Of a stretch of DNA of 64,000 nucleotides, positions 1 to 64,000 are shown one piece after another (the stretch's first letter is position 1; each line of letters starts with the position of its first letter). The stretch covers positions 2,170,001-2,234,000 of the forward strand of contig NZ_AP024109.1 in assembly GCF_016591715.1 (NCBI RefSeq). The letters are read 5' to 3'. This DNA comes from Mesorhizobium sp. J8 (GTDB lineage Bacteria; Pseudomonadota; Alphaproteobacteria; Rhizobiales; Rhizobiaceae). The translations under genes and the position numbers were made by a program. The notes below the pieces were generated by a model. That model saw only the letters and a list, made by a program, of their open reading frames with translations. It was not told where the DNA came from and did not search any database.

Positions 1-227
1 CGGAAATAGGCCTTCACCGCCTCGACCGTGGTCTGCTGCAGCATCACCTCGGACATCCAGACGCGATAGGGATCGGGCCTGATCCCGCGCGCGAACGCGC
101 CGGGCGTGACGCGCCAGGGCAGGTCGCGGTGATGCGCGTCGTACCAGGCGAGCAGGCGGGCAGCGATGCCCGTGTCCTCGGACGCGGCGTTCTGTGATGC
201 CTTGCGGGTCTGGTCTAGCGGTGCCAT
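1..227 (-). CDS. mutY: A/G-specific adenine glycosylase MutY, N-terminal fragment
   Basis: This is the first 75 codons of a minus-strand gene that runs off the left edge of the window. The translation begins MAPLDQTRKASQ and continues with WYDAHHRDLPWR and PDPYRVWMSEVMLQQTTV, the N-terminal signature of MutY. The family removes adenine mispaired with 8-oxoguanine; the catalytic Asp and the iron-sulfur cluster cysteines lie outside the window. The start codon is 32 bp from the divergent DUF721 gene, so the two probably share one promoter region. The MutY-DUF721-DsbA-SMC neighbourhood is a familiar arrangement in alphaproteobacteria, which supports the call despite the truncation. Confidence 0.9.
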   Translation of the reverse strand, partial: MAPLDQTRKASQNAASEDTGIAARLLAWYDAHHRDLPWRVTPGAFARGIRPDPYRVWMSEVMLQQTTVEAVKAYF

Positions 228-259
228 TGCTTGGATGAAGCTGGGACTGGAGAACGCAC

Positions 260-769
260 ATGGCAGGGAAAAGCCCCTTCGGCAATCCCGTTCCGGTGAG
301 CGATCTCGCCACCGAGATCCTCGATCCGGTGCTGAGGAAGCGCGCCGGCATCTCGATCGGGCTGGTGCAGTCCTGGGAAGAGATCGCCGGGCCGCGCCTG
401 GCCACCCATTCGCGGCCGGAGAAGATCCAGTGGCCGCGCCGCCTGCACGAGGACGATCCGTTCGAGCCGGCGACACTGATCATCGCCTGCGAAGGCATGG
501 CGGCGCTGCATCTGCAGCATGAGGCCGGCGAGGTCATCAACCGCGTCAACGCCTTCCTGGGCTTCAATGCGATCGGCCGCATCAAGATCCTGCAGAAACC
601 GGTGCTTTCGCAGAAGGCGCGGCCAAAGCCGGCGCCGCGACCACTGAGCGAAGCGGAGAAGTCGAAGCTTTCGCATCTGGTCGGCAAGATCGAGGATGAC
701 GGCCTGCGCGCATCGCTGGAGCGGCTTGGCGCCACGATTATGGGTGAAAGGAAGCGCAAAGGGCCGTAA
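260..769 (+). CDS. DUF721 (DciA-like) family protein
   Basis: The product has 169 residues. Its N-terminal half contains the DUF721 pattern, with ILDPVLRKRAG near residue 20, then VQSWEEIAGPRLATHSRPEKI, and a strand region TLIIACEGMAALHLQHEAGEVINRVNAFLG. Some DUF721 proteins (DciA) act as replicative helicase loading factors in bacteria lacking DnaC or DnaI. Whether that applies here is inferred from family membership only. The C-terminal 50 residues are charged and probably flexible. It is divergent from mutY and followed by a DsbA-family gene and smc, as in related genomes. Confidence 0.82.
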   Translation: MAGKSPFGNPVPVSDLATEILDPVLRKRAGISIGLVQSWEEIAGPRLATHSRPEKIQWPRRLHEDDPFEPATLIIACEGMAALHLQHEAGEVINRVNAFLGFNAIGRIKILQKPVLSQKARPKPAPRPLSEAEKSKLSHLVGKIEDDGLRASLERLGATIMGERKRKGP

Positions 770-923
770 GAAGCGTCATGAATGCGTCACCAATCTCGCG
801 CATTCGTGATACTGACGATCAAGTTTCGCGATTGGATTGGGGATCGCGATGCCTTAATTCGCGCCAACTCTCGCCTTTTCTAGCCCTTGCATTGCAAAAT
901 CCAACCGATATCAGGTGATTCGC

Positions 924-1670
924 ATGAACCGTGCCCCGTTTGGCAATAGCTTGTCCCGCAGAAACGTTCTGACCGCGCTGGCCGCCGTTCCCGCGGTCGC
1001 GCTGCTCGCGGCATGCAGCGACTCCGGCGAGCAGGCCAAGGCCGCCGACGTGAAGCCTGCCGACCCGTCGACGCCGGCCAAGCCGGCTGCCACCCCGGCC
1101 GCGGTTCAGGTGCCCGAGGCGCAGGGCACCGTCGACATGGCTGAACTTCTCAAGCCCGGCGCATTGCCCGACAAGCAGCTCGGCAAGGACGACGCCAAGG
1201 TCACCATCGTCGAATACGCCTCGATGACCTGCCCGCATTGCGCGCATTTCAACGACACGACCTTTCCTGAGTTGAAGAAGAAGTATATCGACACCGGCAA
1301 GGTGCGTTACATCCTGCGCGAATTCCCCTTCGACCCGAGCGCCGAGGCCGGCTTCATGCTGGCGCGCTGCTCCAAGGACAACTATTTCGCCATGGTCGAT
1401 GTGCTGTTCAAGCAGCAGCCAAGCTGGGTCGGCGTCAACAACACCAAGGAAGCGCTGCTGCAGATCTCGAAGCTGGCCGGTTTTACACAGGAGTCCTTTG
1501 AGTCCTGCTTGACGGACCAGAAACTTCTGGACGATGTGAGAGCAGTCCAGAAACGCGGAGCGGACGAGTTCAAGGTCGACTCGACGCCGACCTTCTTCAT
1601 CAACGGAAAGACCTACAAAGGGGCGATGTCGATTGAGGAAATGTCGGCCATCATCGACCCTCTGCTCTGA
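924..1670 (+). CDS. DsbA-family thiol:disulfide oxidoreductase, predicted Tat lipoprotein
   Basis: The product has 248 residues counted from the ATG at 924; an in-frame GTG at 915 would add three. AGGTGA at 913-918 is a plausible ribosome site for the ATG. The N-terminus combines a twin-arginine motif (SRRNVL), a hydrophobic stretch and a lipobox (LLAAC), so it is predicted to be a Tat-exported lipoprotein. A Pro/Ala-rich linker leads into a thioredoxin fold with the redox motif CPHC, the DsbA-type helical insertion and a cis-Pro region (STPTFFINGKTYKG). It probably oxidises or isomerises disulfides in envelope proteins. The gene is followed by smc with a 63-bp gap holding a small hairpin. 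Confidence 0.88.
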   Translation: MNRAPFGNSLSRRNVLTALAAVPAVALLAACSDSGEQAKAADVKPADPSTPAKPAATPAAVQVPEAQGTVDMAELLKPGALPDKQLGKDDAKVTIVEYASMTCPHCAHFNDTTFPELKKKYIDTGKVRYILREFPFDPSAEAGFMLARCSKDNYFAMVDVLFKQQPSWVGVNNTKEALLQISKLAGFTQESFESCLTDQKLLDDVRAVQKRGADEFKVDSTPTFFINGKTYKGAMSIEEMSAIIDPLL

Positions 1671-1682
1671 CATCCAGGCCGC

Positions 1683-1704
1683 GCCGAAGCGGTCCGGCTT
1701 CGGC
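1683..1704 (+). terminator. Hairpin between the dsbA-like gene and smc
   Basis: GCCGAAGC (1683-1690) pairs perfectly with GCTTCGGC (1697-1704) around a 6-nt loop. It lies 12 bp after the stop codon of the oxidoreductase gene. There is no T-run, so it may only attenuate or stabilise the transcript. Confidence 0.3.
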
Positions 1705-1733
1705 GTCATGGCCTGTAGTGTAGGGCGGCGCGA

Positions 1734-4700
1734 ATGAAATTTTCGCGCCTTCGTCTCCTCGGTTTCAAATCCTTCGTCGAGCCCGGTGAGTTCGTCATTG
1801 AACGCGGGCTGACCGGCATTGTCGGGCCGAACGGCTGCGGCAAGTCGAACCTCGTCGAAGCTTTGCGCTGGGTGATGGGCGAAAGCTCCTACAAGAATAT
1901 GCGCGCGTCCGGCATGGACGACGTGATCTTCTCCGGTTCCGGGACGCGCCCGGCGCGCAACACGGCCGAAGTCACGCTTTTCCTCGACAACACCGACCGC
2001 ACGGCGCCCGCCGCATTCAACGACGCCGATGAGTTGCAGGTGTCGCGCCGCATCGAGCGCGAGGCCGGCTCGCTCTACCGCATCAACGGCAAGGAAGCGC
2101 GCGCCAAGGACGTGCAGCTTCTGTTCGCCGACCAGTCGACCGGCGCGCGCTCGCCTTCCATGGTCGGCCAGGGCCGCATCGGCGAGCTGATCCAGGCAAA
2201 GCCGCAAGCCCGCCGCGCGCTGCTGGAAGAAGCCGCCGGCATTTCCGGCCTGCACACCCGCCGGCACGAGGCGGAGCTCCGGCTCAAGGCTGCCGAGCAG
2301 AACCTCGAACGGCTGGACGACGTCGTCGGCGAGCTGGAGGGCCAGATCGATAGCCTGAAGCGCCAGGCGCGACAGGCCTCGCGCTTCAAGAACCTGTCGG
2401 CCGACATCCGCAAGGCGGAAGCGACGCTTCTGCATCTGCGCTGGACGCTGGCCAAGACCCAGGAAGGCGAAGCGCGTTCGGCGCTCGCCGTCGCCACCAC
2501 GCTGGTCGGCGACCGCGCAGCCGCCCAGATGGCGGCCGCCAGGGAGCAGGGCATCGCCGCACACCGCTTGCCGGATCTTCGCGACGCGGAGGCCGCCGCC
2601 GCAGCCGCCTTCCAGCGCCTGTCGATCGCCAAGACCCAGATCGAGGAAGAGGCCGGCCGCATCCGCGCGCGCCAGACCGAGCTCGAACGCCGCCTGCAGC
2701 AGCTCGACGCCGACATCGCCCGCGAGGAACGGATGGTGCGCGACAATGCCGACGTCCTCGAGCGCCTGCGCGCCGAGGAAGCCGAGCTCAATTCGGACAA
2801 TGCGGGCGCAGCCGAACGCGAGGCTACGACGCGCGCGGCCTTCGAACAGGCCGGCGCGACGCTGTCGCAAAGCGAGGCAAGGCTTGCCGCGCTGACCGCC
2901 GAGCGCGCCGAGGCGGCCGCCTCGCGTCATCAGATCGAGCGCACGCTGCACGAGACCGCGGAGCGACGCGACCGCTTTGCGCGCCAACTCGCCGAGGTCG
3001 ATCGCGAGCTCTCCGACATCGTCGCGCGCATTTCCGGCCTGCCCGATCCGGCCGAAAAGCGGCTTCTGGTCGAGGATGCGCTTGCCCGGCTGGAAGAGAG
3101 CGAGGCCGGCACTATTGCCGCCGAGCAGGCCGTCGCCGAGGCGCGCGCGGCCGAAAGCGCCGCCCGCCCGCCGCTGCAGGACGCCAGGGCGGAACTGGCG
3201 CGGATCGAGACGGAAGCGCGCACGCTGGCGAAGATCCTCAACGCCACCAGCGGCGGCGATCTTTTCCCATCGGTGCTTGAGCAGATCAGCGTCGAGCGCG
3301 GCTACGAAACCGCGCTGGGTGCGGCCTTGGGCGAGGACCTCGATGTCCCGCTCGACCGCAGCGCTCCTGTCCATTGGGGCGAAAGCGCGATCCAGCCTGG
3401 AGATGCGGCGCTCCCGGAAGGCGTGAAGAGCCTTGCCAGCGTCGTGCGCGCGCCGGCGCAGCTTGCGCGCCGCCTCGCCCAGATCGGCATCGTCGATGCC
3501 GCCGACGGCCGCCGCCTTCAAGCGCTGTTGGCGCCCGGCCAGCGGCTGGTGAGCCGCGATGGAGCGTTGTGGCGCTGGGATGGCCTGACCGCAAGCGCCG
3601 ACGCCCCGACCGCCGCCGCCCAGCGGCTGGCGCAGAAGAATCGCCTGGCCGAGCTCGATGCCGAAGCCGTGCAGGCGACGCGCGTCGTGCGCGAGGCGGA
3701 GGAAGCGCTGGCGCGCGCCGAACAGGCGATGCGCCAGGCAAGCGAGGCCGAGCGCAATGCGCGCCAGGCCGGACGTGAGGCCCAGCATGCGCTGGATGCC
3801 GCCCGCAACGCGCTGGCCGAGGCCGAGAAGGCCGGCGGCGAGCTGGTGAGCCGCCGCGCAGCCTTGGACGAAGCCCGCGCTCGCATCGTCGAAAGCCATG
3901 AGGAGACCCAGGCTGCCCTCCTCGAAGCCGAGGAGATGCTGAAGGACGCGCCGGATCTAGGCGATCTCCAACTGCAGCTCGAACAGGCTTCCGCCAATGT
4001 CTCGCGCGACCGCGCCACGCTTGCCGATGCGCGCGCCGTGCATGAAGGGCTGCGCCGCGAGGCCGAGGCGCGCATGCGCCGGCTGGACGCCATCGGCGCC
4101 GAGCGCAGGAATTGGGTCGAGCGCGCCGAAAACGCCTCGACGCAGATCGCCGCTCTCGGCGAGCGCAAGGCCGAGGCCGAAGCCGAGCGCGAGCGGCTGG
4201 CCGACGCGCCGGACGAGATCGACGCCAAGCGCCGCGCGCTCCTAACCCAGCTTTCCGAGGCCGAAGCGCTGCGCAAGGCAGCAGGCGACCGCCTGCAGGA
4301 AGCGGAAAACCAGCAGGCAGAGCTGGATAAGGCCGCGACCGCCGCCATCCAGTCGCTCGCCGAGGCGCGCGAAACCCGCGTCCGGGCCGAGGAGCGGCTG
4401 ACAGCGGCCGACGAGCGTCGCGCCGAAGTCGAGGCTCGCATCCAGGAGGCGCTGAACACGCCGCCGCATCTCGTCATCAAGCATACCGGGCTCGAAGCCG
4501 ACGATCCGATGCCCGACATGGCCGAGATCGAACGCCAACTCGACCGGCTGAAGATCGAGCGCGAGCGGCTGGGCGCCGTCAATCTGCGCGCCGAGGAAGA
4601 GCAGAAGGAATTGTCCGAGCGGCTTGAGACCATCGTTTCCGAGCGCGAGGACATCATCGAGGCGATCAGAAAACTGCGCCAGGCCATCCAGAGCCTCAAC

Positions 4701-5195
4701 CGCGAGGGCCGTGAGCGGCTACTGTCGGCCTTCGAGGTGGTCAACGGCCATTTCCAGCGGCTGTTCTCGCACCTGTTCGGCGGCGGCACGGCCGAGCTGC
4801 AGCTGATCGAGTCGGAAGACCCGCTGGAAGCGGGCCTTGAAATCCTCGCCCGCCCGCCCGGCAAGAAGCCGCAGACCATGACGCTCTTGTCCGGCGGCGA
4901 GCAGGCGCTGACGGCGATGTCGCTGATCTTCGCCGTGTTCCTCACCAATCCGGCGCCGATCTGCGTGCTCGACGAGGTCGACGCGCCGCTCGACGATCAC
5001 AATGTCGAGCGCTTCTGCAATTTGATGGAAGAGATGGCGAAGACGACCGAAACGCGCTTCGTCATCATCACCCACAATCCGATCACCATGGCGCGCATGG
5101 ACCGGCTGTTCGGCGTCACCATGGCCGAGCAGGGCGTCAGCCAACTGGTCTCGGTCGACCTGCAGGCCGCCGAGGCGATGCGCGAGGCGAGCTGA
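1734..5195 (+). CDS. smc: Chromosome segregation protein SMC
   Basis: The product has 1153 residues, full length for bacterial SMC. The N-terminal head has Walker A GPNGCGKSN at residues 31-39 and the following signature GESSYKNMRASGMDDVIFSG. Two very long Ala/Glu/Arg-rich coiled-coil arms flank a hinge near residues 500-620 (SVERGYETALGAALGEDLDVPL). The C-terminal head carries the ABC signature LSGGEQALTAMSLIFAVF and Walker B ICVLDEVDAPLDDHNVERF. SMC dimers with ScpA and ScpB organise and help segregate the chromosome in an ATP-dependent way. The gene is convergent with the HAD/ATPase gene, with a hairpin at its end. Confidence 0.97.
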   Translation: MKFSRLRLLGFKSFVEPGEFVIERGLTGIVGPNGCGKSNLVEALRWVMGESSYKNMRASGMDDVIFSGSGTRPARNTAEVTLFLDNTDRTAPAAFNDADELQVSRRIEREAGSLYRINGKEARAKDVQLLFADQSTGARSPSMVGQGRIGELIQAKPQARRALLEEAAGISGLHTRRHEAELRLKAAEQNLERLDDVVGELEGQIDSLKRQARQASRFKNLSADIRKAEATLLHLRWTLAKTQEGEARSALAVATTLVGDRAAAQMAAAREQGIAAHRLPDLRDAEAAAAAAFQRLSIAKTQIEEEAGRIRARQTELERRLQQLDADIAREERMVRDNADVLERLRAEEAELNSDNAGAAEREATTRAAFEQAGATLSQSEARLAALTAERAEAAASRHQIERTLHETAERRDRFARQLAEVDRELSDIVARISGLPDPAEKRLLVEDALARLEESEAGTIAAEQAVAEARAAESAARPPLQDARAELARIETEARTLAKILNATSGGDLFPSVLEQISVERGYETALGAALGEDLDVPLDRSAPVHWGESAIQPGDAALPEGVKSLASVVRAPAQLARRLAQIGIVDAADGRRLQALLAPGQRLVSRDGALWRWDGLTASADAPTAAAQRLAQKNRLAELDAEAVQATRVVREAEEALARAEQAMRQASEAERNARQAGREAQHALDAARNALAEAEKAGGELVSRRAALDEARARIVESHEETQAALLEAEEMLKDAPDLGDLQLQLEQASANVSRDRATLADARAVHEGLRREAEARMRRLDAIGAERRNWVERAENASTQIAALGERKAEAEAERERLADAPDEIDAKRRALLTQLSEAEALRKAAGDRLQEAENQQAELDKAATAAIQSLAEARETRVRAEERLTAADERRAEVEARIQEALNTPPHLVIKHTGLEADDPMPDMAEIERQLDRLKIERERLGAVNLRAEEEQKELSERLETIVSEREDIIEAIRKLRQAIQSLNREGRERLLSAFEVVNGHFQRLFSHLFGGGTAELQLIESEDPLEAGLEILARPPGKKPQTMTLLSGGEQALTAMSLIFAVFLTNPAPICVLDEVDAPLDDHNVERFCNLMEEMAKTTETRFVIITHNPITMARMDRLFGVTMAEQGVSQLVSVDLQAAEAMREAS

Positions 5196-5206
5196 GCTCG
5201 CCTTTC
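5186..5206 (+). terminator. Probable smc terminator
   Basis: GGCGAG (5186-5191) pairs with CTCGCC (5197-5202) and is followed by TTTCT. The stem overlaps the smc stop codon. The short T tract makes it a weak but plausible intrinsic terminator between the convergent genes. Confidence 0.4.
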
Positions 5207-5226
5207 TCAGGATTGCACGACCAATC

Positions 5227-6939
5227 CTACTTTTCCGGAGCGGTCGCCGGCGCCGTGTAGCGCCTCCGCACGGCCTCGATCACCAGCTTGCGGCTTTCGT
5301 CGGCCGACAAGGACCTGTTCTTCTCCGCCTCCGCCGTTTCCCGGGCGAGGTCCTTGTCCCTGATCTGTTGGCGGAACCATTTGGAATAGTCGCCGGCGCG
5401 CAAATGGTGCTCCCATGTCTTGTCATCGATGCCTTCCGCCATCTGCGCGAAGATGATGAGGTTATGGGCCCTGAGGTTCATCGCCTTCTTCGGCCCGGTG
5501 AAATAGAAGCTGCCCGCCTCGTCGAGCTCGCCTTCGGCATATTTGCGGCTGTGCCGCTTCAGCGACTGGTCGGGCTCGATCGCCTTGACCGTGATCGGCT
5601 TCTTGCCGTCGTGCGGGCGCCAGAACAGCACCCGGTCGCCCTTGGGCGATGGAATGTCCTTTGGCGCCTGGAGCCCTGTTTCCTTGCAGAAGGTCTTGAT
5701 CACGCCCTTCGCCTTGGGCCCAAGCGCGATCACCGCCGTCACGAGGCCGAGGGCATCGGTCGAGATCGCTTCGGGATGGACGGTGATCAGCACAGTGCCG
5801 GGCAGCTCTATCGAAAGCACGGATCGCGTGTCTCCGCGTCGCTTGGGCATCAGATGATGCGCCTCGTCGATGATCAGCCAATGCGGCCTTGCCGTGCGAT
5901 AGCGGACATTGCCGAGGCCGGGCAGCAATTCTGCGAAGAAGTCGGGCCGCTCGTCGACCTTCAGAGCCAGGCCGTTGACCACGACATTGGTCTGCGGTTT
6001 CTCGACCAATTCCAGCAATTGTTCCTTGTTCGGCGCGGTCGAGCCGTTGCCCAGCGGCACCGCGCCTTTCAGTCCGTCATAGTCGCCCTCGGGGTCGAAA
6101 ATGCAGAATTGCAGACCCTTTTCGACCAGCCGCTCGGTCAGCGCCGTGGCTAAGGTCGATTTGCCGATGCCCGAGCTTCCGGCGATCAGCACCGTTTCCA
6201 TCGGCGACAGATAAATGTCCTTGCCGCGCGAGGTTCCGAGCAACACACCGCCCAAACGTTTCTTGGCCAGCAGGTAATCGTGCTTGATCAGTCTGCGGAT
6301 CAGCTCCTCCACGCCCTTGCCGCGCGCCTCCTTGGTGACGAGGTCGGCGGTTTCCTTGACTGCGGGCAATGCGTTGGCCACCGCAACGCTGCAGCCCGAG
6401 GCCCTGAGGAAGGCGTGGTCGTTTTCGGCATCACCGACTGCCACGACATTGTGCGGTGACAGTTTCAGGTCGTCGAGCGCCGCCGCCAGCCCGGTCGCCT
6501 TGTTGATGCCGGAAGGCAGGATCATCACCGCGCCCTTGTTGAAGATGATCTCCAGCTCCAGGCCGAGCTTCTTGATGACGTCGAGCACGGTGGCCTGATG
6601 CGGTTCCCATGTGGCGACGATCGAGCGGCCGACCGACAGCGGCTTCACGCCGCGCTTCTTCAGCCTGTCGACGAGATCCGCGGAAGGCGAGGGCGAGATC
6701 GTGCGCTCCTCCTCGCTGGCCGGCGTGTAGATCAGTGCGCCGTTCTCGGCGACGACCTTGTCGAACAGGGAAAGTTCGGGAAACACCTCCTTGAGATCGG
6801 GCAGCTCGCGCCCGGTGACCAGGATGAGCTTTCGCCCGGATTTCTTCAGCTTCTCCAGCGCCGAGATCGTGCTGGCCGCGACCAGCCCGTCATGCGCCAG
6901 CGTGCCGTCATAGTCGGTGGCCAATGCCATGAAATACAT
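5227..6939 (-). CDS. HAD-IIB phosphatase fused to a P-loop ATPase domain
   Basis: The product has 570 residues from the ATG at 6939; GGAGAGG eight bases upstream supports this start over one 45 bp further out. Residues 1-215 form a Cof-type HAD domain: motif I DYDGT (9-13), motif II VTGRE, and a motif III/IV region ending AVGDAENDHAFL. Residues 245-570 form a nucleotide-binding domain with Walker A GSSGIGKST (254-262), FDPEGDYDGL and Walker B HWLIIDEAHHL, resembling HerA/FtsK-like (DUF87) ATPases. The pairing suggests ATP-dependent control of a phosphatase or sugar-phosphate function, but no substrate can be deduced. It is transcribed toward smc. Confidence 0.8.
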   Translation of the reverse strand: MYFMALATDYDGTLAHDGLVAASTISALEKLKKSGRKLILVTGRELPDLKEVFPELSLFDKVVAENGALIYTPASEEERTISPSPSADLVDRLKKRGVKPLSVGRSIVATWEPHQATVLDVIKKLGLELEIIFNKGAVMILPSGINKATGLAAALDDLKLSPHNVVAVGDAENDHAFLRASGCSVAVANALPAVKETADLVTKEARGKGVEELIRRLIKHDYLLAKKRLGGVLLGTSRGKDIYLSPMETVLIAGSSGIGKSTLATALTERLVEKGLQFCIFDPEGDYDGLKGAVPLGNGSTAPNKEQLLELVEKPQTNVVVNGLALKVDERPDFFAELLPGLGNVRYRTARPHWLIIDEAHHLMPKRRGDTRSVLSIELPGTVLITVHPEAISTDALGLVTAVIALGPKAKGVIKTFCKETGLQAPKDIPSPKGDRVLFWRPHDGKKPITVKAIEPDQSLKRHSRKYAEGELDEAGSFYFTGPKKAMNLRAHNLIIFAQMAEGIDDKTWEHHLRAGDYSKWFRQQIRDKDLARETAEAEKNRSLSADESRKLVIEAVRRRYTAPATAPEK

Positions 6940-7191
6940 CGGTTGAACCTCTCCGCTGGCTGTTGTGTCCTGGCCCGCCTGCAACGAACAACGCCTGCCG
7001 CCGGAAAAGGTTTAGGCTGAGGCTCCGCTTCGCGGCGATTGCCCAGTCTCGCCCAGTTCACGACGCATAAAACCGCGCCGCCCAGCGGAATAGAAGCGTG
7101 CGCTGGTGGGAACCCTGTCAGCAGGATGACGTTCGGTCTTAACGAGATTGCTTCTGCACACGCGCTAAGACCGGAGTGAGAGGCCGATCCG

Positions 7192-7701
7192 ATGTATGTC
7201 TGTCTGGAGGTCCTGACCGTCGTCCTCGTGGCGGGTGCGATGGCTATGGCGCTCGCCCACGCGCTGGAGTTGCCGGGCAAATTGCGGCTCGGCAGGCAGG
7301 AATATTTCGTCGTTCAACGGATCTACTATCCGGGTTTTACGATCGGAGGTGGCGTCGCCGAGGTAGGCGGGATCGTCACCACATTCGCGCTGATGCTGAC
7401 GTCGAGCGGGTCTGTCCGGTTTTGGCTGATCGCCAGCGCCTTGGTCGCGCTCCTCGCCATGCAGCTTGTCTTCTGGCTTATGACCCAGCCGGTCAACAAG
7501 CATTGGCTGCAGGAAGTGGAATTGACCTCGCCGGCGAAACGCTTCTTCGGAACCGAAGGCGCCGCGGGCAGCCGGCCCTCGCAAACGCAGGAGTGGACCG
7601 TACTCCGCAACCAGTGGGAACTCTCGCACGTCATCCGTGCAGGGTTGGCGATACTGGGCCTGATTCTGCTGACCACAGCAATCGCCATCCGAGGCGCCTG
7701 A
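7192..7701 (+). CDS. DUF1772-like membrane protein
   Basis: The product has 169 residues with about four membrane segments: near residues 3-23, 45-70, 76-97 and 150-167. The C-terminal motif WTVLRNQWELSHVIRAGL is the conserved stretch of the DUF1772 (anthrone oxygenase-like) family, whose bacterial members have no firm function. It stands alone between the divergent HAD/ATPase gene (252 bp upstream) and the degenerate tRNA-Gln copy. Nothing in the context suggests a role. Confidence 0.65.
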   Translation: MYVCLEVLTVVLVAGAMAMALAHALELPGKLRLGRQEYFVVQRIYYPGFTIGGGVAEVGGIVTTFALMLTSSGSVRFWLIASALVALLAMQLVFWLMTQPVNKHWLQEVELTSPAKRFFGTEGAAGSRPSQTQEWTVLRNQWELSHVIRAGLAILGLILLTTAIAIRGA

Positions 7702-7780
7702 CATTCGTTCGGCTGCTCGACCGACCCGTGCAAGGTTTTCAGACGACAGGAGCGGTGGTCAGGTCGATATCTTCTCGAAG

Positions 7781-7914
7781 TTGGCTGCGGCGCCAGGGTT
7801 CGAACCTGGGAATATCGGTACCAAAAACCGATGCCTTACCGCTTGGCGACGCTCCAGCAGGCGGGCCGTGCCCGCTGCGCGCGGCCTTATAGCACGAGGC
7901 GGCGCAAAGCTCAT
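7781..7914. repeat. Left copy of tRNA-Gln direct repeat
   Basis: This segment aligns without gaps to 9039-9172. It covers the tRNA, the GC-rich leader and the predicted promoter. I count about eight differences: four in the tRNA and four in the promoter spacer, plus the altered -35 box. The two copies bracket the acetamidase/formamidase gene. Confidence 0.8.
7782..7856 (-). tRNA. tRNA-Gln(UUG), degenerate copy, probable pseudogene
   Basis: This 75-nt minus-strand sequence folds as tRNA-Gln with a TTG anticodon (loop TTTTGGT), an intact anticodon stem, T loop TTCGAAC and encoded CCA. The acceptor stem is damaged: 5' TGGAGCG faces CGCCGCA, giving adjacent G3-G70 and A4-C69 mismatches. The right-hand copy at 9040-9114 has a perfect TGGGGCG/CGCCCCA stem. 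The -35 box of this copy is also changed (ATGAGC rather than TTGAGC). It is probably non-functional or weakly functional. Confidence 0.75.
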
Positions 7915-7975
7915 TGGCCACGAAGAGCCGATCCGCCCACTTGCCGCGCTGCGACGCCTTCGCTACTGCCATTGC

Positions 7976-8899
7976 ATGGCAACGCACAAGCTCATCAACA
8001 CCACTTGGCACAATGTCCTCGGCACGATTGCACCGGCGCTCACAATTGCATCCGGCGATGTCGTGATCACGGAGACGCTCGACGCTCGGGGCTTCGACAA
8101 GAACGGAGCCCGACCGGCTCAAGGTCCAAACCCAATGAACGGTCCGGTCTTCGTGACGGGAGCCGAGCCTGGTGATGCGCTCCGCGTGGATATCCTGCGC
8201 ATGGACCCGATCCGTTCTTCCGGCTGGACGATCTCGTCACTGGCCGCAAACGTCGTTGAGCCGGAGGCTGCTCGTGGACTGCCGGCACGAGATACAGTTA
8301 CCTGGCGGATCGATCTGGAATCGCGAAGTGTGATGTTGCAGGAGCCGCCCCCAGGTCTCGAACACTTCATTTTGCCGATCGAGCCGATGATCGGCTGCTT
8401 TGGCGTGGCGCCATCGATGGGCCAGGCTTTCTCCACCGCGACAAGCGCAGAGAATGGCGGCAACATGGATTACCGCGGGTTTCGGCCCGGCGCGACCGTT
8501 TGGTTTCCTGTTGCCGTGGAGGGCGCGCTCTTCTTCGCCGGCGATTGTCATGCGGCGCAGGGCGATGGGGAGATCGTCGGAACCGGTATCGAAACCTGTT
8601 TTGAAATCGAGTTTCGATTGACCGTGGAGAAAAACAGGCGGCTGGCATGGCCTCGCGGTGAGAACGAGACCCATATTTTCTCAGTCGGCAACGCGCGGCC
8701 GCTTGATCAGGCCCTGCAGCACGCGACAACGGACATGCTCAACTGGTTGACCAGCGACTATGGCTTGTCCGCCGAGGCCGCGTCTCATCTGATGGGCCAA
8801 GTTGTCCGGTATCACGTCGGCAATGTCTTTGACCCTGCCTACACGATGGTTTGCCTTATCGAAAAGCGATGGCTTCCGAAGCCGGCCTCCGCCGGCTGA
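7976..8899 (+). CDS. Acetamidase/formamidase family protein
   Basis: The product has 307 residues from the ATG at 7976; reading further upstream would run through the tRNA. It matches the FmdA/AmdA family over its full length, with IASGDVVITETLD, GPVFVTGAEPGDALRVDI, the central IEPMIGCFGVAP and the signature AGDCHAAQGDGEIVGTG. Family members hydrolyse short amides such as formamide or acetamide to the acid and ammonium in the cytoplasm. The gene sits alone between two tRNA-Gln copies, suggesting it arrived with, or was trapped by, the duplication. Its exact amide substrate cannot be read from sequence. Confidence 0.85.
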   Translation: MATHKLINTTWHNVLGTIAPALTIASGDVVITETLDARGFDKNGARPAQGPNPMNGPVFVTGAEPGDALRVDILRMDPIRSSGWTISSLAANVVEPEAARGLPARDTVTWRIDLESRSVMLQEPPPGLEHFILPIEPMIGCFGVAPSMGQAFSTATSAENGGNMDYRGFRPGATVWFPVAVEGALFFAGDCHAAQGDGEIVGTGIETCFEIEFRLTVEKNRRLAWPRGENETHIFSVGNARPLDQALQHATTDMLNWLTSDYGLSAEAASHLMGQVVRYHVGNVFDPAYTMVCLIEKRWLPKPASAG

Positions 8900-8910
8900 G
8901 AGCAACTCCG

Positions 8911-8943
8911 TGAGCGGTTTCCCGTCCGGAATTGCGCCAAAAA
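8911..8943. repeat. Short intergenic repeat, copy 1
   Basis: A 33-bp stretch beginning TGAGCGGTTT and containing GTCCGGAATTGCG is nearly identical to 16251-16283. It starts 11 bp after the acetamidase stop. The other copy starts 26 bp after the ppdK stop. I believe this element is common in Mesorhizobium intergenic regions, but only these two copies are visible here. Confidence 0.55.
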
Positions 8944-9039
8944 GGTAGGGGTGCCGTTTCCGTGAGCGCAAGCCCAAGCCGCCGCGCCGGTGGCAAGCAT
9001 TTGGCTCCGTCCGGCTGGCCAGATTTGCGTGATGGCAGT

Positions 9040-9114
9040 TGGCTGGGGCGCCAGGATTCGAACCTGGGAATGTCGGTACCAAAAACCGATGCCTTACCGC
9101 TTGGCGACGCCCCA
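9040..9114 (-). tRNA. tRNA-Gln(UUG)
   Basis: This is a 75-nt cloverleaf on the minus strand. The acceptor stem TGGGGCG/CGCCCCA is perfect, with the U1-A72 pair typical of bacterial tRNA-Gln. The D arm contains GCCAAGCGGTAAGGC, the anticodon stem TCGGT/ACCGA carries loop TTTTGGT (anticodon TTG), and the T arm is CCAGG-TTCGAAT-CCTGG. CCA is encoded. This is the functional copy of the pair. Confidence 0.95.
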
Positions 9115-9143
9115 GCAGGCGGGCCGTGCCCGCTGCGCGCGGC

Positions 9144-9172
9144 CTTATAGGACGAGCCGGTGGAAAGCTCAA
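9144..9172 (-). promoter_or_regulatory. Promoter of the intact tRNA-Gln
   Basis: On the minus strand TTGAGC (9167-9172) is followed after exactly 17 bp by TATAAG (9144-9149). A GC-rich discriminator and leader follow, as is common for stable RNA genes. The duplicate upstream of the degenerate tRNA reads ATGAGC-N17-TATAAG. Confidence 0.65.
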
Positions 9173-9329
9173 TGCCGGGAGATCAACTAAATCGGCGGCG
9201 ATGCTGGCCGTCATTCCGGCCGGTTCGCCGCCTGTCGCCAGCGGTGGAGCGCAAGCCACGCGCTGTGTGGCAACTCGCCGCTGTGCCGGCACGGCGGCGG
9301 TTCACCTCAGGCTCTCGGGAAGCAGGCGA

Positions 9330-10295
9330 TCATCCCACCTGTGCCCTTGCCACGCGTGCGCGGCAATCCTCCAGAACGGCCACAAGCGTATCTTCGAAGG
9401 GATGCTCCGGCACCCAGCCGAGCAAGGTCCGGGCGCGGGTCGCCTCGCCGACGATGCACGGCAGGTCACTTGGTCGCAGCCGCAGGGGATCCTGCTCCGT
9501 GACGATCTTGGCGCTGCTCTGCGCGAGCAGCAGATCGAGGATGTCACCCATCCGCCAGGACACGCCGGATGCAACGTTGAAGATGGTGTTCGGGGTAAGG
9601 TCGCGGCTGTTCGAGACCGCCCGGGCATAGGCGTTGGCGATGTCGCGCACATCCAGGAAATCGCGCCTTGCATCGAGATTGCCGACACGGATGACCGGCG
9701 GAGCCAAGCCTGCTTCGATCCGCGCGATCTGCATGGCGAAGGCCGGCACGGCGAATGCCTCGGTCTGACCCGGGCCGGTATGGTTGAAGGGACGCATCCG
9801 GAGACACTTCAACCCCCGGCGTGAAAGTGCGCCGAGCGCGAGGTCGGCCGCGGCCTTGGTCGCGGCGTAATCGTCGATCGGAGCAAGCAGCGTGCTTTCG
9901 TCGAGCGGCTGCCCGGTTTTCGCGCTTTCGCCATAGACCAGGCCCGACCCGACATGGACCAGCCAGCAGTCCGGAGCCTTGTCGAGGATGGCATTGGCCA
10001 GGCTGAGCGCGCCGTCCACATGAATGCGCCACGTGTTCCGGGGGTCGGCTTGGGCGGCATCCGGGGCCGCGACCGCCGCCAGGTGAATCACGTGGGTGGG
10101 CCGGTGATGGGCAACGGCACCCTGGACCGCGGCCGCGTCGGTCACGTCCAACTCTTCGACCTGGCCGAAAGCGGGATGCGGACCACCATCCTTGGAGGTT
10201 GCGACAACGGCAACGTCATCGCCGCAAATCCTGCGCAGTGCGGCGGCCACATAGGGGCCGACGAAACCGTTGGCGCCGGTCAGCAAAATTCGCAT
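9330..10295 (-). CDS. rmd: GDP-6-deoxy-D-mannose reductase-like NAD-dependent epimerase
   Basis: The product has 321 residues from MRILLTG; an upstream ATG at 10313 would add six. It is a short-chain dehydrogenase with the nucleotide-binding motif TGANGFVG, a conserved SGLVYGE region and the active-site pair in YAATKAAADL. Because gmd lies 83 bp upstream on the same strand and a phosphohexomutase precedes that, the most likely job is reduction of GDP-4-keto-6-deoxy-D-mannose to GDP-D-rhamnose. GDP-fucose synthase is less likely because no epimerase-specific features are apparent. The product would feed lipopolysaccharide or exopolysaccharide. Confidence 0.75.
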   Translation of the reverse strand: MRILLTGANGFVGPYVAAALRRICGDDVAVVATSKDGGPHPAFGQVEELDVTDAAAVQGAVAHHRPTHVIHLAAVAAPDAAQADPRNTWRIHVDGALSLANAILDKAPDCWLVHVGSGLVYGESAKTGQPLDESTLLAPIDDYAATKAAADLALGALSRRGLKCLRMRPFNHTGPGQTEAFAVPAFAMQIARIEAGLAPPVIRVGNLDARRDFLDVRDIANAYARAVSNSRDLTPNTIFNVASGVSWRMGDILDLLLAQSSAKIVTEQDPLRLRPSDLPCIVGEATRARTLLGWVPEHPFEDTLVAVLEDCRARVARAQVG

Positions 10296-10378
10296 GTTGG
10301 TGTCACGAACCATGACGCATCGTCCGTAGGCGGATGCATTGCGTCAAGTCACGGACCCGGAAACGCAAGAGCTTCCTT

Positions 10379-11461
<1,083 letters not shown>

Positions 11462-11473
11462 TTACAAGGCTTC

Positions 11474-12886
11474 TCAATCATCTGCCAGTGCTGTATCCCG
11501 CGCCCGTCCCAATGCGATTGCCACAATTTCGCTCGCCCTGTCGGGGCTGGCGGCCTCGGCGTAGCAACGAAATTCGGGAGCGTTGCCGGAAGGCCGCAGA
11601 TGGATGATCTCGCCGCTGGTCATCCGTGCCCTAAGGCCGTCGGTCTCATCGACATCCGAGATGGTGCCGAAGGGCGCGAGGAACCGCCGCAGCGCGTCAC
11701 GGTCGGAGAGCTTGCACATCAAGCCGCGCGATTTCTCGACGGGGAAGTTCTCGAGCCGCTCGCTGGCGCAGACCGGAAGGTTCCAGCTTTCGCGCAGGCC
11801 GGACAGCGATTTGCCCGTCGATGCCATCGTGCCCAGCACAGCCAGGATGGGCAAGAATGAATCCCGCGTCGGCAGCGCGGACAAGATCCTGCCGTTCACC
11901 AGGCAATCCGACCCGAGAAGCACCCCGCCATTGGCTTCGAAGCCAACGACGATGCCGCCTGCCTGCCGCGCCGCGTCCATTCCCTCTATGACGAAGGGGG
12001 ATCCGACCTTCGTTCTCCTGACGCAGAATCCGAAAGCCTCGGAGATCCCTGAATTGGAGGTGACCGGCGTCACCACGACGTCGGCCTTGAGGAACAGCGC
12101 GGTGGCCAGCCCGATCAGGTCGCCGCGGAACAATTCGCCATTTTCGTCGATGATGAGAGGCCGATCGGCATCGGCATCGGCGGAGAGCACGGCGTCGAAT
12201 TTGAACTCGCGCACCCAGTCTTTCACCTTCGCCATCGTGTCGGGGCCGACGGCCTCCGTGTCGACGGGCACGAAAACCTCCGTTTTTCCGACGGGAACGA
12301 CATCCGCGCCATCCCTTCGCAGGACCTCCACCAGCAGTTCCGCCGCAACCGTGCTGTGCTGGTAGACGCCGAGCTTCATTCCAGAAAGGGCGCCAGGGGG
12401 CAGGATGCCGCCGACGCGGGCTCGAAAGGCCGCGAGCGCCTGTTCATGGCCGGCTTGCCAGTCCGCATAGGTCGGCGGCCAGGGATATCGATCCGACAGC
12501 TCGGCGACATGAGCGGTGATCGCGGCCTCGTCCGCCTTGTCGATCTCGCCCTTCGGCCCGTAGAACTTGATGCCATTGCGGTCGGCGGGGATATGCGAGC
12601 CCGTCACCATCAGCGCCGCGGCGCCGTGCAGGCGGGCATGGAAGGCAAGCGCAGGTGTGGGAATGGGGCCGCAATCGACCGGCTGGAAGCCGCTCGCGGC
12701 CAGCGCCGCCATGCAGTCTTCGGCAATCGCTTGGCTGCTGTCGCGCAGATCGCGCCCGACGAAGACCTTGCCTTGCCGAAAGCCAGTCGACCGCAAGCGC
12801 TGCGCAAAACCCTCGGCATAAAGTCCGCTTGGCCGTCCGACCAATTCGGAAGCCAGACCCCGAACACCGCTTGAGCCGAATTTCAT
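11474..12886 (-). CDS. manB: Phosphohexomutase (phosphomannomutase family)
   Basis: The product has 470 residues with the four-domain layout of the alpha-D-phosphohexomutase family. The phosphoserine loop reads ALMVTGSHIPADRNGIKFYG, with TGSHIP in place of the usual TASHNP. The metal site follows as SADADADRPL, the sugar-binding loop as GFEANGG, and the phosphate-binding loop as MTSGEIIHLRPSGNAPEFR. It probably interconverts mannose-6-phosphate and mannose-1-phosphate to supply GDP-mannose for the downstream gmd and rmd genes. A glucosamine or glucose phosphate substrate cannot be excluded, but the operon favours mannose. Confidence 0.8.
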   Translation of the reverse strand: MKFGSSGVRGLASELVGRPSGLYAEGFAQRLRSTGFRQGKVFVGRDLRDSSQAIAEDCMAALAASGFQPVDCGPIPTPALAFHARLHGAAALMVTGSHIPADRNGIKFYGPKGEIDKADEAAITAHVAELSDRYPWPPTYADWQAGHEQALAAFRARVGGILPPGALSGMKLGVYQHSTVAAELLVEVLRRDGADVVPVGKTEVFVPVDTEAVGPDTMAKVKDWVREFKFDAVLSADADADRPLIIDENGELFRGDLIGLATALFLKADVVVTPVTSNSGISEAFGFCVRRTKVGSPFVIEGMDAARQAGGIVVGFEANGGVLLGSDCLVNGRILSALPTRDSFLPILAVLGTMASTGKSLSGLRESWNLPVCASERLENFPVEKSRGLMCKLSDRDALRRFLAPFGTISDVDETDGLRARMTSGEIIHLRPSGNAPEFRCYAEAASPDRASEIVAIALGRARDTALADD

Positions 12887-12984
12887 CAGTCTGTTTTTGC
12901 TGTTGGAGGTTGCCGCCGTTCACTGGAATGAGCCCGGCTGCCCCCTGGCTGTCAACAGCAAAACAACCTGAAATCTCGACTTCC

Positions 12985-13329
12985 CTAGTGTCCCCAAACG
13001 GCCAGTTCGTTGCCGGCCGGATCGGTGAAGTGGAACCGCCTGCCGCCCGGAAAGGAAAAGATCGGCTTTACGATGGTGCCGCCGGCGCTTTCGACCGCGT
13101 CCAGCGTTTCCTCGAGGTTTTTTGAGTAGATGACCGGGAGCGGCTTAGCCGGCGCTTCGCCGGCATCTGCCTGGAAGCCGCCGTCGAGGCCTTCGGCAAA
13201 GGCGGAATAGGTCGGGCCATAATCGGTGAACGACCATGAAAACGCGGCGCTGTAGAAGGATTTGACGCTGTCCAGTGTGCCGCCCGTCGCCGGCAGTTCC
13301 AGATAGTCGAGTTTTCCGTTGAGTTTCAT
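12985..13329 (-). CDS. VOC (glyoxalase/bleomycin resistance) family protein
   Basis: The product has 114 residues, one vicinal-oxygen-chelate module. The N-terminus (KLDYLELPATGGTLDSVKSFYSAAFSW) and the closing FPGGRRFHFTDPAGNELAVWGH are typical of this superfamily. Such proteins include dioxygenases, isomerases and binding proteins, so no reaction can be assigned. ATG at 13329 is preferred over the adjacent GTG. It is divergent from ppdK across about 210 bp. Confidence 0.75.
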   Translation of the reverse strand: MKLNGKLDYLELPATGGTLDSVKSFYSAAFSWSFTDYGPTYSAFAEGLDGGFQADAGEAPAKPLPVIYSKNLEETLDAVESAGGTIVKPIFSFPGGRRFHFTDPAGNELAVWGH

Positions 13330-13391
13330 CACGCTACTCCACTATGTTCCCGTTATGTTCTATATTGCAGCGGCCACTCCGGCAAGTCTTT

Positions 13392-13420
13392 TTGACGCAG
13401 CTTTGCTTAATCGATTGTAG
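13392..13420 (+). promoter_or_regulatory. Candidate ppdK promoter
   Basis: TTGACG (13392-13397), a 17-bp spacer and TTGTAG (13415-13420) form a reasonable sigma-70-type promoter in a locally AT-rich stretch. It would give a leader of roughly 115 nt before the ppdK ATG. Confidence 0.4.
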
Positions 13421-13542
13421 TAGCGGCGAGGGCTGGTCCGTGCCTTGCCTTTCGCAGTGCAGCATCCTATCGCTCGGTTGCGAAGGCGGGGAACCGGGCC
13501 GTGGCCCGGCTGTTTCTATCTTCCACGAACTGGAGGGCAAGC

Positions 13543-16224
<2,682 letters not shown>

Positions 16225-16250
16225 CGGGCCAGGGCAGTTCCAGGAAAGTC

Positions 16251-16336
16251 TGAGCGGTTTTCCGTCCGGAATTGCGTCAAAACAAGAAGATGGGCATTTC
16301 ACCGTTTCCGAGAAAGGGTGAATGCCTGAAATGCCC
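16251..16336. repeat. Intergenic repeat, copy 2, with a 10-bp stem
   Basis: The first 33 bp match 8911-8943. They are followed by a perfect inverted repeat, GGGCATTTCA (16292-16301) and TGAAATGCCC (16327-16336). The element lies just after ppdK and may act as an mRNA 3' structure or terminator for it. Confidence 0.55.
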
Positions 16337-16371
16337 TGGGCGAGCAGCGTTCCGATACCTTACGGTTTTGT

Positions 16372-17568
16372 ATGCAATGTCACGCAAACGTGCGCGTGAC
16401 GGCCCTGAATCTCGACACCGTTTCAGGGGAGTTTCCGACACCGGATTTATTGGTGCCAGAAACCATGCTGCAGATTTCCCCCACCGCTTTCCGATCGATT
16501 CTGATCGTGCAGACCAAGTTCATCGGCGACATCGTCCTTGCCTCGGCGCTGGCCAAGAACCTGCAGCTTCAATATCCCGGCGTCAGAATCGTGTTTCTCT
16601 GCGAGGCGCATTTCGCCGGCTTCCTGACGGGTCACGGCATTGCCACCGAGGTCGTCCCCTTCAGCCGTGCCAAGATGCGGGGTTCGCCGCTCGAGCGAGG
16701 GCGCGAGCTCTTCCGCATGGTGCGGGCTTTGCGGCAGCACCGCTTCGACATGACGATCGACATCACCGATTCCAAGACCTCGCGGATCATTTCCGAACTG
16801 GTCAACGCTCCGGTCAGGGTCGGCTATTCTCCGACGGAACGGCCTTTGCGCTGGCATGAGCGCCAACCCGCCAACGTCCGGATGAAACCCTACGGATTCG
16901 GCAAAAAACATTATCTCTATCGCTATTTGTCTCCGCTGGAGGCGCTTGGTGTCGCCCTGCGCGTCAGGGCTCCGGCCATTCGACCGTTGCCCTTCGAGAC
17001 GACGCGCGCGCTGGCGCTGCTTGCCAAGCACAAAATTCAGCCAAACGCCTTTATTGCCGTTCATGCCGGCGCAAGCTTTGTGGGCCGGCGCTGGCAGCCG
17101 GAGCGCTTCGCCGAAGCAATCGACAGGATCGCGCGGGAAACCGGCCTGCGGGTGGTTCTGGTCGGCGGGCCGGACGAGGGCGAGGCGACCGACAAGATCA
17201 TCGCGGCGGCAAAGACGTCTGTCGTCAACCTGGCGGGCATGCTGCGGCTGGAAACCCTGCTGGCGCTGCTCAAGGAAGCGCGGTTGTTTCTCGGTAATGA
17301 AAGCGGGCCCATGCATATAGCGGCCGCGGCAGGCACGCCGGTGGTGGGCCTGTTCGGCCTGACCAATCCGGTCCGTTGGGCACCGGTCGGCGTGCCGAGC
17401 GTCTCGCTCAGGCCATCCATGCCTTGCGACTGCGTCGGCGGCGACCTGTGCCGCCGGACCGATCCGAGCAAGGCATGTTGTGTCTGGCGCCTGGATGTCG
17501 ATCCGGTCGTCGAGGCCGCGCTGGAGCTCCTGGCGCGCACAGAGATAGCCCTGGAAGCCGCGGTTTGA
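16372..17568 (+). CDS. GT9 (heptosyltransferase-like) glycosyltransferase, copy 1
   Basis: The product has 398 residues, or about 367 if the ATG at 16465 is used; neither has a clear ribosome site. GT9 hallmarks are the start RSILIVQTKFIGDIVLASAL, the central HAGASFVGRRWQPERFAEAI and the donor-binding FLGNESGPMHIAAAAGTPVVGLFG. The family transfers ADP-heptose or related sugars to lipopolysaccharide core on the cytoplasmic face of the inner membrane. The C-terminus has a Cys-rich segment (CDCVGGDLC then KACCVW) and is almost identical to the next gene, showing tandem duplication. The exact sugar is unknown; with gmd and rmd nearby it need not be heptose. Confidence 0.85.
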   Translation: MQCHANVRVTALNLDTVSGEFPTPDLLVPETMLQISPTAFRSILIVQTKFIGDIVLASALAKNLQLQYPGVRIVFLCEAHFAGFLTGHGIATEVVPFSRAKMRGSPLERGRELFRMVRALRQHRFDMTIDITDSKTSRIISELVNAPVRVGYSPTERPLRWHERQPANVRMKPYGFGKKHYLYRYLSPLEALGVALRVRAPAIRPLPFETTRALALLAKHKIQPNAFIAVHAGASFVGRRWQPERFAEAIDRIARETGLRVVLVGGPDEGEATDKIIAAAKTSVVNLAGMLRLETLLALLKEARLFLGNESGPMHIAAAAGTPVVGLFGLTNPVRWAPVGVPSVSLRPSMPCDCVGGDLCRRTDPSKACCVWRLDVDPVVEAALELLARTEIALEAAV

Positions 17569-17687
17569 TCTCCGCGGGAACGCCCGTCGGCCGCGTCGCG
17601 CTTCTCGGAGCAATTCCAGGAGTCTGGTCCACGGCCTTGCCGTCTTGTATATGAGAGCCACGTGAAACACGCGCATGGCGGCTCCAC

Positions 17688-18848
17688 ATGTCGACGTCTC
17701 AGCCCAGCTTTGTGGACTCCGACCCGTCGGGCGCCCGGACACAGGTGTCGCAGCTGGGCTCCGACCTTCTGCGGTCGATCCTGATCCTGCAAACGAAGCA
17801 CATTGGCGATCTCGTTCTTTCCTCAGCGTTGGCGAGGAACCTGCAGCTCGAATATCCCGGCGTTCGCATCGTCTTTCTCTGCGACGGCCGCTTCGCCAGC
17901 TTCCTCACGGCCAACGAAGTCGCCACGGAGGTCGTGACATTCCGCCGTTCCTATATGCGTGGCACGCCGTTGCGGCGCGCGCAGGAGCTTGTTCTCACGC
18001 TTCTTGAGCTGCGTCGGAACCATTTCGATATGGTCGTCGATATAACCGATACGAAGACGTCGCGCTTCATCTCAGGACTGGTCGGTGCCCGGATTCGCGT
18101 TGGATATCACCCGTCCGAAAGACCCTCGCGTTGGTTCGAGCGTCAACCTGTCAACGTCAAGGCGAAGCCATTCGGCTATGGCGGGCAGCACTTTCTGTAT
18201 CGTTATCTTTCGCCGCTGGAGGCGCTTGGCATAGAGCTGCGCGTGCGGGGTCCCGACATCCGGCCGCTGCCGCTGGAGACGACGAAAGCCTTGGCGCTCC
18301 TGGACAAGTTCCACCTTCGGCCGAACGCCTTCGTCGTTGTGCATGCCGGGGCAAGCTTCCCCGGGCGTCGCTGGCAGCCCGAGCGCTTTGCCGCCGCAAT
18401 CGACCGGATATCGGCCGAAACCGGTCTGGACGTCGCTGTGGTCGGCAGCCCGGACGAGAACGAGGTGGTCGAAAAGATCTTGGCGTCTGCGAAGGCTCGG
18501 ATCGTCAACCTTGTCGGCGTGCTTCCGCTTGAGACCTTGCCGGCGTTGTTCAAGCTGGCGCGTTTGTTTCTCGGCAACGACAGTGGCCCCATGCACATGG
18601 CTGCTGCGGTCGGCACTCCCGTCGTCGGCCTGTTCGGCCTGCAGAGCCCGGTTCATTGGGGACCGGTCGGCGCGCCGAGCATCGCCGTGCGCCCGGCCAT
18701 GCCCTGCGACTGCGTCGGCGGTGACCTCTGCGAACGGCCCGACCCCAACAAGGCGTGCTGTGTCTGGCGCTTGGATGTCGATCCGGTCGTCGAGGCCGCG
18801 CTGGAGCTCTTGGCGCGCACGGAGATAGCCCTGGAAGCCGCCGTGTAA
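17688..18848 (+). CDS. GT9 (heptosyltransferase-like) glycosyltransferase, copy 2
   Basis: The product has 386 residues and is a close paralogue of the preceding gene along its whole length. Matching landmarks are RSILILQTKHIGDLVLSSAL, HAGASFPGRRWQPERFAAAI and FLGNDSGPMHMAAAVGTPVVGLFG. The final stretch, from CDCVGGDLC to the end, differs from copy 1 at only a few residues, and the last 22 residues are identical. The first 30 residues differ freely between the copies. It probably adds a sugar to the same lipopolysaccharide core or a related acceptor. A 119-bp gap separates the copies. Confidence 0.85.
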   Translation: MSTSQPSFVDSDPSGARTQVSQLGSDLLRSILILQTKHIGDLVLSSALARNLQLEYPGVRIVFLCDGRFASFLTANEVATEVVTFRRSYMRGTPLRRAQELVLTLLELRRNHFDMVVDITDTKTSRFISGLVGARIRVGYHPSERPSRWFERQPVNVKAKPFGYGGQHFLYRYLSPLEALGIELRVRGPDIRPLPLETTKALALLDKFHLRPNAFVVVHAGASFPGRRWQPERFAAAIDRISAETGLDVAVVGSPDENEVVEKILASAKARIVNLVGVLPLETLPALFKLARLFLGNDSGPMHMAAAVGTPVVGLFGLQSPVHWGPVGAPSIAVRPAMPCDCVGGDLCERPDPNKACCVWRLDVDPVVEAALELLARTEIALEAAV

Positions 18849-18979
18849 GGCGAAAGCAAATTTTCGCGATTGCTGTTTTTGCACTGTCTGCCGTCCCGAT
18901 TTTCGCCTAGATGCCGATCTTGTAGAGACACGTTTTTGGCGCGGCATGGAGAATGCGCGAACGTGACGGTTTGGAACGG

Positions 18980-19726
18980 ATGATGGGCCTGCTTCGAAAT
19001 TCCCTTTGCGCGATGGCACTGTTGCTGTTCGCGGCGTCGGCGGGCAATGCCGCGACGCTGCTCGAGCCGACGTTGCATCTGAAGCCGCAGGGCGTTGAAG
19101 GCGGCGGTCGCGTCGCACTGACGCTCGATGCCTGCGGCGGCAAGACCGACACAAGGATCCTTTCGGTGCTTGTCGACAACAAGATACCGGCGACAATCTT
19201 CGTGACCGGCATCTGGCTGAAGCGCAATGCCGAGGCTGTCGAGATCATGCGGGCGCATCCCGACCTGTTCGAACTGGAAAACCATGGCGGCCGCCACATT
19301 CCGGCGGTCGATACGCCGCGAAAGATCTACGGTATCCGCAGCGCCGGCAGTCCAGGCGCCGTGCAGGCCGAGGTCGAATCCGGCGCCGCCGCCCTTGCCG
19401 GGGCAGGCGGGCCGGCGCCAAAATGGTTCCGCGGCGCCACTGCCGAATACAGCCCTTCGGCGATCGCCATGATCCGCAAGCTGGGCTTCAAGATCGCCGG
19501 CTTCTCGATCAATGGCGATGGCGGCTCGTTGCTCGGCGCCAAGGAAACGGCGCGACGCATCAGCGCCGCCAAGGATGGCGACGTCATCATCGCCCACATC
19601 AACCAGCCGACCCATGCGGCCGGCGAAGGCGTGGTTCAGGGTCTGCTCGCCTTGAAACAGAAGGGCATGACCTTCGTGCGCCTGGACGACGCCGAGGGTG
19701 TCGGCAACGACGGCACGACGGACTGA
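18980..19726 (+). CDS. Secreted polysaccharide deacetylase-family protein
   Basis: The product has 248 residues from the ATG at 18980; an upstream ATG at 18953 would put nine charged residues before the signal. The N-terminus MMGLLRNSLCAMALLLFAASAGNA is a convincing signal peptide with an AxA-type cleavage site. The NodB-like barrel shows motif 1 as ALTLDACGG, a modified motif 2 in ELENHGGRHIP, an arginine motif in KWFRGATAEYSP, and a late HINQPTHAAGEG. Such enzymes remove acetyl groups from amino sugars in envelope polysaccharides. The motifs are atypical, so the activity is probable rather than sure. Confidence 0.72.
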   Translation: MMGLLRNSLCAMALLLFAASAGNAATLLEPTLHLKPQGVEGGGRVALTLDACGGKTDTRILSVLVDNKIPATIFVTGIWLKRNAEAVEIMRAHPDLFELENHGGRHIPAVDTPRKIYGIRSAGSPGAVQAEVESGAAALAGAGGPAPKWFRGATAEYSPSAIAMIRKLGFKIAGFSINGDGGSLLGAKETARRISAAKDGDVIIAHINQPTHAAGEGVVQGLLALKQKGMTFVRLDDAEGVGNDGTTD

Positions 19727-19887
19727 GGTGCCATGATATTCAGGTGAGGCCGGCCTGCGAATGGCGGCTTCCTGCGCTGCCGGTGCCCACGTACCCAAAA
19801 GTGCGTTCCGCTCCGGTTCTCGGAACCCACCATTCTCGACTCGACCTGACCTGAATCTCAAGGCGCCTCCGGCAGGTCAACAAAGAC

Positions 19888-20277
19888 TCAGCCCGGTTTG
19901 GCTTCGACCGTCACCTTGTTCGTGTAGAACGCGCCGTGATTGCGGATTTCGGTCATCTCGTCGAACGGTTGTTCGTAAGCCCACATCGCGTTCGTGCCGG
20001 CTTCGCCGGCCGGCTGGACGCTCCAGTAGCTGACATCGCCCTTGTACGGGCAATGCGTGGAGTGCTCGGTGCCGGAGAGCTTGCTGAAGTCGATGTCGTC
20101 GAAGGGGATGTAGAAGGCAGCCGGGTAGGGCGGTTCCAACAGCACCTTGGCCCGGGTCGAGCGGGCAATGACCGTGTCGCCGGCGCGCACGGTGACGCTG
20201 CCGCGATAGGGTTCGACGGTGATCACCTTGTCCGGGTTACGCTGGAAGCCGGGGGCGGGGTTGGTGGGCTTGTCCAT
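19888..20277 (-). CDS. DUF427 domain protein
   Basis: The product has 129 residues covered by one DUF427 domain. Conserved features include VRAGDTVIARSTRAKVLLE, YIPFDDIDFSKL and the signature HSTHCPYKGDVSYWSV. No biochemical role is established for the family. The gene is isolated, convergent with the deacetylase gene, and has GGAGACCATTC just before the start. Confidence 0.8.
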   Translation of the reverse strand: MDKPTNPAPGFQRNPDKVITVEPYRGSVTVRAGDTVIARSTRAKVLLEPPYPAAFYIPFDDIDFSKLSGTEHSTHCPYKGDVSYWSVQPAGEAGTNAMWAYEQPFDEMTEIRNHGAFYTNKVTVEAKPG

Positions 20278-20401
20278 GAATGGTCTCCTGGAAAGGTGAA
20301 ACGCTCTCGGGAAGACTTACATGTGTCGGCCAAGCATATCGCGCAAGCGCGCAACCTCGCTTGGCGCCATCACCATTCATTGAACGTCTGTTTTTCAGTC
20401 G

Positions 20402-20758
20402 TCACGCGGCCGTCTTGAAAGCGTCCATGAGGCCGGCATAGGCAGCGGCAATGCCCGCGACGGGATTGGTGCTGCGCGCCGCGGTCTCGACCTTCAGCGC
20501 ACCGCCGCTGGTCGGCAGCGTGAGCAGCAGGAACTGCCGGTTGCCGGCATCGCCGATGCAGGCGGCGGCGACATGTTCGCCCTCGGTGCCGTTTTCAACG
20601 CGCATCTTGAACAGCAGCGTTCCGCCGACGGCCTCGAGCGCGCCGCCGACGACCTCGGCAAATTCATCTTCGGAAACGGTTTTGGTGTCCGGCGTCAGAT
20701 CATCCAGACTTTCGGCAAGCGTGCTTTCGAGGGCTTTATCGTCGAGCTGCGCGTCCAT
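20402..20758 (-). CDS. Hypothetical acidic small protein
   Basis: The product has 118 residues from MDAQLDDKALE; an in-frame ATG at 20794 would add 12 residues. The first 50 residues are strongly acidic. They are followed by a predicted mixed alpha/beta region (GGTLLFKMRVENG, AACIGDAGNRQFLLLTLP) and an Ala-rich helix. I recognise no family. There is no signal peptide or membrane segment. It is divergent from the acyl-CoA ligase gene. Confidence 0.55.
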   Translation of the reverse strand: MDAQLDDKALESTLAESLDDLTPDTKTVSEDEFAEVVGGALEAVGGTLLFKMRVENGTEGEHVAAACIGDAGNRQFLLLTLPTSGGALKVETAARSTNPVAGIAAAYAGLMDAFKTAA

Positions 20759-20948
20759 GCGAATCTCTCCATTCGCCAATTTCACCCAGCCCATTAATGA
20801 AACTTAACGGCGACGATGGCCGGATTATGGCGGTTTTCCCGGTTCTTCGATCCATCCGTGAGCTTCGACTTATGACGGCTGGACAAACCGACGGTTCGTT
20901 CCACAATGCGTGAAACAGATGACGCGAAAGCGCACAGGGGAGGAACTG

Positions 20949-22577
<1,629 letters not shown>

Positions 22578-22647
22578 CGAAAAATGTTCGATCTTTCGGC
22601 TTCAAGCCCGCGCCAAAAACCTCTAAGTCTCGGTTCGGACTGGGGTA

Positions 22648-23445
22648 ATGCGGCAGACGATGGCTACAATTCCTGAACGACAGACGTCGAGGGCGGCCGG
22701 CTGGTCGCGGCGGGTCGGGGCATTTTCTCTCGTCCTCTTGCTCACCGTCGTCGCCGCCTACAGGCTGGGCCTCGTCGACACGCCGCCTTTCCTGTGGGTG
22801 CTGGCGGTCGTGGCGTTGCTGGCGGCGCTTGCCCTGTTGCTGGCGGGCCTGGCCCTCTCGCGGGTCTGGAGTTTCGGCGATCGCGGCGGTCGCGACCTCA
22901 GCGTCGGCGCGCTGCTGGCGCTGCTGGTGCTGGCCCCCTACGGCGTCGCGGTCTACTGGGCGACGATCTATCCGCCGCTGCGCGACATCTCGACCGATCT
23001 CGACGATCCGCCGGCGCTGGACACAAGCGACCGCACCGCCGACATGAACGAGCTGTTGCCGCCGACGCCGGGCGAACAGAGCCTGCAGGCCGATGCCTAT
23101 CCGTTGGTCAACGGCCGCAGCTACAATCTGCCTTTCGAAACCGTGGTCGACGCTGTCGAAACTGTGCTCGACCGCCGCGATTGGCAACTGACGGCGCCTT
23201 ATCCCGACATCAACGGGCAGAGCGAGGCGACGATCAATGCGCTGGCCAAGGGCTTCGTGCTCGGATTGCCGGCCGACGTCGCCATCCGCGTCACCGACGA
23301 CGGCGATCAGGTGATCGTCGACATGCGCTCGGCTTCGCGCTACGGCCGCTACGACCTCGGCGACAATGCCGCCCGCATCACGGATTTCCTTGCCGAGCTC
23401 GATCAGGAGGTCGCCGGGCAGGTCGGCGCGGCGCCGGCCGAGTGA
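22648..23445 (+). CDS. DUF1499 membrane-anchored protein
   Basis: The product has 265 residues. Three hydrophobic segments occupy about residues 22-42, 50-72 and 87-110. A soluble DUF1499 domain follows: DISTDLDDPP, then YNLPFETVVDAVETVLDRRDWQL and FVLGLPADVAIRVTDDGDQVIVDMRSASRYGRYDLG. The family is widespread in alphaproteobacteria and has no assigned activity. The stop codon abuts the stop of the convergent metallo-hydrolase gene with no spacer. Confidence 0.8.
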   Translation: MRQTMATIPERQTSRAAGWSRRVGAFSLVLLLTVVAAYRLGLVDTPPFLWVLAVVALLAALALLLAGLALSRVWSFGDRGGRDLSVGALLALLVLAPYGVAVYWATIYPPLRDISTDLDDPPALDTSDRTADMNELLPPTPGEQSLQADAYPLVNGRSYNLPFETVVDAVETVLDRRDWQLTAPYPDINGQSEATINALAKGFVLGLPADVAIRVTDDGDQVIVDMRSASRYGRYDLGDNAARITDFLAELDQEVAGQVGAAPAE

Positions 23446-24354
23446 TCATCCGGCAGGGCTGAAAATACCGTCGATCGCCGGATCGCCTTCGGTGGCAATG
23501 AGGCCGCGCGCGACCAGATCCTCGAGATGGGCAAGCACCGAAAGCGCCGCGGCGCCGTGCAGTCGCGGGTCGGTGTCGCGATAGATCGCCGCGACCATTT
23601 CCTTGATGGTGCGGTCCCCGGCCCGGATGCGCTCGAGGATTGCCCTTTCGCGCATCTTGCGATGGGTCTTCAGGCCGCGCATGAACCTGCCCGGTGCGGT
23701 CACAGGTCCGCCATGGCCCGGCAGCAGCAAGCCATCCTCGCGCGCGAGGAGCTTATCGAGGGAACTCATATAGTCGGCCATGGCGCCGTCGGGCGGCGCG
23801 ACGATCGAGGTCGACCATGCCATGACATGGTCGGCTGAAAACAGGGTGCCGGTTCCCTCCAGGGCAAAAACGGCGTGGTTTGCGGTGTGGCCGGGCGTCA
23901 GCACGGTGCGGATGGCCCAGCCGTCGCCCTCGGTCAGCGCATCGTCGGCCAGCGCGACGTCGGGAACGAAGGCGAGATCGGCGCTGGCGTCGAGCGGATT
24001 GACCTCGCCGATGCGCAAAGCGCGGGCCGGCCGATGCGGGCCTTCGGCGAGCGTCGGCGCGCCGGTCAGCTCTTTCAATCGTGCCGCAAGCGGCGAATGG
24101 TCGCGATGCGTGTGGCTGACGAAGATATGGCTGACCGGCCGGCCGGCGATCGCCGTGAGCAGCGTTTCGAGGTGGGCGTCGTCTTCCGGCCCTGGGTCGA
24201 TCACTGCCAGCGTGTCGCAGCCGACGAGATAGCTGTTGGTGCCGTGGAAGGTGAAGGGGCTCGGATTTCTGGCGGTGATGCGCAGCACATCCGGCGCAAC
24301 CGCAACCGCCCGGCCATAGGAGGGATCGAAGCTGGTGTCGAATTCAAGGGCCAT
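23446..24354 (-). CDS. MBL-fold metallo-hydrolase
   Basis: The product has 302 residues. The metal-binding motif is SHTHRDHSPLA (HxHxDH), with an earlier IDPGPEDDAHLE and later VLTPGHTANHAVF and LLPGHGGPV histidines completing the dinuclear site. The C-terminal 70 residues (MRERAILERIRAGDRTIKEMVAAIY and LSVLAHLEDLVARGLI) form a winged-helix-like tail, as in LACTB2-type hydrolases. The substrate is unknown. It is divergent from bioY across about 100 bp. Confidence 0.85.
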   Translation of the reverse strand: MALEFDTSFDPSYGRAVAVAPDVLRITARNPSPFTFHGTNSYLVGCDTLAVIDPGPEDDAHLETLLTAIAGRPVSHIFVSHTHRDHSPLAARLKELTGAPTLAEGPHRPARALRIGEVNPLDASADLAFVPDVALADDALTEGDGWAIRTVLTPGHTANHAVFALEGTGTLFSADHVMAWSTSIVAPPDGAMADYMSSLDKLLAREDGLLLPGHGGPVTAPGRFMRGLKTHRKMRERAILERIRAGDRTIKEMVAAIYRDTDPRLHGAAALSVLAHLEDLVARGLIATEGDPAIDGIFSPAG

Positions 24355-24426
24355 GCCGGCGTGCTCCGTTGCAATGCGGCAAAATGATTGCCGCCCGATG
24401 CGGAAGCCAATATAGGAAAATCAAAG

Positions 24427-24456
24427 CCAGCAAATCAGCCGTCCAGCAAATCAGCC
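24427..24456. repeat. 14-bp direct repeat upstream of bioY
   Basis: CCAGCAAATCAGCC occurs at 24427-24440 and again at 24443-24456, a 16-bp period that places the two on nearly one face and a half of the helix. It could be a regulator site or chance. No BioR-type TTATCTATAA palindrome was seen. Confidence 0.3.
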
Positions 24457-24472
24457 AGAAATGGGGAAGACC

Positions 24473-25063
24473 ATGGCAACTGCAACCACGATGCGTCCGC
24501 TTGTTTCTCTCACCCTGCCGGATCGCGGCGCTGCTCGGCTCGCGACCCAGCTTTTCCTGGCGCTTGCCGGAACCCTGCTGCTGACGCTTTCGGCCAAGAC
24601 CAAGGTGGTGCTCGGCCCGGTCGACATTTCGCTGCAGACGCTTGCCGTGCTGTTGATCGCCTCGGCATTCGGCCTGCGCCTGGCCGTCGCGACGCTGCTT
24701 CTCTACCTCGCCGAGGGTGCTTTTGGCTTGCCGGTCTTCCAGGGCACGCCGGAAAAGGGCCTCGGCATCGCCTATATGCTGGGCTCGACCGGTGGCTATC
24801 TTGCCGGCTTCGTGGTCATGGCGGCGATCGCCGGCTGGGCCGCCGATCGCGGCTGGGACCGCAATCCCTTCAAGTTGTTCGGCGCCATGCTGACGGCGGA
24901 AGTCATCATGATGGCCATGGGCTTTACCTGGCTGGCGATCCTCATCGGGCCGGAAAAGTCCTGGCAGTTCGGCGTGCTGCCCTTCATCGTCGGCGACCTG
25001 ATCAAGGTGACCCTGGCCGCCAGCCTCGTGCCGGCCGTGTGGTCGCTGCTCAAGCGCGGCTGA
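24473..25063 (+). CDS. bioY: Biotin transporter BioY
   Basis: The product has 196 residues from ATG 24473, preceded by GGGGAAG; the ATG at 24461 is an alternative. There are about six membrane helices. The BioY signature is clear: KVVLGPVDISLQTLAVLLIASAFGLRLA, then LYLAEGAFGLPVFQGTPEKGLGIAYMLGSTGGYLAGF, and FIVGDLIKVTLAASLVPAVW at the end. It is the substrate-binding S component for biotin uptake. No bioM or bioN is adjacent, so it either works alone or uses a module elsewhere. A strong terminator follows. Confidence 0.92.
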   Translation: MATATTMRPLVSLTLPDRGAARLATQLFLALAGTLLLTLSAKTKVVLGPVDISLQTLAVLLIASAFGLRLAVATLLLYLAEGAFGLPVFQGTPEKGLGIAYMLGSTGGYLAGFVVMAAIAGWAADRGWDRNPFKLFGAMLTAEVIMMAMGFTWLAILIGPEKSWQFGVLPFIVGDLIKVTLAASLVPAVWSLLKRG

Positions 25064-25074
25064 GCCAGATCGGC

Positions 25075-25118
25075 AAAAAAAGGGCCGGCGGGCGGCAAGC
25101 GCTCGCCGGCCCTTTTTT
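25075..25118 (+). terminator. Strong intrinsic terminator after bioY
   Basis: AAAAAAAGGGCCGGCG (25075-25090) pairs with CGCCGGCCCTTTTTT (25104-25118) around a short loop. The GC-rich stem is followed by a six-T run. The A-run on the other side makes it potentially bidirectional, but it chiefly separates bioY from the rml operon. Confidence 0.9.
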
Positions 25119-25284
25119 GTGGCGCGGTCGGATTTCGCTCGAAACTGCCGCATGCCGGATGGTAGAAAGGGGTGAAGTAGCGTCGGGAAGCAGTCGAAGC
25201 CGACATTGACAAGCCGGCGCCCGAAACCTAAGCACGGGCAACTTGGCGTCGAGGCGGGGGCCGCGGTAGTTCAAGGAGAGCTTG

Positions 25285-26175
25285 TTGAAAGGAATTATCC
25301 TTGCAGGTGGAAGCGGGACGCGCCTTTATCCACTTACATTAGCGGTTTCTAAGCAGATACTGCCGATCTACGACAAGCCGATGATCTATTACCCGCTAAG
25401 CGTGCTGATGCTCGCGGGGATTCGCCAGATCCTGGTCATTTCAACTCCGCGCGACTTGCCGGTTTTCCAGGCGTTGCTGGGCGACGGTTCCGAATTCGGG
25501 CTGGAATTGTCCTATGCCGAGCAGCCGCAACCCAACGGCCTCGCCGAGGCCTTCATTATCGGTCGCGACTTCATCGGCAAGGACAACGTGTCGATGATTC
25601 TCGGGGACAACATCTATTTCGGTGAAGGCCTGTCGCATCTCTGCCGGGCTGCGGCTCGCCGTGACAGCGGCGCCTCGGTGTTCGCCTATCATGTCGACGA
25701 TCCGGAGCGTTACGGCGTAGTTTCGTTCGACAAGGCGACCGGCAAGGCCTTGACGATCGAGGAAAAGCCTCAGAAGCCGAAATCAAACTGGGCCGTCACC
25801 GGCCTCTATTTCTACGACAACAGGGTCGTCGACATCGCCTCGACGATCCGCCCTTCCGCGCGCGGCGAGCTCGAGATCACGGCGGTCAACAACGTCTATC
25901 TCGAGCGCGGGGAACTGCAGGTACATCAGCTCGGCCGCGGCTATGCCTGGCTCGACACCGGTACGCATGACAGCCTGCATGAGGCCTCGTCCTTCGTGCG
26001 CACGATCGAGCATCGCCAGGGCATCAAGGTCGCTTGCCCCGAGGAGATCGCGTTCGAGCAGGGCTGGCTCGGTGCCGACAAGGTTCTGGAGCGCGCCGCG
26101 CGGCTCGGCAAGAACGAATATGCTGCCTATCTGCGTCGGCGGGTGGCCGATCTGATGGAGGAACGCGGTGCTTGA
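25285..26175 (+). CDS. rmlA: Glucose-1-phosphate thymidylyltransferase
   Basis: The product has 296 residues with a TTG start. TTG at 25285 gives [16 protein letters not shown], the usual RmlA N-terminus, and AAGGAG at 25273-25278 is six bases upstream; the TTG at 25282 is too close. Further motifs are [41 protein letters not shown] and the C-terminal [12 protein letters not shown]. It makes dTDP-glucose from glucose-1-phosphate and dTTP, the first step to dTDP-L-rhamnose. It heads rmlA-C-B-D, with overlapping or nearly overlapping junctions that imply one transcript. Confidence 0.95.
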
Positions 26176-26722
26176 GGTCAGGCCGCTCGGCCTCGATGGC
26201 GTGCTGGAGATCGTGCCCAAGCGGCATGGCGATGCACGCGGTTTTTTCAGCGAGACCTGGAACGCCGAACGCTTCGCCGAAGCCGGCATCGACCTCGCTT
26301 TCGTGCAGGACAACCATTCCTATTCCGCCGTGGCCGGCGTGCTGCGCGGGCTGCACTACCAGCTGCCGCCGCGCGCGCAGGACAAGCTGCTGCGCGTCGT
26401 CAGGGGCAGCGTCTTCGATGTAGCGGTCGACATCCGCCGTTCTTCGTCCACTTTCGGCAAATGGGTGGCGCTGGAGGTGTCGGCCGAGATGGGCAACCAG
26501 ATACTGGTGCCGAAAGGCTTCGCGCATGGTTTCGTCACGCTCGTGCCGGATACCGAGGTGCTCTACAAGGTGACCGACACCTACTCGCCCGAGCATGACC
26601 GCTCGATCCGCTTCGACGACCCGGCGATCGGCATCGAATGGCCGTCGCTTCCCGGCGGCTTCCAGCTTTCGGACAAGGATCGCAACGCGCCGCTGCTCGG
26701 CTTGGCGGAGGTGTTCGCGTGA
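26168..26722 (+). CDS. rmlC: dTDP-4-dehydrorhamnose 3,5-epimerase
   Basis: The product has 184 residues with a GTG start inside the end of rmlA (8-bp overlap). It is a cupin with RmlC landmarks: the early [33 protein letters not shown] with the catalytic histidine, [27 protein letters not shown] and [12 protein letters not shown]. It epimerises C3 and C5 of dTDP-4-keto-6-deoxyglucose. The order A-C-B-D differs from the enterobacterial B-D-A-C order. Confidence 0.95.
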
Positions 26723-26736
26723 GAAGGGACGGCGGC

Positions 26737-27870
26737 ATGAATTTCCTGGTCACCGGCGGCGCCGGTTTCATCGGCTCGGCCGTGTGCCGGCATCTGTGCG
26801 CCAATCCGGCCTACCGCGTCACCAATCTCGACAAGCTCACTTATGCCGGAAACCTCGCATCGCTGCGGCCGATCGAGAACGCGCATAACTACCGCTTCGA
26901 GCAGGCCGACATATGCGACGAGCGCGCGGTGCTGGAAATCTTGCGCCGCGACGACATCGACATCGTCATGAACCTCGCCGCCGAGAGCCATGTCGACCGC
27001 TCGATCGACGGGCCCGGCGCCTTCATCGAGACCAACATCGTCGGCACCTACCGCATCCTGAATGCGGCGCTGGAATACTGGCGCGGCCTGTCCGAGGAGC
27101 GCAAAGCCGGCTTCCGCTTCCATCATGTTTCGACCGACGAAGTCTTCGGCGACCTGCCTTTCGACGGCGGCATGTTCGTGGAGGAAACGCCTTATGCGCC
27201 GTCCTCGCCCTATTCGGCCTCGAAGGCGGCCTCCGACCATCTGGTGCGGGCCTGGCATGAGACCTATGGCCTGCCTGTGGTGCTGTCCAATTGCTCGAAC
27301 AATTACGGTCCCTATCATTTCCCGGAAAAGCTGATCCCGCTGGTCATCCTCAACGCGCTCGACGAGAAGCCGCTGCCGGTCTACGGCGCCGGCGCCAATG
27401 TGCGCGACTGGCTGTTCGTCGAGGATCATGCGCGGGCCCTGGAACTGGTGGCCACCAAAGGGCGGCCGGGCGAGAGCTACAATGTCGGCGGCAATTCCGA
27501 ACGCACCAATCTCGGCGTGGTCGAGGCGATCTGCGATCTGCTCGACCTCAGGCGCCCGCGCGCCGGCGGCAAGCGCTATCGCGAGCTGATCGCCTTCGTC
27601 ACGGATCGCCCCGGCCATGATCGCCGCTATGCGATCGACGCCTCCAAGATCGCGCGCGAGCTCGGCTGGACGCCAAAGGAGAATTTCGACAGCGGCCTGG
27701 CGAGGACCGTCGACTGGTATCTCGACAACAAATGGTGGTGGGGGCCGATCCGCGAGCAGCGCTACGCCGGCGAGCGGCTGGGCCACGGTTCAGTCGCGAA
27801 GAGCCAGCATGGCCCGATCGAAAGCAGCCCGGCCGGGGACAAGGCTGAGAGCAGGAAGGTGACCACGTGA
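26737..27870 (+). CDS. rmlB: dTDP-glucose 4,6-dehydratase
   Basis: The product has 377 residues from ATG 26737; AAGGGA eight bases upstream favours it over a GTG at 26719 that overlaps the rmlC stop. Motifs are [42 protein letters not shown] and [15 protein letters not shown], with [18 protein letters not shown] later. It converts dTDP-glucose to dTDP-4-keto-6-deoxyglucose. A Lys/Ser/Gly-rich tail of about 25 residues extends past the usual end. The stop overlaps the GTG of rmlD. Confidence 0.95.
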
Positions 27871-28850
27871 GGCTTGCCGTCACCGGACGCGAGGGTCAGG
27901 TTGCCGCGAGCCTGGTCGAGGCGGCGCGGGGCCGCGACGATGTCGAGGTCGTCGCCGTCGGCCGGCCGGCGCTCGACCTTGCGCGGCCCGGCACGGTGTT
28001 CGCGGCATTGGAAGCGGCAAGGCCCGACATCGTCGTTTCCGCCGCCGCCTACACTGCCGTCGACCAGGCCGAGGAGGAGAAGGACCTGGCCTTCGCGGTG
28101 AACGCAACCGGCGCCGGCAAGGTGGCCGAAGCCGCGGCGAGGCTCGGCGTTCCCGTCATCCACCTGTCGACCGACTATGTCTTCGACGGCACCAGGGACG
28201 GCGCCTATGTCGAGACCGACCCGACCACGCCGCTCGGCGTCTACGGCGCCTCCAAGCTCGCCGGCGAAGCGGCCGTGGCGGCGGCAAACCCGCGCCACCT
28301 CATCCTGCGCACGGCCTGGGTCTACAGCCCCTTCGGCAAGAACTTCGTCAAGACGATGCTGAGGCTGGCCGGGGACCGCGACGAGATCGCGGTCGTCGCC
28401 GACCAATGGGGCAATCCGACATCCGCGCTCGACATCGCCGACGCCATCCTGCATGCGGCGGCGAGGCTGGGAGCCGACAGGAATTTCGCCGCCTTCGGCG
28501 TCTATCACCTGGCGGGCGAGGGCGAGACCAACTGGAGCGGCTTTGCCCGTCACATCCTCGACACAAGCAAGGCGTTTGGTGGCCCGCACGCCAAAGTGCG
28601 CGATATCGCGACGAGCGACTATCCGACCAAGGCCAGGCGCCCGCAGAATTCGCGGCTGTCGAGCGCGAAGTTCGCGGGCGTGTTCGGGTGGCAGGCGCCG
28701 CAGTGGCGGGAGGCGACGGATAGCGTGGTTGCTCGCCTATTGGACAATGAGCGGAATTTCGGTCTTTGCTTGGGACACGGCAGCTTGAACCCGTTGTCGA
28801 GCCCAGCGCCAAGCGGTTCGATGCCGCTCAAGGACAACATTCAGCAATGA
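27867..28850 (+). CDS. rmlD: dTDP-4-dehydrorhamnose reductase, with C-terminal extension
   Basis: The product has 327 residues with a GTG start inside the rmlB stop. RmlD landmarks are [40 protein letters not shown] and [13 protein letters not shown], with the late [14 protein letters not shown]. It makes dTDP-L-rhamnose. The fold should end near [13 protein letters not shown], but the frame continues for about 35 residues (rich in Gly, Ser, Pro) and ends in an ATGA overlap with the next gene. Base composition starts to drop in this tail, so it may mark the join with a transferred segment. Confidence 0.92.
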
Positions 28851-31105
28851 ACAAGCCGACCAGCTTGCCGAAGAATCATAGCTCCGAAGCGGACGCGAAA
28901 TCAACGAATGTCGATAGGCGATCGCTTCACCGGCTCTACGATTCCCATGAGGGCAAGGTTTCGGACAAGTGGTCGATCTATCTGAACGAATACGGGCGAA
29001 TTTTTTCGAAATATCGAAACCGGCCGGTTCGGGTCCTCGAGATCGGTATTCAGAATGGCGGCTCGCTTGAAATATGGGGAAAATACTTTCCGCGAGCAAA
29101 GGTCATTATTGGCTGCGATATCAATCAGAATTGCGGCCAGCTGACTTTTCGAAAGAAGAAGATTAGCGTTGTCGTCGGTGACGCTAACACCGACGAGGTC
29201 GAAAAAAGAATCATCGGGAGATCCGATGCGTTCGACATCATTATAGACGACGGGTCGCACAGGTCTTCCGATATTGTGCGAAGCTTCGCGCGCTATTTTT
29301 CTCACCTTGCGGACGGTGGGACATTCGTTATCGAGGATCTGCATACCAGCTACTGGAAGGACTTCGAAGGTGGCATCTATGACCCGCTGTCCTCGATGTC
29401 GTTCTTCAAGAGATTGCTCGACCTGATCAATCACGAGCATTGGGGCCTGGACCGTAGTCGAACGGAAGCGCTGGCAGCGTTCGCTGATGGCTATGGGGTC
29501 GCATTCGATGAACATTCGCTGGCGTCCATTCACTCCGTCGAGTTCCTGAACTCCCTTTGTGTCGTGACCAAACGCCCTTCCCAGGAGAATATCCTGGGCC
29601 GCCGTCATATAAGCGGCAAGATCGCCGCCGTTGAGCAAAACATGCTTCATCTTGAGGGCACAGCTTTGAGCGCTGTTGGGCAAGCTGAAAACCCGTGGTC
29701 GTTAAAGTCGACGACGATGGAGGAGGAGATTGTACGCAATCGAGAATTGATCGAGCGGCAAGCTGAGGCCATCGAGACCCTCACCCGCGATCTTGCGGGA
29801 TCGCAGGCGCAAGTTCAGGCCGGAGCATATGCGCTGCAGATGGCTAATGCGGACCTTCAGGCGACAGGGAAGCAGCTGAAAAAGGCAAACACAGACCTTC
29901 AAGCAATGGGAACGGAACTGGAAAAAACGAATGCGGCTCTCGTGGCACGCTCCGAAGATATCGCCGCATTGAAGCATGAAATCGAATTGATTCGCGGTTC
30001 CCGCATGTGGCGTTATGGATCGTTCGTGCGAATGCTTACGTCACTTTCAAGCAAGGCCACGCTTTTTTCGGGGCGGACTGTTTCGCTACATGCGCTCCAT
30101 GAAGCGCAGCTGAATTCTCATCGCCTCACCCTGACAGGTAACCGATATCTCGCCAAAATTTGGTCGGCCCTTTCGCAATCAAGGCTGAAGACGGCTGACA
30201 AAAGGTCTCAGGACCGAAGTATAGCCCAGGACAGTAAGGCGACGATGGGCATTTATCTGGATGTCGATTTCTATCGAAATAACTATGCCGACCTCGCTCA
30301 TATGAGCGACGAACATCTCCGTGATCATTTTGTGAAACATGGCGCACAAGAGGGGCGGTTAGGCGCACGCATATCGTTACGCGAACACTTTTTGGCTGAA
30401 GTGAAATCAAATCGCTCCATCCTCGAAATCGGCCCATTCTGCAACCCGCAAGTAACTGGCGAGCATGTTAGGTATTTCGACGTTCTTGACAGCCAGCAAT
30501 TGGTCGCTAGGGCCGAGCAAATCGGGTATCCGATAAAGGCTGTTCCACAAATTCACTACACTTCGGCCGAGGGGGATCTATCAGCGGTTTCCGATACGTT
30601 CGCTGCGGCAATCAGCTGTCATTGTATCGAACACCAGCCCGACTTGATCCGCCATCTTCAGCAGGTGGCGAATGTCCTGGATGACGGTGGAAAATATTAT
30701 GTGATCGTCCCGGATAAGCGATATTGCTTCGATCACTTCATCCCCGAATCCACGATCGCAGATATTTTGGACGCGCACTTTTCGAAGCGCGGAACACACC
30801 GCCTCGCCAGCGTCATCGAACATCGCGCGCTCACTGTACATAATGATTGTGTTCGCCACTGGCAGGGTGACCATGGTATCCCGCTGCAGTCTTCAGAAAT
30901 TGTAAACCGCGTGCGGACTGCGATTGGTGAATACGAGCAAGCGGATGGTGGCTATGTCGACGTCCACGCTTGGCAGTTCACACCGGAGGGCTTTCTGCGC
31001 GACATCCAGGCATTGTACGAACTCGGTTACTCGCCACTGCGCCCGTCAAGAGTGCATGCGACACCGCGGAACCGAAATGAGTTCACAGCTATCTTGTCCC
31101 GCTAG
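28847..31105 (+). CDS. Double methyltransferase-domain protein with central coiled coil
   Basis: The product has 752 residues and starts at an ATG overlapping the rmlD stop. Residues about 60-170 form a class I methyltransferase-like domain (VRVLEIGIQNGGSLEIW, IIDDGSHRSSDIV, VIEDLHTSYW). Residues about 290-385 are a charged coiled coil with three consecutive 14-residue units starting at Leu330, Leu344 and Leu358. Residues 470-506 carry a DFYRNNYADLA...HGAQEGR segment often found in glycosyltransferase proteins. Residues about 524-740 form a second methyltransferase domain (SILEIGPFCNP, VPDKRYCFDHF, HAWQFTPEGF) homologous to the gene at 32466. Coupling to rmlD points to methylation of a rhamnose-containing glycan. 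Acceptor and positions are unknown. Confidence 0.7.
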   Translation: MNKPTSLPKNHSSEADAKSTNVDRRSLHRLYDSHEGKVSDKWSIYLNEYGRIFSKYRNRPVRVLEIGIQNGGSLEIWGKYFPRAKVIIGCDINQNCGQLTFRKKKISVVVGDANTDEVEKRIIGRSDAFDIIIDDGSHRSSDIVRSFARYFSHLADGGTFVIEDLHTSYWKDFEGGIYDPLSSMSFFKRLLDLINHEHWGLDRSRTEALAAFADGYGVAFDEHSLASIHSVEFLNSLCVVTKRPSQENILGRRHISGKIAAVEQNMLHLEGTALSAVGQAENPWSLKSTTMEEEIVRNRELIERQAEAIETLTRDLAGSQAQVQAGAYALQMANADLQATGKQLKKANTDLQAMGTELEKTNAALVARSEDIAALKHEIELIRGSRMWRYGSFVRMLTSLSSKATLFSGRTVSLHALHEAQLNSHRLTLTGNRYLAKIWSALSQSRLKTADKRSQDRSIAQDSKATMGIYLDVDFYRNNYADLAHMSDEHLRDHFVKHGAQEGRLGARISLREHFLAEVKSNRSILEIGPFCNPQVTGEHVRYFDVLDSQQLVARAEQIGYPIKAVPQIHYTSAEGDLSAVSDTFAAAISCHCIEHQPDLIRHLQQVANVLDDGGKYYVIVPDKRYCFDHFIPESTIADILDAHFSKRGTHRLASVIEHRALTVHNDCVRHWQGDHGIPLQSSEIVNRVRTAIGEYEQADGGYVDVHAWQFTPEGFLRDIQALYELGYSPLRPSRVHATPRNRNEFTAILSR

Positions 31106-31263
31106 GCACGGTGCAAAGCGTTCCTAAGCTGTAAGTCGTAGCCTGCTCCAAGAAGCCAGCTCACGGCGAGGAAATCGATTTGTTCTTTCGTCAACTGCGG
31201 TAGTTTTTCGGCTTGCCCGATTTGAACAGTCGCCTCGGTATCTTCAACATTTGTCTTTCCTTT

Positions 31264-32367
31264 TCACAGGATACCGTTTGCAACCTTGAGCCTGCTCAGT
31301 ACGGACAGGTGCAGCGAGTCTCCCCGCCGTTTGAAATCGGTCATGATTTCGTCGAGATGGCCCTCATGGCCGGTTTCCAGAAGGGCCTGTTCGATTTCGT
31401 CTGCGGAAAACTGCCGGCGGTAAAGAAGATCACGCTTCACGATGGGGCAGGCCAGATATTTTCGGTAAAGAAATCCTCCAGTGTGGATCTGGGAGCGCAG
31501 CCCAATTCTTGAGACAAGTTCGTCAACACATGCCGACTTGGGTAAGCGGAGAAAATGCGTGTGTGGGAACCGGATCGCGCCGGGGTATAGTTTGATGAGA
31601 CCGGTGTAATCATCCTTGCTCAACGTCGAGAGAGCAGGCCGCAAAGCGTTTGGCTTGTAGATGATGTCGATGCTGGAAGCAATCGGGATCATGGCGCGGG
31701 AGAGGCCGATTTCTCCGGCTTGGATCGCCCATAAACGAGAATTTACCGGGAGATAACTGGTCCAAAATCGCTGAAACTTTTCACTGCGGAACAGGTCGCC
31801 GCTGACGGCAAAACAAAACGACTGGATGTGATAGGTGAACTCCCAGTTTTCAAATGTGCCTATTATGTCTGCTTCTGACGTTATCATGCGTCTAAAGAGA
31901 TCAGTAAGCCCACCCTTGAAAAAATAGGTACTGTCGTTGAGGTAAAGCAACCGCGACAGGGCGATGTTGCTCTTCGCAAGGTAGGTCGTGGCATCCTTGT
32001 AGCCGCCAATATCAAAGCCGGAATTGTCTCGGATGATGATAGATCGTGTATGCCCGCTAAGATAGGCGAGTTGATCTTCACTCAAGTCATGGTTGATCAC
32101 AGCGACGATATTAATGCCGGCTTCATTCAGCGATTCGAGCGCGTTTTGCACGTACCAGGAAAATCGCTTCGGCTGCCAGAGCAGGAAAATCGCATAGATT
32201 CCGCCAGGATGCGCGCGCGCTCCCTCGTGGACGGACTTTATAGACGGGCGCGATGGAAACGGCCGACAGCAGAGCGCCCGCAAGACCTTGATGTCATGGT
32301 ACAAGAATTTGACGATGCGTTTGGCGACCGAAAACGCCAGAGCGCGTGCATTTGAGTAAAGACCCAT
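31264..32367 (-). CDS. RgpF-type rhamnan synthesis protein
   Basis: The product has 367 residues. The diagnostic stretch is IIIRDNSGFDIGGYKDATTYL followed by LLYLNDSTYFFKGGL, the signature of the rhamnan synthesis protein F family (PF05045), which acts in building rhamnose-rich chains. Later motifs IIGTFENWEFTYHIQSFCFAVSG and RFWTSYLPVNSR fit that family. It is probably a cytoplasmic glycosyltransferase. It lies on the opposite strand to rmlACBD but within the same polysaccharide block, and its base composition is lower in GC than rml. Confidence 0.78.
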   Translation of the reverse strand: MGLYSNARALAFSVAKRIVKFLYHDIKVLRALCCRPFPSRPSIKSVHEGARAHPGGIYAIFLLWQPKRFSWYVQNALESLNEAGINIVAVINHDLSEDQLAYLSGHTRSIIIRDNSGFDIGGYKDATTYLAKSNIALSRLLYLNDSTYFFKGGLTDLFRRMITSEADIIGTFENWEFTYHIQSFCFAVSGDLFRSEKFQRFWTSYLPVNSRLWAIQAGEIGLSRAMIPIASSIDIIYKPNALRPALSTLSKDDYTGLIKLYPGAIRFPHTHFLRLPKSACVDELVSRIGLRSQIHTGGFLYRKYLACPIVKRDLLYRRQFSADEIEQALLETGHEGHLDEIMTDFKRRGDSLHLSVLSRLKVANGIL

Positions 32368-32465
32368 ATGTGCGGAAGTTCCCTAAAATTAAGGCCCGGT
32401 CTCTATCTGAGGTCTGAATGCTAGGCAAATCGCAGCCTAAACCAAACTCTTGCGGTGCTCGGCAA

Positions 32466-33290
32466 TTAAAGCCTCACTTCCCGCAGCTCTGCCTCGGCCT
32501 GCTTGATCAAAGCCATATCGGTGACAGGCAGGCGCGCCGCAGACTTCGACAGAGTGACATAGAATTCGTGCATGCCCAACTCACCGATGGCATGCTTGTG
32601 GAAGCCGGCCTCGCCTGATTTGATGTAGCCGAGGTCTCGCAGCTTCTTCACTAGGAATCGGAAGGATGACGGCGTGAACTGCCAAGCGTGCGCGTCGTGA
32701 TAGTCAGGCGTCGACTGCGCCATCTCGAAAATCTGCCGGGCTTCCTCGGAGCTTTTCACTAGGTCGACGCCATTCAGATCGGGCGTAACCCATATGCCGT
32801 GCCCGTCCTTCTCGCAGAAATAGGAAAAATGATCGTATAGGACACCGGCAGGATGGCGCTGACGCTTCTCCGCGTAAGCTTGCAGCGCCTGTCCGACTGT
32901 AGTCAGTGGGCGCAATACATCGAAACAGAAGCGTTTGTCAGGCACTGCAAGCACGAGCCTGCCGGAGGGCTTCAACAGCGTTTCGCAGTCCTGTAGAAAC
33001 CGCACGATGTCAGTGACATGCTCGATCACATGTGAAGCAAAAACAAAGTCGTATCGCTCTGTCCCTCCGATGATTTCAGCCATGCTGCGACCATCGGAAA
33101 TATAGTCCACTTCCTCAATCTGGAATGCATTGTCGCGGTACTTCTCACGTAATGTCGCGGCGTCGGCATGGTCGATCGTTTCGACATTGTAGCCCTTGGC
33201 TTTCGGCAGAAACGGATTATAGCTCGGGCCGACTTCCAAACCGAAGCCGGTCGGATCAAACATCGAAAGCAGTATTTCGTCTCTGTTCAT
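32466..33290 (-). CDS. Class I SAM-dependent methyltransferase
   Basis: The product has 274 residues from MNRDEILLSMF; an open frame continues upstream but looks non-coding. The SAM motif I is GFGLEVGPSYNPFLP, with the acidic motif II residue in VETIDHAD, then FVFASHVIEHV and PSGRLVLAVPDKRFCFDVL. The closing HAWQFTPSSFRFLVKKLRDLGY matches the second domain of the gene at 28847, so the two are homologues. The likely acceptor is a sugar of the locus polysaccharide. It may be cotranscribed with the RgpF-type gene 98 bp downstream. Confidence 0.78.
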   Translation of the reverse strand: MNRDEILLSMFDPTGFGLEVGPSYNPFLPKAKGYNVETIDHADAATLREKYRDNAFQIEEVDYISDGRSMAEIIGGTERYDFVFASHVIEHVTDIVRFLQDCETLLKPSGRLVLAVPDKRFCFDVLRPLTTVGQALQAYAEKRQRHPAGVLYDHFSYFCEKDGHGIWVTPDLNGVDLVKSSEEARQIFEMAQSTPDYHDAHAWQFTPSSFRFLVKKLRDLGYIKSGEAGFHKHAIGELGMHEFYVTLSKSAARLPVTDMALIKQAEAELREVRL

Positions 33291-33864
33291 GGGCTGCGAG
33301 CATGCCGCAACAGGTACGCGCGCGCAAGTGCAGCGCCGACAAAGGGACTCGCTAGAAGGGCCTGAAGACAATCAACTTTTTTGTCATCGTCCGAAAGGGA
33401 TGCAGCCGAAACCGATGCTGAACGACTTTGGCTGAAACTGGAAGACTGATTGGTAGCGAGGACATCATCGGTCGAGCGGTTCATCTCAGTGGTCATATAT
33501 CGAATGCGTGGCGTCAGCTTCCGAGCATCCGGCCGGTACGCTGTCAGTCTTCAGCTTGATGACCTTGCCGCGCTCGGTCGCTAAAGCTAAGAAGAGAGTG
33601 AGGCCCGAGAAGGCCTACGGCAGTGGCTGCTTGAGATAGGTGTCACTTTCGGCTTCGGAGAATAACTGCGGCAATGCCGCAACCACTCAAAAGCGGGTGA
33701 GTATCGATGCGTTGCGACCGCCGCTTGTAGAGCTTCGCACCCTCCCCTCCTGTTGCTCCGCATGCCAACCGTCGATTGCTGGGTTGCGCAATTCAGCGTG
33801 CTGTGCGAGGTGCCAACTACGCCAAGGCAAGATGCAGCTATTCAGGGTCAACGGTGTTGAATTG
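33291..33864. other. 574-bp divergent intergenic region
   Basis: This gap separates the minus-strand methyltransferase from the plus-strand membrane protein. Open frames of up to 70-75 codons cross it on both strands, but none has family motifs or a ribosome site. A frame continuous with the membrane protein runs back to 33640, but it is Cys/Ser/Arg-rich and unlike protein sequence. It probably holds divergent promoters. No repeat or RNA gene was seen. Confidence 0.5.
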
Positions 33865-35601
33865 ATGTCGACCGACGCTCGTACAGATTCTATCAGCCGT
33901 TCAACTCCCGTCTCCCTAGTTGCTTCCGTTGGGCCGATCACGCTCTTCCTAGTAGCGCTCATCCTGACGGCGCAGGCGAGAGGTGTTCCTGATAATGACT
34001 ATTGGGACATTTTCTCTCCAATGGTCCGAGCGCTCGACGAGTTCCCAGCGATATCCGACCTTTATGCAAGATCGAACGAGCATATCGTCGCCGGTGCAAA
34101 GCTCTTCTATCTCTTGAATTTCCGTCTTTCCAACGGGGACAATTTCGGTCTCTCAGCTATTACCGCTGTCTTCTCGCTTATTATCGCTGTCGCTCTTTCG
34201 TATGCACTCTCGTTCTCCATGAAATCCAAGCTTGAAGCATTTGTTATAGGGATAGCCACATCGCTTTTTGTGTTCAGTCCATTCGCTGCACACAACTTCT
34301 TTCTTGGCATGAGCGGGGTTGCCTGGATCGGTGCAAATCTCTTCACCGTGCTGGCTGCACTGGTTTTTTGGCAATCGGCCGAACACCAGAAGCCGTACGG
34401 TTATCTCATTGCCGTAGCTTTGGCTGCCATTGCTGCGCAATTCTACAGCACAGGCCTTACTGCATTGTGCGCAATCGGGATCCAAGGATTCTGCTCGGAC
34501 AAGACGAGGCGGCTTGGTATCGCGATTTTCGTGCTAGGCGTAGCCTACTTGATTATGATCGCTTTGCTTCAGCATGTCCCCACGCAACATGGTGCTCGCA
34601 ATTTCAATCCGATGCAGATTGCTCTGTTCTGCTTCACGTTCATCGGTGGCGGCATCGTAACTTCCGAGTCCGCCGCTATTCCACTTGGCATCATCGCAAT
34701 TGTGATAGCCTCCCTGATTGCGGGATTTAGAATTCTACGGCCTGACGAGAGCAGCTTTCGATCAGCCTTTTGCGTTGCGATCATAGCATATGCGGTCATG
34801 ACGAGTGGGCTGGCGGCAATTGGTAGATCAAATGTGTGGGGTGATGCGGCAGCCTTAGCGAGCAGGTATGCAACCATTCCTGCGCTTTTCTGGGTGGGAT
34901 TGTTTGGAGCAGTCTTTTGCCTCTTCCGGCAGACCGCTTTTGGTCGCCGGTTCTCGATCGCGATGTTTGCCGCCGCAGCCGCGCTGATAGTGGTGAATGG
35001 CACGCCGCGGCTGGCGGAGGCTCTCGCTAGGGCCGAAGGAAAAGACATTGCAACGTTGGCGTTGTCCCTTGGTGTCAAGGACCCCGACCTCATGCAATAC
35101 GTTACGCCAGTGCCGGATCAGTACTATGCTCTCGAGGACTATCTGAAAAAGTTCAATCATGTCCCCTTCGACGGAAGGGATTTTGGCTGTCCTTCCCTCG
35201 GAATGCAGATAGGAATATCCAGCCAGTCGGACAGCTTAGTAGGTTACATCGATACCGTATCCAAAACGCAAGACTCGCAGTGGGCGCGTGTTTCCGGCTG
35301 GGTGGCGGACAGTTCCGACAACCGGCCACCACTGCTTGGCAGCGATCTCATCTCCACTTATAGCTGCATTGCTCTCTTCGATGACGATGGAACGGTCATA
35401 GGCCTGGGTTTGGGAGGGATGCACCGGCCGGATGTGGCGAAAGCTCTCGGGCGGGCACGTGATGACTATGGCTGGTCTGGCTACGTTGATCTCCAAATCC
35501 TCTCTAGCCAGCAAAATCCTCGATCGATATATGCGGGGGTGGCTACGCCGTCTGGTTGGGCAAAGTTGCCGAAACCAATTGAAATTGGATCGAAGCTTTG
35601 A
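33865..35601 (+). CDS. Polytopic membrane protein, possible GT-C-type glycosyltransferase
   Basis: The product has 578 residues from ATG 33865; ATG 33832 is an alternative. About ten membrane helices span residues 17-400, followed by a soluble domain of about 150 residues. After the first helix a loop has clustered acids (VPDNDYWDIF, residues 41-50) and the sequence SNEHIVAGAKLFYLLNF near residue 70. Acidic residues in the first periplasmic loop and an NEH motif recall GT-C enzymes that use polyprenyl-phosphate sugars. The TGA overlaps the TTG of the following methyltransferase, and a DPM-like GT2 and flippase-like gene follow. The function is inferred from topology and neighbours. Confidence 0.6.
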   Translation: MSTDARTDSISRSTPVSLVASVGPITLFLVALILTAQARGVPDNDYWDIFSPMVRALDEFPAISDLYARSNEHIVAGAKLFYLLNFRLSNGDNFGLSAITAVFSLIIAVALSYALSFSMKSKLEAFVIGIATSLFVFSPFAAHNFFLGMSGVAWIGANLFTVLAALVFWQSAEHQKPYGYLIAVALAAIAAQFYSTGLTALCAIGIQGFCSDKTRRLGIAIFVLGVAYLIMIALLQHVPTQHGARNFNPMQIALFCFTFIGGGIVTSESAAIPLGIIAIVIASLIAGFRILRPDESSFRSAFCVAIIAYAVMTSGLAAIGRSNVWGDAAALASRYATIPALFWVGLFGAVFCLFRQTAFGRRFSIAMFAAAAALIVVNGTPRLAEALARAEGKDIATLALSLGVKDPDLMQYVTPVPDQYYALEDYLKKFNHVPFDGRDFGCPSLGMQIGISSQSDSLVGYIDTVSKTQDSQWARVSGWVADSSDNRPPLLGSDLISTYSCIALFDDDGTVIGLGLGGMHRPDVAKALGRARDDYGWSGYVDLQILSSQQNPRSIYAGVATPSGWAKLPKPIEIGSKL

Positions 35602-36296
35602 AGACTGCCTATGTAAATTCGGTGAGGTTCGCTAGAAAGATAGCAGAGCGCAGCGGGCTGCTTGCGCGCTTGGAGCGTTCAGAAAGTCGCAATGTTCGTT
35701 GGGCGAGAAGTCTATTCGGCATTTACGATAGCGCTGACCTTGTTCAACTGGATATGCCATGGTGGACATTCGCCGCGATTGATGCCGTGGAAGCTTTTCT
35801 GTCATCGCGTAATGGCTTGGCCCAGGTCTATGAGTTCGGAGCCGGAGCCAGTACAGTTTGGCTGGCAAAACGATGCGGCTCGGTCTATTCGGTCGAGCAC
35901 GACGCTCCGTTCGCGCGAGCGATGAGCAGCATGTTTGAAGCCTATTCCAACATTTCAGTGCTTGTCGTGGAGCCAACGGCAGCTTCCCCTTCCTCCAGGG
36001 CGAGGTCCAACCGGAAAGGATATAAGGAAAGTGCTTTTGATCGGTACGTCTCATCAATTGACCGGGTTGATGGTTCATTCGATCTTATTGTGATCGATGG
36101 TCGAGCCAGGATTTCATGCCTTGCAAAATCTATCGACCGCCTTGCACCAGGCGGTGTGATATTGTTCGACAATAGCGACAGACGTGAATATCGCGACGCT
36201 ATCGATACGTGTGGGCTACAGGAGCGGGTGACGAGGGGGCTCGCGCCAGCGTTGCCTTTTCCCAGCCAGACCTCCTTGCTGACCCGGAGGAACTGA
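35598..36296 (+). CDS. Class I SAM-dependent methyltransferase-like protein
   Basis: The product has 232 residues with a TTG start overlapping the upstream stop (TTGA). SAM motif I reads VYEFGAGASTVWLAKRCG, followed by VYSVEHDAPFARAM and the later DLIVIDGRARISCL and GGVILFDNSDRREY. This is the pattern of the O-methyltransferase-like Methyltransf_24/FkbM neighbourhood. The tight overlaps on both sides imply it works with the membrane protein and the GT2. The likely acceptor is a sugar. Confidence 0.7.
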   Translation: MKTAYVNSVRFARKIAERSGLLARLERSESRNVRWARSLFGIYDSADLVQLDMPWWTFAAIDAVEAFLSSRNGLAQVYEFGAGASTVWLAKRCGSVYSVEHDAPFARAMSSMFEAYSNISVLVVEPTAASPSSRARSNRKGYKESAFDRYVSSIDRVDGSFDLIVIDGRARISCLAKSIDRLAPGGVILFDNSDRREYRDAIDTCGLQERVTRGLAPALPFPSQTSLLTRRN

Positions 36297-36297
36297 C

Positions 36298-37287
36298 ATG
36301 CCAAGCGTTTCGATAGTGATACCCGTAAAGGACGAGCAAGATACCGTTCGCGAGTTGGCCGCTCGGATCAAGGCGGCCTTTGAGCGTATCGACGAGACGG
36401 AAGCCTCACTCAAGGAGATTGTTTTCATAGACGATGGAAGCCGGGATAATACGTGGAGTGAAATCGTAAGTGCAACTCACGCTTCCCCCTCCGTAAAGGG
36501 TTTCCGCCTTCGGCGAAATTTCGGCAAAGCTGCCGCCCTACAAATGGGCATATCAAATGCCTTGGGCGACATCATCGTCACCATGGACGGAGACCTTCAA
36601 GACGACCCGAAAGAGATCCTTCGCTTTCTCAAGGAAGTTCGGGCTGGTGCTGATGTCGTCTCCGGGTGGAAACAGGTGCGCCATGACCCGCTTGGCAAGA
36701 CACTGCCGTCCAAGCTCTTCAACAGGGTAACGGCGAAGGTCTCCGGGGTTGACTTGCACGATTTCAACTGTGGCTTCAAAGCGTACCGCCGAGAGGTTTT
36801 CAATGACGTCCGCCTCTATGGTGAACTACATCGGTTCATTCCGGCCCTTGCTCACGCAATGGGGTTCAAGGTCGCCGAGATTGTGGTTCAGCACCATCCT
36901 CGCCGGTTCGGGAAGTCCAAATATGGGTTCGGTCGCCTGCTGAAGGGTTTCTTGGATCTGCTTACGGTCGTGACCATCACGAAGTTCAACTCGCGTCCAG
37001 GCCACCTATTTGGAGGTCTGGGCGTTGCTGTCTTCGCGATAGGGTTTGCGATATTTCTTTTTCTATGCGTGCGATGGTTTGGTGGAGAAGCAATCGGTGG
37101 ACGTCCGTTACTGCTTGTTTCCGCGCTCTTGATGATCGTGGGGGTGCAGTTCACGCTCTTCGGTATGGTCGCTGAGTTGATTGTTGCTACACGTGGCGAT
37201 AGTCGCGACAGGAATATCGTCGCCGAGATTGCAAATTGGGAGAGTCAACCCGTCGCGAAGCCGGCCGGCGCTCATGTCAAGCTCTAA
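36298..37287 (+). CDS. DPM/GtrB-like family 2 glycosyltransferase
   Basis: The product has 329 residues. The GT2 domain has SVSIVIPVKDEQDTV, IVFIDDGSRDNTW, RLRRNFGKAAALQMG and the DxD-like ITVTMDGDLQDDP region (here IIVTMDGDLQDDP). Two membrane helices at about residues 240-265 and 275-300 complete the layout of dolichyl/undecaprenyl-phosphate sugar transferases such as GtrB and ArnC. It probably loads a sugar onto undecaprenyl phosphate at the inner leaflet. It starts one base after the methyltransferase stop and overlaps the flippase-like gene by 14 bp. Confidence 0.85.
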   Translation: MPSVSIVIPVKDEQDTVRELAARIKAAFERIDETEASLKEIVFIDDGSRDNTWSEIVSATHASPSVKGFRLRRNFGKAAALQMGISNALGDIIVTMDGDLQDDPKEILRFLKEVRAGADVVSGWKQVRHDPLGKTLPSKLFNRVTAKVSGVDLHDFNCGFKAYRREVFNDVRLYGELHRFIPALAHAMGFKVAEIVVQHHPRRFGKSKYGFGRLLKGFLDLLTVVTITKFNSRPGHLFGGLGVAVFAIGFAIFLFLCVRWFGGEAIGGRPLLLVSALLMIVGVQFTLFGMVAELIVATRGDSRDRNIVAEIANWESQPVAKPAGAHVKL

Positions 37288-38188
37288 GATTCTTCGCGTT
37301 GGTGGTGGTCTTGTTGCTGTGGTAGCAGCGATTTTTGTAGCGCGCTCGGTCTACGGCTACGCCGATCAATTATCTGAGGTGATATATCGGCCGCAGTTTA
37401 TTGCTGTAGTCGTGGCGGGCACGATTGTTTACGCTTTGTCGCTGCAGCTTGTTGGTCTGGCCTGGTTCAGTCTCTTGGCGTCGGTCGGAGAGAATGCAAT
37501 CGCGCCGGTCCTTGCGCTTCGCATTTTCGCGCGCACTCAAGTTTACAAATATCTGCCAACCAATGTGATTCATCTCGTCGGTCGATTTGTAGTGGCGTCT
37601 CGGTATGACGCTTCGAAGGACGCGCTGTCCTATGCGCAGATGATGGAAATCGTCCTAATGATATTTGCCGCGGGAAGCGTTGCGATGATTTTTTCCTATT
37701 CGTTCGTCCGTAGGGTCGGGGAGGAGTACGGATTTAACCCCGATGTTGCGTCTTCGGTTTATATCATCGCCGGGGCGGCTGTATTTTTACTCGCCTTCGT
37801 CGCGGCTGCTCGATATTTTAGGTCTCGCCAGAGACGCCTCACCATTTCAATGGTTGCACTCAGCCTTGCCTACTATATCCTCTTCTTTCTGGCCAATGGC
37901 TTGATCTTCTCCGCCCTTGTCCAATCGCTTTACGGACAAACGACCGAATGGAAGATGACCATCGGAATATCCGCGGCCGGCTGGTTGCTAGGTTTCGTTG
38001 TGCCGGGGGCGCCTGGCGGTTTAGGCGTCAGAGAAGCAGTTTTCATCGCAGGTCTTTCGACTGCCGGCATACCAACCGCTGCTTCGACCACGGTTGCAAT
38101 AACACATCGGGTTGTCACCCTTTTGGGTGACGTTCTCCTTGCAGTTCTGGAGTTCGGGTATCAAAGATGGATCGCCAAATCTGTCTAG
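37274..38188 (+). CDS. Flippase-like membrane protein (LPG synthase TM-domain family)
   Basis: The product has 304 residues from ATG 37274, inside the end of the GT2 gene. It has about seven or eight membrane helices. The motif FVVPGAPGGLGVREAVFIAGL near residue 235 is diagnostic for the UPF0104 / lysylphosphatidylglycerol synthase transmembrane family. NVIHLVGRFVVASRY is a second family landmark. Members adjacent to DPM-like glycosyltransferases are often proposed to flip lipid-linked sugars. With the two preceding membrane-associated proteins it suggests a periplasmic glycosylation set. Confidence 0.75.
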   Translation: MSSSKILRVGGGLVAVVAAIFVARSVYGYADQLSEVIYRPQFIAVVVAGTIVYALSLQLVGLAWFSLLASVGENAIAPVLALRIFARTQVYKYLPTNVIHLVGRFVVASRYDASKDALSYAQMMEIVLMIFAAGSVAMIFSYSFVRRVGEEYGFNPDVASSVYIIAGAAVFLLAFVAAARYFRSRQRRLTISMVALSLAYYILFFLANGLIFSALVQSLYGQTTEWKMTIGISAAGWLLGFVVPGAPGGLGVREAVFIAGLSTAGIPTAASTTVAITHRVVTLLGDVLLAVLEFGYQRWIAKSV

Positions 38189-38225
38189 TCTGCGAAAGGG
38201 ACAACTGCCGTTACGCGTCCACCTC

Positions 38226-38948
38226 TCAGGCGGCTTCCATTGCCGCCATCGTCATCGACTCCACCCGGCCATGGCGAAGTGTCAAAGTCTTCGTGCAGAC
38301 ACGTTCGATCAGGCTCTGATCGTGACTTGCCAGCACGATAATGCCGGCCTTCTCCGCCAGTTCGTCCATGCGTCGCTTGGCCTTTTCCTGGAAGGAAGCG
38401 TCGCCAGCGCTGATCCACTCGTCCATCAGAAGGATCTCGGGCTCAAGCGCGGTTGATGCAGCGAAAGCCAGTCTTGCAGCCATGCCTTGGCTGTATGCTT
38501 TGAAGGGCAGGTCGATGAAATCGCCGAGCTCGCTGAAGGCGATGATCTCTTCCATCTTCTCTTCGATTTCGGCTTCGGTCCAACCGCTGATCAATCCTCT
38601 CAATACGATGTTCCGGCGGCCTGTGGCTTCGGGGCGAAATCCTATGTTGATATTGAAGAGGGCATCGACTTTGCCATTGATGACGATGCGTCCCCCAGAG
38701 GGTTCATAGATTCCGTAAAGCACCTTCAGCAGGGTCGTCTTGCCGGCTCCATTCGGACCGACCAGACCCAACCTATCACCCGCCTTCAACTCAAAACTGA
38801 TCCCGTCCAGTGCTTGGACGAACTGCTTTCTTCCGGAACTGGCGATTCTGCCACCCGTATCGCTCATGCGTCGGTCTGGCGCAGAAAGGGTTAGCTTTTC
38901 GTGCAGCTTATAAACCAGGCTGACGTTATCCAGCTTAATGGAAACCAT
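38226..38948 (-). CDS. wzt: Polysaccharide ABC exporter, ATP-binding subunit
   Basis: The product has 240 residues. Walker A is GLVGPNGAGKTTLLKVL, the signature is YSQGMAARLAFAAS, and Walker B with switch is EILLMDEWISAGDASF followed by the H-loop VLASHD. MDEWISAGD is typical of the O-antigen/capsule exporter family. The protein stops right after the nucleotide-binding domain, so the C-terminal carbohydrate-binding domain found in O8/O9a-type Wzt is absent. The permease gene is 7 bp upstream on the same strand. Confidence 0.88.
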   Translation of the reverse strand: MVSIKLDNVSLVYKLHEKLTLSAPDRRMSDTGGRIASSGRKQFVQALDGISFELKAGDRLGLVGPNGAGKTTLLKVLYGIYEPSGGRIVINGKVDALFNINIGFRPEATGRRNIVLRGLISGWTEAEIEEKMEEIIAFSELGDFIDLPFKAYSQGMAARLAFAASTALEPEILLMDEWISAGDASFQEKAKRRMDELAEKAGIIVLASHDQSLIERVCTKTLTLRHGRVESMTMAAMEAA

Positions 38949-38955
38949 TGGACAC

Positions 38956-39747
38956 TCAGATCATGAAGACGACCTGCCGGCGATATCTGCCAAGCAGCAT
39001 CAATGCAATAACCCATGCGGCCAGCGTGAAGGCACCGGTTAGAGCGAAATCGTGTCCCGGAAACTCGTCGCTGAGGATGGGATGGCGTACAACCTCCAAG
39101 AAGCTCGTGAATGGATTCCAGTTATATGCATAGGTTTGTATCGGGTCTTGCCCGTTGTTGACCCAGAAGACCGGCGTGAAGAACATGCCAACCCTCATCA
39201 GGTTGCCGACTATGAATTCGCTGTCAGGGAAAAATGCGCCGGTAAACGCGAAGATTGCAATGATAGCTGGAGTAGCCAGCAGAATCAGAAGCAGCCCCCC
39301 AAGCGACCACAGCCATGCCGTCGTGAGGGCCGGTCCACTGATCAGCAGAATGACTATGCATCCGGCAATGGCATAGCCCGCCCGAATCGCTGACTGCACC
39401 GTCAACCGCATCACATAGACGAACAAGGGCAGCGTCGTGCCTTCGATGAAACTCTGCTCACGTTTGAACAGCGACACGCTCACGGTTATGACCTCCATGA
39501 GATAGAACCATACCATGAGGCCAATCGCGACGTAGGCGGAATAGCCCGCCGCATCCTTGCCGGCGGGCTGGAATACGAAGACGAAGGTGCCTACGAAGGC
39601 GAGATAGTTGACCAGAAGCCAGAGTGGTCCGAGCGTGGTTCGCCGGTGCTGGTCACCAATATCTTCGTGAGCGAGGGCAATCCATACCCTTCGCAGCTTC
39701 ATCGCCCCGAAGATGTCGTCGAGGGCGCCGTTCAGTACCGAAATCAT
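38956..39747 (-). CDS. wzm: Polysaccharide ABC exporter, permease subunit
   Basis: The product has 263 residues from MISVLNGALDD; a longer frame starting at 39810 lacks support. It has six membrane helices. The conserved cytoplasmic entry AHEDIGDQHRRTTLGPLWLLVNYLAF and the late WNPFTSFLEVVRHPIL are hallmarks of the ABC-2 polysaccharide export permease family. With the ATPase it should move an undecaprenyl-linked glycan across the inner membrane. It is the last gene of the lower-GC block. Confidence 0.88.
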   Translation of the reverse strand: MISVLNGALDDIFGAMKLRRVWIALAHEDIGDQHRRTTLGPLWLLVNYLAFVGTFVFVFQPAGKDAAGYSAYVAIGLMVWFYLMEVITVSVSLFKREQSFIEGTTLPLFVYVMRLTVQSAIRAGYAIAGCIVILLISGPALTTAWLWSLGGLLLILLATPAIIAIFAFTGAFFPDSEFIVGNLMRVGMFFTPVFWVNNGQDPIQTYAYNWNPFTSFLEVVRHPILSDEFPGHDFALTGAFTLAAWVIALMLLGRYRRQVVFMI

Positions 39748-40135
39748 CGATGTGGTGCCACAATAGCTGTTCTGGTGATTTGTCCCTCGCCCCACACGAC
39801 CGCCGTGCACTCTCTTTCATAGCCATTGCGACAAGCTTATGGCAGCGCGCTGCGGCTTAGTGAAGCCGGATCGTCAAACCGTGACATTTATTAGCTTTCC
39901 CTGTTGAGTGCCCGACAGTTTTCGGAACGACTGACAGTCCGGTCTGAGTTATTGCGCTTGTAATCAAATCATTCGCACAATCGGTATCCCCCAAAAACCG
40001 CTGGCTCTCTCGCCCGCTCCGGGCTAATGCGGTAGCCGGGTGACGGAGCTTGGGGGTTTTGCAATCTAGAGTGGCGGCGGACGAGGTTTTTCGCCATTCT
40101 GGTAGCATCCCACGCCTGGAGTTCAGTACTACCCA
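39748..40135. other. 388-bp divergent intergenic region with nested inverted repeats
   Basis: This lies between the minus-strand exporter and the plus-strand dehydratase and should hold both promoters. Around 40016-40049 the arms GCTCCG/CGGAGC enclose GGCTA/TAGCC, forming an imperfect hairpin, followed shortly by GGGGGTTTT. No gene was seen. The GC-rich base composition of the locus resumes here. Confidence 0.5.
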
Positions 40136-42172
40136 ATGACCGCCTATGTAGAAGCCGTATCGGAACTTCGACCGAGGATGCGGCGCGCCATCATCATGGT
40201 CCAGGATCTCGTCATGGTCCTGGTCGCGGTGGCTCTTAGCCTCATCCTGTCGCAGTCGCGGCTGTCGTTCGACGCGTTCTCCTCCGGCGGGCTGGCCTGC
40301 TGGGCGCTCATCGTGCTCATCGCCCATTTGCTGTTTCGCTTCAGCGGCCTCTACAACACCGTCTGGCGCTTTGCCTCCACGCCCGACTTCTTCAACATCC
40401 TCAAGGGCTGCGGCAGCCTTACGGTGGTCCTCTATCTGGCCTCGCTTGGCTTCCGCTTCTTCTTTCAGCCTGTCATGGGCCTCAACGAGCGCCAGTTCAT
40501 CGTCTTCTTCCTGGTCTCCTTCACCATCATCTCGGCGCCCAGGCTCTATTATCGCTTCCTGCGCGACGGCGCGAGCTGGCGCATCCTGCGCCGCGCCGCC
40601 GGCGACGTCTCGACCAAGCAGGCGCTGTTCATCGGCCGGTTGAGCGAGGCGGACGTGATCGTGCGCTTCACCCGAACGGCCCAGCCCGCCGAATACGCCA
40701 TCGCCGGCATCATGGCCACCGAGAGCGACGCGCCGCTCGGCACGCAGATCCAGGGCGTCCCGGTCGTGGCGCTCAGGCCGCGCCTGGTCGAGGTGCTGGA
40801 AGACTATGTCAAGGGCACGCAAAGCCTCGACCTCCTGATCTTCGGCCAGGGGGTCGAGCGCGACATCGAGGACTATGCCGAGCTGGTGCGCGTCGCCCGC
40901 CACAGCGGCATCGGCGTCGTCCAGTTTTCCGGCCTGTCGGAACTGGGGCAGGGCGGCAAGCTGGTTCTCGATGCCGTCGAGATGGAAACCATCATGCGCC
41001 GCTCGGCGGTCGCCACCGACACCGCGCGCATCGGCGCCTTCGTCGGCGGCAAGCGCGTGATGGTCACGGGCGGCGCCGGCTCGATCGGCCGCGTGCTCGT
41101 CAAGCGCGCGCTGGAACTGGGCGCCGAGGCGGTGCTGGTGGCCGACAATTCCGAGTTTGGCATCTTCCAGCTCGATCAGCAGACCAATGACGGCGACCGC
41201 GAGCGGCTGACCAGCCGTATCGTCGACGTCACCGACCGGCCTCACATGACGCGCCTCGTCACCGAGTTCAAACCCGCGATCATCTTTCATGCCGCGGCGC
41301 TGAAGCACGTGCCGCTGCTCGAGGAGAATTGGGAAGCGGCGATCGAGACGAATGTCTTCGGCACGCTTGCCTGCGCCGAGATCGCCGCCGAATGCGGGGT
41401 GCCGCAGTTCCTGCTGATTTCCAGCGACAAGGCCGTCGACCCGACCTCGGTGCTGGGCGTCACCAAGCGGGCGGCCGAACAGATCGTCTCCTCGCTGCAT
41501 GAGGCCCAGGCGGCATCGCCGCCGCGCGCCGGGGCGGTGAACGGCCATGCCGGGGGCACCAGTTTGCGTCATTCGGGCACGAAGTTCATCGCCGTGCGCT
41601 TCGGCAATGTCTTCGGTTCCAACGGCTCGGTGGCGACCATCTTCCAGGCGCAGATCGAGGCCGGCGGTCCAGTCACCATCACCGACCGGCGTATGACCCG
41701 CTATTTCATGACCGTGGCCGAGGCCGTCGATCTCGTCATCATGTCGGCCGCCGATGCCGAGCAGCGCCGGGGCGCGGACGACTACGCCATTTACATGCTC
41801 GACATGGGCAAGCCCGTGCCGATCCTCGAAGTCGCCGAAACCATGATCCGCATGGCCGGCAAAAGCCCCTACACCGATATTCCGATCCGCTTCACCGGCA
41901 TCAGGCCCGGCGAGAAGCTGCACGAGACGCTGCACGCCGAGAGCGAGGAGGTGGTCAAGCTCGACATCGCCAAGATCTTCGGCCTCAGGACCGGCGTCGT
42001 CGAATGGCCCAGGATCGAGGCGGTCTTGCCGGCGCTGGTGGCCGCCATGCACGATCGCGACAAGGCCGCGGCCCTTGCCATCCTGGCCGGGCTCTACAGG
42101 GCGGAAGAAGACGAAGCCATTGGCGGCCTGCGCGAAGAGGCGACGCCGAAAGCGGCCGGACAGGTCGGCTAG
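40136..42172 (+). CDS. Membrane-bound nucleotide-sugar 4,6-dehydratase (WbpM/CapD type)
   Basis: The product has 678 residues. Four N-terminal membrane helices (about 18-40, 50-70, 80-105, 115-130) precede a CoA-binding-like region and a large dehydratase domain: VMVTGGAGSIGRVLVKRAL near 305, VADNSEFGIFQL, FHAAALKHVPLLEENW and LLISSDKAVDPTSVLGVTKRAAE. The last lacks the usual YxxxK tyrosine, as in WbpM and FlaA1. Such enzymes make the 4-keto-6-deoxy intermediate from UDP-GlcNAc. With the initiating transferase at 43262 and the reductase-like gene at 43806 it fits a UDP-QuiNAc route like R. etli WreV, WreU and WreQ. Confidence 0.88.
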   Translation: MTAYVEAVSELRPRMRRAIIMVQDLVMVLVAVALSLILSQSRLSFDAFSSGGLACWALIVLIAHLLFRFSGLYNTVWRFASTPDFFNILKGCGSLTVVLYLASLGFRFFFQPVMGLNERQFIVFFLVSFTIISAPRLYYRFLRDGASWRILRRAAGDVSTKQALFIGRLSEADVIVRFTRTAQPAEYAIAGIMATESDAPLGTQIQGVPVVALRPRLVEVLEDYVKGTQSLDLLIFGQGVERDIEDYAELVRVARHSGIGVVQFSGLSELGQGGKLVLDAVEMETIMRRSAVATDTARIGAFVGGKRVMVTGGAGSIGRVLVKRALELGAEAVLVADNSEFGIFQLDQQTNDGDRERLTSRIVDVTDRPHMTRLVTEFKPAIIFHAAALKHVPLLEENWEAAIETNVFGTLACAEIAAECGVPQFLLISSDKAVDPTSVLGVTKRAAEQIVSSLHEAQAASPPRAGAVNGHAGGTSLRHSGTKFIAVRFGNVFGSNGSVATIFQAQIEAGGPVTITDRRMTRYFMTVAEAVDLVIMSAADAEQRRGADDYAIYMLDMGKPVPILEVAETMIRMAGKSPYTDIPIRFTGIRPGEKLHETLHAESEEVVKLDIAKIFGLRTGVVEWPRIEAVLPALVAAMHDRDKAAALAILAGLYRAEEDEAIGGLREEATPKAAGQVG

Positions 42173-42180
42173 GCATGTCT

Positions 42181-42220
42181 CCCGAAAGTGGAAACCGGTT
42201 CCGGGATAAAGGCATTGACA
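42181..42220. repeat. Intergenic palindromic repeat
   Basis: CCCGAAAGTGGAAACCGGTTCCGGGA-like sequence beginning at 42181, eight bases after the dehydratase stop. Its core GGAAACCGGTTCC is an imperfect palindrome. I recognise the type as a common rhizobial intergenic repeat, but no second copy lies in this window. Confidence 0.45.
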
Positions 42221-42262
42221 AAATCAAAGACATAAAGCGGCTATGCGCTTTAGACCTGTGCC

Positions 42263-43258
42263 GTGCGTCCGCAATTGGCTATCGAAACCCGTTCAAGCAC
42301 CTTGCGGTCAAATGATTCCACAGCCGTGACCAGAAAAGATCAGCGTGTGGCCGTTCTCATGGGCACGAAGGATGGCGCGGCCTATATCGGCGAGCAATTG
42401 GAATCCTTGGCTTTGCAGTCGTGGCCGCGCGTCGATCTCTGGGTCTCCGACGACGGCTCGTCGGACGCCACGACCGCGATCGTCGAGACGTGGCGGCCCC
42501 GCTGGAACAAGGGGTCCCTCACGCTTTTGCAAGGCCCGCGAAGGGGCTTCGCCGCCAATTTCCGATCGATGATCGTCGATCCGCGCATCGAGGCCGACTA
42601 CTATGCCTTTTGCGACCAGGACGATATCTGGGAGCCGGATCGGCTGGAGAGCGGCATCCGCTGGATGGAGGGGGAGGACATGGAAACGCCGCTCCTGTTC
42701 TGCTCGCGCACGGCAACCATCTCGCAGACCGGCGTTCCGGTCGGCCACTCGCCGCTCTTTCGTCGCCCGCCGTCCTTCCGAAATGCATTGGTCCAAAGCA
42801 TAGCCGGCGGCAACACCATGCTCTTCAACCGCGCGGCGCGCGACCTTCTGGCGAAAGCATCGGCCAGATCCGAGTTCGTCAGCCATGACTGGTGGGCCTA
42901 TCTCATCGTCACCGCCGCCGGCGGCAAGGTCCGCTACGAGCCGCGACCGCTGGTCAGATACCGCCAGCACGCGGCAAATCTCGTCGGCGCCAATGTCTCG
43001 TGGAAAGCGAGGCTTTCAAGGCTGGGACGCCTGTTCAAGGGCCAGTTCGCCACCTGGACGGACAGCAATTTGCGCGGCCTCGCCGTCAACCGCGACCTCA
43101 TCGCGCGCGACGCAGCACTTTGCCTTCGCCTGTTCATCAGGGCGCGCAAGGGCAATGTCTTCAGGCGCTTCGGCCTGCTTAGCAAAAGCGGTGTCTACCG
43201 GCAGACATTCATGGGCACGCTCGGGCTCTACGTCGCTTTCCTCTGGCGCCGGATCTGA
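42263..43258 (+). CDS. Family 2 glycosyltransferase
   Basis: The product has up to 331 residues with a GTG start; a GTG at 42326 just before TRKDQRVAVLMGTKDGA is an equally good choice. GT2 landmarks are VAVLMGTKDGAAYIGEQLESL, LWVSDDGSSDATT and YAFCDQDDIWEPDRL, the last typical of rhamnosyltransferase-like GT2 enzymes. No membrane segment is evident except a weak C-terminal one. It probably adds a sugar to the growing O-antigen. The initiating transferase begins 4 bp after its stop. Confidence 0.8.
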   Translation: MRPQLAIETRSSTLRSNDSTAVTRKDQRVAVLMGTKDGAAYIGEQLESLALQSWPRVDLWVSDDGSSDATTAIVETWRPRWNKGSLTLLQGPRRGFAANFRSMIVDPRIEADYYAFCDQDDIWEPDRLESGIRWMEGEDMETPLLFCSRTATISQTGVPVGHSPLFRRPPSFRNALVQSIAGGNTMLFNRAARDLLAKASARSEFVSHDWWAYLIVTAAGGKVRYEPRPLVRYRQHAANLVGANVSWKARLSRLGRLFKGQFATWTDSNLRGLAVNRDLIARDAALCLRLFIRARKGNVFRRFGLLSKSGVYRQTFMGTLGLYVAFLWRRI

Positions 43259-43261
43259 GCC

Positions 43262-43801
43262 ATGACGGCAAAGCGAGCTCTCGACCTTGCGGTCGCTGTT
43301 CCGATGTTGGCGCTGACGTCGCCCGTCCTGCTTGTCGCAATGCTGGCAATCCGGGCAACATCGGCCGGCCCGGCCATCTTCTCGCAGATCCGTGTCGGAC
43401 GGGGTGGAAACCTCTTTGCGTGCCTCAAATTGCGCACGATGTATCGCGCAACGCCGTCCTTGCCCACGCACGAGGCGCCGGCCGATTCGGTCACCGCGGT
43501 CGGCAAGGTGCTGCGCGCGAGCAAGATCGACGAACTGCCGCAGCTCTGGAACGTCCTCAGGGGCGAGATGAGCCTTGTGGGACCGCGCCCGTGCCTGCCG
43601 ACGCAAGCGGAACTGATCGAACGGCGCAAGGAACTGGGCGTGCTTGCAGCACTTCCAGGCATCACGGGGCTGGCGCAGATCAAGGGGATCGACATGTCCG
43701 ATCCGAGACTCTGCGCCGAGACCGACGCGGCCTATGTCGAAGCCGCCTCGACCGGCCTGGACCTCAAGATATTGCTGGGCACATTCTTCCGCATAGGTTG
43801 A
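43262..43801 (+). CDS. Initiating sugar-phosphate transferase (PglC/WreU-like)
   Basis: The product has 179 residues, the small form of the bacterial sugar transferase family (PF02397). It has a single N-terminal hydrophobic helix after KRALDLAVAVPMLALTSP, then FSQIRVGRGGNLFACLKLRTM, LRASKIDELPQLWNVLRGEMSLVGPRP and PGITGLAQI. It should transfer a sugar-1-phosphate to undecaprenyl phosphate, the first committed step of glycan assembly. By position it may use UDP-QuiNAc. The stop is 4 bp from that of the convergent epimerase gene. Confidence 0.88.
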   Translation: MTAKRALDLAVAVPMLALTSPVLLVAMLAIRATSAGPAIFSQIRVGRGGNLFACLKLRTMYRATPSLPTHEAPADSVTAVGKVLRASKIDELPQLWNVLRGEMSLVGPRPCLPTQAELIERRKELGVLAALPGITGLAQIKGIDMSDPRLCAETDAAYVEAASTGLDLKILLGTFFRIG

Positions 43802-43805
43802 CCGT

Positions 43806-44750
43806 TCACGGATGCGGCGGGCCGCTTCCCTGTCGTGCCAGTTCCTCAAGCCGGCCGAGCGTATCCGTTTCCCGCTCCCAGCCTTCCGCGGCCAGCAAGG
43901 ACGAATCGCAGACCTGCGTCGCCACCAGAGCCTGCCAGGCGGCCTGTCTGCCGGCGAGCGTGGCCAGTATCCGGAACGGCCAGGCTGGCATGGGCAGAAG
44001 CCGGGCGGGCCGGCCGTACCCCCGCCGGAACGCGGTGATGATTTCGGCCATCGCAACCGGCGAAGCGTCGCCGAGCACATAGATCGGGCGCGGCGGTGCG
44101 GGACGGGTCAAAAGATGCGCTACGGCGCCCGCCACGGCATCATGCGAGACGAGCGAACGAACCGCCGTCAGAGCGGCTGTCGGCAATGGCAAGCTTGTGG
44201 CCGCGAACCGCATCAGGCCGCGCAGATTTCCCTTCATGCCTTCGCCATAGACCGGCGGCAGCCGCAGCGCAGTCGCGCCGTCGCGCCCCGCCGTTGCGAA
44301 AGCCTCCAGCATTTTGATCTCGCCTTCGCGCTTGGAGCGCCCGTAGGCGCATTGCGGGGCAGGGGTCGTGGCTTCGTCGATCGTGCCGCTGAAGCCGGCG
44401 CCCACCACGGCGCGGATCGAGGAGAGATGAATGAAGCGCCCGTCGGTGTGCGCTGCGGCTGCCTGGGCGAGCCGTCCGGTCAGCGTCGCATTGACCGTCT
44501 GGAAGTCGGCCGCGCCGGCACCGCGGTCATTGTTGAGAGCCGCGCAATGGACGACATGCGTCACGTCGCGCATCAGCGCCAGAAAGGCTTCCTGCGGCGC
44601 ACCAGCGCCGGGCAGCGCGACGGCATCGTCCGCGCCTGCCAGCCGTTGCGGCAGGCGCGAAGCGATCCGTATGTCGAATCCGGCTCCGCGCAACCGGCCG
44701 ACGACCCGGCGCCCGATAAAGCCTGTCGCGCCGGTGACCAGGACCTTCAT
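43806..44750 (-). CDS. NAD-dependent epimerase/4-reductase (WreQ/WbpV-like)
   Basis: The product has 314 residues from MKVLVTGATGFIGRRVVGRL; the open frame continues upstream but overlaps another gene. It has the nucleotide motif TGATGFIG, IHLSSIRAVVGAG and the active-site YGRSKREGE. A related role is reduction of the 4-keto intermediate to UDP-QuiNAc, as for WreQ in R. etli. Its ATG overlaps the stop of the O-antigen ligase (ATGA), so the two are translationally coupled. Confidence 0.72.
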   Translation of the reverse strand: MKVLVTGATGFIGRRVVGRLRGAGFDIRIASRLPQRLAGADDAVALPGAGAPQEAFLALMRDVTHVVHCAALNNDRGAGAADFQTVNATLTGRLAQAAAAHTDGRFIHLSSIRAVVGAGFSGTIDEATTPAPQCAYGRSKREGEIKMLEAFATAGRDGATALRLPPVYGEGMKGNLRGLMRFAATSLPLPTAALTAVRSLVSHDAVAGAVAHLLTRPAPPRPIYVLGDASPVAMAEIITAFRRGYGRPARLLPMPAWPFRILATLAGRQAAWQALVATQVCDSSLLAAEGWERETDTLGRLEELARQGSGPPHP

Positions 44751-46267
44751 GGTTGCCGGCTGGAGCCCGGCGCCACCGCAGGCGCGTCTTTGCCGGTCGG
44801 CGCCACCGTCCGCCCGGACGCAAGGTAGGTTCCCGAAATCAGGAACACCATCAGCGTCGCGTCGAGGATATCGTGGCCGACTAGGATGCCGGTCATTCCG
44901 CCGGTGAGATAGATAATGACCGCGACGAGGATCATCGTCGCGCCGAATCGCTCCACCGGATTGACGCTGCGGCGCAGCGTCCTTGCCGCGTTCCATGCGG
45001 CAACGATGAAAATCGATGCCAGGGCCAGTGCCCCCAGCAGGCCGGCCTCCACCATCGCGGTCAGGAAGCCGTTGTGAAAATGGCTGAAGCCCGCGCTCAG
45101 ACCGAACTGCTCGTGAAAACCCTGCTTCATCAGCGCCCGGCTGGCCGAGATGCCATGGCCGAAAACCGGCATCTCGCGAACCGCGGCAAAGCCGATTTCC
45201 CACATCGCCACGCGCAGGCCGAGCGCCGTCGAATGGTCGCCATTGGCGTTCAGCGCATCCCAGTCGCTGACCAGGAAGTCGGTTCGATCCATGATGACGC
45301 GGGAGCCGATGGCGGCGATCACCAGGGCGACCACGACGCCGATCACCGCGAACCGCGCCATACTGGCGTTGGTGAACCGGCGCCGATTGACGAGAAGCAC
45401 GACGATGCCGGCAATCGGCACGGCGACCCAGATCATGCGCGACGCCGAGTAGACGACCGCCAAGGCTCCGGCCATCGCCGCCAGGACCAGCAGCTTCCAA
45501 TGTTTCTCGATGCCCGACAGCGCGCCGGCAAGGCATAACATGACGGCAAGGCAGGTCGTGGTTGCAAAGACGATCGCGTTTCCGGCGCCGCCCTCGGCCC
45601 TCATGCCGAGCCAGTGATACTGGAATACGGCGATCGCCAGCGCGCCAAAGCAGGCTGCGGCGCTTGCCAGGATGGCGATGCGTGCCAGCGCGACCTTCTC
45701 GGTAATGCTCCAGGTCGAATAGGAGATCGGGAAAAGCAGGAAGGTGATCAGCGGCAGGAAAAACCGCAGATCGGCGGCCAGCGTGCCGTTGACGATCGAA
45801 GCGAGAACCATGGCCGCGCAATAGGCGTAGATCGCCGCGGTCAAGGCGAGCATCGGCCCGTCGATGTTGAAGCGCCGCCGCTTTATGGCGAGCAGCAGCA
45901 CGGACCACACGCCGCCGGCATTGAAGGCGATGCTGACCAGCGATCCGAGCACCGGCGGCGAAAAAAAGCAGACGATCGAGAAATAGAAATTGATCTGGGC
46001 GGGCGTGAGGTGGCGCCGGAGCTTTGTAAACGGGTTCAAATGCTTGCTTCGCAATTTCCAGGTTGCGTCCGGATCTCCATCGAGCCAGCCAAAGGCCGCT
46101 TCGCCGATCTCCGTTTGCCGCGCCTTGCCCGTTCCCCGAGCCCGTATAGCGGCTGGCGCCGTCCTGCGATAGTGCGGTCGACGCTGTCCGGCAGAAAAAC
46201 CGTCGATCTGGCGAAGATCGGGAGCTTGGAATTTTCCGAAGGCCACGGCCTTTCCCCGCTTCCGCAT
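44747..46267 (-). CDS. O-antigen ligase family protein
   Basis: The product has about 506 residues from ATG 46267; the frame opens at a TTG at 46306 and a later start is also possible because residues before about 75 are basic and low in structure. From residue 80 onward there are about 11 membrane helices, with a large loop SRVIMDRTDFLVSDWDALNANGDHSTALGLRVAMWE and a late GHGISASRALMKQGFHEQF and HFHNGFLTAMVEAGL. This is the WaaL/Wzy_C pattern. It probably joins the finished O-antigen to lipid A-core in the periplasm. The alternative is a polymerase, less likely with Wzm/Wzt present. Confidence 0.78.
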   Translation of the reverse strand: MRKRGKAVAFGKFQAPDLRQIDGFSAGQRRPHYRRTAPAAIRARGTGKARQTEIGEAAFGWLDGDPDATWKLRSKHLNPFTKLRRHLTPAQINFYFSIVCFFSPPVLGSLVSIAFNAGGVWSVLLLAIKRRRFNIDGPMLALTAAIYAYCAAMVLASIVNGTLAADLRFFLPLITFLLFPISYSTWSITEKVALARIAILASAAACFGALAIAVFQYHWLGMRAEGGAGNAIVFATTTCLAVMLCLAGALSGIEKHWKLLVLAAMAGALAVVYSASRMIWVAVPIAGIVVLLVNRRRFTNASMARFAVIGVVVALVIAAIGSRVIMDRTDFLVSDWDALNANGDHSTALGLRVAMWEIGFAAVREMPVFGHGISASRALMKQGFHEQFGLSAGFSHFHNGFLTAMVEAGLLGALALASIFIVAAWNAARTLRRSVNPVERFGATMILVAVIIYLTGGMTGILVGHDILDATLMVFLISGTYLASGRTVAPTGKDAPAVAPGSSRQP

Positions 46268-46324
46268 TTCGACGACTCTGGCAGGATTTTTCCGCTTTGC
46301 CGGCAATGCTTGGAAAATTCGTTC

Positions 46325-46330
46325 TATAAT
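46325..46330 (+). promoter_or_regulatory. Candidate -10 box for cysD operon
   Basis: A perfect TATAAT lies about 165 bp upstream of the cysD ATG in an otherwise GC-rich gap. No good -35 box sits at 17 bp, so it may need an activator such as a CysB-type regulator. If used it gives a leader of about 155 nt. Confidence 0.35.
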
Positions 46331-46494
46331 GGCCTCGTGCCGCGCGGGTCTTGCATTGTTATCGGCGGCGCCGATCTGTTAGAACGCCCGCACGAAACAG
46401 TTTGTCCGAAGTGAAATTTGCGCCCGGGCGGCATGGAATTGCGCCTGCAATGCAAGGTTTCCGCTCGACGGCACGAGAGAACGCTCGACGCTCC

Positions 46495-47400
46495 ATGAAT
46501 ATCGCGCTCACGCATCTGCAGCGGCTCGAGGCCGAATCCATCCATATCTTTCGCGAGGTCGCTGCGTCTTTCTCCAAGCCGGTGATGCTCTATTCGGTCG
46601 GCAAGGATTCTTCCGTGCTGATGCATCTGGCGATGAAGGCTTTTTATCCTGCCAAGCCGCCTTTTCCCTTCCTGCATGTCGACACCACCTGGAAGTTCCG
46701 CGAGATGATCGCCTTTCGCGATCAGATGGCGCAGAAGCTCGGCTTCGACCTTTTGGTCCATGTCAACGAGGATGGCGTGCGCGAGGGCATCAATCCCTTC
46801 GACCACGGCTCCAACACCCACACCCATGTGATGAAGACCGTGGCGCTACGCCAGGCGCTCGACAAATACGGCTTCGACGCAGCTTTCGGCGGCGCCCGTC
46901 GCGACGAGGAGAAGTCACGCGCCAAGGAGCGCATCTTTTCCTTCCGCAACGCCCAGCATGCCTGGGACCCGAAGAACCAGCGGCCGGAAATGTGGAAGAT
47001 CTTCAACACCCGCATCGCGCCGGGCGAGTCGATCCGGGTCTTTCCGCTGTCCAATTGGACCGAGCTCGACATCTGGCAGTACATCCTGCAGGAGAACATC
47101 CCGATCGTCCCGCTCTACTTCGCCAAGGAGCGGCCGGTGGTGGAGCGCGACGGCATGCTGATCCTGAAGGATGACGACCGCATGCAGTTGCGGCCTGGCG
47201 AGACCATCGAGAACCGCCTCGTGCGCTTCCGCACGTTGGGCTGCTACCCGCTGACCGGCGCCATCGAATCGGAAGCCGATACGCTGGAGGCGATCGTCGG
47301 CGAGATGCTGACCGCCCGCACCTCCGAGCGCCAGGGCCGCCTCATCGACCGCGACGAGGCCGGCTCGATGGAAAAGAAGAAGCGCGAGGGTTATTTCTGA
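46495..47400 (+). CDS. cysD: Sulfate adenylyltransferase subunit 2
   Basis: The product has 301 residues, the standard CysD length; the frame upstream to 46351 does not resemble the family. Motifs are [18 protein letters not shown] (PP-loop), [39 protein letters not shown] and [15 protein letters not shown]. With CysN it forms APS from ATP and sulfate. cysNC starts 2 bp after its stop. In rhizobia the homologues NodP/NodQ sulfate Nod factors, but no sulfotransferase lies here, so this pair is probably for assimilation or envelope sulfation. Confidence 0.95.
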
Positions 47401-47402
47401 TA

Positions 47403-49340
47403 ATGCGCCACATCATGGCCAAGAGCCTCGCCCCGACCGATCAGATCCGCGACTACATGGCCGCGCAGGAAAAGAAGTCGCTGCTGCGTTTCCTGACCTG
47501 CGGCTCGGTCGACGACGGCAAGTCGACGCTGATCGGCCGGCTGCTCTCCGACACCAAACAGATATTCGAGGACCAGCTTGCCGCGCTCGAAAAGGATTCG
47601 CGCAAGCACGGCACCACCGGCGACGACATCGACTTCGCGCTCTTGGTCGACGGGCTGGAAGCTGAGCGCGAGCAGGGCATCACCATCGACGTTGCCTATC
47701 GTTTCTTCGCCACGCCCAAGCGCAAGTTCATCGTCGCCGACACGCCCGGCCATGAGCAGTACACGCGCAACATGGCGACGGGCGCCTCGACCGCCGATCT
47801 GGCCATCGTGTTGATCGACGCGCGTCAGGGCGTGCTGCGTCAGACCAGGCGCCATTCGATCATCGCTTCGCTGCTCGGCATCCGCCACATCGTGCTTGCG
47901 GTCAACAAGATCGACCTCGTCGGCTTCGACAAGGAAGTGTTCGACCGGATCGTCGCGGACTATGACGAGTTCGCGCGGGAACTGGGCTTCGTGAGCGTCG
48001 TGCCGATCCCGATGTCGGCGCGTTTCGGCGATAATGTCACCAGCGGCTCGGAGCGCACGCCGTGGTATTCCGGACCGTCGCTGATCGAGCATCTGGAAAC
48101 CGTGTCGGTCGACGAAGCGGCCGTCGAGTTGCCGTTCCGCTTCCCTGTCCAATACGTGAACCGGCCGAATCTCGATTTCCGCGGCTTCGCCGGCACCATC
48201 GCCTCGGGCATCGTTTCGCAAGGCGACGAGGTCGTCGTCGCGAAGTCCGGCAAGGCGTCGCGGGTCAAGCGCATCGTCGCGCAGGGCGGCGACCTTGAGC
48301 AGGCGGTGGCCGGCCAGGCGATCACGCTCGTCCTCGAGGACGAGGTGGAGGTGTCGCGCGGCAACATGCTGGTGTCGCCGGCAGCCAGACCGCAGGTCGC
48401 CGACCAGTTCGCCGCCAACATCGTCTGGTTCGACGAGCAGGCGCTGCTGCCCGGCCGTTCCTATATCCTGCGAACCGAAACCGATCAGGTGAGCGCCACC
48501 GTCACCGAGCTCAAATACCGGGTCAACGTCAATGATTTCGCCCATGAGGCGGCGAAGTCGCTCGACCTCAACGAGGTCGGCGTCTGCAACCTCTCGACCC
48601 GCGCGCCGATCGCTTTCGATCCTTTCGCCGAGAACCGTACGACCGGCGCCTTCATCCTGATCGACCGCATCACCAACGCCACCGTCGGCGCCGGCATGAT
48701 CCTGCATTCGCTGCGCCGCGCCGAAAACATCCATTGGCAGTCGCTCGATGTCGGCAAGCGCGGCCGCTCCGACCTGAAGAATCAGCGCCCGGCGGTGTTC
48801 TGGTTCACTGGGCTGTCCGGCTCCGGCAAGTCGACCATCGCCAACCTTTTCGAGAAGAAGCTGTTCGCCTCCGGGCGCCACACTTATATCCTCGACGGCG
48901 ACAATGTCCGTCACGGCCTGAACCGCGATCTTGGCTTCACGGACGCCGACCGCGTGGAAAACATCCGCCGGGTCGCCGAGGTGGCGAAGCTTATGGCCGA
49001 TGCCGGGCTGATCGTCATCGTCTCCTTCATCTCGCCATTCAGCGCCGAACGGCGCATGGCGCGCGAGCTGATGGCCGAGGGCGAGTTCGTCGAGGTGTTC
49101 GTCGATACGCCGTTCGAGGAATGCGCTCGCCGCGATCCGAAGGGTCTTTATGCGCGCGCCCTGAGCGGCGAGATCAAGAATTTCACCGGCGTCGATTCGC
49201 CCTATGAGGCACCGGAGAACCCGGAAATCCATCTGAAGACTCTCGGCAGGAGCCCGCAGGAGATGGCGGAAGCGCTGGAACACTGGCTGACCGAGCGCGA
49301 CATTGCCGAGGAGCAGTATGACAATGGCGGCGGCATCTGA
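47403..49340 (+). CDS. cysNC: Bifunctional sulfate adenylyltransferase subunit 1 / APS kinase
   Basis: The product has 645 residues; an internal ATG at 47415 is possible. Residues 1 to about 440 are CysN, a GTPase with G1 [15 protein letters not shown] (34-48), [12 protein letters not shown] and NKIDLVGF. Residues about 455-645 are APS kinase with P-loop [14 protein letters not shown] near 470, [16 protein letters not shown] and [18 protein letters not shown]. The fusion makes APS and then PAPS. This is the common alphaproteobacterial arrangement (NodQ-like). Confidence 0.96.
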
Positions 49341-50133
49341 CGACGAGGCGATGCTGGGCGTCTTCGAGCGTCTGGCATTGGAGGCGGGGCGCGAGGTGAT
49401 GCGCGTCTTCCACGAAGGCGGCGCCGTCGACAGCAAGGCGGACTCTTCGCCCGTCACGGAAGCCGACCGCGAAAGCGAGAAGATCATCCTGGCCGGCTTG
49501 CGCGCCGCCTATCCGGACATCCCATGCGTGGCCGAGGAAGAGGTGGCGGCGGGCATCGCCACGCCCGACCTTGACGGCGCCTTCTTTCTGGTCGATCCGC
49601 TCGACGGCACCAAGGAATTCGTCAACCGCCGCACCGATTTCACCGTCAACATCGCGCTGGTCCGCCACGGCGTGCCGGAAGTCGGCGTCGTGTTCGCGCC
49701 GTGCACCGGGCGCTTCTTCAGTGGGCGGCCGGGCAAGGCTGAGGCGCTGGAGGTCGATGCCGATTATCGCATCACCGAACGCCGGCCGATCAACGCGCGC
49801 GAAGGCGGCACACCGCTCGCGGTCGTGGCCAGCCGCTCGCACAACACGCCGCAAACCGAGGAGTTCATCCGCGATCTCGGCGCTGCCGAGATCGTCTCGA
49901 TCGGCTCATCGCTGAAATTCTGCCTGCTCGCCGCGGCGGAGGCGGACGTCTATCCGCGCTTCGGCCGCACCATGGAATGGGACACGGCGGCAGGCGACGC
50001 GGTGCTGCGCGCCGCCGGCGGCATGACCCGCACGCTGGACGGCGAACCGCTTACCTACGGCAAGCGCAACCAGGTAAGTGACAGCGATTTCGCCAACCCG
50101 CATTTCATCGCCACGGGGAAGAGCGCGCCTTAG
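49318..50133 (+). CDS. cysQ: 3'(2'),5'-bisphosphate nucleotidase
   Basis: The product has 271 residues from ATG 49318, within the end of cysNC; GAGGAG at 49308-49313 supports it. Inositol monophosphatase-fold metal motifs are clear: [29 protein letters not shown] and [20 protein letters not shown]. It hydrolyses PAP, the by-product of PAPS use, to AMP and phosphate, relieving inhibition of sulfotransferases and reductases. The 23-bp overlap shows co-translation with cysNC. Confidence 0.93.
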
Positions 50134-50159
50134 GGTTTGGTGATTGGCCGCTAACCATG

Positions 50160-50318
50160 CTTCGTCATCCTAGGCGGAGCTAGGAGCGAAGCGACGCGCG
50201 CAGACCCTAGTTTAGGTCCATGCCGTTACGCTAACGCATTGCAACGGTTACAGAATTCTACTCCGCAGCGCTTTCGGATGCAGGTCACGGCATGAATCCT
50301 CGGGTCAAGTCCGAGGAT
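50160..50318. repeat. Intergenic repeat-like region with 8-bp stem
   Basis: The gap between convergent cysQ and the aminotransferase gene contains a GAGCGAAGCGACGCGCGCAG-type segment with flanking CTAG motifs. It also has a perfect hairpin, ATCCTCGG (50296-50303) and CCGAGGAT (50311-50318), with a 7-nt loop. Both look like known rhizobial intergenic repeats. There is no T-run, so termination is uncertain. Confidence 0.45.
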
Positions 50319-50332
50319 CACGAAGATATTAT

Positions 50333-51475
50333 TTAAGCCGCCGCGACATGCGCCGAGTTCGATCCGATGTAATTGCGGATGGTCTCGATGATGCGGTCCT
50401 GGTCGGCTTCGCTAAGATAGGCGTGCATCGGCAGGCAGAGGATCTGCTTCGGCAGTTCTTCCGAGACGGCAAGTCCGGTCGGCGTGCGTGGAAAATGCTT
50501 GTAGGCGACCTGCTCGTGCAGCGGCTTCACGTAATAGATCACCGATGGAATGCCCTTTTCGCCGAGATGGGCCTTGAGCCCGTCGCGCTTCGGGGTCTCG
50601 ATCGCGTACTGCGCCCAGGCTGAGCGGCCGTGACCCAGATTGCGCGACGCCTTGACGACGTCGCCGAGGCCCTTGGCATAGCGGTCGGCGACCACCTGGC
50701 GCGCCACCATCTCGTCTTCGAGGATCGCGAGCTTCTCGATCAGGATCGCCGCCTGCAGCGTGTCGAGGCGCGAATTGATGCCGACGCGGACATTGTCGTA
50801 TTGCGTTTCGCCCTTGCCGTGGAAGGCGAAGGAACGGAGCTTGTCGGCCAGCGCGCCGTCATTGGTGAACATGGCGCCGCCGTCGCCATAGCAGCCAAGC
50901 GGCTTGGCGGGGTAGAAACTGGTCGAGCCGACATGGCCGAAAGCACCGCACATGGTGCCGTCGGCGGAACCGCCCATCGACTGCGCGGCATCCTCGATCA
51001 CCAGGAGGTTCTCGCGCTTGGCGATCGTCATGATCGCGTCGTAGTCGGCGGCAAGGCCGAACAGGTCCACCGGGATGATCGCCTTCGGCTTCAGCCTTCC
51101 TTCCTTCTTGATCATCGCGATCGCCGCCTCGAGGCTGGCGATGTCGATGTTGTAGGTATCGCGGTCGACGTCGACGAAGACCGGCTCGGCCTTGGCCAGC
51201 GCCACCACTTCGGCCGTCGCGGCGAAGGTGAAGCTCGGCACGAACACAGCGTCGCCCGGGCCGATGCCGGCGGCGAACAGCGGCAGGAGCAGCGCATCGG
51301 TACCGTTGGCGCAGGCGACCACATGCTTGACGCCGATATAGGCGGCGAGCTTGTTCTCGAATTCGGTGACCTGGGGGCCGAGGATATAGCGGCCATCCTC
51401 GACCACCTTGTCGATCGCGGCCTTCAGCCGGTCGCGGATGCGTTCGCGCTGCGCGCCAAGATCGATGAACTGCAT
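50333..51475 (-). CDS. DegT/DnrJ/EryC1/StrS sugar aminotransferase
   Basis: The product has 380 residues from MQFIDLGAQRERI; an open frame extends upstream by 27 codons without a clear site. PLP fold landmarks are YILGPQVTEFE, ACANGTDALLLPL, PSFTFAATAEVV, VIEDAAQSMGG and TSFYPAKPLGCYGDGG, whose Lys191 binds PLP. Members convert keto-sugars on nucleotides to amino sugars for surface glycans. Position near the polysaccharide locus is consistent, but it is separated by the cys genes and is monocistronic. The specific sugar is unknown. Confidence 0.88.
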   Translation of the reverse strand: MQFIDLGAQRERIRDRLKAAIDKVVEDGRYILGPQVTEFENKLAAYIGVKHVVACANGTDALLLPLFAAGIGPGDAVFVPSFTFAATAEVVALAKAEPVFVDVDRDTYNIDIASLEAAIAMIKKEGRLKPKAIIPVDLFGLAADYDAIMTIAKRENLLVIEDAAQSMGGSADGTMCGAFGHVGSTSFYPAKPLGCYGDGGAMFTNDGALADKLRSFAFHGKGETQYDNVRVGINSRLDTLQAAILIEKLAILEDEMVARQVVADRYAKGLGDVVKASRNLGHGRSAWAQYAIETPKRDGLKAHLGEKGIPSVIYYVKPLHEQVAYKHFPRTPTGLAVSEELPKQILCLPMHAYLSEADQDRIIETIRNYIGSNSAHVAAA

Positions 51476-51724
51476 GTCGGCCTCAAAATGCCAATAATCC
51501 GGCCCGCTGGTATCAGACTTGGCCGGCACGAGAAAGCCGGCCAGTGGCAAGGCCAATTGCGCAAGTGTCGCAGCCTGTTACCGCCTTTTGCCGGCGCACT
51601 GCCCGAAGAAGCCGGAAAATCGGGCTAAGACGAGCGTTTTCAACGCCTTTTATCGCGCCGTTCCCTTTTTTGGAAACATAAAGTGATCGCTTGGAAGAGC
51701 CCTTTCGGCCAATCCGGACAACGT

Positions 51725-52648
51725 TCAGGCGATTTCGTGCCGCCATGGCGGGTTGGCGCCGGCCCGCGACACCGTCACCGCCGCCGCCTTGGCGCCGAGC
51801 TCCAGCGCCTTGCGGATAGCGTCCTCGGAGAGGCTGCCGATCGCTGCCTTGGTCAGCAAGCCCTGTTCATGCAGCGAGGCAAGGATGCCGGCGTTGAAGG
51901 TGTCGCCGGCACCGACCGTATCGACCACCTTCACCTTCTGCGGCATAACCGTGACCTTGTGCGCCTTGCTGTAGCCGACGGCGCCTTCGCCGCCATGGGT
52001 GACGACGATCAGTTTCGGTCCGCGATCCAGCCAGTTGCGCACCACGTCCTCATGCGAGCCCGCCTCGTCGAACCATTTCAGGTCCTCGTCCGAGAGTTTC
52101 ACGATCTCGGCCATTGCCATCATCTCGCGAATGCGCCTGAGATGCTTGGCCTTGTCCGGGATGAAATTCGGCCGGATGTTGGGATCGAGCATCATCACGC
52201 GGCTTTCGTGCTCGCGCCGCATGAACTCCTCATAGGCCGATCCGGCAGGCTCGGAGATCAGGCTGATCGCGCCGAACAGCATCGCCTCGATCTCGGCGCC
52301 GAGCTTCGGCAGGTCCTCGATGGTCAGCATGCGCCCGGCGGTGTTCTCGTCATAGAATGTGTAGGTCGCCTGGCCGTCGGTGAGCCGCACGAAGGCGAGA
52401 GTCGTGGGCTTTGGCGACGTGTGCGCATAGGTGGAGCTAACCTTGCTCGCGCCGAGCGCCTCGCGGAGCTGGCCGCCGAACAGATCGGAGGAGAGGCCGG
52501 AGAAGAAGCCGGCCGGAGCGCCGAGCCGGCCGAGCGCGATCGCCGTGTTGAACACCGCCCCGCCGACATAAGGCGCGAAGGCCGCTTCGCCTTCCGTGGT
52601 CGTGCGCGGCAGCATGTCGATCAGGGCTTCGCCACAGCAGAGGATCAT
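51725..52648 (-). CDS. frcK: PfkB-family carbohydrate kinase, probable fructokinase
   Basis: The product has 307 residues. PfkB signatures are GGAVFNTAIALGRLGAPAGFFSGLSSD near the start and VDTVGAGDTFNAGIL (catalytic Asp) near residue 255. The nearby YTFYDENTAGR and VMMLDPNIRPNF fit fructokinase-like members. Its ATG overlaps the RbsD/FucU stop. Being next to a fructose-type ABC transporter, it probably phosphorylates the imported sugar. In S. meliloti the kinase frcK instead follows frcA. Confidence 0.82.
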   Translation of the reverse strand: MILCCGEALIDMLPRTTTEGEAAFAPYVGGAVFNTAIALGRLGAPAGFFSGLSSDLFGGQLREALGASKVSSTYAHTSPKPTTLAFVRLTDGQATYTFYDENTAGRMLTIEDLPKLGAEIEAMLFGAISLISEPAGSAYEEFMRREHESRVMMLDPNIRPNFIPDKAKHLRRIREMMAMAEIVKLSDEDLKWFDEAGSHEDVVRNWLDRGPKLIVVTHGGEGAVGYSKAHKVTVMPQKVKVVDTVGAGDTFNAGILASLHEQGLLTKAAIGSLSEDAIRKALELGAKAAAVTVSRAGANPPWRHEIA

Positions 52649-53091
52649 GTCGTCTCGGTCTCCGGCGGATGGATAACGCCCTTGCGGATGATGATGTTGG
52701 CAAAGAGCCTGGGTTCGCTGGTCGCCACGATCGCGTGCGCGGCCTTGACGCGTGCATAGAAGTCAGGCCCGGCCAGCGCAACCACCTTGTGCCCAGGCGC
52801 GCGCCTGGCGCAAACCGCTTCCATCTCGCGATGCACGGGGTCGGCCAGCGCCGGATCGCCCTTCACCGAAGCACGGAACAGCGCCTCCGGTACCGCCTCG
52901 TCTACCGGCAGCACGCTGAGCACGGCGTCGAGGACGGGAATCAACTGGTGGCCGTCCGCGCGGATCAGCCGCCGCGCCTGTTCCTCGGCCGGATAGTTGC
53001 CGTCGACGATCGCGATCTCGTCGCCATGACCCATGGCCCTGAGCGTCGCCAGGAACTGGGGCCCGAGCAGCGAGGGGATGCCGATCAGCAT
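52645..53091 (-). CDS. RbsD/FucU family sugar mutarotase
   Basis: The product has 148 residues from MLIGIPSLLGPQFLATLRAMGHGDEI; the frame upstream to 53157 overlaps the regulator gene. FucU/RbsD features are GHGDEIAIVDGNYPA and the closing RLFANIIIRKGVI. These proteins interconvert anomers of ribose or fucose so that kinases get the right form. It is sandwiched between the ROK gene (1 bp gap) and the kinase (4-bp overlap), fixing it in this operon. Confidence 0.85.
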   Translation of the reverse strand: MLIGIPSLLGPQFLATLRAMGHGDEIAIVDGNYPAEEQARRLIRADGHQLIPVLDAVLSVLPVDEAVPEALFRASVKGDPALADPVHREMEAVCARRAPGHKVVALAGPDFYARVKAAHAIVATSEPRLFANIIIRKGVIHPPETETT

Positions 53092-53092
53092 G

Positions 53093-54316
53093 TCAGGCGC
53101 CCCCGGACGTGTTCGGTCCGATGAGGAAGCGCTCGGAGAGCGGCAAGCTGGCGCCACCCATGGCGCGTGCGTGTATGCCGACCGTCCCCTCGCGAACGAC
53201 AGGCAGCTTCAGCCCTTCGGCGTCGATGGTGGCAATCGCTTCCGTCACGGCATCGACAAGACGGCGCCGCACATCCAGCGGCATCCAGCCGTCGATCACC
53301 GCCGCCTCGAAATCGATGACGGACGAGGCCGCGACGATGGCATAGGCGAGCGCGCGCGAGGCGCTGGCGATCCACTCGTCGAGTTCGGCGCCGATCTCTC
53401 CCCATTCCTGCGGCGAGGTCCAAAGGTACGAGCCGTCGATGCCCTTGGCGGAAAGCGCCCGTTCCAGCATCGCGATCGACGCGACGTCGATGAGTTGCGT
53501 CGGCTTGCCGTCCGGCCCTGGCACCGGCATCGAGCCCAGCGCCCCGGCATTGCCGTTGGGCCCGCTATAGAGGCGGCCATTGAGCACGATGCCGCCGCCG
53601 GCAAAGGCGCCGATGTAGAAATAGACGAAATCGCGCGCTCCGCCTGCCCGCCCGAAGACGAGTTCCGCGCCGCAGGCCGACGTTGCGTCGTTCTGCAGGT
53701 AGACCGGAAACTCGCACTGCGCCTGGATGTCGGCTCGGATGTCGCGATGGCGCCATTCGTCCATGATTTCGCGCGGCGCGCCGGCCGTATCGGCCCAGTT
53801 CCACAGCTCGAACGGCATGGCGATGCCGAGCCCGGCAATGCGCTTGTCCTGCGCCGGCGTCAGCTCGCTTCGCATCGCCTTGATGCCGGCAGTGACGAAT
53901 TCGACGGTCTCGCGCGGCGCCGGGTAGCGGTAGGAATGCTGCAGCATGCCGCGCACATTGCCGAGGAAGTCGATCAGCACGAGCTCGGCCGAGCGGCGGC
54001 CGATCTTGAGGCCGATGAAGAAGGCGCCTTCCGGGTTGAGCGCCATCGGGATCGAAGGCTGGCCGATCTTGCCGCGCAGCGGCGCCTGGCGCACGAGCAG
54101 CTTGTCTTCCTCGAGCTCGCGCATGATCACCGACACCGTCTGGGCCGACAGGCCGGTCACGCGCGCGATGTCGGATTTGGCCAGGCTGCCATGCTGGCGC
54201 ACCAGGGACAGCACGAGCCGCTCATTGTGGTCGCGCATGCCGCTCTGGTTCGTGCCCCGATGCAGCCGGCTTTCAAAAGCCTCGGGCGAACCGTGCCTCG
54301 CAATGCCGGTCTCCAC
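53093..54316 (-). CDS. frcR: ROK-family transcriptional regulator
   Basis: The product has 407 residues with a GTG start chosen because GGGAGG lies eight bases upstream. The N-terminal winged helix (LVRQHGSLAKSDIARVTGLSAQTVSVIMRELEEDKLL) precedes a ROK sugar-kinase fold. The ATP-site and sugar-site motifs are partly kept (GIAMPFELWNW, QNDATSACGAEL, IGAFAGGGIVLNG). The cysteine-rich zinc motif of classical ROK repressors is absent; the corresponding stretch reads NAGALGSMPVPGPDG. It is divergent from the transporter and probably represses both sides through the inverted repeat at 54380-54415. Confidence 0.87.
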   Translation of the reverse strand: METGIARHGSPEAFESRLHRGTNQSGMRDHNERLVLSLVRQHGSLAKSDIARVTGLSAQTVSVIMRELEEDKLLVRQAPLRGKIGQPSIPMALNPEGAFFIGLKIGRRSAELVLIDFLGNVRGMLQHSYRYPAPRETVEFVTAGIKAMRSELTPAQDKRIAGLGIAMPFELWNWADTAGAPREIMDEWRHRDIRADIQAQCEFPVYLQNDATSACGAELVFGRAGGARDFVYFYIGAFAGGGIVLNGRLYSGPNGNAGALGSMPVPGPDGKPTQLIDVASIAMLERALSAKGIDGSYLWTSPQEWGEIGAELDEWIASASRALAYAIVAASSVIDFEAAVIDGWMPLDVRRRLVDAVTEAIATIDAEGLKLPVVREGTVGIHARAMGGASLPLSERFLIGPNTSGGA

Positions 54317-54379
54317 CCTGTTCCTCCCGTCTGTTTCCCCGCGATGCTTTTCGTTCAGAATGAGTGAACAGCGCAAGAG

Positions 54380-54415
54380 TGTCAATAATAAATAAGAGTG
54401 ATTTAATTATTGACA
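54380..54415. promoter_or_regulatory. Operator candidate with overlapping divergent promoters
   Basis: TGTCAATAAT (54380-54389) and ATTATTGACA (54406-54415) are a perfect 10-bp inverted repeat with a 16-bp centre, in an AT-rich island between the ROK gene and the binding-protein gene. Each arm ends in TTGACA reading outward on its own strand, so it doubles as a -35 box for each direction. The minus-strand -10 would be CATTCT (54357-54362). The plus-strand -10 is weak. This is a likely binding site of the ROK regulator. Confidence 0.65.
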
Positions 54416-54525
54416 GCCGTTCTCTCCTGGTGTTTTTTGAGGTGTGTCCACGCTGGGAGAAAAAGGTGGATGCGCTCGAGACGCCGGGTGGCCGGCGTCC
54501 GCAACAGTTCCATTGGGAGGAAATC

Positions 54526-55560
54526 GTGACCAAGAAATCACTGCTGAAGTCTACCGTGTTTGCGGCCGCGGGCTTGGGGCTGATGGCGTACGCTTCGTCG
54601 GCATCGGCCGCCGGCGTCGGCGCCTGCCTGATCACCAAGACCGACACCAATCCCTTCTTCGTCAAGATGAAGGAGGGCGCGACGGCCAAGGCCAAGGAGC
54701 TTGGCGTCGATCTCAAGACCTATGCCGGCAAGATCGACGGCGACAGCGAAAGCCAGGTCGCGGCGATCGAAAGCTGCATCGCCGACGGCGCCAAGGGTAT
54801 CCTGATCACCGCGTCCGACACCAAGGGCATCGTGCCGACGGTGAAGAAGGCGCGTGACGCCGGCCTGCTGGTGATCGCGCTCGATACGCCCCTCGATCCC
54901 ATCGATGCCGCCGACGCCACCTTCGCCACCGACAATCTCGAAGCCGGCAAGCTGATCGGCGCCTGGGCCGCCGCCACGCTCGGCGACAAGGCCAAGGACG
55001 CCAAGATCGGCTTCCTCGATCTCACCCCCTCGCAGCCGACGGTCGACGTGCTCCGAGACCAGGGTTTCATGATGGGCTACGGCATCGACGTGAAGGATCC
55101 CAACAAGATCGGCGACGAGGTCGATCCGCGCATCGTTGGCCACGATGTGACCAACGGCAACGAGGAGGGCGGCCGCAAGGCGATGGAGAACCTTCTTCAG
55201 AAGGACAACACCATCAACGTCATCCACACCATCAACGAGCCCGCCGCCGTCGGCGCCTATCAGGCGCTCAAGGCCGTCGGCCTCGAAAAGCAGGTGCTGA
55301 TCGTCTCGGTCGACGGCGGCTGCCCGGGCGTGAAGTCGGTCGCTGAAGGCGTGATCGGCGCCACCTCGCAGCAATATCCGCTGCAGATGGCGGCGCTCGG
55401 CATCGAGGCCATCGCCAAATACGCCAAGGACGGCACCAAGCCGAAGCCGACCGAAGGCAAGAACTTCTTCGACACCGGCGTCAATCTGGTGACCGACAAG
55501 CCGGCCAACGGCGTGAAGTCCATCGACACCAAGGAAGGCCTCGCCAAGTGCTGGGGCTGA
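54526..55560 (+). CDS. frcB: Sugar ABC transporter substrate-binding protein (FrcB-like)
   Basis: The product has 344 residues with a GTG start, supported by GGGAGGAA seven bases upstream. The signal peptide runs to about residue 27 ([20 protein letters not shown] then ASSASA). The Peripla_BP_4 fold follows: [34 protein letters not shown] and [21 protein letters not shown]. It binds a monosaccharide, probably fructose by analogy with S. meliloti FrcB. It is the first gene of the transporter operon and is followed by a strong hairpin. Confidence 0.88.
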
Positions 55561-55584
55561 TGCCCGCCTGAGCGCACAAACCTT

Positions 55585-55611
55585 GCGGCCGGGGGCTTGA
55601 TCCCCGGCCGC
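55585..55611 (+). terminator. Intercistronic hairpin between binding-protein and permease genes
   Basis: GCGGCCGGGG (55585-55594) pairs perfectly with CCCCGGCCGC (55602-55611) around a 7-nt loop, 25 bp after the binding-protein stop. There is no T-run. Such stems often protect the upstream message and lower expression of the downstream transporter genes. Confidence 0.6.
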
Positions 55612-55717
55612 ATCGGGTGGACGATGCATTTTCGTGAGCGCTGATAAGCTCGGCGACAGACCGGAGTGCGCAAACGCGGCACGGAGCCATGACAAGTTCC
55701 GTGAGACGGGAGGAGAT

Positions 55718-56782
55718 ATGTCTCAAATCCAGGAATTCGAGAAGGTTCTCTCGGGCAGCGACACCAGCGTCGCCGCCTTCGAGGAGCATGGCAAATCGTT
55801 TGTCAAGCGGGCCCAGCATTTCCTGCACTCCACGCCGGCGGCGGTGCCGCTGATCGTGCTGGTGCTGTCGATCATCATCTTCGGCATCGCCATCGGCGGA
55901 CGCTTCTTTTCGTCCTACACGCTGACGCTGATCCTGCAGCAGATCGCCATCGTCGGTATCCTGGGCGCCGCCCAGACGTTGGTCATCCTGACCGCCGGCA
56001 TCGACCTTTCGATCGGCGTGATCATGGTGATCTCGGCCGTGATCATGGGCAATTGCGCCATCACCTACGGCATGCCGACCATCCTGGCCGTGCTGCTCGG
56101 GCTTGCCGCCGGCGCGGCCTGCGGTCTGCTCAACGGCCTGCTCGTCGCCTACATGAAGCTGCCGCCTTTCATCGTCACGCTCGGCACCTGGAACATCGTC
56201 ATGGCGACGAATTTCATCTATTCGGCCAATGAGACGATCCGCGACGCCGATGTCGACGCCCAGGCGCCGTTGCTGCATCTGTTCGCGCTGAGCTTCAGGG
56301 TCGGTTCGGCGGTGCTGACGGCCGGCGTCATCGCCATGGTCCTGCTGGTGATGCTGCTCTGGTATGTGCTCAACCACACCGCCTGGGGGCGCCATGTCTA
56401 TGCCGTCGGAGACGATCCCGAGGCGGCCAAGCTTTCCGGCATCCAGACCAAGTCGGTGCTGATGGCGGTCTACACGCTTGCCGGCCTGATCGCCGCCTTC
56501 GCGGCCTGGGTCTCGATCGGCCGCAACGGCTCGATCTCGCCGTCCGCCGCCGTCACCGACTACAATCTGCAGGCGATCACCGCGACGGTGATCGGGGGCA
56601 TCTCGCTCTTTGGCGGCCGCGGCTCGATCCTCGGCACGCTGTTTGGCGCCATGATCGTCGGCGTCGTCTCGATGGGTCTCAACATGCTGGGCGCCGATCC
56701 GCAATGGAAAGTCCTGCTCACCGGTGTGCTGATCATCGGCGCCGTGGCGGTCGACCAGTGGATCAGAAAGGTTTCGGTGTAA
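55718..56782 (+). CDS. frcC: Sugar ABC transporter permease (FrcC-like)
   Basis: The product has 354 residues from ATG 55718, preceded by GGGAGGAGAT. It has about nine or ten membrane helices and the RbsC/FrcC pattern: AQTLVILTAGIDLSIG, LPPFIVTLGTWNIVM, HVYAVGDDPEAAKLSGI and ISLFGGRGSILGTLFGA. The membrane pore of the importer. It is in one operon with the binding protein upstream and the ATPase 2 bp downstream. Confidence 0.92.
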   Translation: MSQIQEFEKVLSGSDTSVAAFEEHGKSFVKRAQHFLHSTPAAVPLIVLVLSIIIFGIAIGGRFFSSYTLTLILQQIAIVGILGAAQTLVILTAGIDLSIGVIMVISAVIMGNCAITYGMPTILAVLLGLAAGAACGLLNGLLVAYMKLPPFIVTLGTWNIVMATNFIYSANETIRDADVDAQAPLLHLFALSFRVGSAVLTAGVIAMVLLVMLLWYVLNHTAWGRHVYAVGDDPEAAKLSGIQTKSVLMAVYTLAGLIAAFAAWVSIGRNGSISPSAAVTDYNLQAITATVIGGISLFGGRGSILGTLFGAMIVGVVSMGLNMLGADPQWKVLLTGVLIIGAVAVDQWIRKVSV

Positions 56783-56784
56783 TC

Positions 56785-57567
<783 letters not shown>

Positions 57568-57584
57568 TCTCCAGGATGGATCAA

Positions 57585-57638
57585 TTGCAGCAGGCGGGCC
57601 GGCGACCCGACGCTAAATCGATTGAACCCATGCTGCAA
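57585..57638. promoter_or_regulatory. Possible operator upstream of glgP
   Basis: TTGCAGCA (57585-57592) and TGCTGCAA (57631-57638) form a perfect inverted repeat. Inside it, AATCGATT (57616-57623) is a CG-centred palindrome like those bound by LacI-family regulators. It lies about 70 bp before glgP. No regulator gene is visible in the window. Confidence 0.35.
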
Positions 57639-57705
57639 TGCGATAGGATGGACTGGGAGAAACGGCGAAAGCCGGTATGATCAGGCCAACTGAACGAGAG
57701 GCGAA

Positions 57706-60168
<2,463 letters not shown>

Positions 60169-60242
60169 TATGATTGCATGAGGCCACGAGCAATGTGGTC
60201 TCGCAGAAAACAACATAGTGCCCGGGGAGGGAACACCGCCTG

Positions 60243-62456
60243 ATGAGGAAGCCGCGCGCGACCGCTGCGACAAGCGGGCCGGACGGACTGGCGCCAGCCG
60301 GCGATGTCGCGGCGATTGTCGCCGGAACGCATGGCGATCCATTCGCGGTTCTGGGCGTGCAGGAGGCCGGCAAGGGTTTCGTCGCCCGCTGCTTCGTGCC
60401 CAATGCCGAGTTCGTCACCGCCTACACGCTGACCGGCAAGGAGATCGGCGAGCTCTCCCGACGCGACGACGCCGGCTTCTTCGAGGGCAAGATCTCGATC
60501 CGCAAGCGCCAGCCGCTGCGCTATCACGCCAGGAATGCCGGCGGCGACTGGTGGCTCACCGATCCCTATTCCTTCGGCCCGGTGCTTGGCCCGATGGACG
60601 ATTACTATATGGCCGAGGGCTCGCATTTGCGGCTCTTCGACAAGCTCGGTGCCCACATCATCGATCATGAGGGCGCGACCGGCGTGCATTTCGCCGTCTG
60701 GGCGCCCAATGCCAGGCGGGTCTCCGTGGTCGGCGCCTTCAATGACTGGGACGGCCGCCGCCACACCATGCGCGACCGCAAGGACACCGGCATCTGGGAG
60801 CTGTTCATCCCCGATCTCGTCGCCGGCCAGCCCTACAAGTTCGAGATCATCGGGCCCGACAGCGTGCGCCTGCCGCTGAAGGCCGACCCGTTCGCCTTCG
60901 AATCGGAGCTGCGCCCGGCGACGGCTTCGGTGACCGCGCCGCCGATGGCGCATCAATGGGGCGACGAGGCGCATCGCAATTACTGGCAGAAAGCCGATCC
61001 CAGGCGCGAGGCGATCTCGATATACGAGGTCCATGCCGGCTCCTGGCAGCGCCGCGACGACGGTACCTTCCTGTCCTGGGACGAGCTCGCAGCGCGGCTG
61101 ATCCCCTATGTCGTCGACACCGGCTTCACCCATATCGAGTTCCTGCCGATCTCGGAGCATCCCTACGATCCGTCCTGGGGTTACCAGACCACCGGTCTTT
61201 ATGCGCCCACGGCCCGTTTCGGCGATCCCGACGGCTTCGCCCGTTTCGTCGACGGCGCGCATCGCGCCGGCATTGGCGTCATCCTCGACTGGGTGCCGGC
61301 GCATTTCCCTGTCGACGAGCACGGGCTGGTGAAGTTCGACGGCACCGCGCTTTACGAGCATGCCGACCCGCGCCAGGGTTTCCACCCGGACTGGAACACC
61401 GCCATCTACAATTTCGGCCGCCGCGAGGTGGTGTCGTTCCTCGTCAACAACGCGTTGTTCTGGGCCGAGAAATACCATGTCGACGGTCTGCGCGTCGACG
61501 CGGTCGCCTCGATGCTCTACCTCGATTACTCGCGCAAGGCGGGCGAATGGATTCCCAACGAGAAGGGCGGGCGCGAAAACCTGCAGGCCGTCAGCTTCCT
61601 GCAGAAGATGAATAAGGAACTTTACGGCCACCACCCCGGCGTGATGACGATCGCCGAGGAATCGACCTCATGGCCGAAAGTGTCGCGTCCCGTGCATGAG
61701 GGCGGGCTTGGTTTCGGCTTCAAGTGGAACATGGGCTTCATGCATGACACGCTGGAGTATCTGTCCAAGGAGCCGATCTACCGCAAGCACCACCACAACG
61801 ACATCACCTTCGGCCTGGTCTACGCCTTCTCTGAGAACTTCGTGCTGCCGCTCTCGCATGACGAGGTCGTGCACGGCAAAGGCACGCTGCTGCACAAGAT
61901 GGCCGGCGACGACTGGCAGAAGTTCGCGACGCTGCGCGCCTATTACGGCTTCATGTGGGGCTATCCAGGTAAGAAGCTCTTGTTCATGGGCCAGGAATTC
62001 GCCCAGCGTCGCGAGTGGAGCGAGGCGCGCGCGCTCGACTGGAACCTTCTCGAATGCGCGCCGCATCGCGGCGTCTGGCAGACGGTGCGCGACCTGAACT
62101 ATCTCTACCGCTCGCGCCCGGCGCTGCATGCGCGCGACTGCGAGCCGGAGGGCTTCTCCTGGCTGATCGTCGACGACCGCGACAATTCGGTCTTCGCCTG
62201 GCTGCGCAGCGCGCCGGACGGCAACCCGATCGCCGTCATCGCCAATTTCACGCCGGTGCCGCGCGAGAACTATCGCGTGCCGCTGCCGAGGGCGGGAAAA
62301 TGGCGCGAAATCATCAACACGGATGCCGCCGACTATGGCGGCTCCGGCATGGGCAATGGCGGCATGGTCGAGGCGAGCGGGGAAGGGGGCGGTATATCGG
62401 CAACGATGCTTCTGCCGCCGCTGTCGACGATCATGCTGGAACTCGTCACGGACTGA
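60243..62456 (+). CDS. glgB: 1,4-alpha-glucan branching enzyme
   Basis: The product has 737 residues; GGGGAGGGAAC precedes the ATG. An N1 domain and CBM48 (AVWAPNARRVSVVGAFNDWDGRRH) lead to the GH13 barrel: HIEFLPISEHPYDPSWGYQ, the nucleophile region VDGLRVDAVASMLYLDYSR, the acid/base TIAEEST and PLSHDEVVHGKGTLL. It forms alpha-1,6 branches in glycogen. It lies between glgP and glgC. Confidence 0.97.
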   Translation: MRKPRATAATSGPDGLAPAGDVAAIVAGTHGDPFAVLGVQEAGKGFVARCFVPNAEFVTAYTLTGKEIGELSRRDDAGFFEGKISIRKRQPLRYHARNAGGDWWLTDPYSFGPVLGPMDDYYMAEGSHLRLFDKLGAHIIDHEGATGVHFAVWAPNARRVSVVGAFNDWDGRRHTMRDRKDTGIWELFIPDLVAGQPYKFEIIGPDSVRLPLKADPFAFESELRPATASVTAPPMAHQWGDEAHRNYWQKADPRREAISIYEVHAGSWQRRDDGTFLSWDELAARLIPYVVDTGFTHIEFLPISEHPYDPSWGYQTTGLYAPTARFGDPDGFARFVDGAHRAGIGVILDWVPAHFPVDEHGLVKFDGTALYEHADPRQGFHPDWNTAIYNFGRREVVSFLVNNALFWAEKYHVDGLRVDAVASMLYLDYSRKAGEWIPNEKGGRENLQAVSFLQKMNKELYGHHPGVMTIAEESTSWPKVSRPVHEGGLGFGFKWNMGFMHDTLEYLSKEPIYRKHHHNDITFGLVYAFSENFVLPLSHDEVVHGKGTLLHKMAGDDWQKFATLRAYYGFMWGYPGKKLLFMGQEFAQRREWSEARALDWNLLECAPHRGVWQTVRDLNYLYRSRPALHARDCEPEGFSWLIVDDRDNSVFAWLRSAPDGNPIAVIANFTPVPRENYRVPLPRAGKWREIINTDAADYGGSGMGNGGMVEASGEGGGISATMLLPPLSTIMLELVTD

Positions 62457-62518
62457 AGCAGATGATGTCTCATCCTGCCCTTGCAACGGTCCGGGCAGCT
62501 TGTTTGGGAGGGTAACAA

Positions 62519-63784
62519 ATGGCAGAGATCAAACGAACCCAGCCGCTGGCACGCGATGCCATGGCCTATGTGCTGGCCGGCGGCCGCGGCAGCCGCCTCA
62601 AGGAACTGACCGACCGGCGCGCCAAGCCCGCCGTCTATTTCGGCGGCAAGACGCGCATCATCGACTTTGCCCTCTCCAATGCGCTGAACTCCGGCATCCG
62701 CCGCCTCGGCGTGGCCACCCAGTACAAGGCGCACTCGCTGATCCGTCACCTGCAGCGCGGCTGGAACTTCCTGCGGCCCGAGCGAAACGAAAGCTTCGAT
62801 ATCCTGCCCGCATCGCAGCGCGTCTCGGAAACGCAGTGGTACGAAGGCACGGCCGACGCCGTCTACCAGAACATCGACATCATCGAGGCCTATGGCCCGG
62901 AATACATGGTGATCCTTGCCGGTGACCACATCTACAAAATGGATTACGAGCTGATGCTGCGCCAGCATGTCGACGCCGGCGCCGACGTCACCGTCGGCTG
63001 CCTGGAGGTGCCGCGCATGGAGGCGACGGGCTTTGGCGTCATGCATGTCGATGCCAAGGACAACATCATCGCCTTCGTCGAAAAGCCGGCCGACCCACCT
63101 GGCATCCCGGATAAGCCGGAATTCGCGCTCGCCTCGATGGGCATCTATGTCTTCAAGACCAAGTTCCTGATGGAACAACTGCGCCGCGACGCCGCCGAGC
63201 CCGGTTCCAGCCGCGACTTCGGCAAGGACATCATCCCCTACATCGTCCAGCACGGCAAGGCGATCGCCCACCGCTTCGCCAAGTCCTGCGTACGCTCCTC
63301 GCACGAGGCCGAACCCTACTGGCGCGATGTCGGAACCGTTGACGCCTATTGGGAAGCCAATATCGACCTGACCGACGTCACGCCCGAGCTCGACCTTTAC
63401 GACCGCGATTGGCCGATCTGGACCTATGCCGAATTGAAGCCGCCGGCAAAGTTCGTCCATGACGAGGACGGCCGCCGCGGCGAGGCGATCTCCTCGCTGG
63501 TGTCCGGCGACTGCATCGTCTCCGGCGCCTCGCTGCGCCGCAGCCTGATCTTCACCGGCGCCCGCATCAATTCCTACTCCAAGCTCGAGGAAGTGGTGAT
63601 GCTGCCCGACGTGACTGTCGGCCGCAACGCGCGCCTCAAGCGCGTCGTCATCGATCATGGCGTGCAGATTCCCGAGGGGCTGGTGGTCGGCGAGGATCCG
63701 GCGCTCGACGCCAAGCGTTTTCGTGTATCGGAAAAGGGCATCTGCCTGATCACGCAGGACATGATCAACAAGCTGTCGACCTAG
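62519..63784 (+). CDS. glgC: Glucose-1-phosphate adenylyltransferase
   Basis: The product has 421 residues. Motifs are [38 protein letters not shown] N-terminus, [13 protein letters not shown] sequence ([11 protein letters not shown]), [29 protein letters not shown] and [18 protein letters not shown], with the [18 protein letters not shown] loop. A left-handed beta-helix domain ends the protein. It makes ADP-glucose, the committed step of glycogen synthesis, and is typically regulated by glycolytic intermediates. The last codons begin a 29-bp tandem repeat. Confidence 0.97.
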
Positions 63785-63849
63785 TTGGGTCGATCAGCAA
63801 GCTGTCGACCTGATCGGGTCGACCGGCAAGCTGACGACTTGATCAACAG
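63763..63849. repeat. Three imperfect 29-bp tandem units at the glgC 3' end
   Basis: Units run 63763-63791, 63792-63820 and 63821-63849. The first includes the final glgC codons and the stop; units 1 and 2 differ by only a few bases (both contain AGCAAGCTGTCGACC-like sequence), and unit 3 is more diverged. The array fills most of the glgC-glgA gap. Confidence 0.75.
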
Positions 63850-63893
63850 ATTGTCACTTTGACCTGTCACGTTGAGATCGGAATGTGGAGCGC

Positions 63894-64000
63894 ATGCAGG
63901 TTCTGTCGGTCACGCCCGAAATCTTCCCGCTGATCAAGACCGGCGGGCTTGCCGACGTGACCGGTGCCCTGCCGATCGCGCTGGCCGGCAAGGGCGTGGC
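63894..64000 (+). CDS. glgA: Glycogen synthase, N-terminal fragment
   Basis: Only the first 35 codons are in the window. The translation [27 protein letters not shown] holds the KTGGLADV motif that binds ADP-glucose in bacterial glycogen synthases. It follows glgC by about 110 bp in the glycogen operon and runs off the right edge. Confidence 0.93.

What the first reader, a model, noticed from the sequence alone, without database searches (positions are those of the whole stretch)
28847..31105. Two methyltransferase domains joined by a repeated coiled coil, coupled to rmlD: a WbdD-like capping or ruler candidate
Seen: one 752-residue frame has a methyltransferase-like domain, a coiled coil with three 14-residue leucine-spaced units, a glycosyltransferase-associated segment and a second methyltransferase domain. 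Its ATG overlaps the rmlD stop. Known: in E. coli O8/O9a, WbdD caps the non-reducing end by methylation (and phosphorylation) and its coiled coil sets chain length before Wzm/Wzt export. Inference: this protein may do an analogous job with a different catalytic pairing, on a rhamnose-containing chain exported by the Wzm/Wzt pair at 38.2-39.7 kb.
Basis: partly seen in the sequence, partly recalled or inferred. Interest (0 to 1): 0.72.

Follow-up and report, generated by a model that had tools for sequence, protein, structure and literature searches.

The report
Fused two-methyltransferase sugar-chain capping candidate
A soil bacterium's gene joins two methyl-adding enzymes through a long rod and seems to be a chain-capping protein whose usual sugar-adding half was replaced by a neighbouring enzyme, so it most likely helps finish and size the bacterium's surface sugar chains.

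Summary
One 752-residue frame at 28847-31105 has a methyltransferase (MT), a 108-residue helix, a Trp/Arg motif and a second MT, and its ATG overlaps the rmlD stop.

The N half is a MycE/SpnK-type sugar O-methyltransferase with its metal and catalytic residues kept. Its relatives often carry glycosyltransferases after the coil (82 of 120 proteins listed, 40 of 80 named loci) and often lie by wzm/wzt: the WsaE / Klebsiella O7 "terminator-coil-polymerase" plan.

The protein is a chimera. Its first 414 codons match a sister Mesorhizobium's MT-coil-GT-GT gene (82% DNA). Its C-terminal part matches a stand-alone MT gene that lies just behind such a gene in another Mesorhizobium (84% DNA). The full fusion was found in 1 of 146 genus genomes. 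Similar MT-linker-MT proteins elsewhere have a second MT from another clade.

Likely work: O-methyl capping of a 6-deoxyhexose chain end, the coil as spacer, and a second methylation beside it.

Against the WbdD model: no kinase, a second MT where the polymerase site should be, and a Wzt without the cap-reading domain, which was found nowhere in this genome.

Capping chemistry and ruler are inferred. Verdict: new variant of a known kind.

The parts
28847..31105 (+). 752-aa fused protein: MycE-type methyltransferase, coiled coil, Trp/Arg motif, linker, second methyltransferase
   Evidence: translation; Pfam; AlphaFold2 model
27867..28850 (+). rmlD (dTDP-4-dehydrorhamnose reductase); its TGA overlaps the next ATG (ATGA)
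   Evidence: Pfam RmlD_sub_bind E 1.5e-101; sequence
28904..29611 (+). N-terminal MycE/SpnK-type sugar O-methyltransferase domain (residues 20-255)
29039..29065 (+). SAM motif EIGIQNGGS (residues 65-73)
   Evidence: E65, G67, G71, G72 in 208 of 208 distinct N domains aligned (the 80 named loci among the sources were found with patterns holding this motif or DDGSH)
29246..29260 (+). DDGSH (134-138): D135 and H138 align with MycE Asp275 and His278 (after taking 20 off the PDB chain count, my inference)
   Evidence: alignment; residue roles from PMC9275233 passages; D135 and H138 208 of 208
29333..29338 (+). E163-D164; D164 aligns with MycE Asp304, a metal ligand
   Evidence: 207 of 208, one gap
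29717..29995 (+). coiled-coil region (residues 291-383), start of one predicted helix 291-398
   Evidence: AlphaFold2 secondary structure
29843..29968 (+). three 14-residue units (333-346, 347-360, 361-374); the middle one has no counterpart in sister G106
29996..30070 (+). post-coil Trp/Arg motif and helix (residues 384-408)
   Evidence: family mean net charge +5.1 and moment 0.42 over 22 residues, n=111; here +3 and 0.22 for residues 387-408
30090..30168 (+). fusion junction: DNA match to the MT-coil-GT gene ends at 30089, DNA match to the stand-alone MT gene starts at 30169
   Evidence: blastn
30242..30379 (+). FYRNNYADL...HF..HGAQEGR helical module (residues 466-511)
   Evidence: also in stand-alone relatives P0239, P0240; models
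30380..31102 (+). C-terminal class I methyltransferase domain (residues 512-752)
   Evidence: Pfam PF13489; 90% identical to P0239; model
25282..26175 (+). rmlA
   Evidence: named from its sequence (recalled); same block in relatives
26168..26722 (+). rmlC
   Evidence: named from its sequence (recalled); same block in relatives
26737..27870 (+). rmlB
   Evidence: named from its sequence (recalled); same block in relatives
31264..32367 (-). RgpF-like protein, matches only the first 153 of 503 positions of the rhamnan synthesis F family; candidate glycosyltransferase
32466..33371 (-). stand-alone methyltransferase, about 30% identical to the C domain; groups with the C-terminal MTs of P0021, P0022, P0024, P0027-P0029 on a long branch
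33640..35601 (+). membrane protein without a Pfam match (two relatives align from residue 75, one from residue 4)
35598..36296 (+). small methyltransferase (Methyltransf_24)
36298..37287 (+). family 2 glycosyltransferase, best NCBIfam match to an undecaprenyl-phosphate sugar transferase, below cut-off
37181..38188 (+). flippase-like membrane protein (TIGR00374, below cut-off)
38226..38948 (-). Wzt, 240 aa, no C-terminal carbohydrate-binding domain
38956..39810 (-). Wzm

Best explanation
It is a chimera made from an O-antigen chain terminator. The N-terminal domain, a metal-dependent MycE/SpnK-type methyltransferase, most likely O-methylates the non-reducing terminal 6-deoxyhexose (rhamnose, or a related sugar) of an undecaprenol-linked chain and so ends its growth. 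The coiled coil holds this site at a fixed distance from the membrane-side assembly complex and may bias chain length. In its closest relative the part after the coil carries two glycosyltransferases, presumably polymerising. Here a deletion or recombination replaced them with a methyltransferase that relatives encode as the next gene; it now sits at the far end of the rod and probably adds a second O-methyl to the same chain (a doubly methylated cap, or methylation of a freshly added residue). Shown here: domain identities, catalytic residues, the two-source origin, the cluster and its conservation, and the missing cap-reader domain. Inferred: substrate, capping, spacing, the second methylation, and which enzyme polymerises the chain.
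For: Family plan: GT2-GT2 follows this MT in 58 of the 120 listed proteins and in 18 of 80 named loci; any recognised glycosyltransferase in 82 of 120 and 40 of 80. WsaE, an MT plus two rhamnosyltransferases, is credited with the 2-O-methyl cap of a polyrhamnan (PMC2943079, passages).
Export link: wzm in the fetched DNA of 45 of 80 named loci; in the genus, wzm at >=55% identity in 22 of 23 genomes with the MT-coil gene against 22 of 123 without. P0068 fuses MT and coil-like linker to the Wzt cap-reading domain (PF14524 E 3.6e-36).
Chimera: DNA match to G106 ends at 30089, to G082's stand-alone MT starts at 30169. G082 carries both genes, the MT frame opening 400 bp after the GT frame ends.
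Both halves look selected: dN/dS 0.18 (N) and 0.105 (C), no stops.
MT-linker-MT also in P0022, P0024, P0031, P0022/P0024 with a second MT of another clade.
Against: The Wzt here (240 aa) has no cap-binding domain and the genome has no Wzt_C match at all; PMC11231755 says all terminated examples have one. The loop that holds MycE Tyr208 is missing. No match in the genome spans both glycosyltransferase domains of G106's protein; partial ones are 25-40% identical, so the polymerase is unidentified. [quoted passage not shown] Coil-length steps are only weakly heptad-like in independent pairs (p 0.025-0.11). In 11 of 80 named loci (one cut by a contig end) the MT frame is at most 329 residues, too short for a long coil; three of these (L099, L114, L132) still adjoin a cap-reading Wzt, so capping need not involve a ruler. 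The basic helix after the coil is weaker here than in the family. The full fusion was seen in one genome only. In 35 of 80 named loci no wzm is in the fetched DNA (some contigs are short).
Confidence: 0.55

Rival explanations
1. Tailoring, not termination: both methyltransferases O-methylate internal residues of the chain, and the coil is only a scaffold that holds them in the assembly complex. Chain length is set by coupling of synthesis to export, as in Klebsiella O2a, whose transporter also lacks the carbohydrate-binding module.
For: Wzt here has no cap-reading domain. In PMC11231755 (passages) the O1/O2 transporter lacks the module and length follows transporter:synthesis stoichiometry. 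The window's Wzt and Wzm score best against the galactan exporter models, below their cut-offs. WsaE methylates regardless of length in vitro. Two further methyltransferases are in the cluster. In M. loti NZP2213 the O-methyl share rises when O-acetylation is lost (0.40 to 1.10 while 6-deoxytalose falls from 15 to 7.5), and the wild-type O-chain is described there as 2-O-acetyl-6-deoxytalose exclusively (PMC6274867, passages).
Against: In the named survey a Wzt with the cap reader lies within 200 bp of the MT gene in 26 of 28 cases, a short Wzt in 2 of 14 (two more short ones lie at 221 and 284 bp), and one protein fuses MT and reader (P0068). The wild-type M. loti table gives about one 2-O-methyl-6-deoxytalose per core N-acetylquinovosamine (0.40 to 0.45), as a cap would (not shown to be terminal there, and that strain's locus was not examined).
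Confidence: 0.25
2. Deletion scar: loss of the glycosyltransferase half fused two reading frames by accident. The C-terminal methyltransferase still works, the N half is a vestige, and the strain's O-antigen is altered or lost.
For: The junction sits near the start of the downstream gene in relatives; the fusion is in 1 of 146 genus genomes; no match in the genome spans the lost glycosyltransferase pair; the RgpF-like neighbour matches only part of its family.
Against: 752 codons stay open; pairwise dN/dS is 0.18 and 0.105 in the two halves, although this cannot isolate the time since fusion; the coil differs from the sister's by an in-register 14 residues; MT-linker-MT proteins exist elsewhere; other genus members carry MT-coil frames of 399-462 aa without room for glycosyltransferases (G045, G049, G021, G104, G015).
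Confidence: 0.15
3. A true WbdD-type terminator: cap added, recognised by Wzt, export of capped chains only.
Against: No kinase, no WbdD-type tail, no cap reader in Wzt or genome; the N domain is MycE-type.
Confidence: 0.05

Closest known systems
WsaE of Geobacillus stearothermophilus (S-layer polyrhamnan, PMC2943079 and PMC3898925, passages)
   Same: N-terminal sugar O-methyltransferase on a large protein, rml and wzm/wzt genes alongside, rhamnose chain; the sister protein in G106 also has two C-terminal glycosyltransferases
   Different: here the glycosyltransferases are gone and a second methyltransferase takes their place; whether WsaE's own methyltransferase is MycE-type was not tested (its sequence was not at hand)
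Klebsiella pneumoniae O7 ORF6 (PMC11231755, passages)
   Same: methyltransferase at the N end, coiled coil, C-terminal modules, rml genes and Wzm/Wzt
   Different: ORF6 has a kinase and an immunoglobulin-like fold taken as a carbohydrate-binding module before the coil and two GT2 modules after it; its cap is methyl-phosphate
WbdD of E. coli O8/O9a (PMC3482155, passages)
   Same: methyltransferase and long coil, ABC-transporter O-antigen
   Different: no kinase (O9a); a second methyltransferase where WbdD has its polymerase-recruiting tail; Wzt without a carbohydrate-binding domain
MycE, SpnK and ThnM1 (sugar O-methyltransferases of natural-product pathways; ThnM1 from PMC9275233, abstract and passages)
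   Same: fold, metal and catalytic residues of the N domain
   Different: short loop without the MycE Tyr208; no MycE auxiliary N domain (recalled); joined to a coil in a polysaccharide cluster
Aquifex aeolicus O-antigen with 3-O-methyl rhamnose/mannose cap (PMC9445017, abstract and passages)
   Same: a methylated rhamnose cap on an ABC-exported chain
   Different: there the Wzt carbohydrate-binding domain reads the cap; no such domain was found in this genome

Membership tests
MycE/SpnK-type metal-dependent sugar O-methyltransferase (N domain) | sequence and fold of the catalytic domain | tested here: met
MycE/SpnK-type metal-dependent sugar O-methyltransferase (N domain) | metal and catalytic residues Asp275, His278, Asp304 of MycE | tested here: met
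   D135, H138, D164 aligned (numbering shifted by 20, inferred); conserved
MycE/SpnK-type metal-dependent sugar O-methyltransferase (N domain) | Tyr208 in the loop after motif I | tested here: not met
   seven-residue gap in the alignment
MycE/SpnK-type metal-dependent sugar O-methyltransferase (N domain) | methylation of a sugar hydroxyl | not testable with these tools
   needs an assay
WsaE-type terminator-polymerase | N-terminal methyltransferase followed by two glycosyltransferase domains in one protein | tested here: not met
   no glycosyltransferase family in the window protein at E<=1; met in sister G106
WsaE-type terminator-polymerase | rml and wzm/wzt genes in the same cluster | tested here: met
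WsaE-type terminator-polymerase | O-methylated rhamnose at the chain end | not testable with these tools
   needs structural analysis of the polysaccharide
WbdD | WbdD-type methyltransferase domain | tested here: inconclusive
   N domain is MycE-type; WbdD entries not among the 60 of 113 rows shown
WbdD | kinase domain (O9a type) | tested here: not met
   no kinase family at E<=1; no further folded domain in the model. O8 WbdD is described as a simple methyltransferase (PMC3482155)
WbdD | long coil after the catalytic part | tested here: met
   helix 291-398; oligomer state not tested
WbdD | C-terminal amphipathic helix and polymerase recruitment site | tested here: inconclusive
   a basic amphipathic stretch follows the coil in the family (n=111) but is weak here; recruitment not testable
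WbdD | Wzt with a cap-reading carbohydrate-binding domain | tested here: not met
   Wzt is 240 aa with an ABC_tran domain and no Wzt_C; no PF14524 match in the genome, while 2 of 14 control genomes ring
Klebsiella O7 ORF6-type terminator | kinase and carbohydrate-binding module between methyltransferase and coil | tested here: not met

The most novel reading that the evidence does not exclude
A 'double-writer' terminator without a reader. Evolution has more than once put a second methyltransferase at the far end of a terminator's coil (with or without keeping the polymerase), so that one rod carries two methylating sites, one at each end. In this genus such terminators work with a transporter that cannot read the cap. 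Capping would then serve length control and surface chemistry, not export licensing, mixing the two known export strategies.
Probability: 0.3. Interest if true: 0.65.

Novelty: new variant of a known kind. Interest (0 to 1): 0.5.

Why it matters
Terminator proteins decide how long some ABC-exported O-antigens grow. This locus offers a natural experiment: relatives in one genus hold the same kind of methyltransferase and coil with glycosyltransferases, alone, or with a second methyltransferase, the two closest coils differ by exactly 14 residues, and the transporters beside them are too short to hold the cap reader. That makes the question 'does a cap need a reader?' directly testable in a plant-associated genus. 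The MT-linker-Wzt_C fusion (P0068) independently ties this methyltransferase family to cap recognition.

Tried and rejected
Tandem DNA repeat behind the 14-residue units: not found.

Heptad-step test of coil lengths: all-against-all pairs look strong (239 of 695 unequal pairs differ by a multiple of 7) but are not independent. With each protein used once, whole-heptad steps give p 0.083, 0.11 and 0.025 at three identity cut-offs; a control linker gives 0.48, 0.45 and 0.69. Only suggestive.

WbdD by sequence or fold: WbdD entries are not in the 60 of 113 rows shown, nor in the 50-row lists. This is not proof of absence.

Paper searches for a Mesorhizobium or two-methyltransferase terminator (search listings only) gave none. 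The library lacks most subscription journals.

Rows treated specially: in the genus table I called a genome positive at about 50% identity or more over the N half (23 of 146), a cut-off chosen after seeing the list and counted by hand. G029 was counted positive although its gene is in two frames. Weaker matches (37-42%: G003 twice, G075, G111, G046, G129; and lower ones) were counted negative. For wzm the cut-off was 55%, in a gap between 55% and 30%. Shared ancestry was not corrected for. In one search the 200 bp limit was mine; at 300 bp the short Wzt count becomes 4 of 14. In one search at most 2 candidates per genome were scored.

Mended on checking: I had taken the rmlD overlap to be kept in G106; one search shows that it is not.
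Full report
WHAT IS THERE. The frame at 28847-31105 is open for 752 codons and its ATG shares an ATGA overlap with rmlD. From N to C it has a methyltransferase (about 20-255), a helix of 108 residues (291-398), a Trp/Arg motif, a poorly predicted linker, a small helical module and a second methyltransferase (512-752), by Pfam and AlphaFold2 (C part alone mean pLDDT 96.3). The genome is one contig of 6.69 Mb.

FAMILY PLAN. A protein search gave 618 relatives, 120 listed. By profile HMMs built here from a few seeds, so that other domains go unrecognised, the 120 are: MT then two GT2 domains 58, MT with nothing recognised 32, MT-WbsX 9, MT-GT2 (one GT2 profile) 7, MT-GT-GT-MT 4, MT-MT with a C-type second domain 3 (P0022, P0024, P0031), tandem MycE-type MT 3, and 4 others with glycosyltransferases. 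This is the plan of WsaE, whose N-terminal methyltransferase is credited with the 2-O-methyl cap of a polyrhamnan (PMC2943079, passages), and of Klebsiella O7 ORF6 (PMC11231755, passages). Against a universal ruler: 11 of 80 frames are at most 329 residues (L135 cut by its contig end), too short for a long coil, and L099, L114 and L132 among them still adjoin a cap-reading Wzt.

IN THE GENUS. Of 146 genomes, 23 (the window's included) have the N half at about 50% identity or more. In all 22 relatives it lies behind rmlD on the same strand within about 1.2 kb. In 18 of 22 close Wzm is on the same contig within 20 kb; in three it is on another contig; in one (G015) there is no close Wzm. Close Wzm (>=55% identity) occurs in 22 of 23 positives and 22 of 123 negatives (Fisher p 6e-13; hand counts, cut-offs set after viewing, relatedness not corrected). 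What follows the coil varies: GT2-GT2, WbsX-GT2, GT2-GT4, or frames of 399-462 aa with no room for a glycosyltransferase (G045, G049, G021, G104, G015).

THE FUSION. Window 28600-30089 aligns in one piece, gaps included, to sister genome G106 (82% DNA), whose gene is MT-coil-GT2-GT2. Window 30169-31104 aligns to a stand-alone MT gene of G082 (84% DNA), which lies behind that genome's own MT-coil-GT2-GT2 gene, 400 bp between the end of one frame and the start of the next open frame. The junction therefore lies at 30090-30168, close to where the stand-alone gene starts in relatives. Only the window genome has both halves in one frame (1 of 146 in the genus; 1 of 394 in a family draw that repeats some genus members and scored at most two candidates per genome). 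No match in the rest of the genome spans both glycosyltransferase domains of G106's protein; partial matches are 25-40% identical.

IS IT ALIVE? The frame is open. Pairwise dN/dS against the nearest sources is 0.18 for the N domain, 0.38 for the coil and 0.105 for the C part; neighbours give 0.23 (rmlD), 0.07 (wzt), 0.02 (wzm). These values cover time before the fusion too. MT-linker-MT proteins in other lineages (P0022, P0024) carry a second MT from a different clade, so this arrangement arose more than once. Their linkers were not modelled. P0031 sits on a long branch and its place is unsure.

THE COIL. It is one 14-residue unit longer than in G106, an exact two-heptad step. Across the family the stretch from the end of the N-domain match to the Trp motif runs from 56 to 316 residues (n=138 of 230 with the motif found). 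Steps of whole heptads are enriched only weakly when each protein is used once. A basic amphipathic stretch follows the coil in the family (mean charge +5.1, moment 0.42, against -1.2 and 0.22 for the coil end; n=111), where WbdD is described to have a membrane-associated amphipathic helix (PMC11231755), but the window protein's is weaker (+3, 0.22). A ruler is thus plausible and not shown.

THE MISSING READER. In the named survey 28 of 47 Wzt frames carry the C-terminal carbohydrate-binding domain by an HMM built here. Taking the nearest Wzt at each of 45 loci, 26 of 28 with that domain lie within 200 bp of the MT gene, against 2 of 14 short ones (p 6.6e-7; at 300 bp it would be 4 of 14; three long Wzt without a hit were left out). 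P0068 joins MT, linker and Wzt_C. In the genus loci read, 18 wzt frames are 205-249 aa from match start to stop (205 in one match that begins at residue 42 because the fetched DNA was cut), too short for the domain, and the window's genome has no Wzt_C match anywhere while 2 of 14 control genomes ring. PMC11231755 states that all terminated examples have the module and that the O1/O2 transporter without it couples export to extension (passages). PMC9445017 shows a 3-O-methyl rhamnose/mannose cap and how the domain reads it (abstract and passages). Here a terminator-type protein stands beside a reader-less exporter. M. loti NZP2213 LPS has 0.40 2-O-methyl-6-deoxytalose to 15 6-deoxytalose and 0.45 of the core N-acetylquinovosamine (PMC6274867, table), about one per chain, which would suit a cap; but the same paper calls the wild-type O-chain exclusively 2-O-acetylated and finds more O-methyl in an acetylation mutant, and that strain's locus was not examined.

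VERDICT. Substrate, regiochemistry, ruler action and the polymerase of this strain remain open.

Noticed in passing
P0068 (protein), residues 342-477: A MycE-type methyltransferase and short coil-like linker fused to a Wzt C-terminal carbohydrate-binding domain: cap writer and cap reader in one chain.
   Followed up: partly
genus loci read; window 38226-38948: All 18 Wzt frames read are too short for the cap-reading domain although terminator-type proteins are present; the window genome has no Wzt_C match at all.
   Followed up: partly
window 33640-38188: Membrane protein, small methyltransferase, GT2 of the polyprenyl-phosphate kind and flippase-like protein in a row, shared with G045 and G021 and in part with G049 (contig end); looks like a three-component system for adding side-branch sugars outside the membrane (by analogy, recalled).
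   Followed up: no
window 31264-33371: RgpF-like protein matching only the first third of its family, next to a second member of the C-type methyltransferase family; a similar pair seems to occur in G015 and G020.
   Followed up: partly
P0004, P0017; L137: Tandem duplication of the MycE-type domain in one protein.
   Followed up: no
window 28001-40000: GC falls from about 0.65 to 0.52-0.59 between rmlD and wzm and returns to 0.65 after it, as expected of an exchanged O-antigen cassette.
   Followed up: no
window 28741-28850: RmlD has a C-terminal tail of about 36 residues beyond its family match (1-291); rmlD frames of 323-327 aa also in G106, G001, G051 and G138, while matches in many other genus members end at residue 292-301.
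   Followed up: partly
G075:C1:1240026-1241204 and G029:C1:3833611-3834653: Broken copies of the MT-coil gene in two genus members (an inner stop; a frame change); intact copies exist in others.
   Followed up: no
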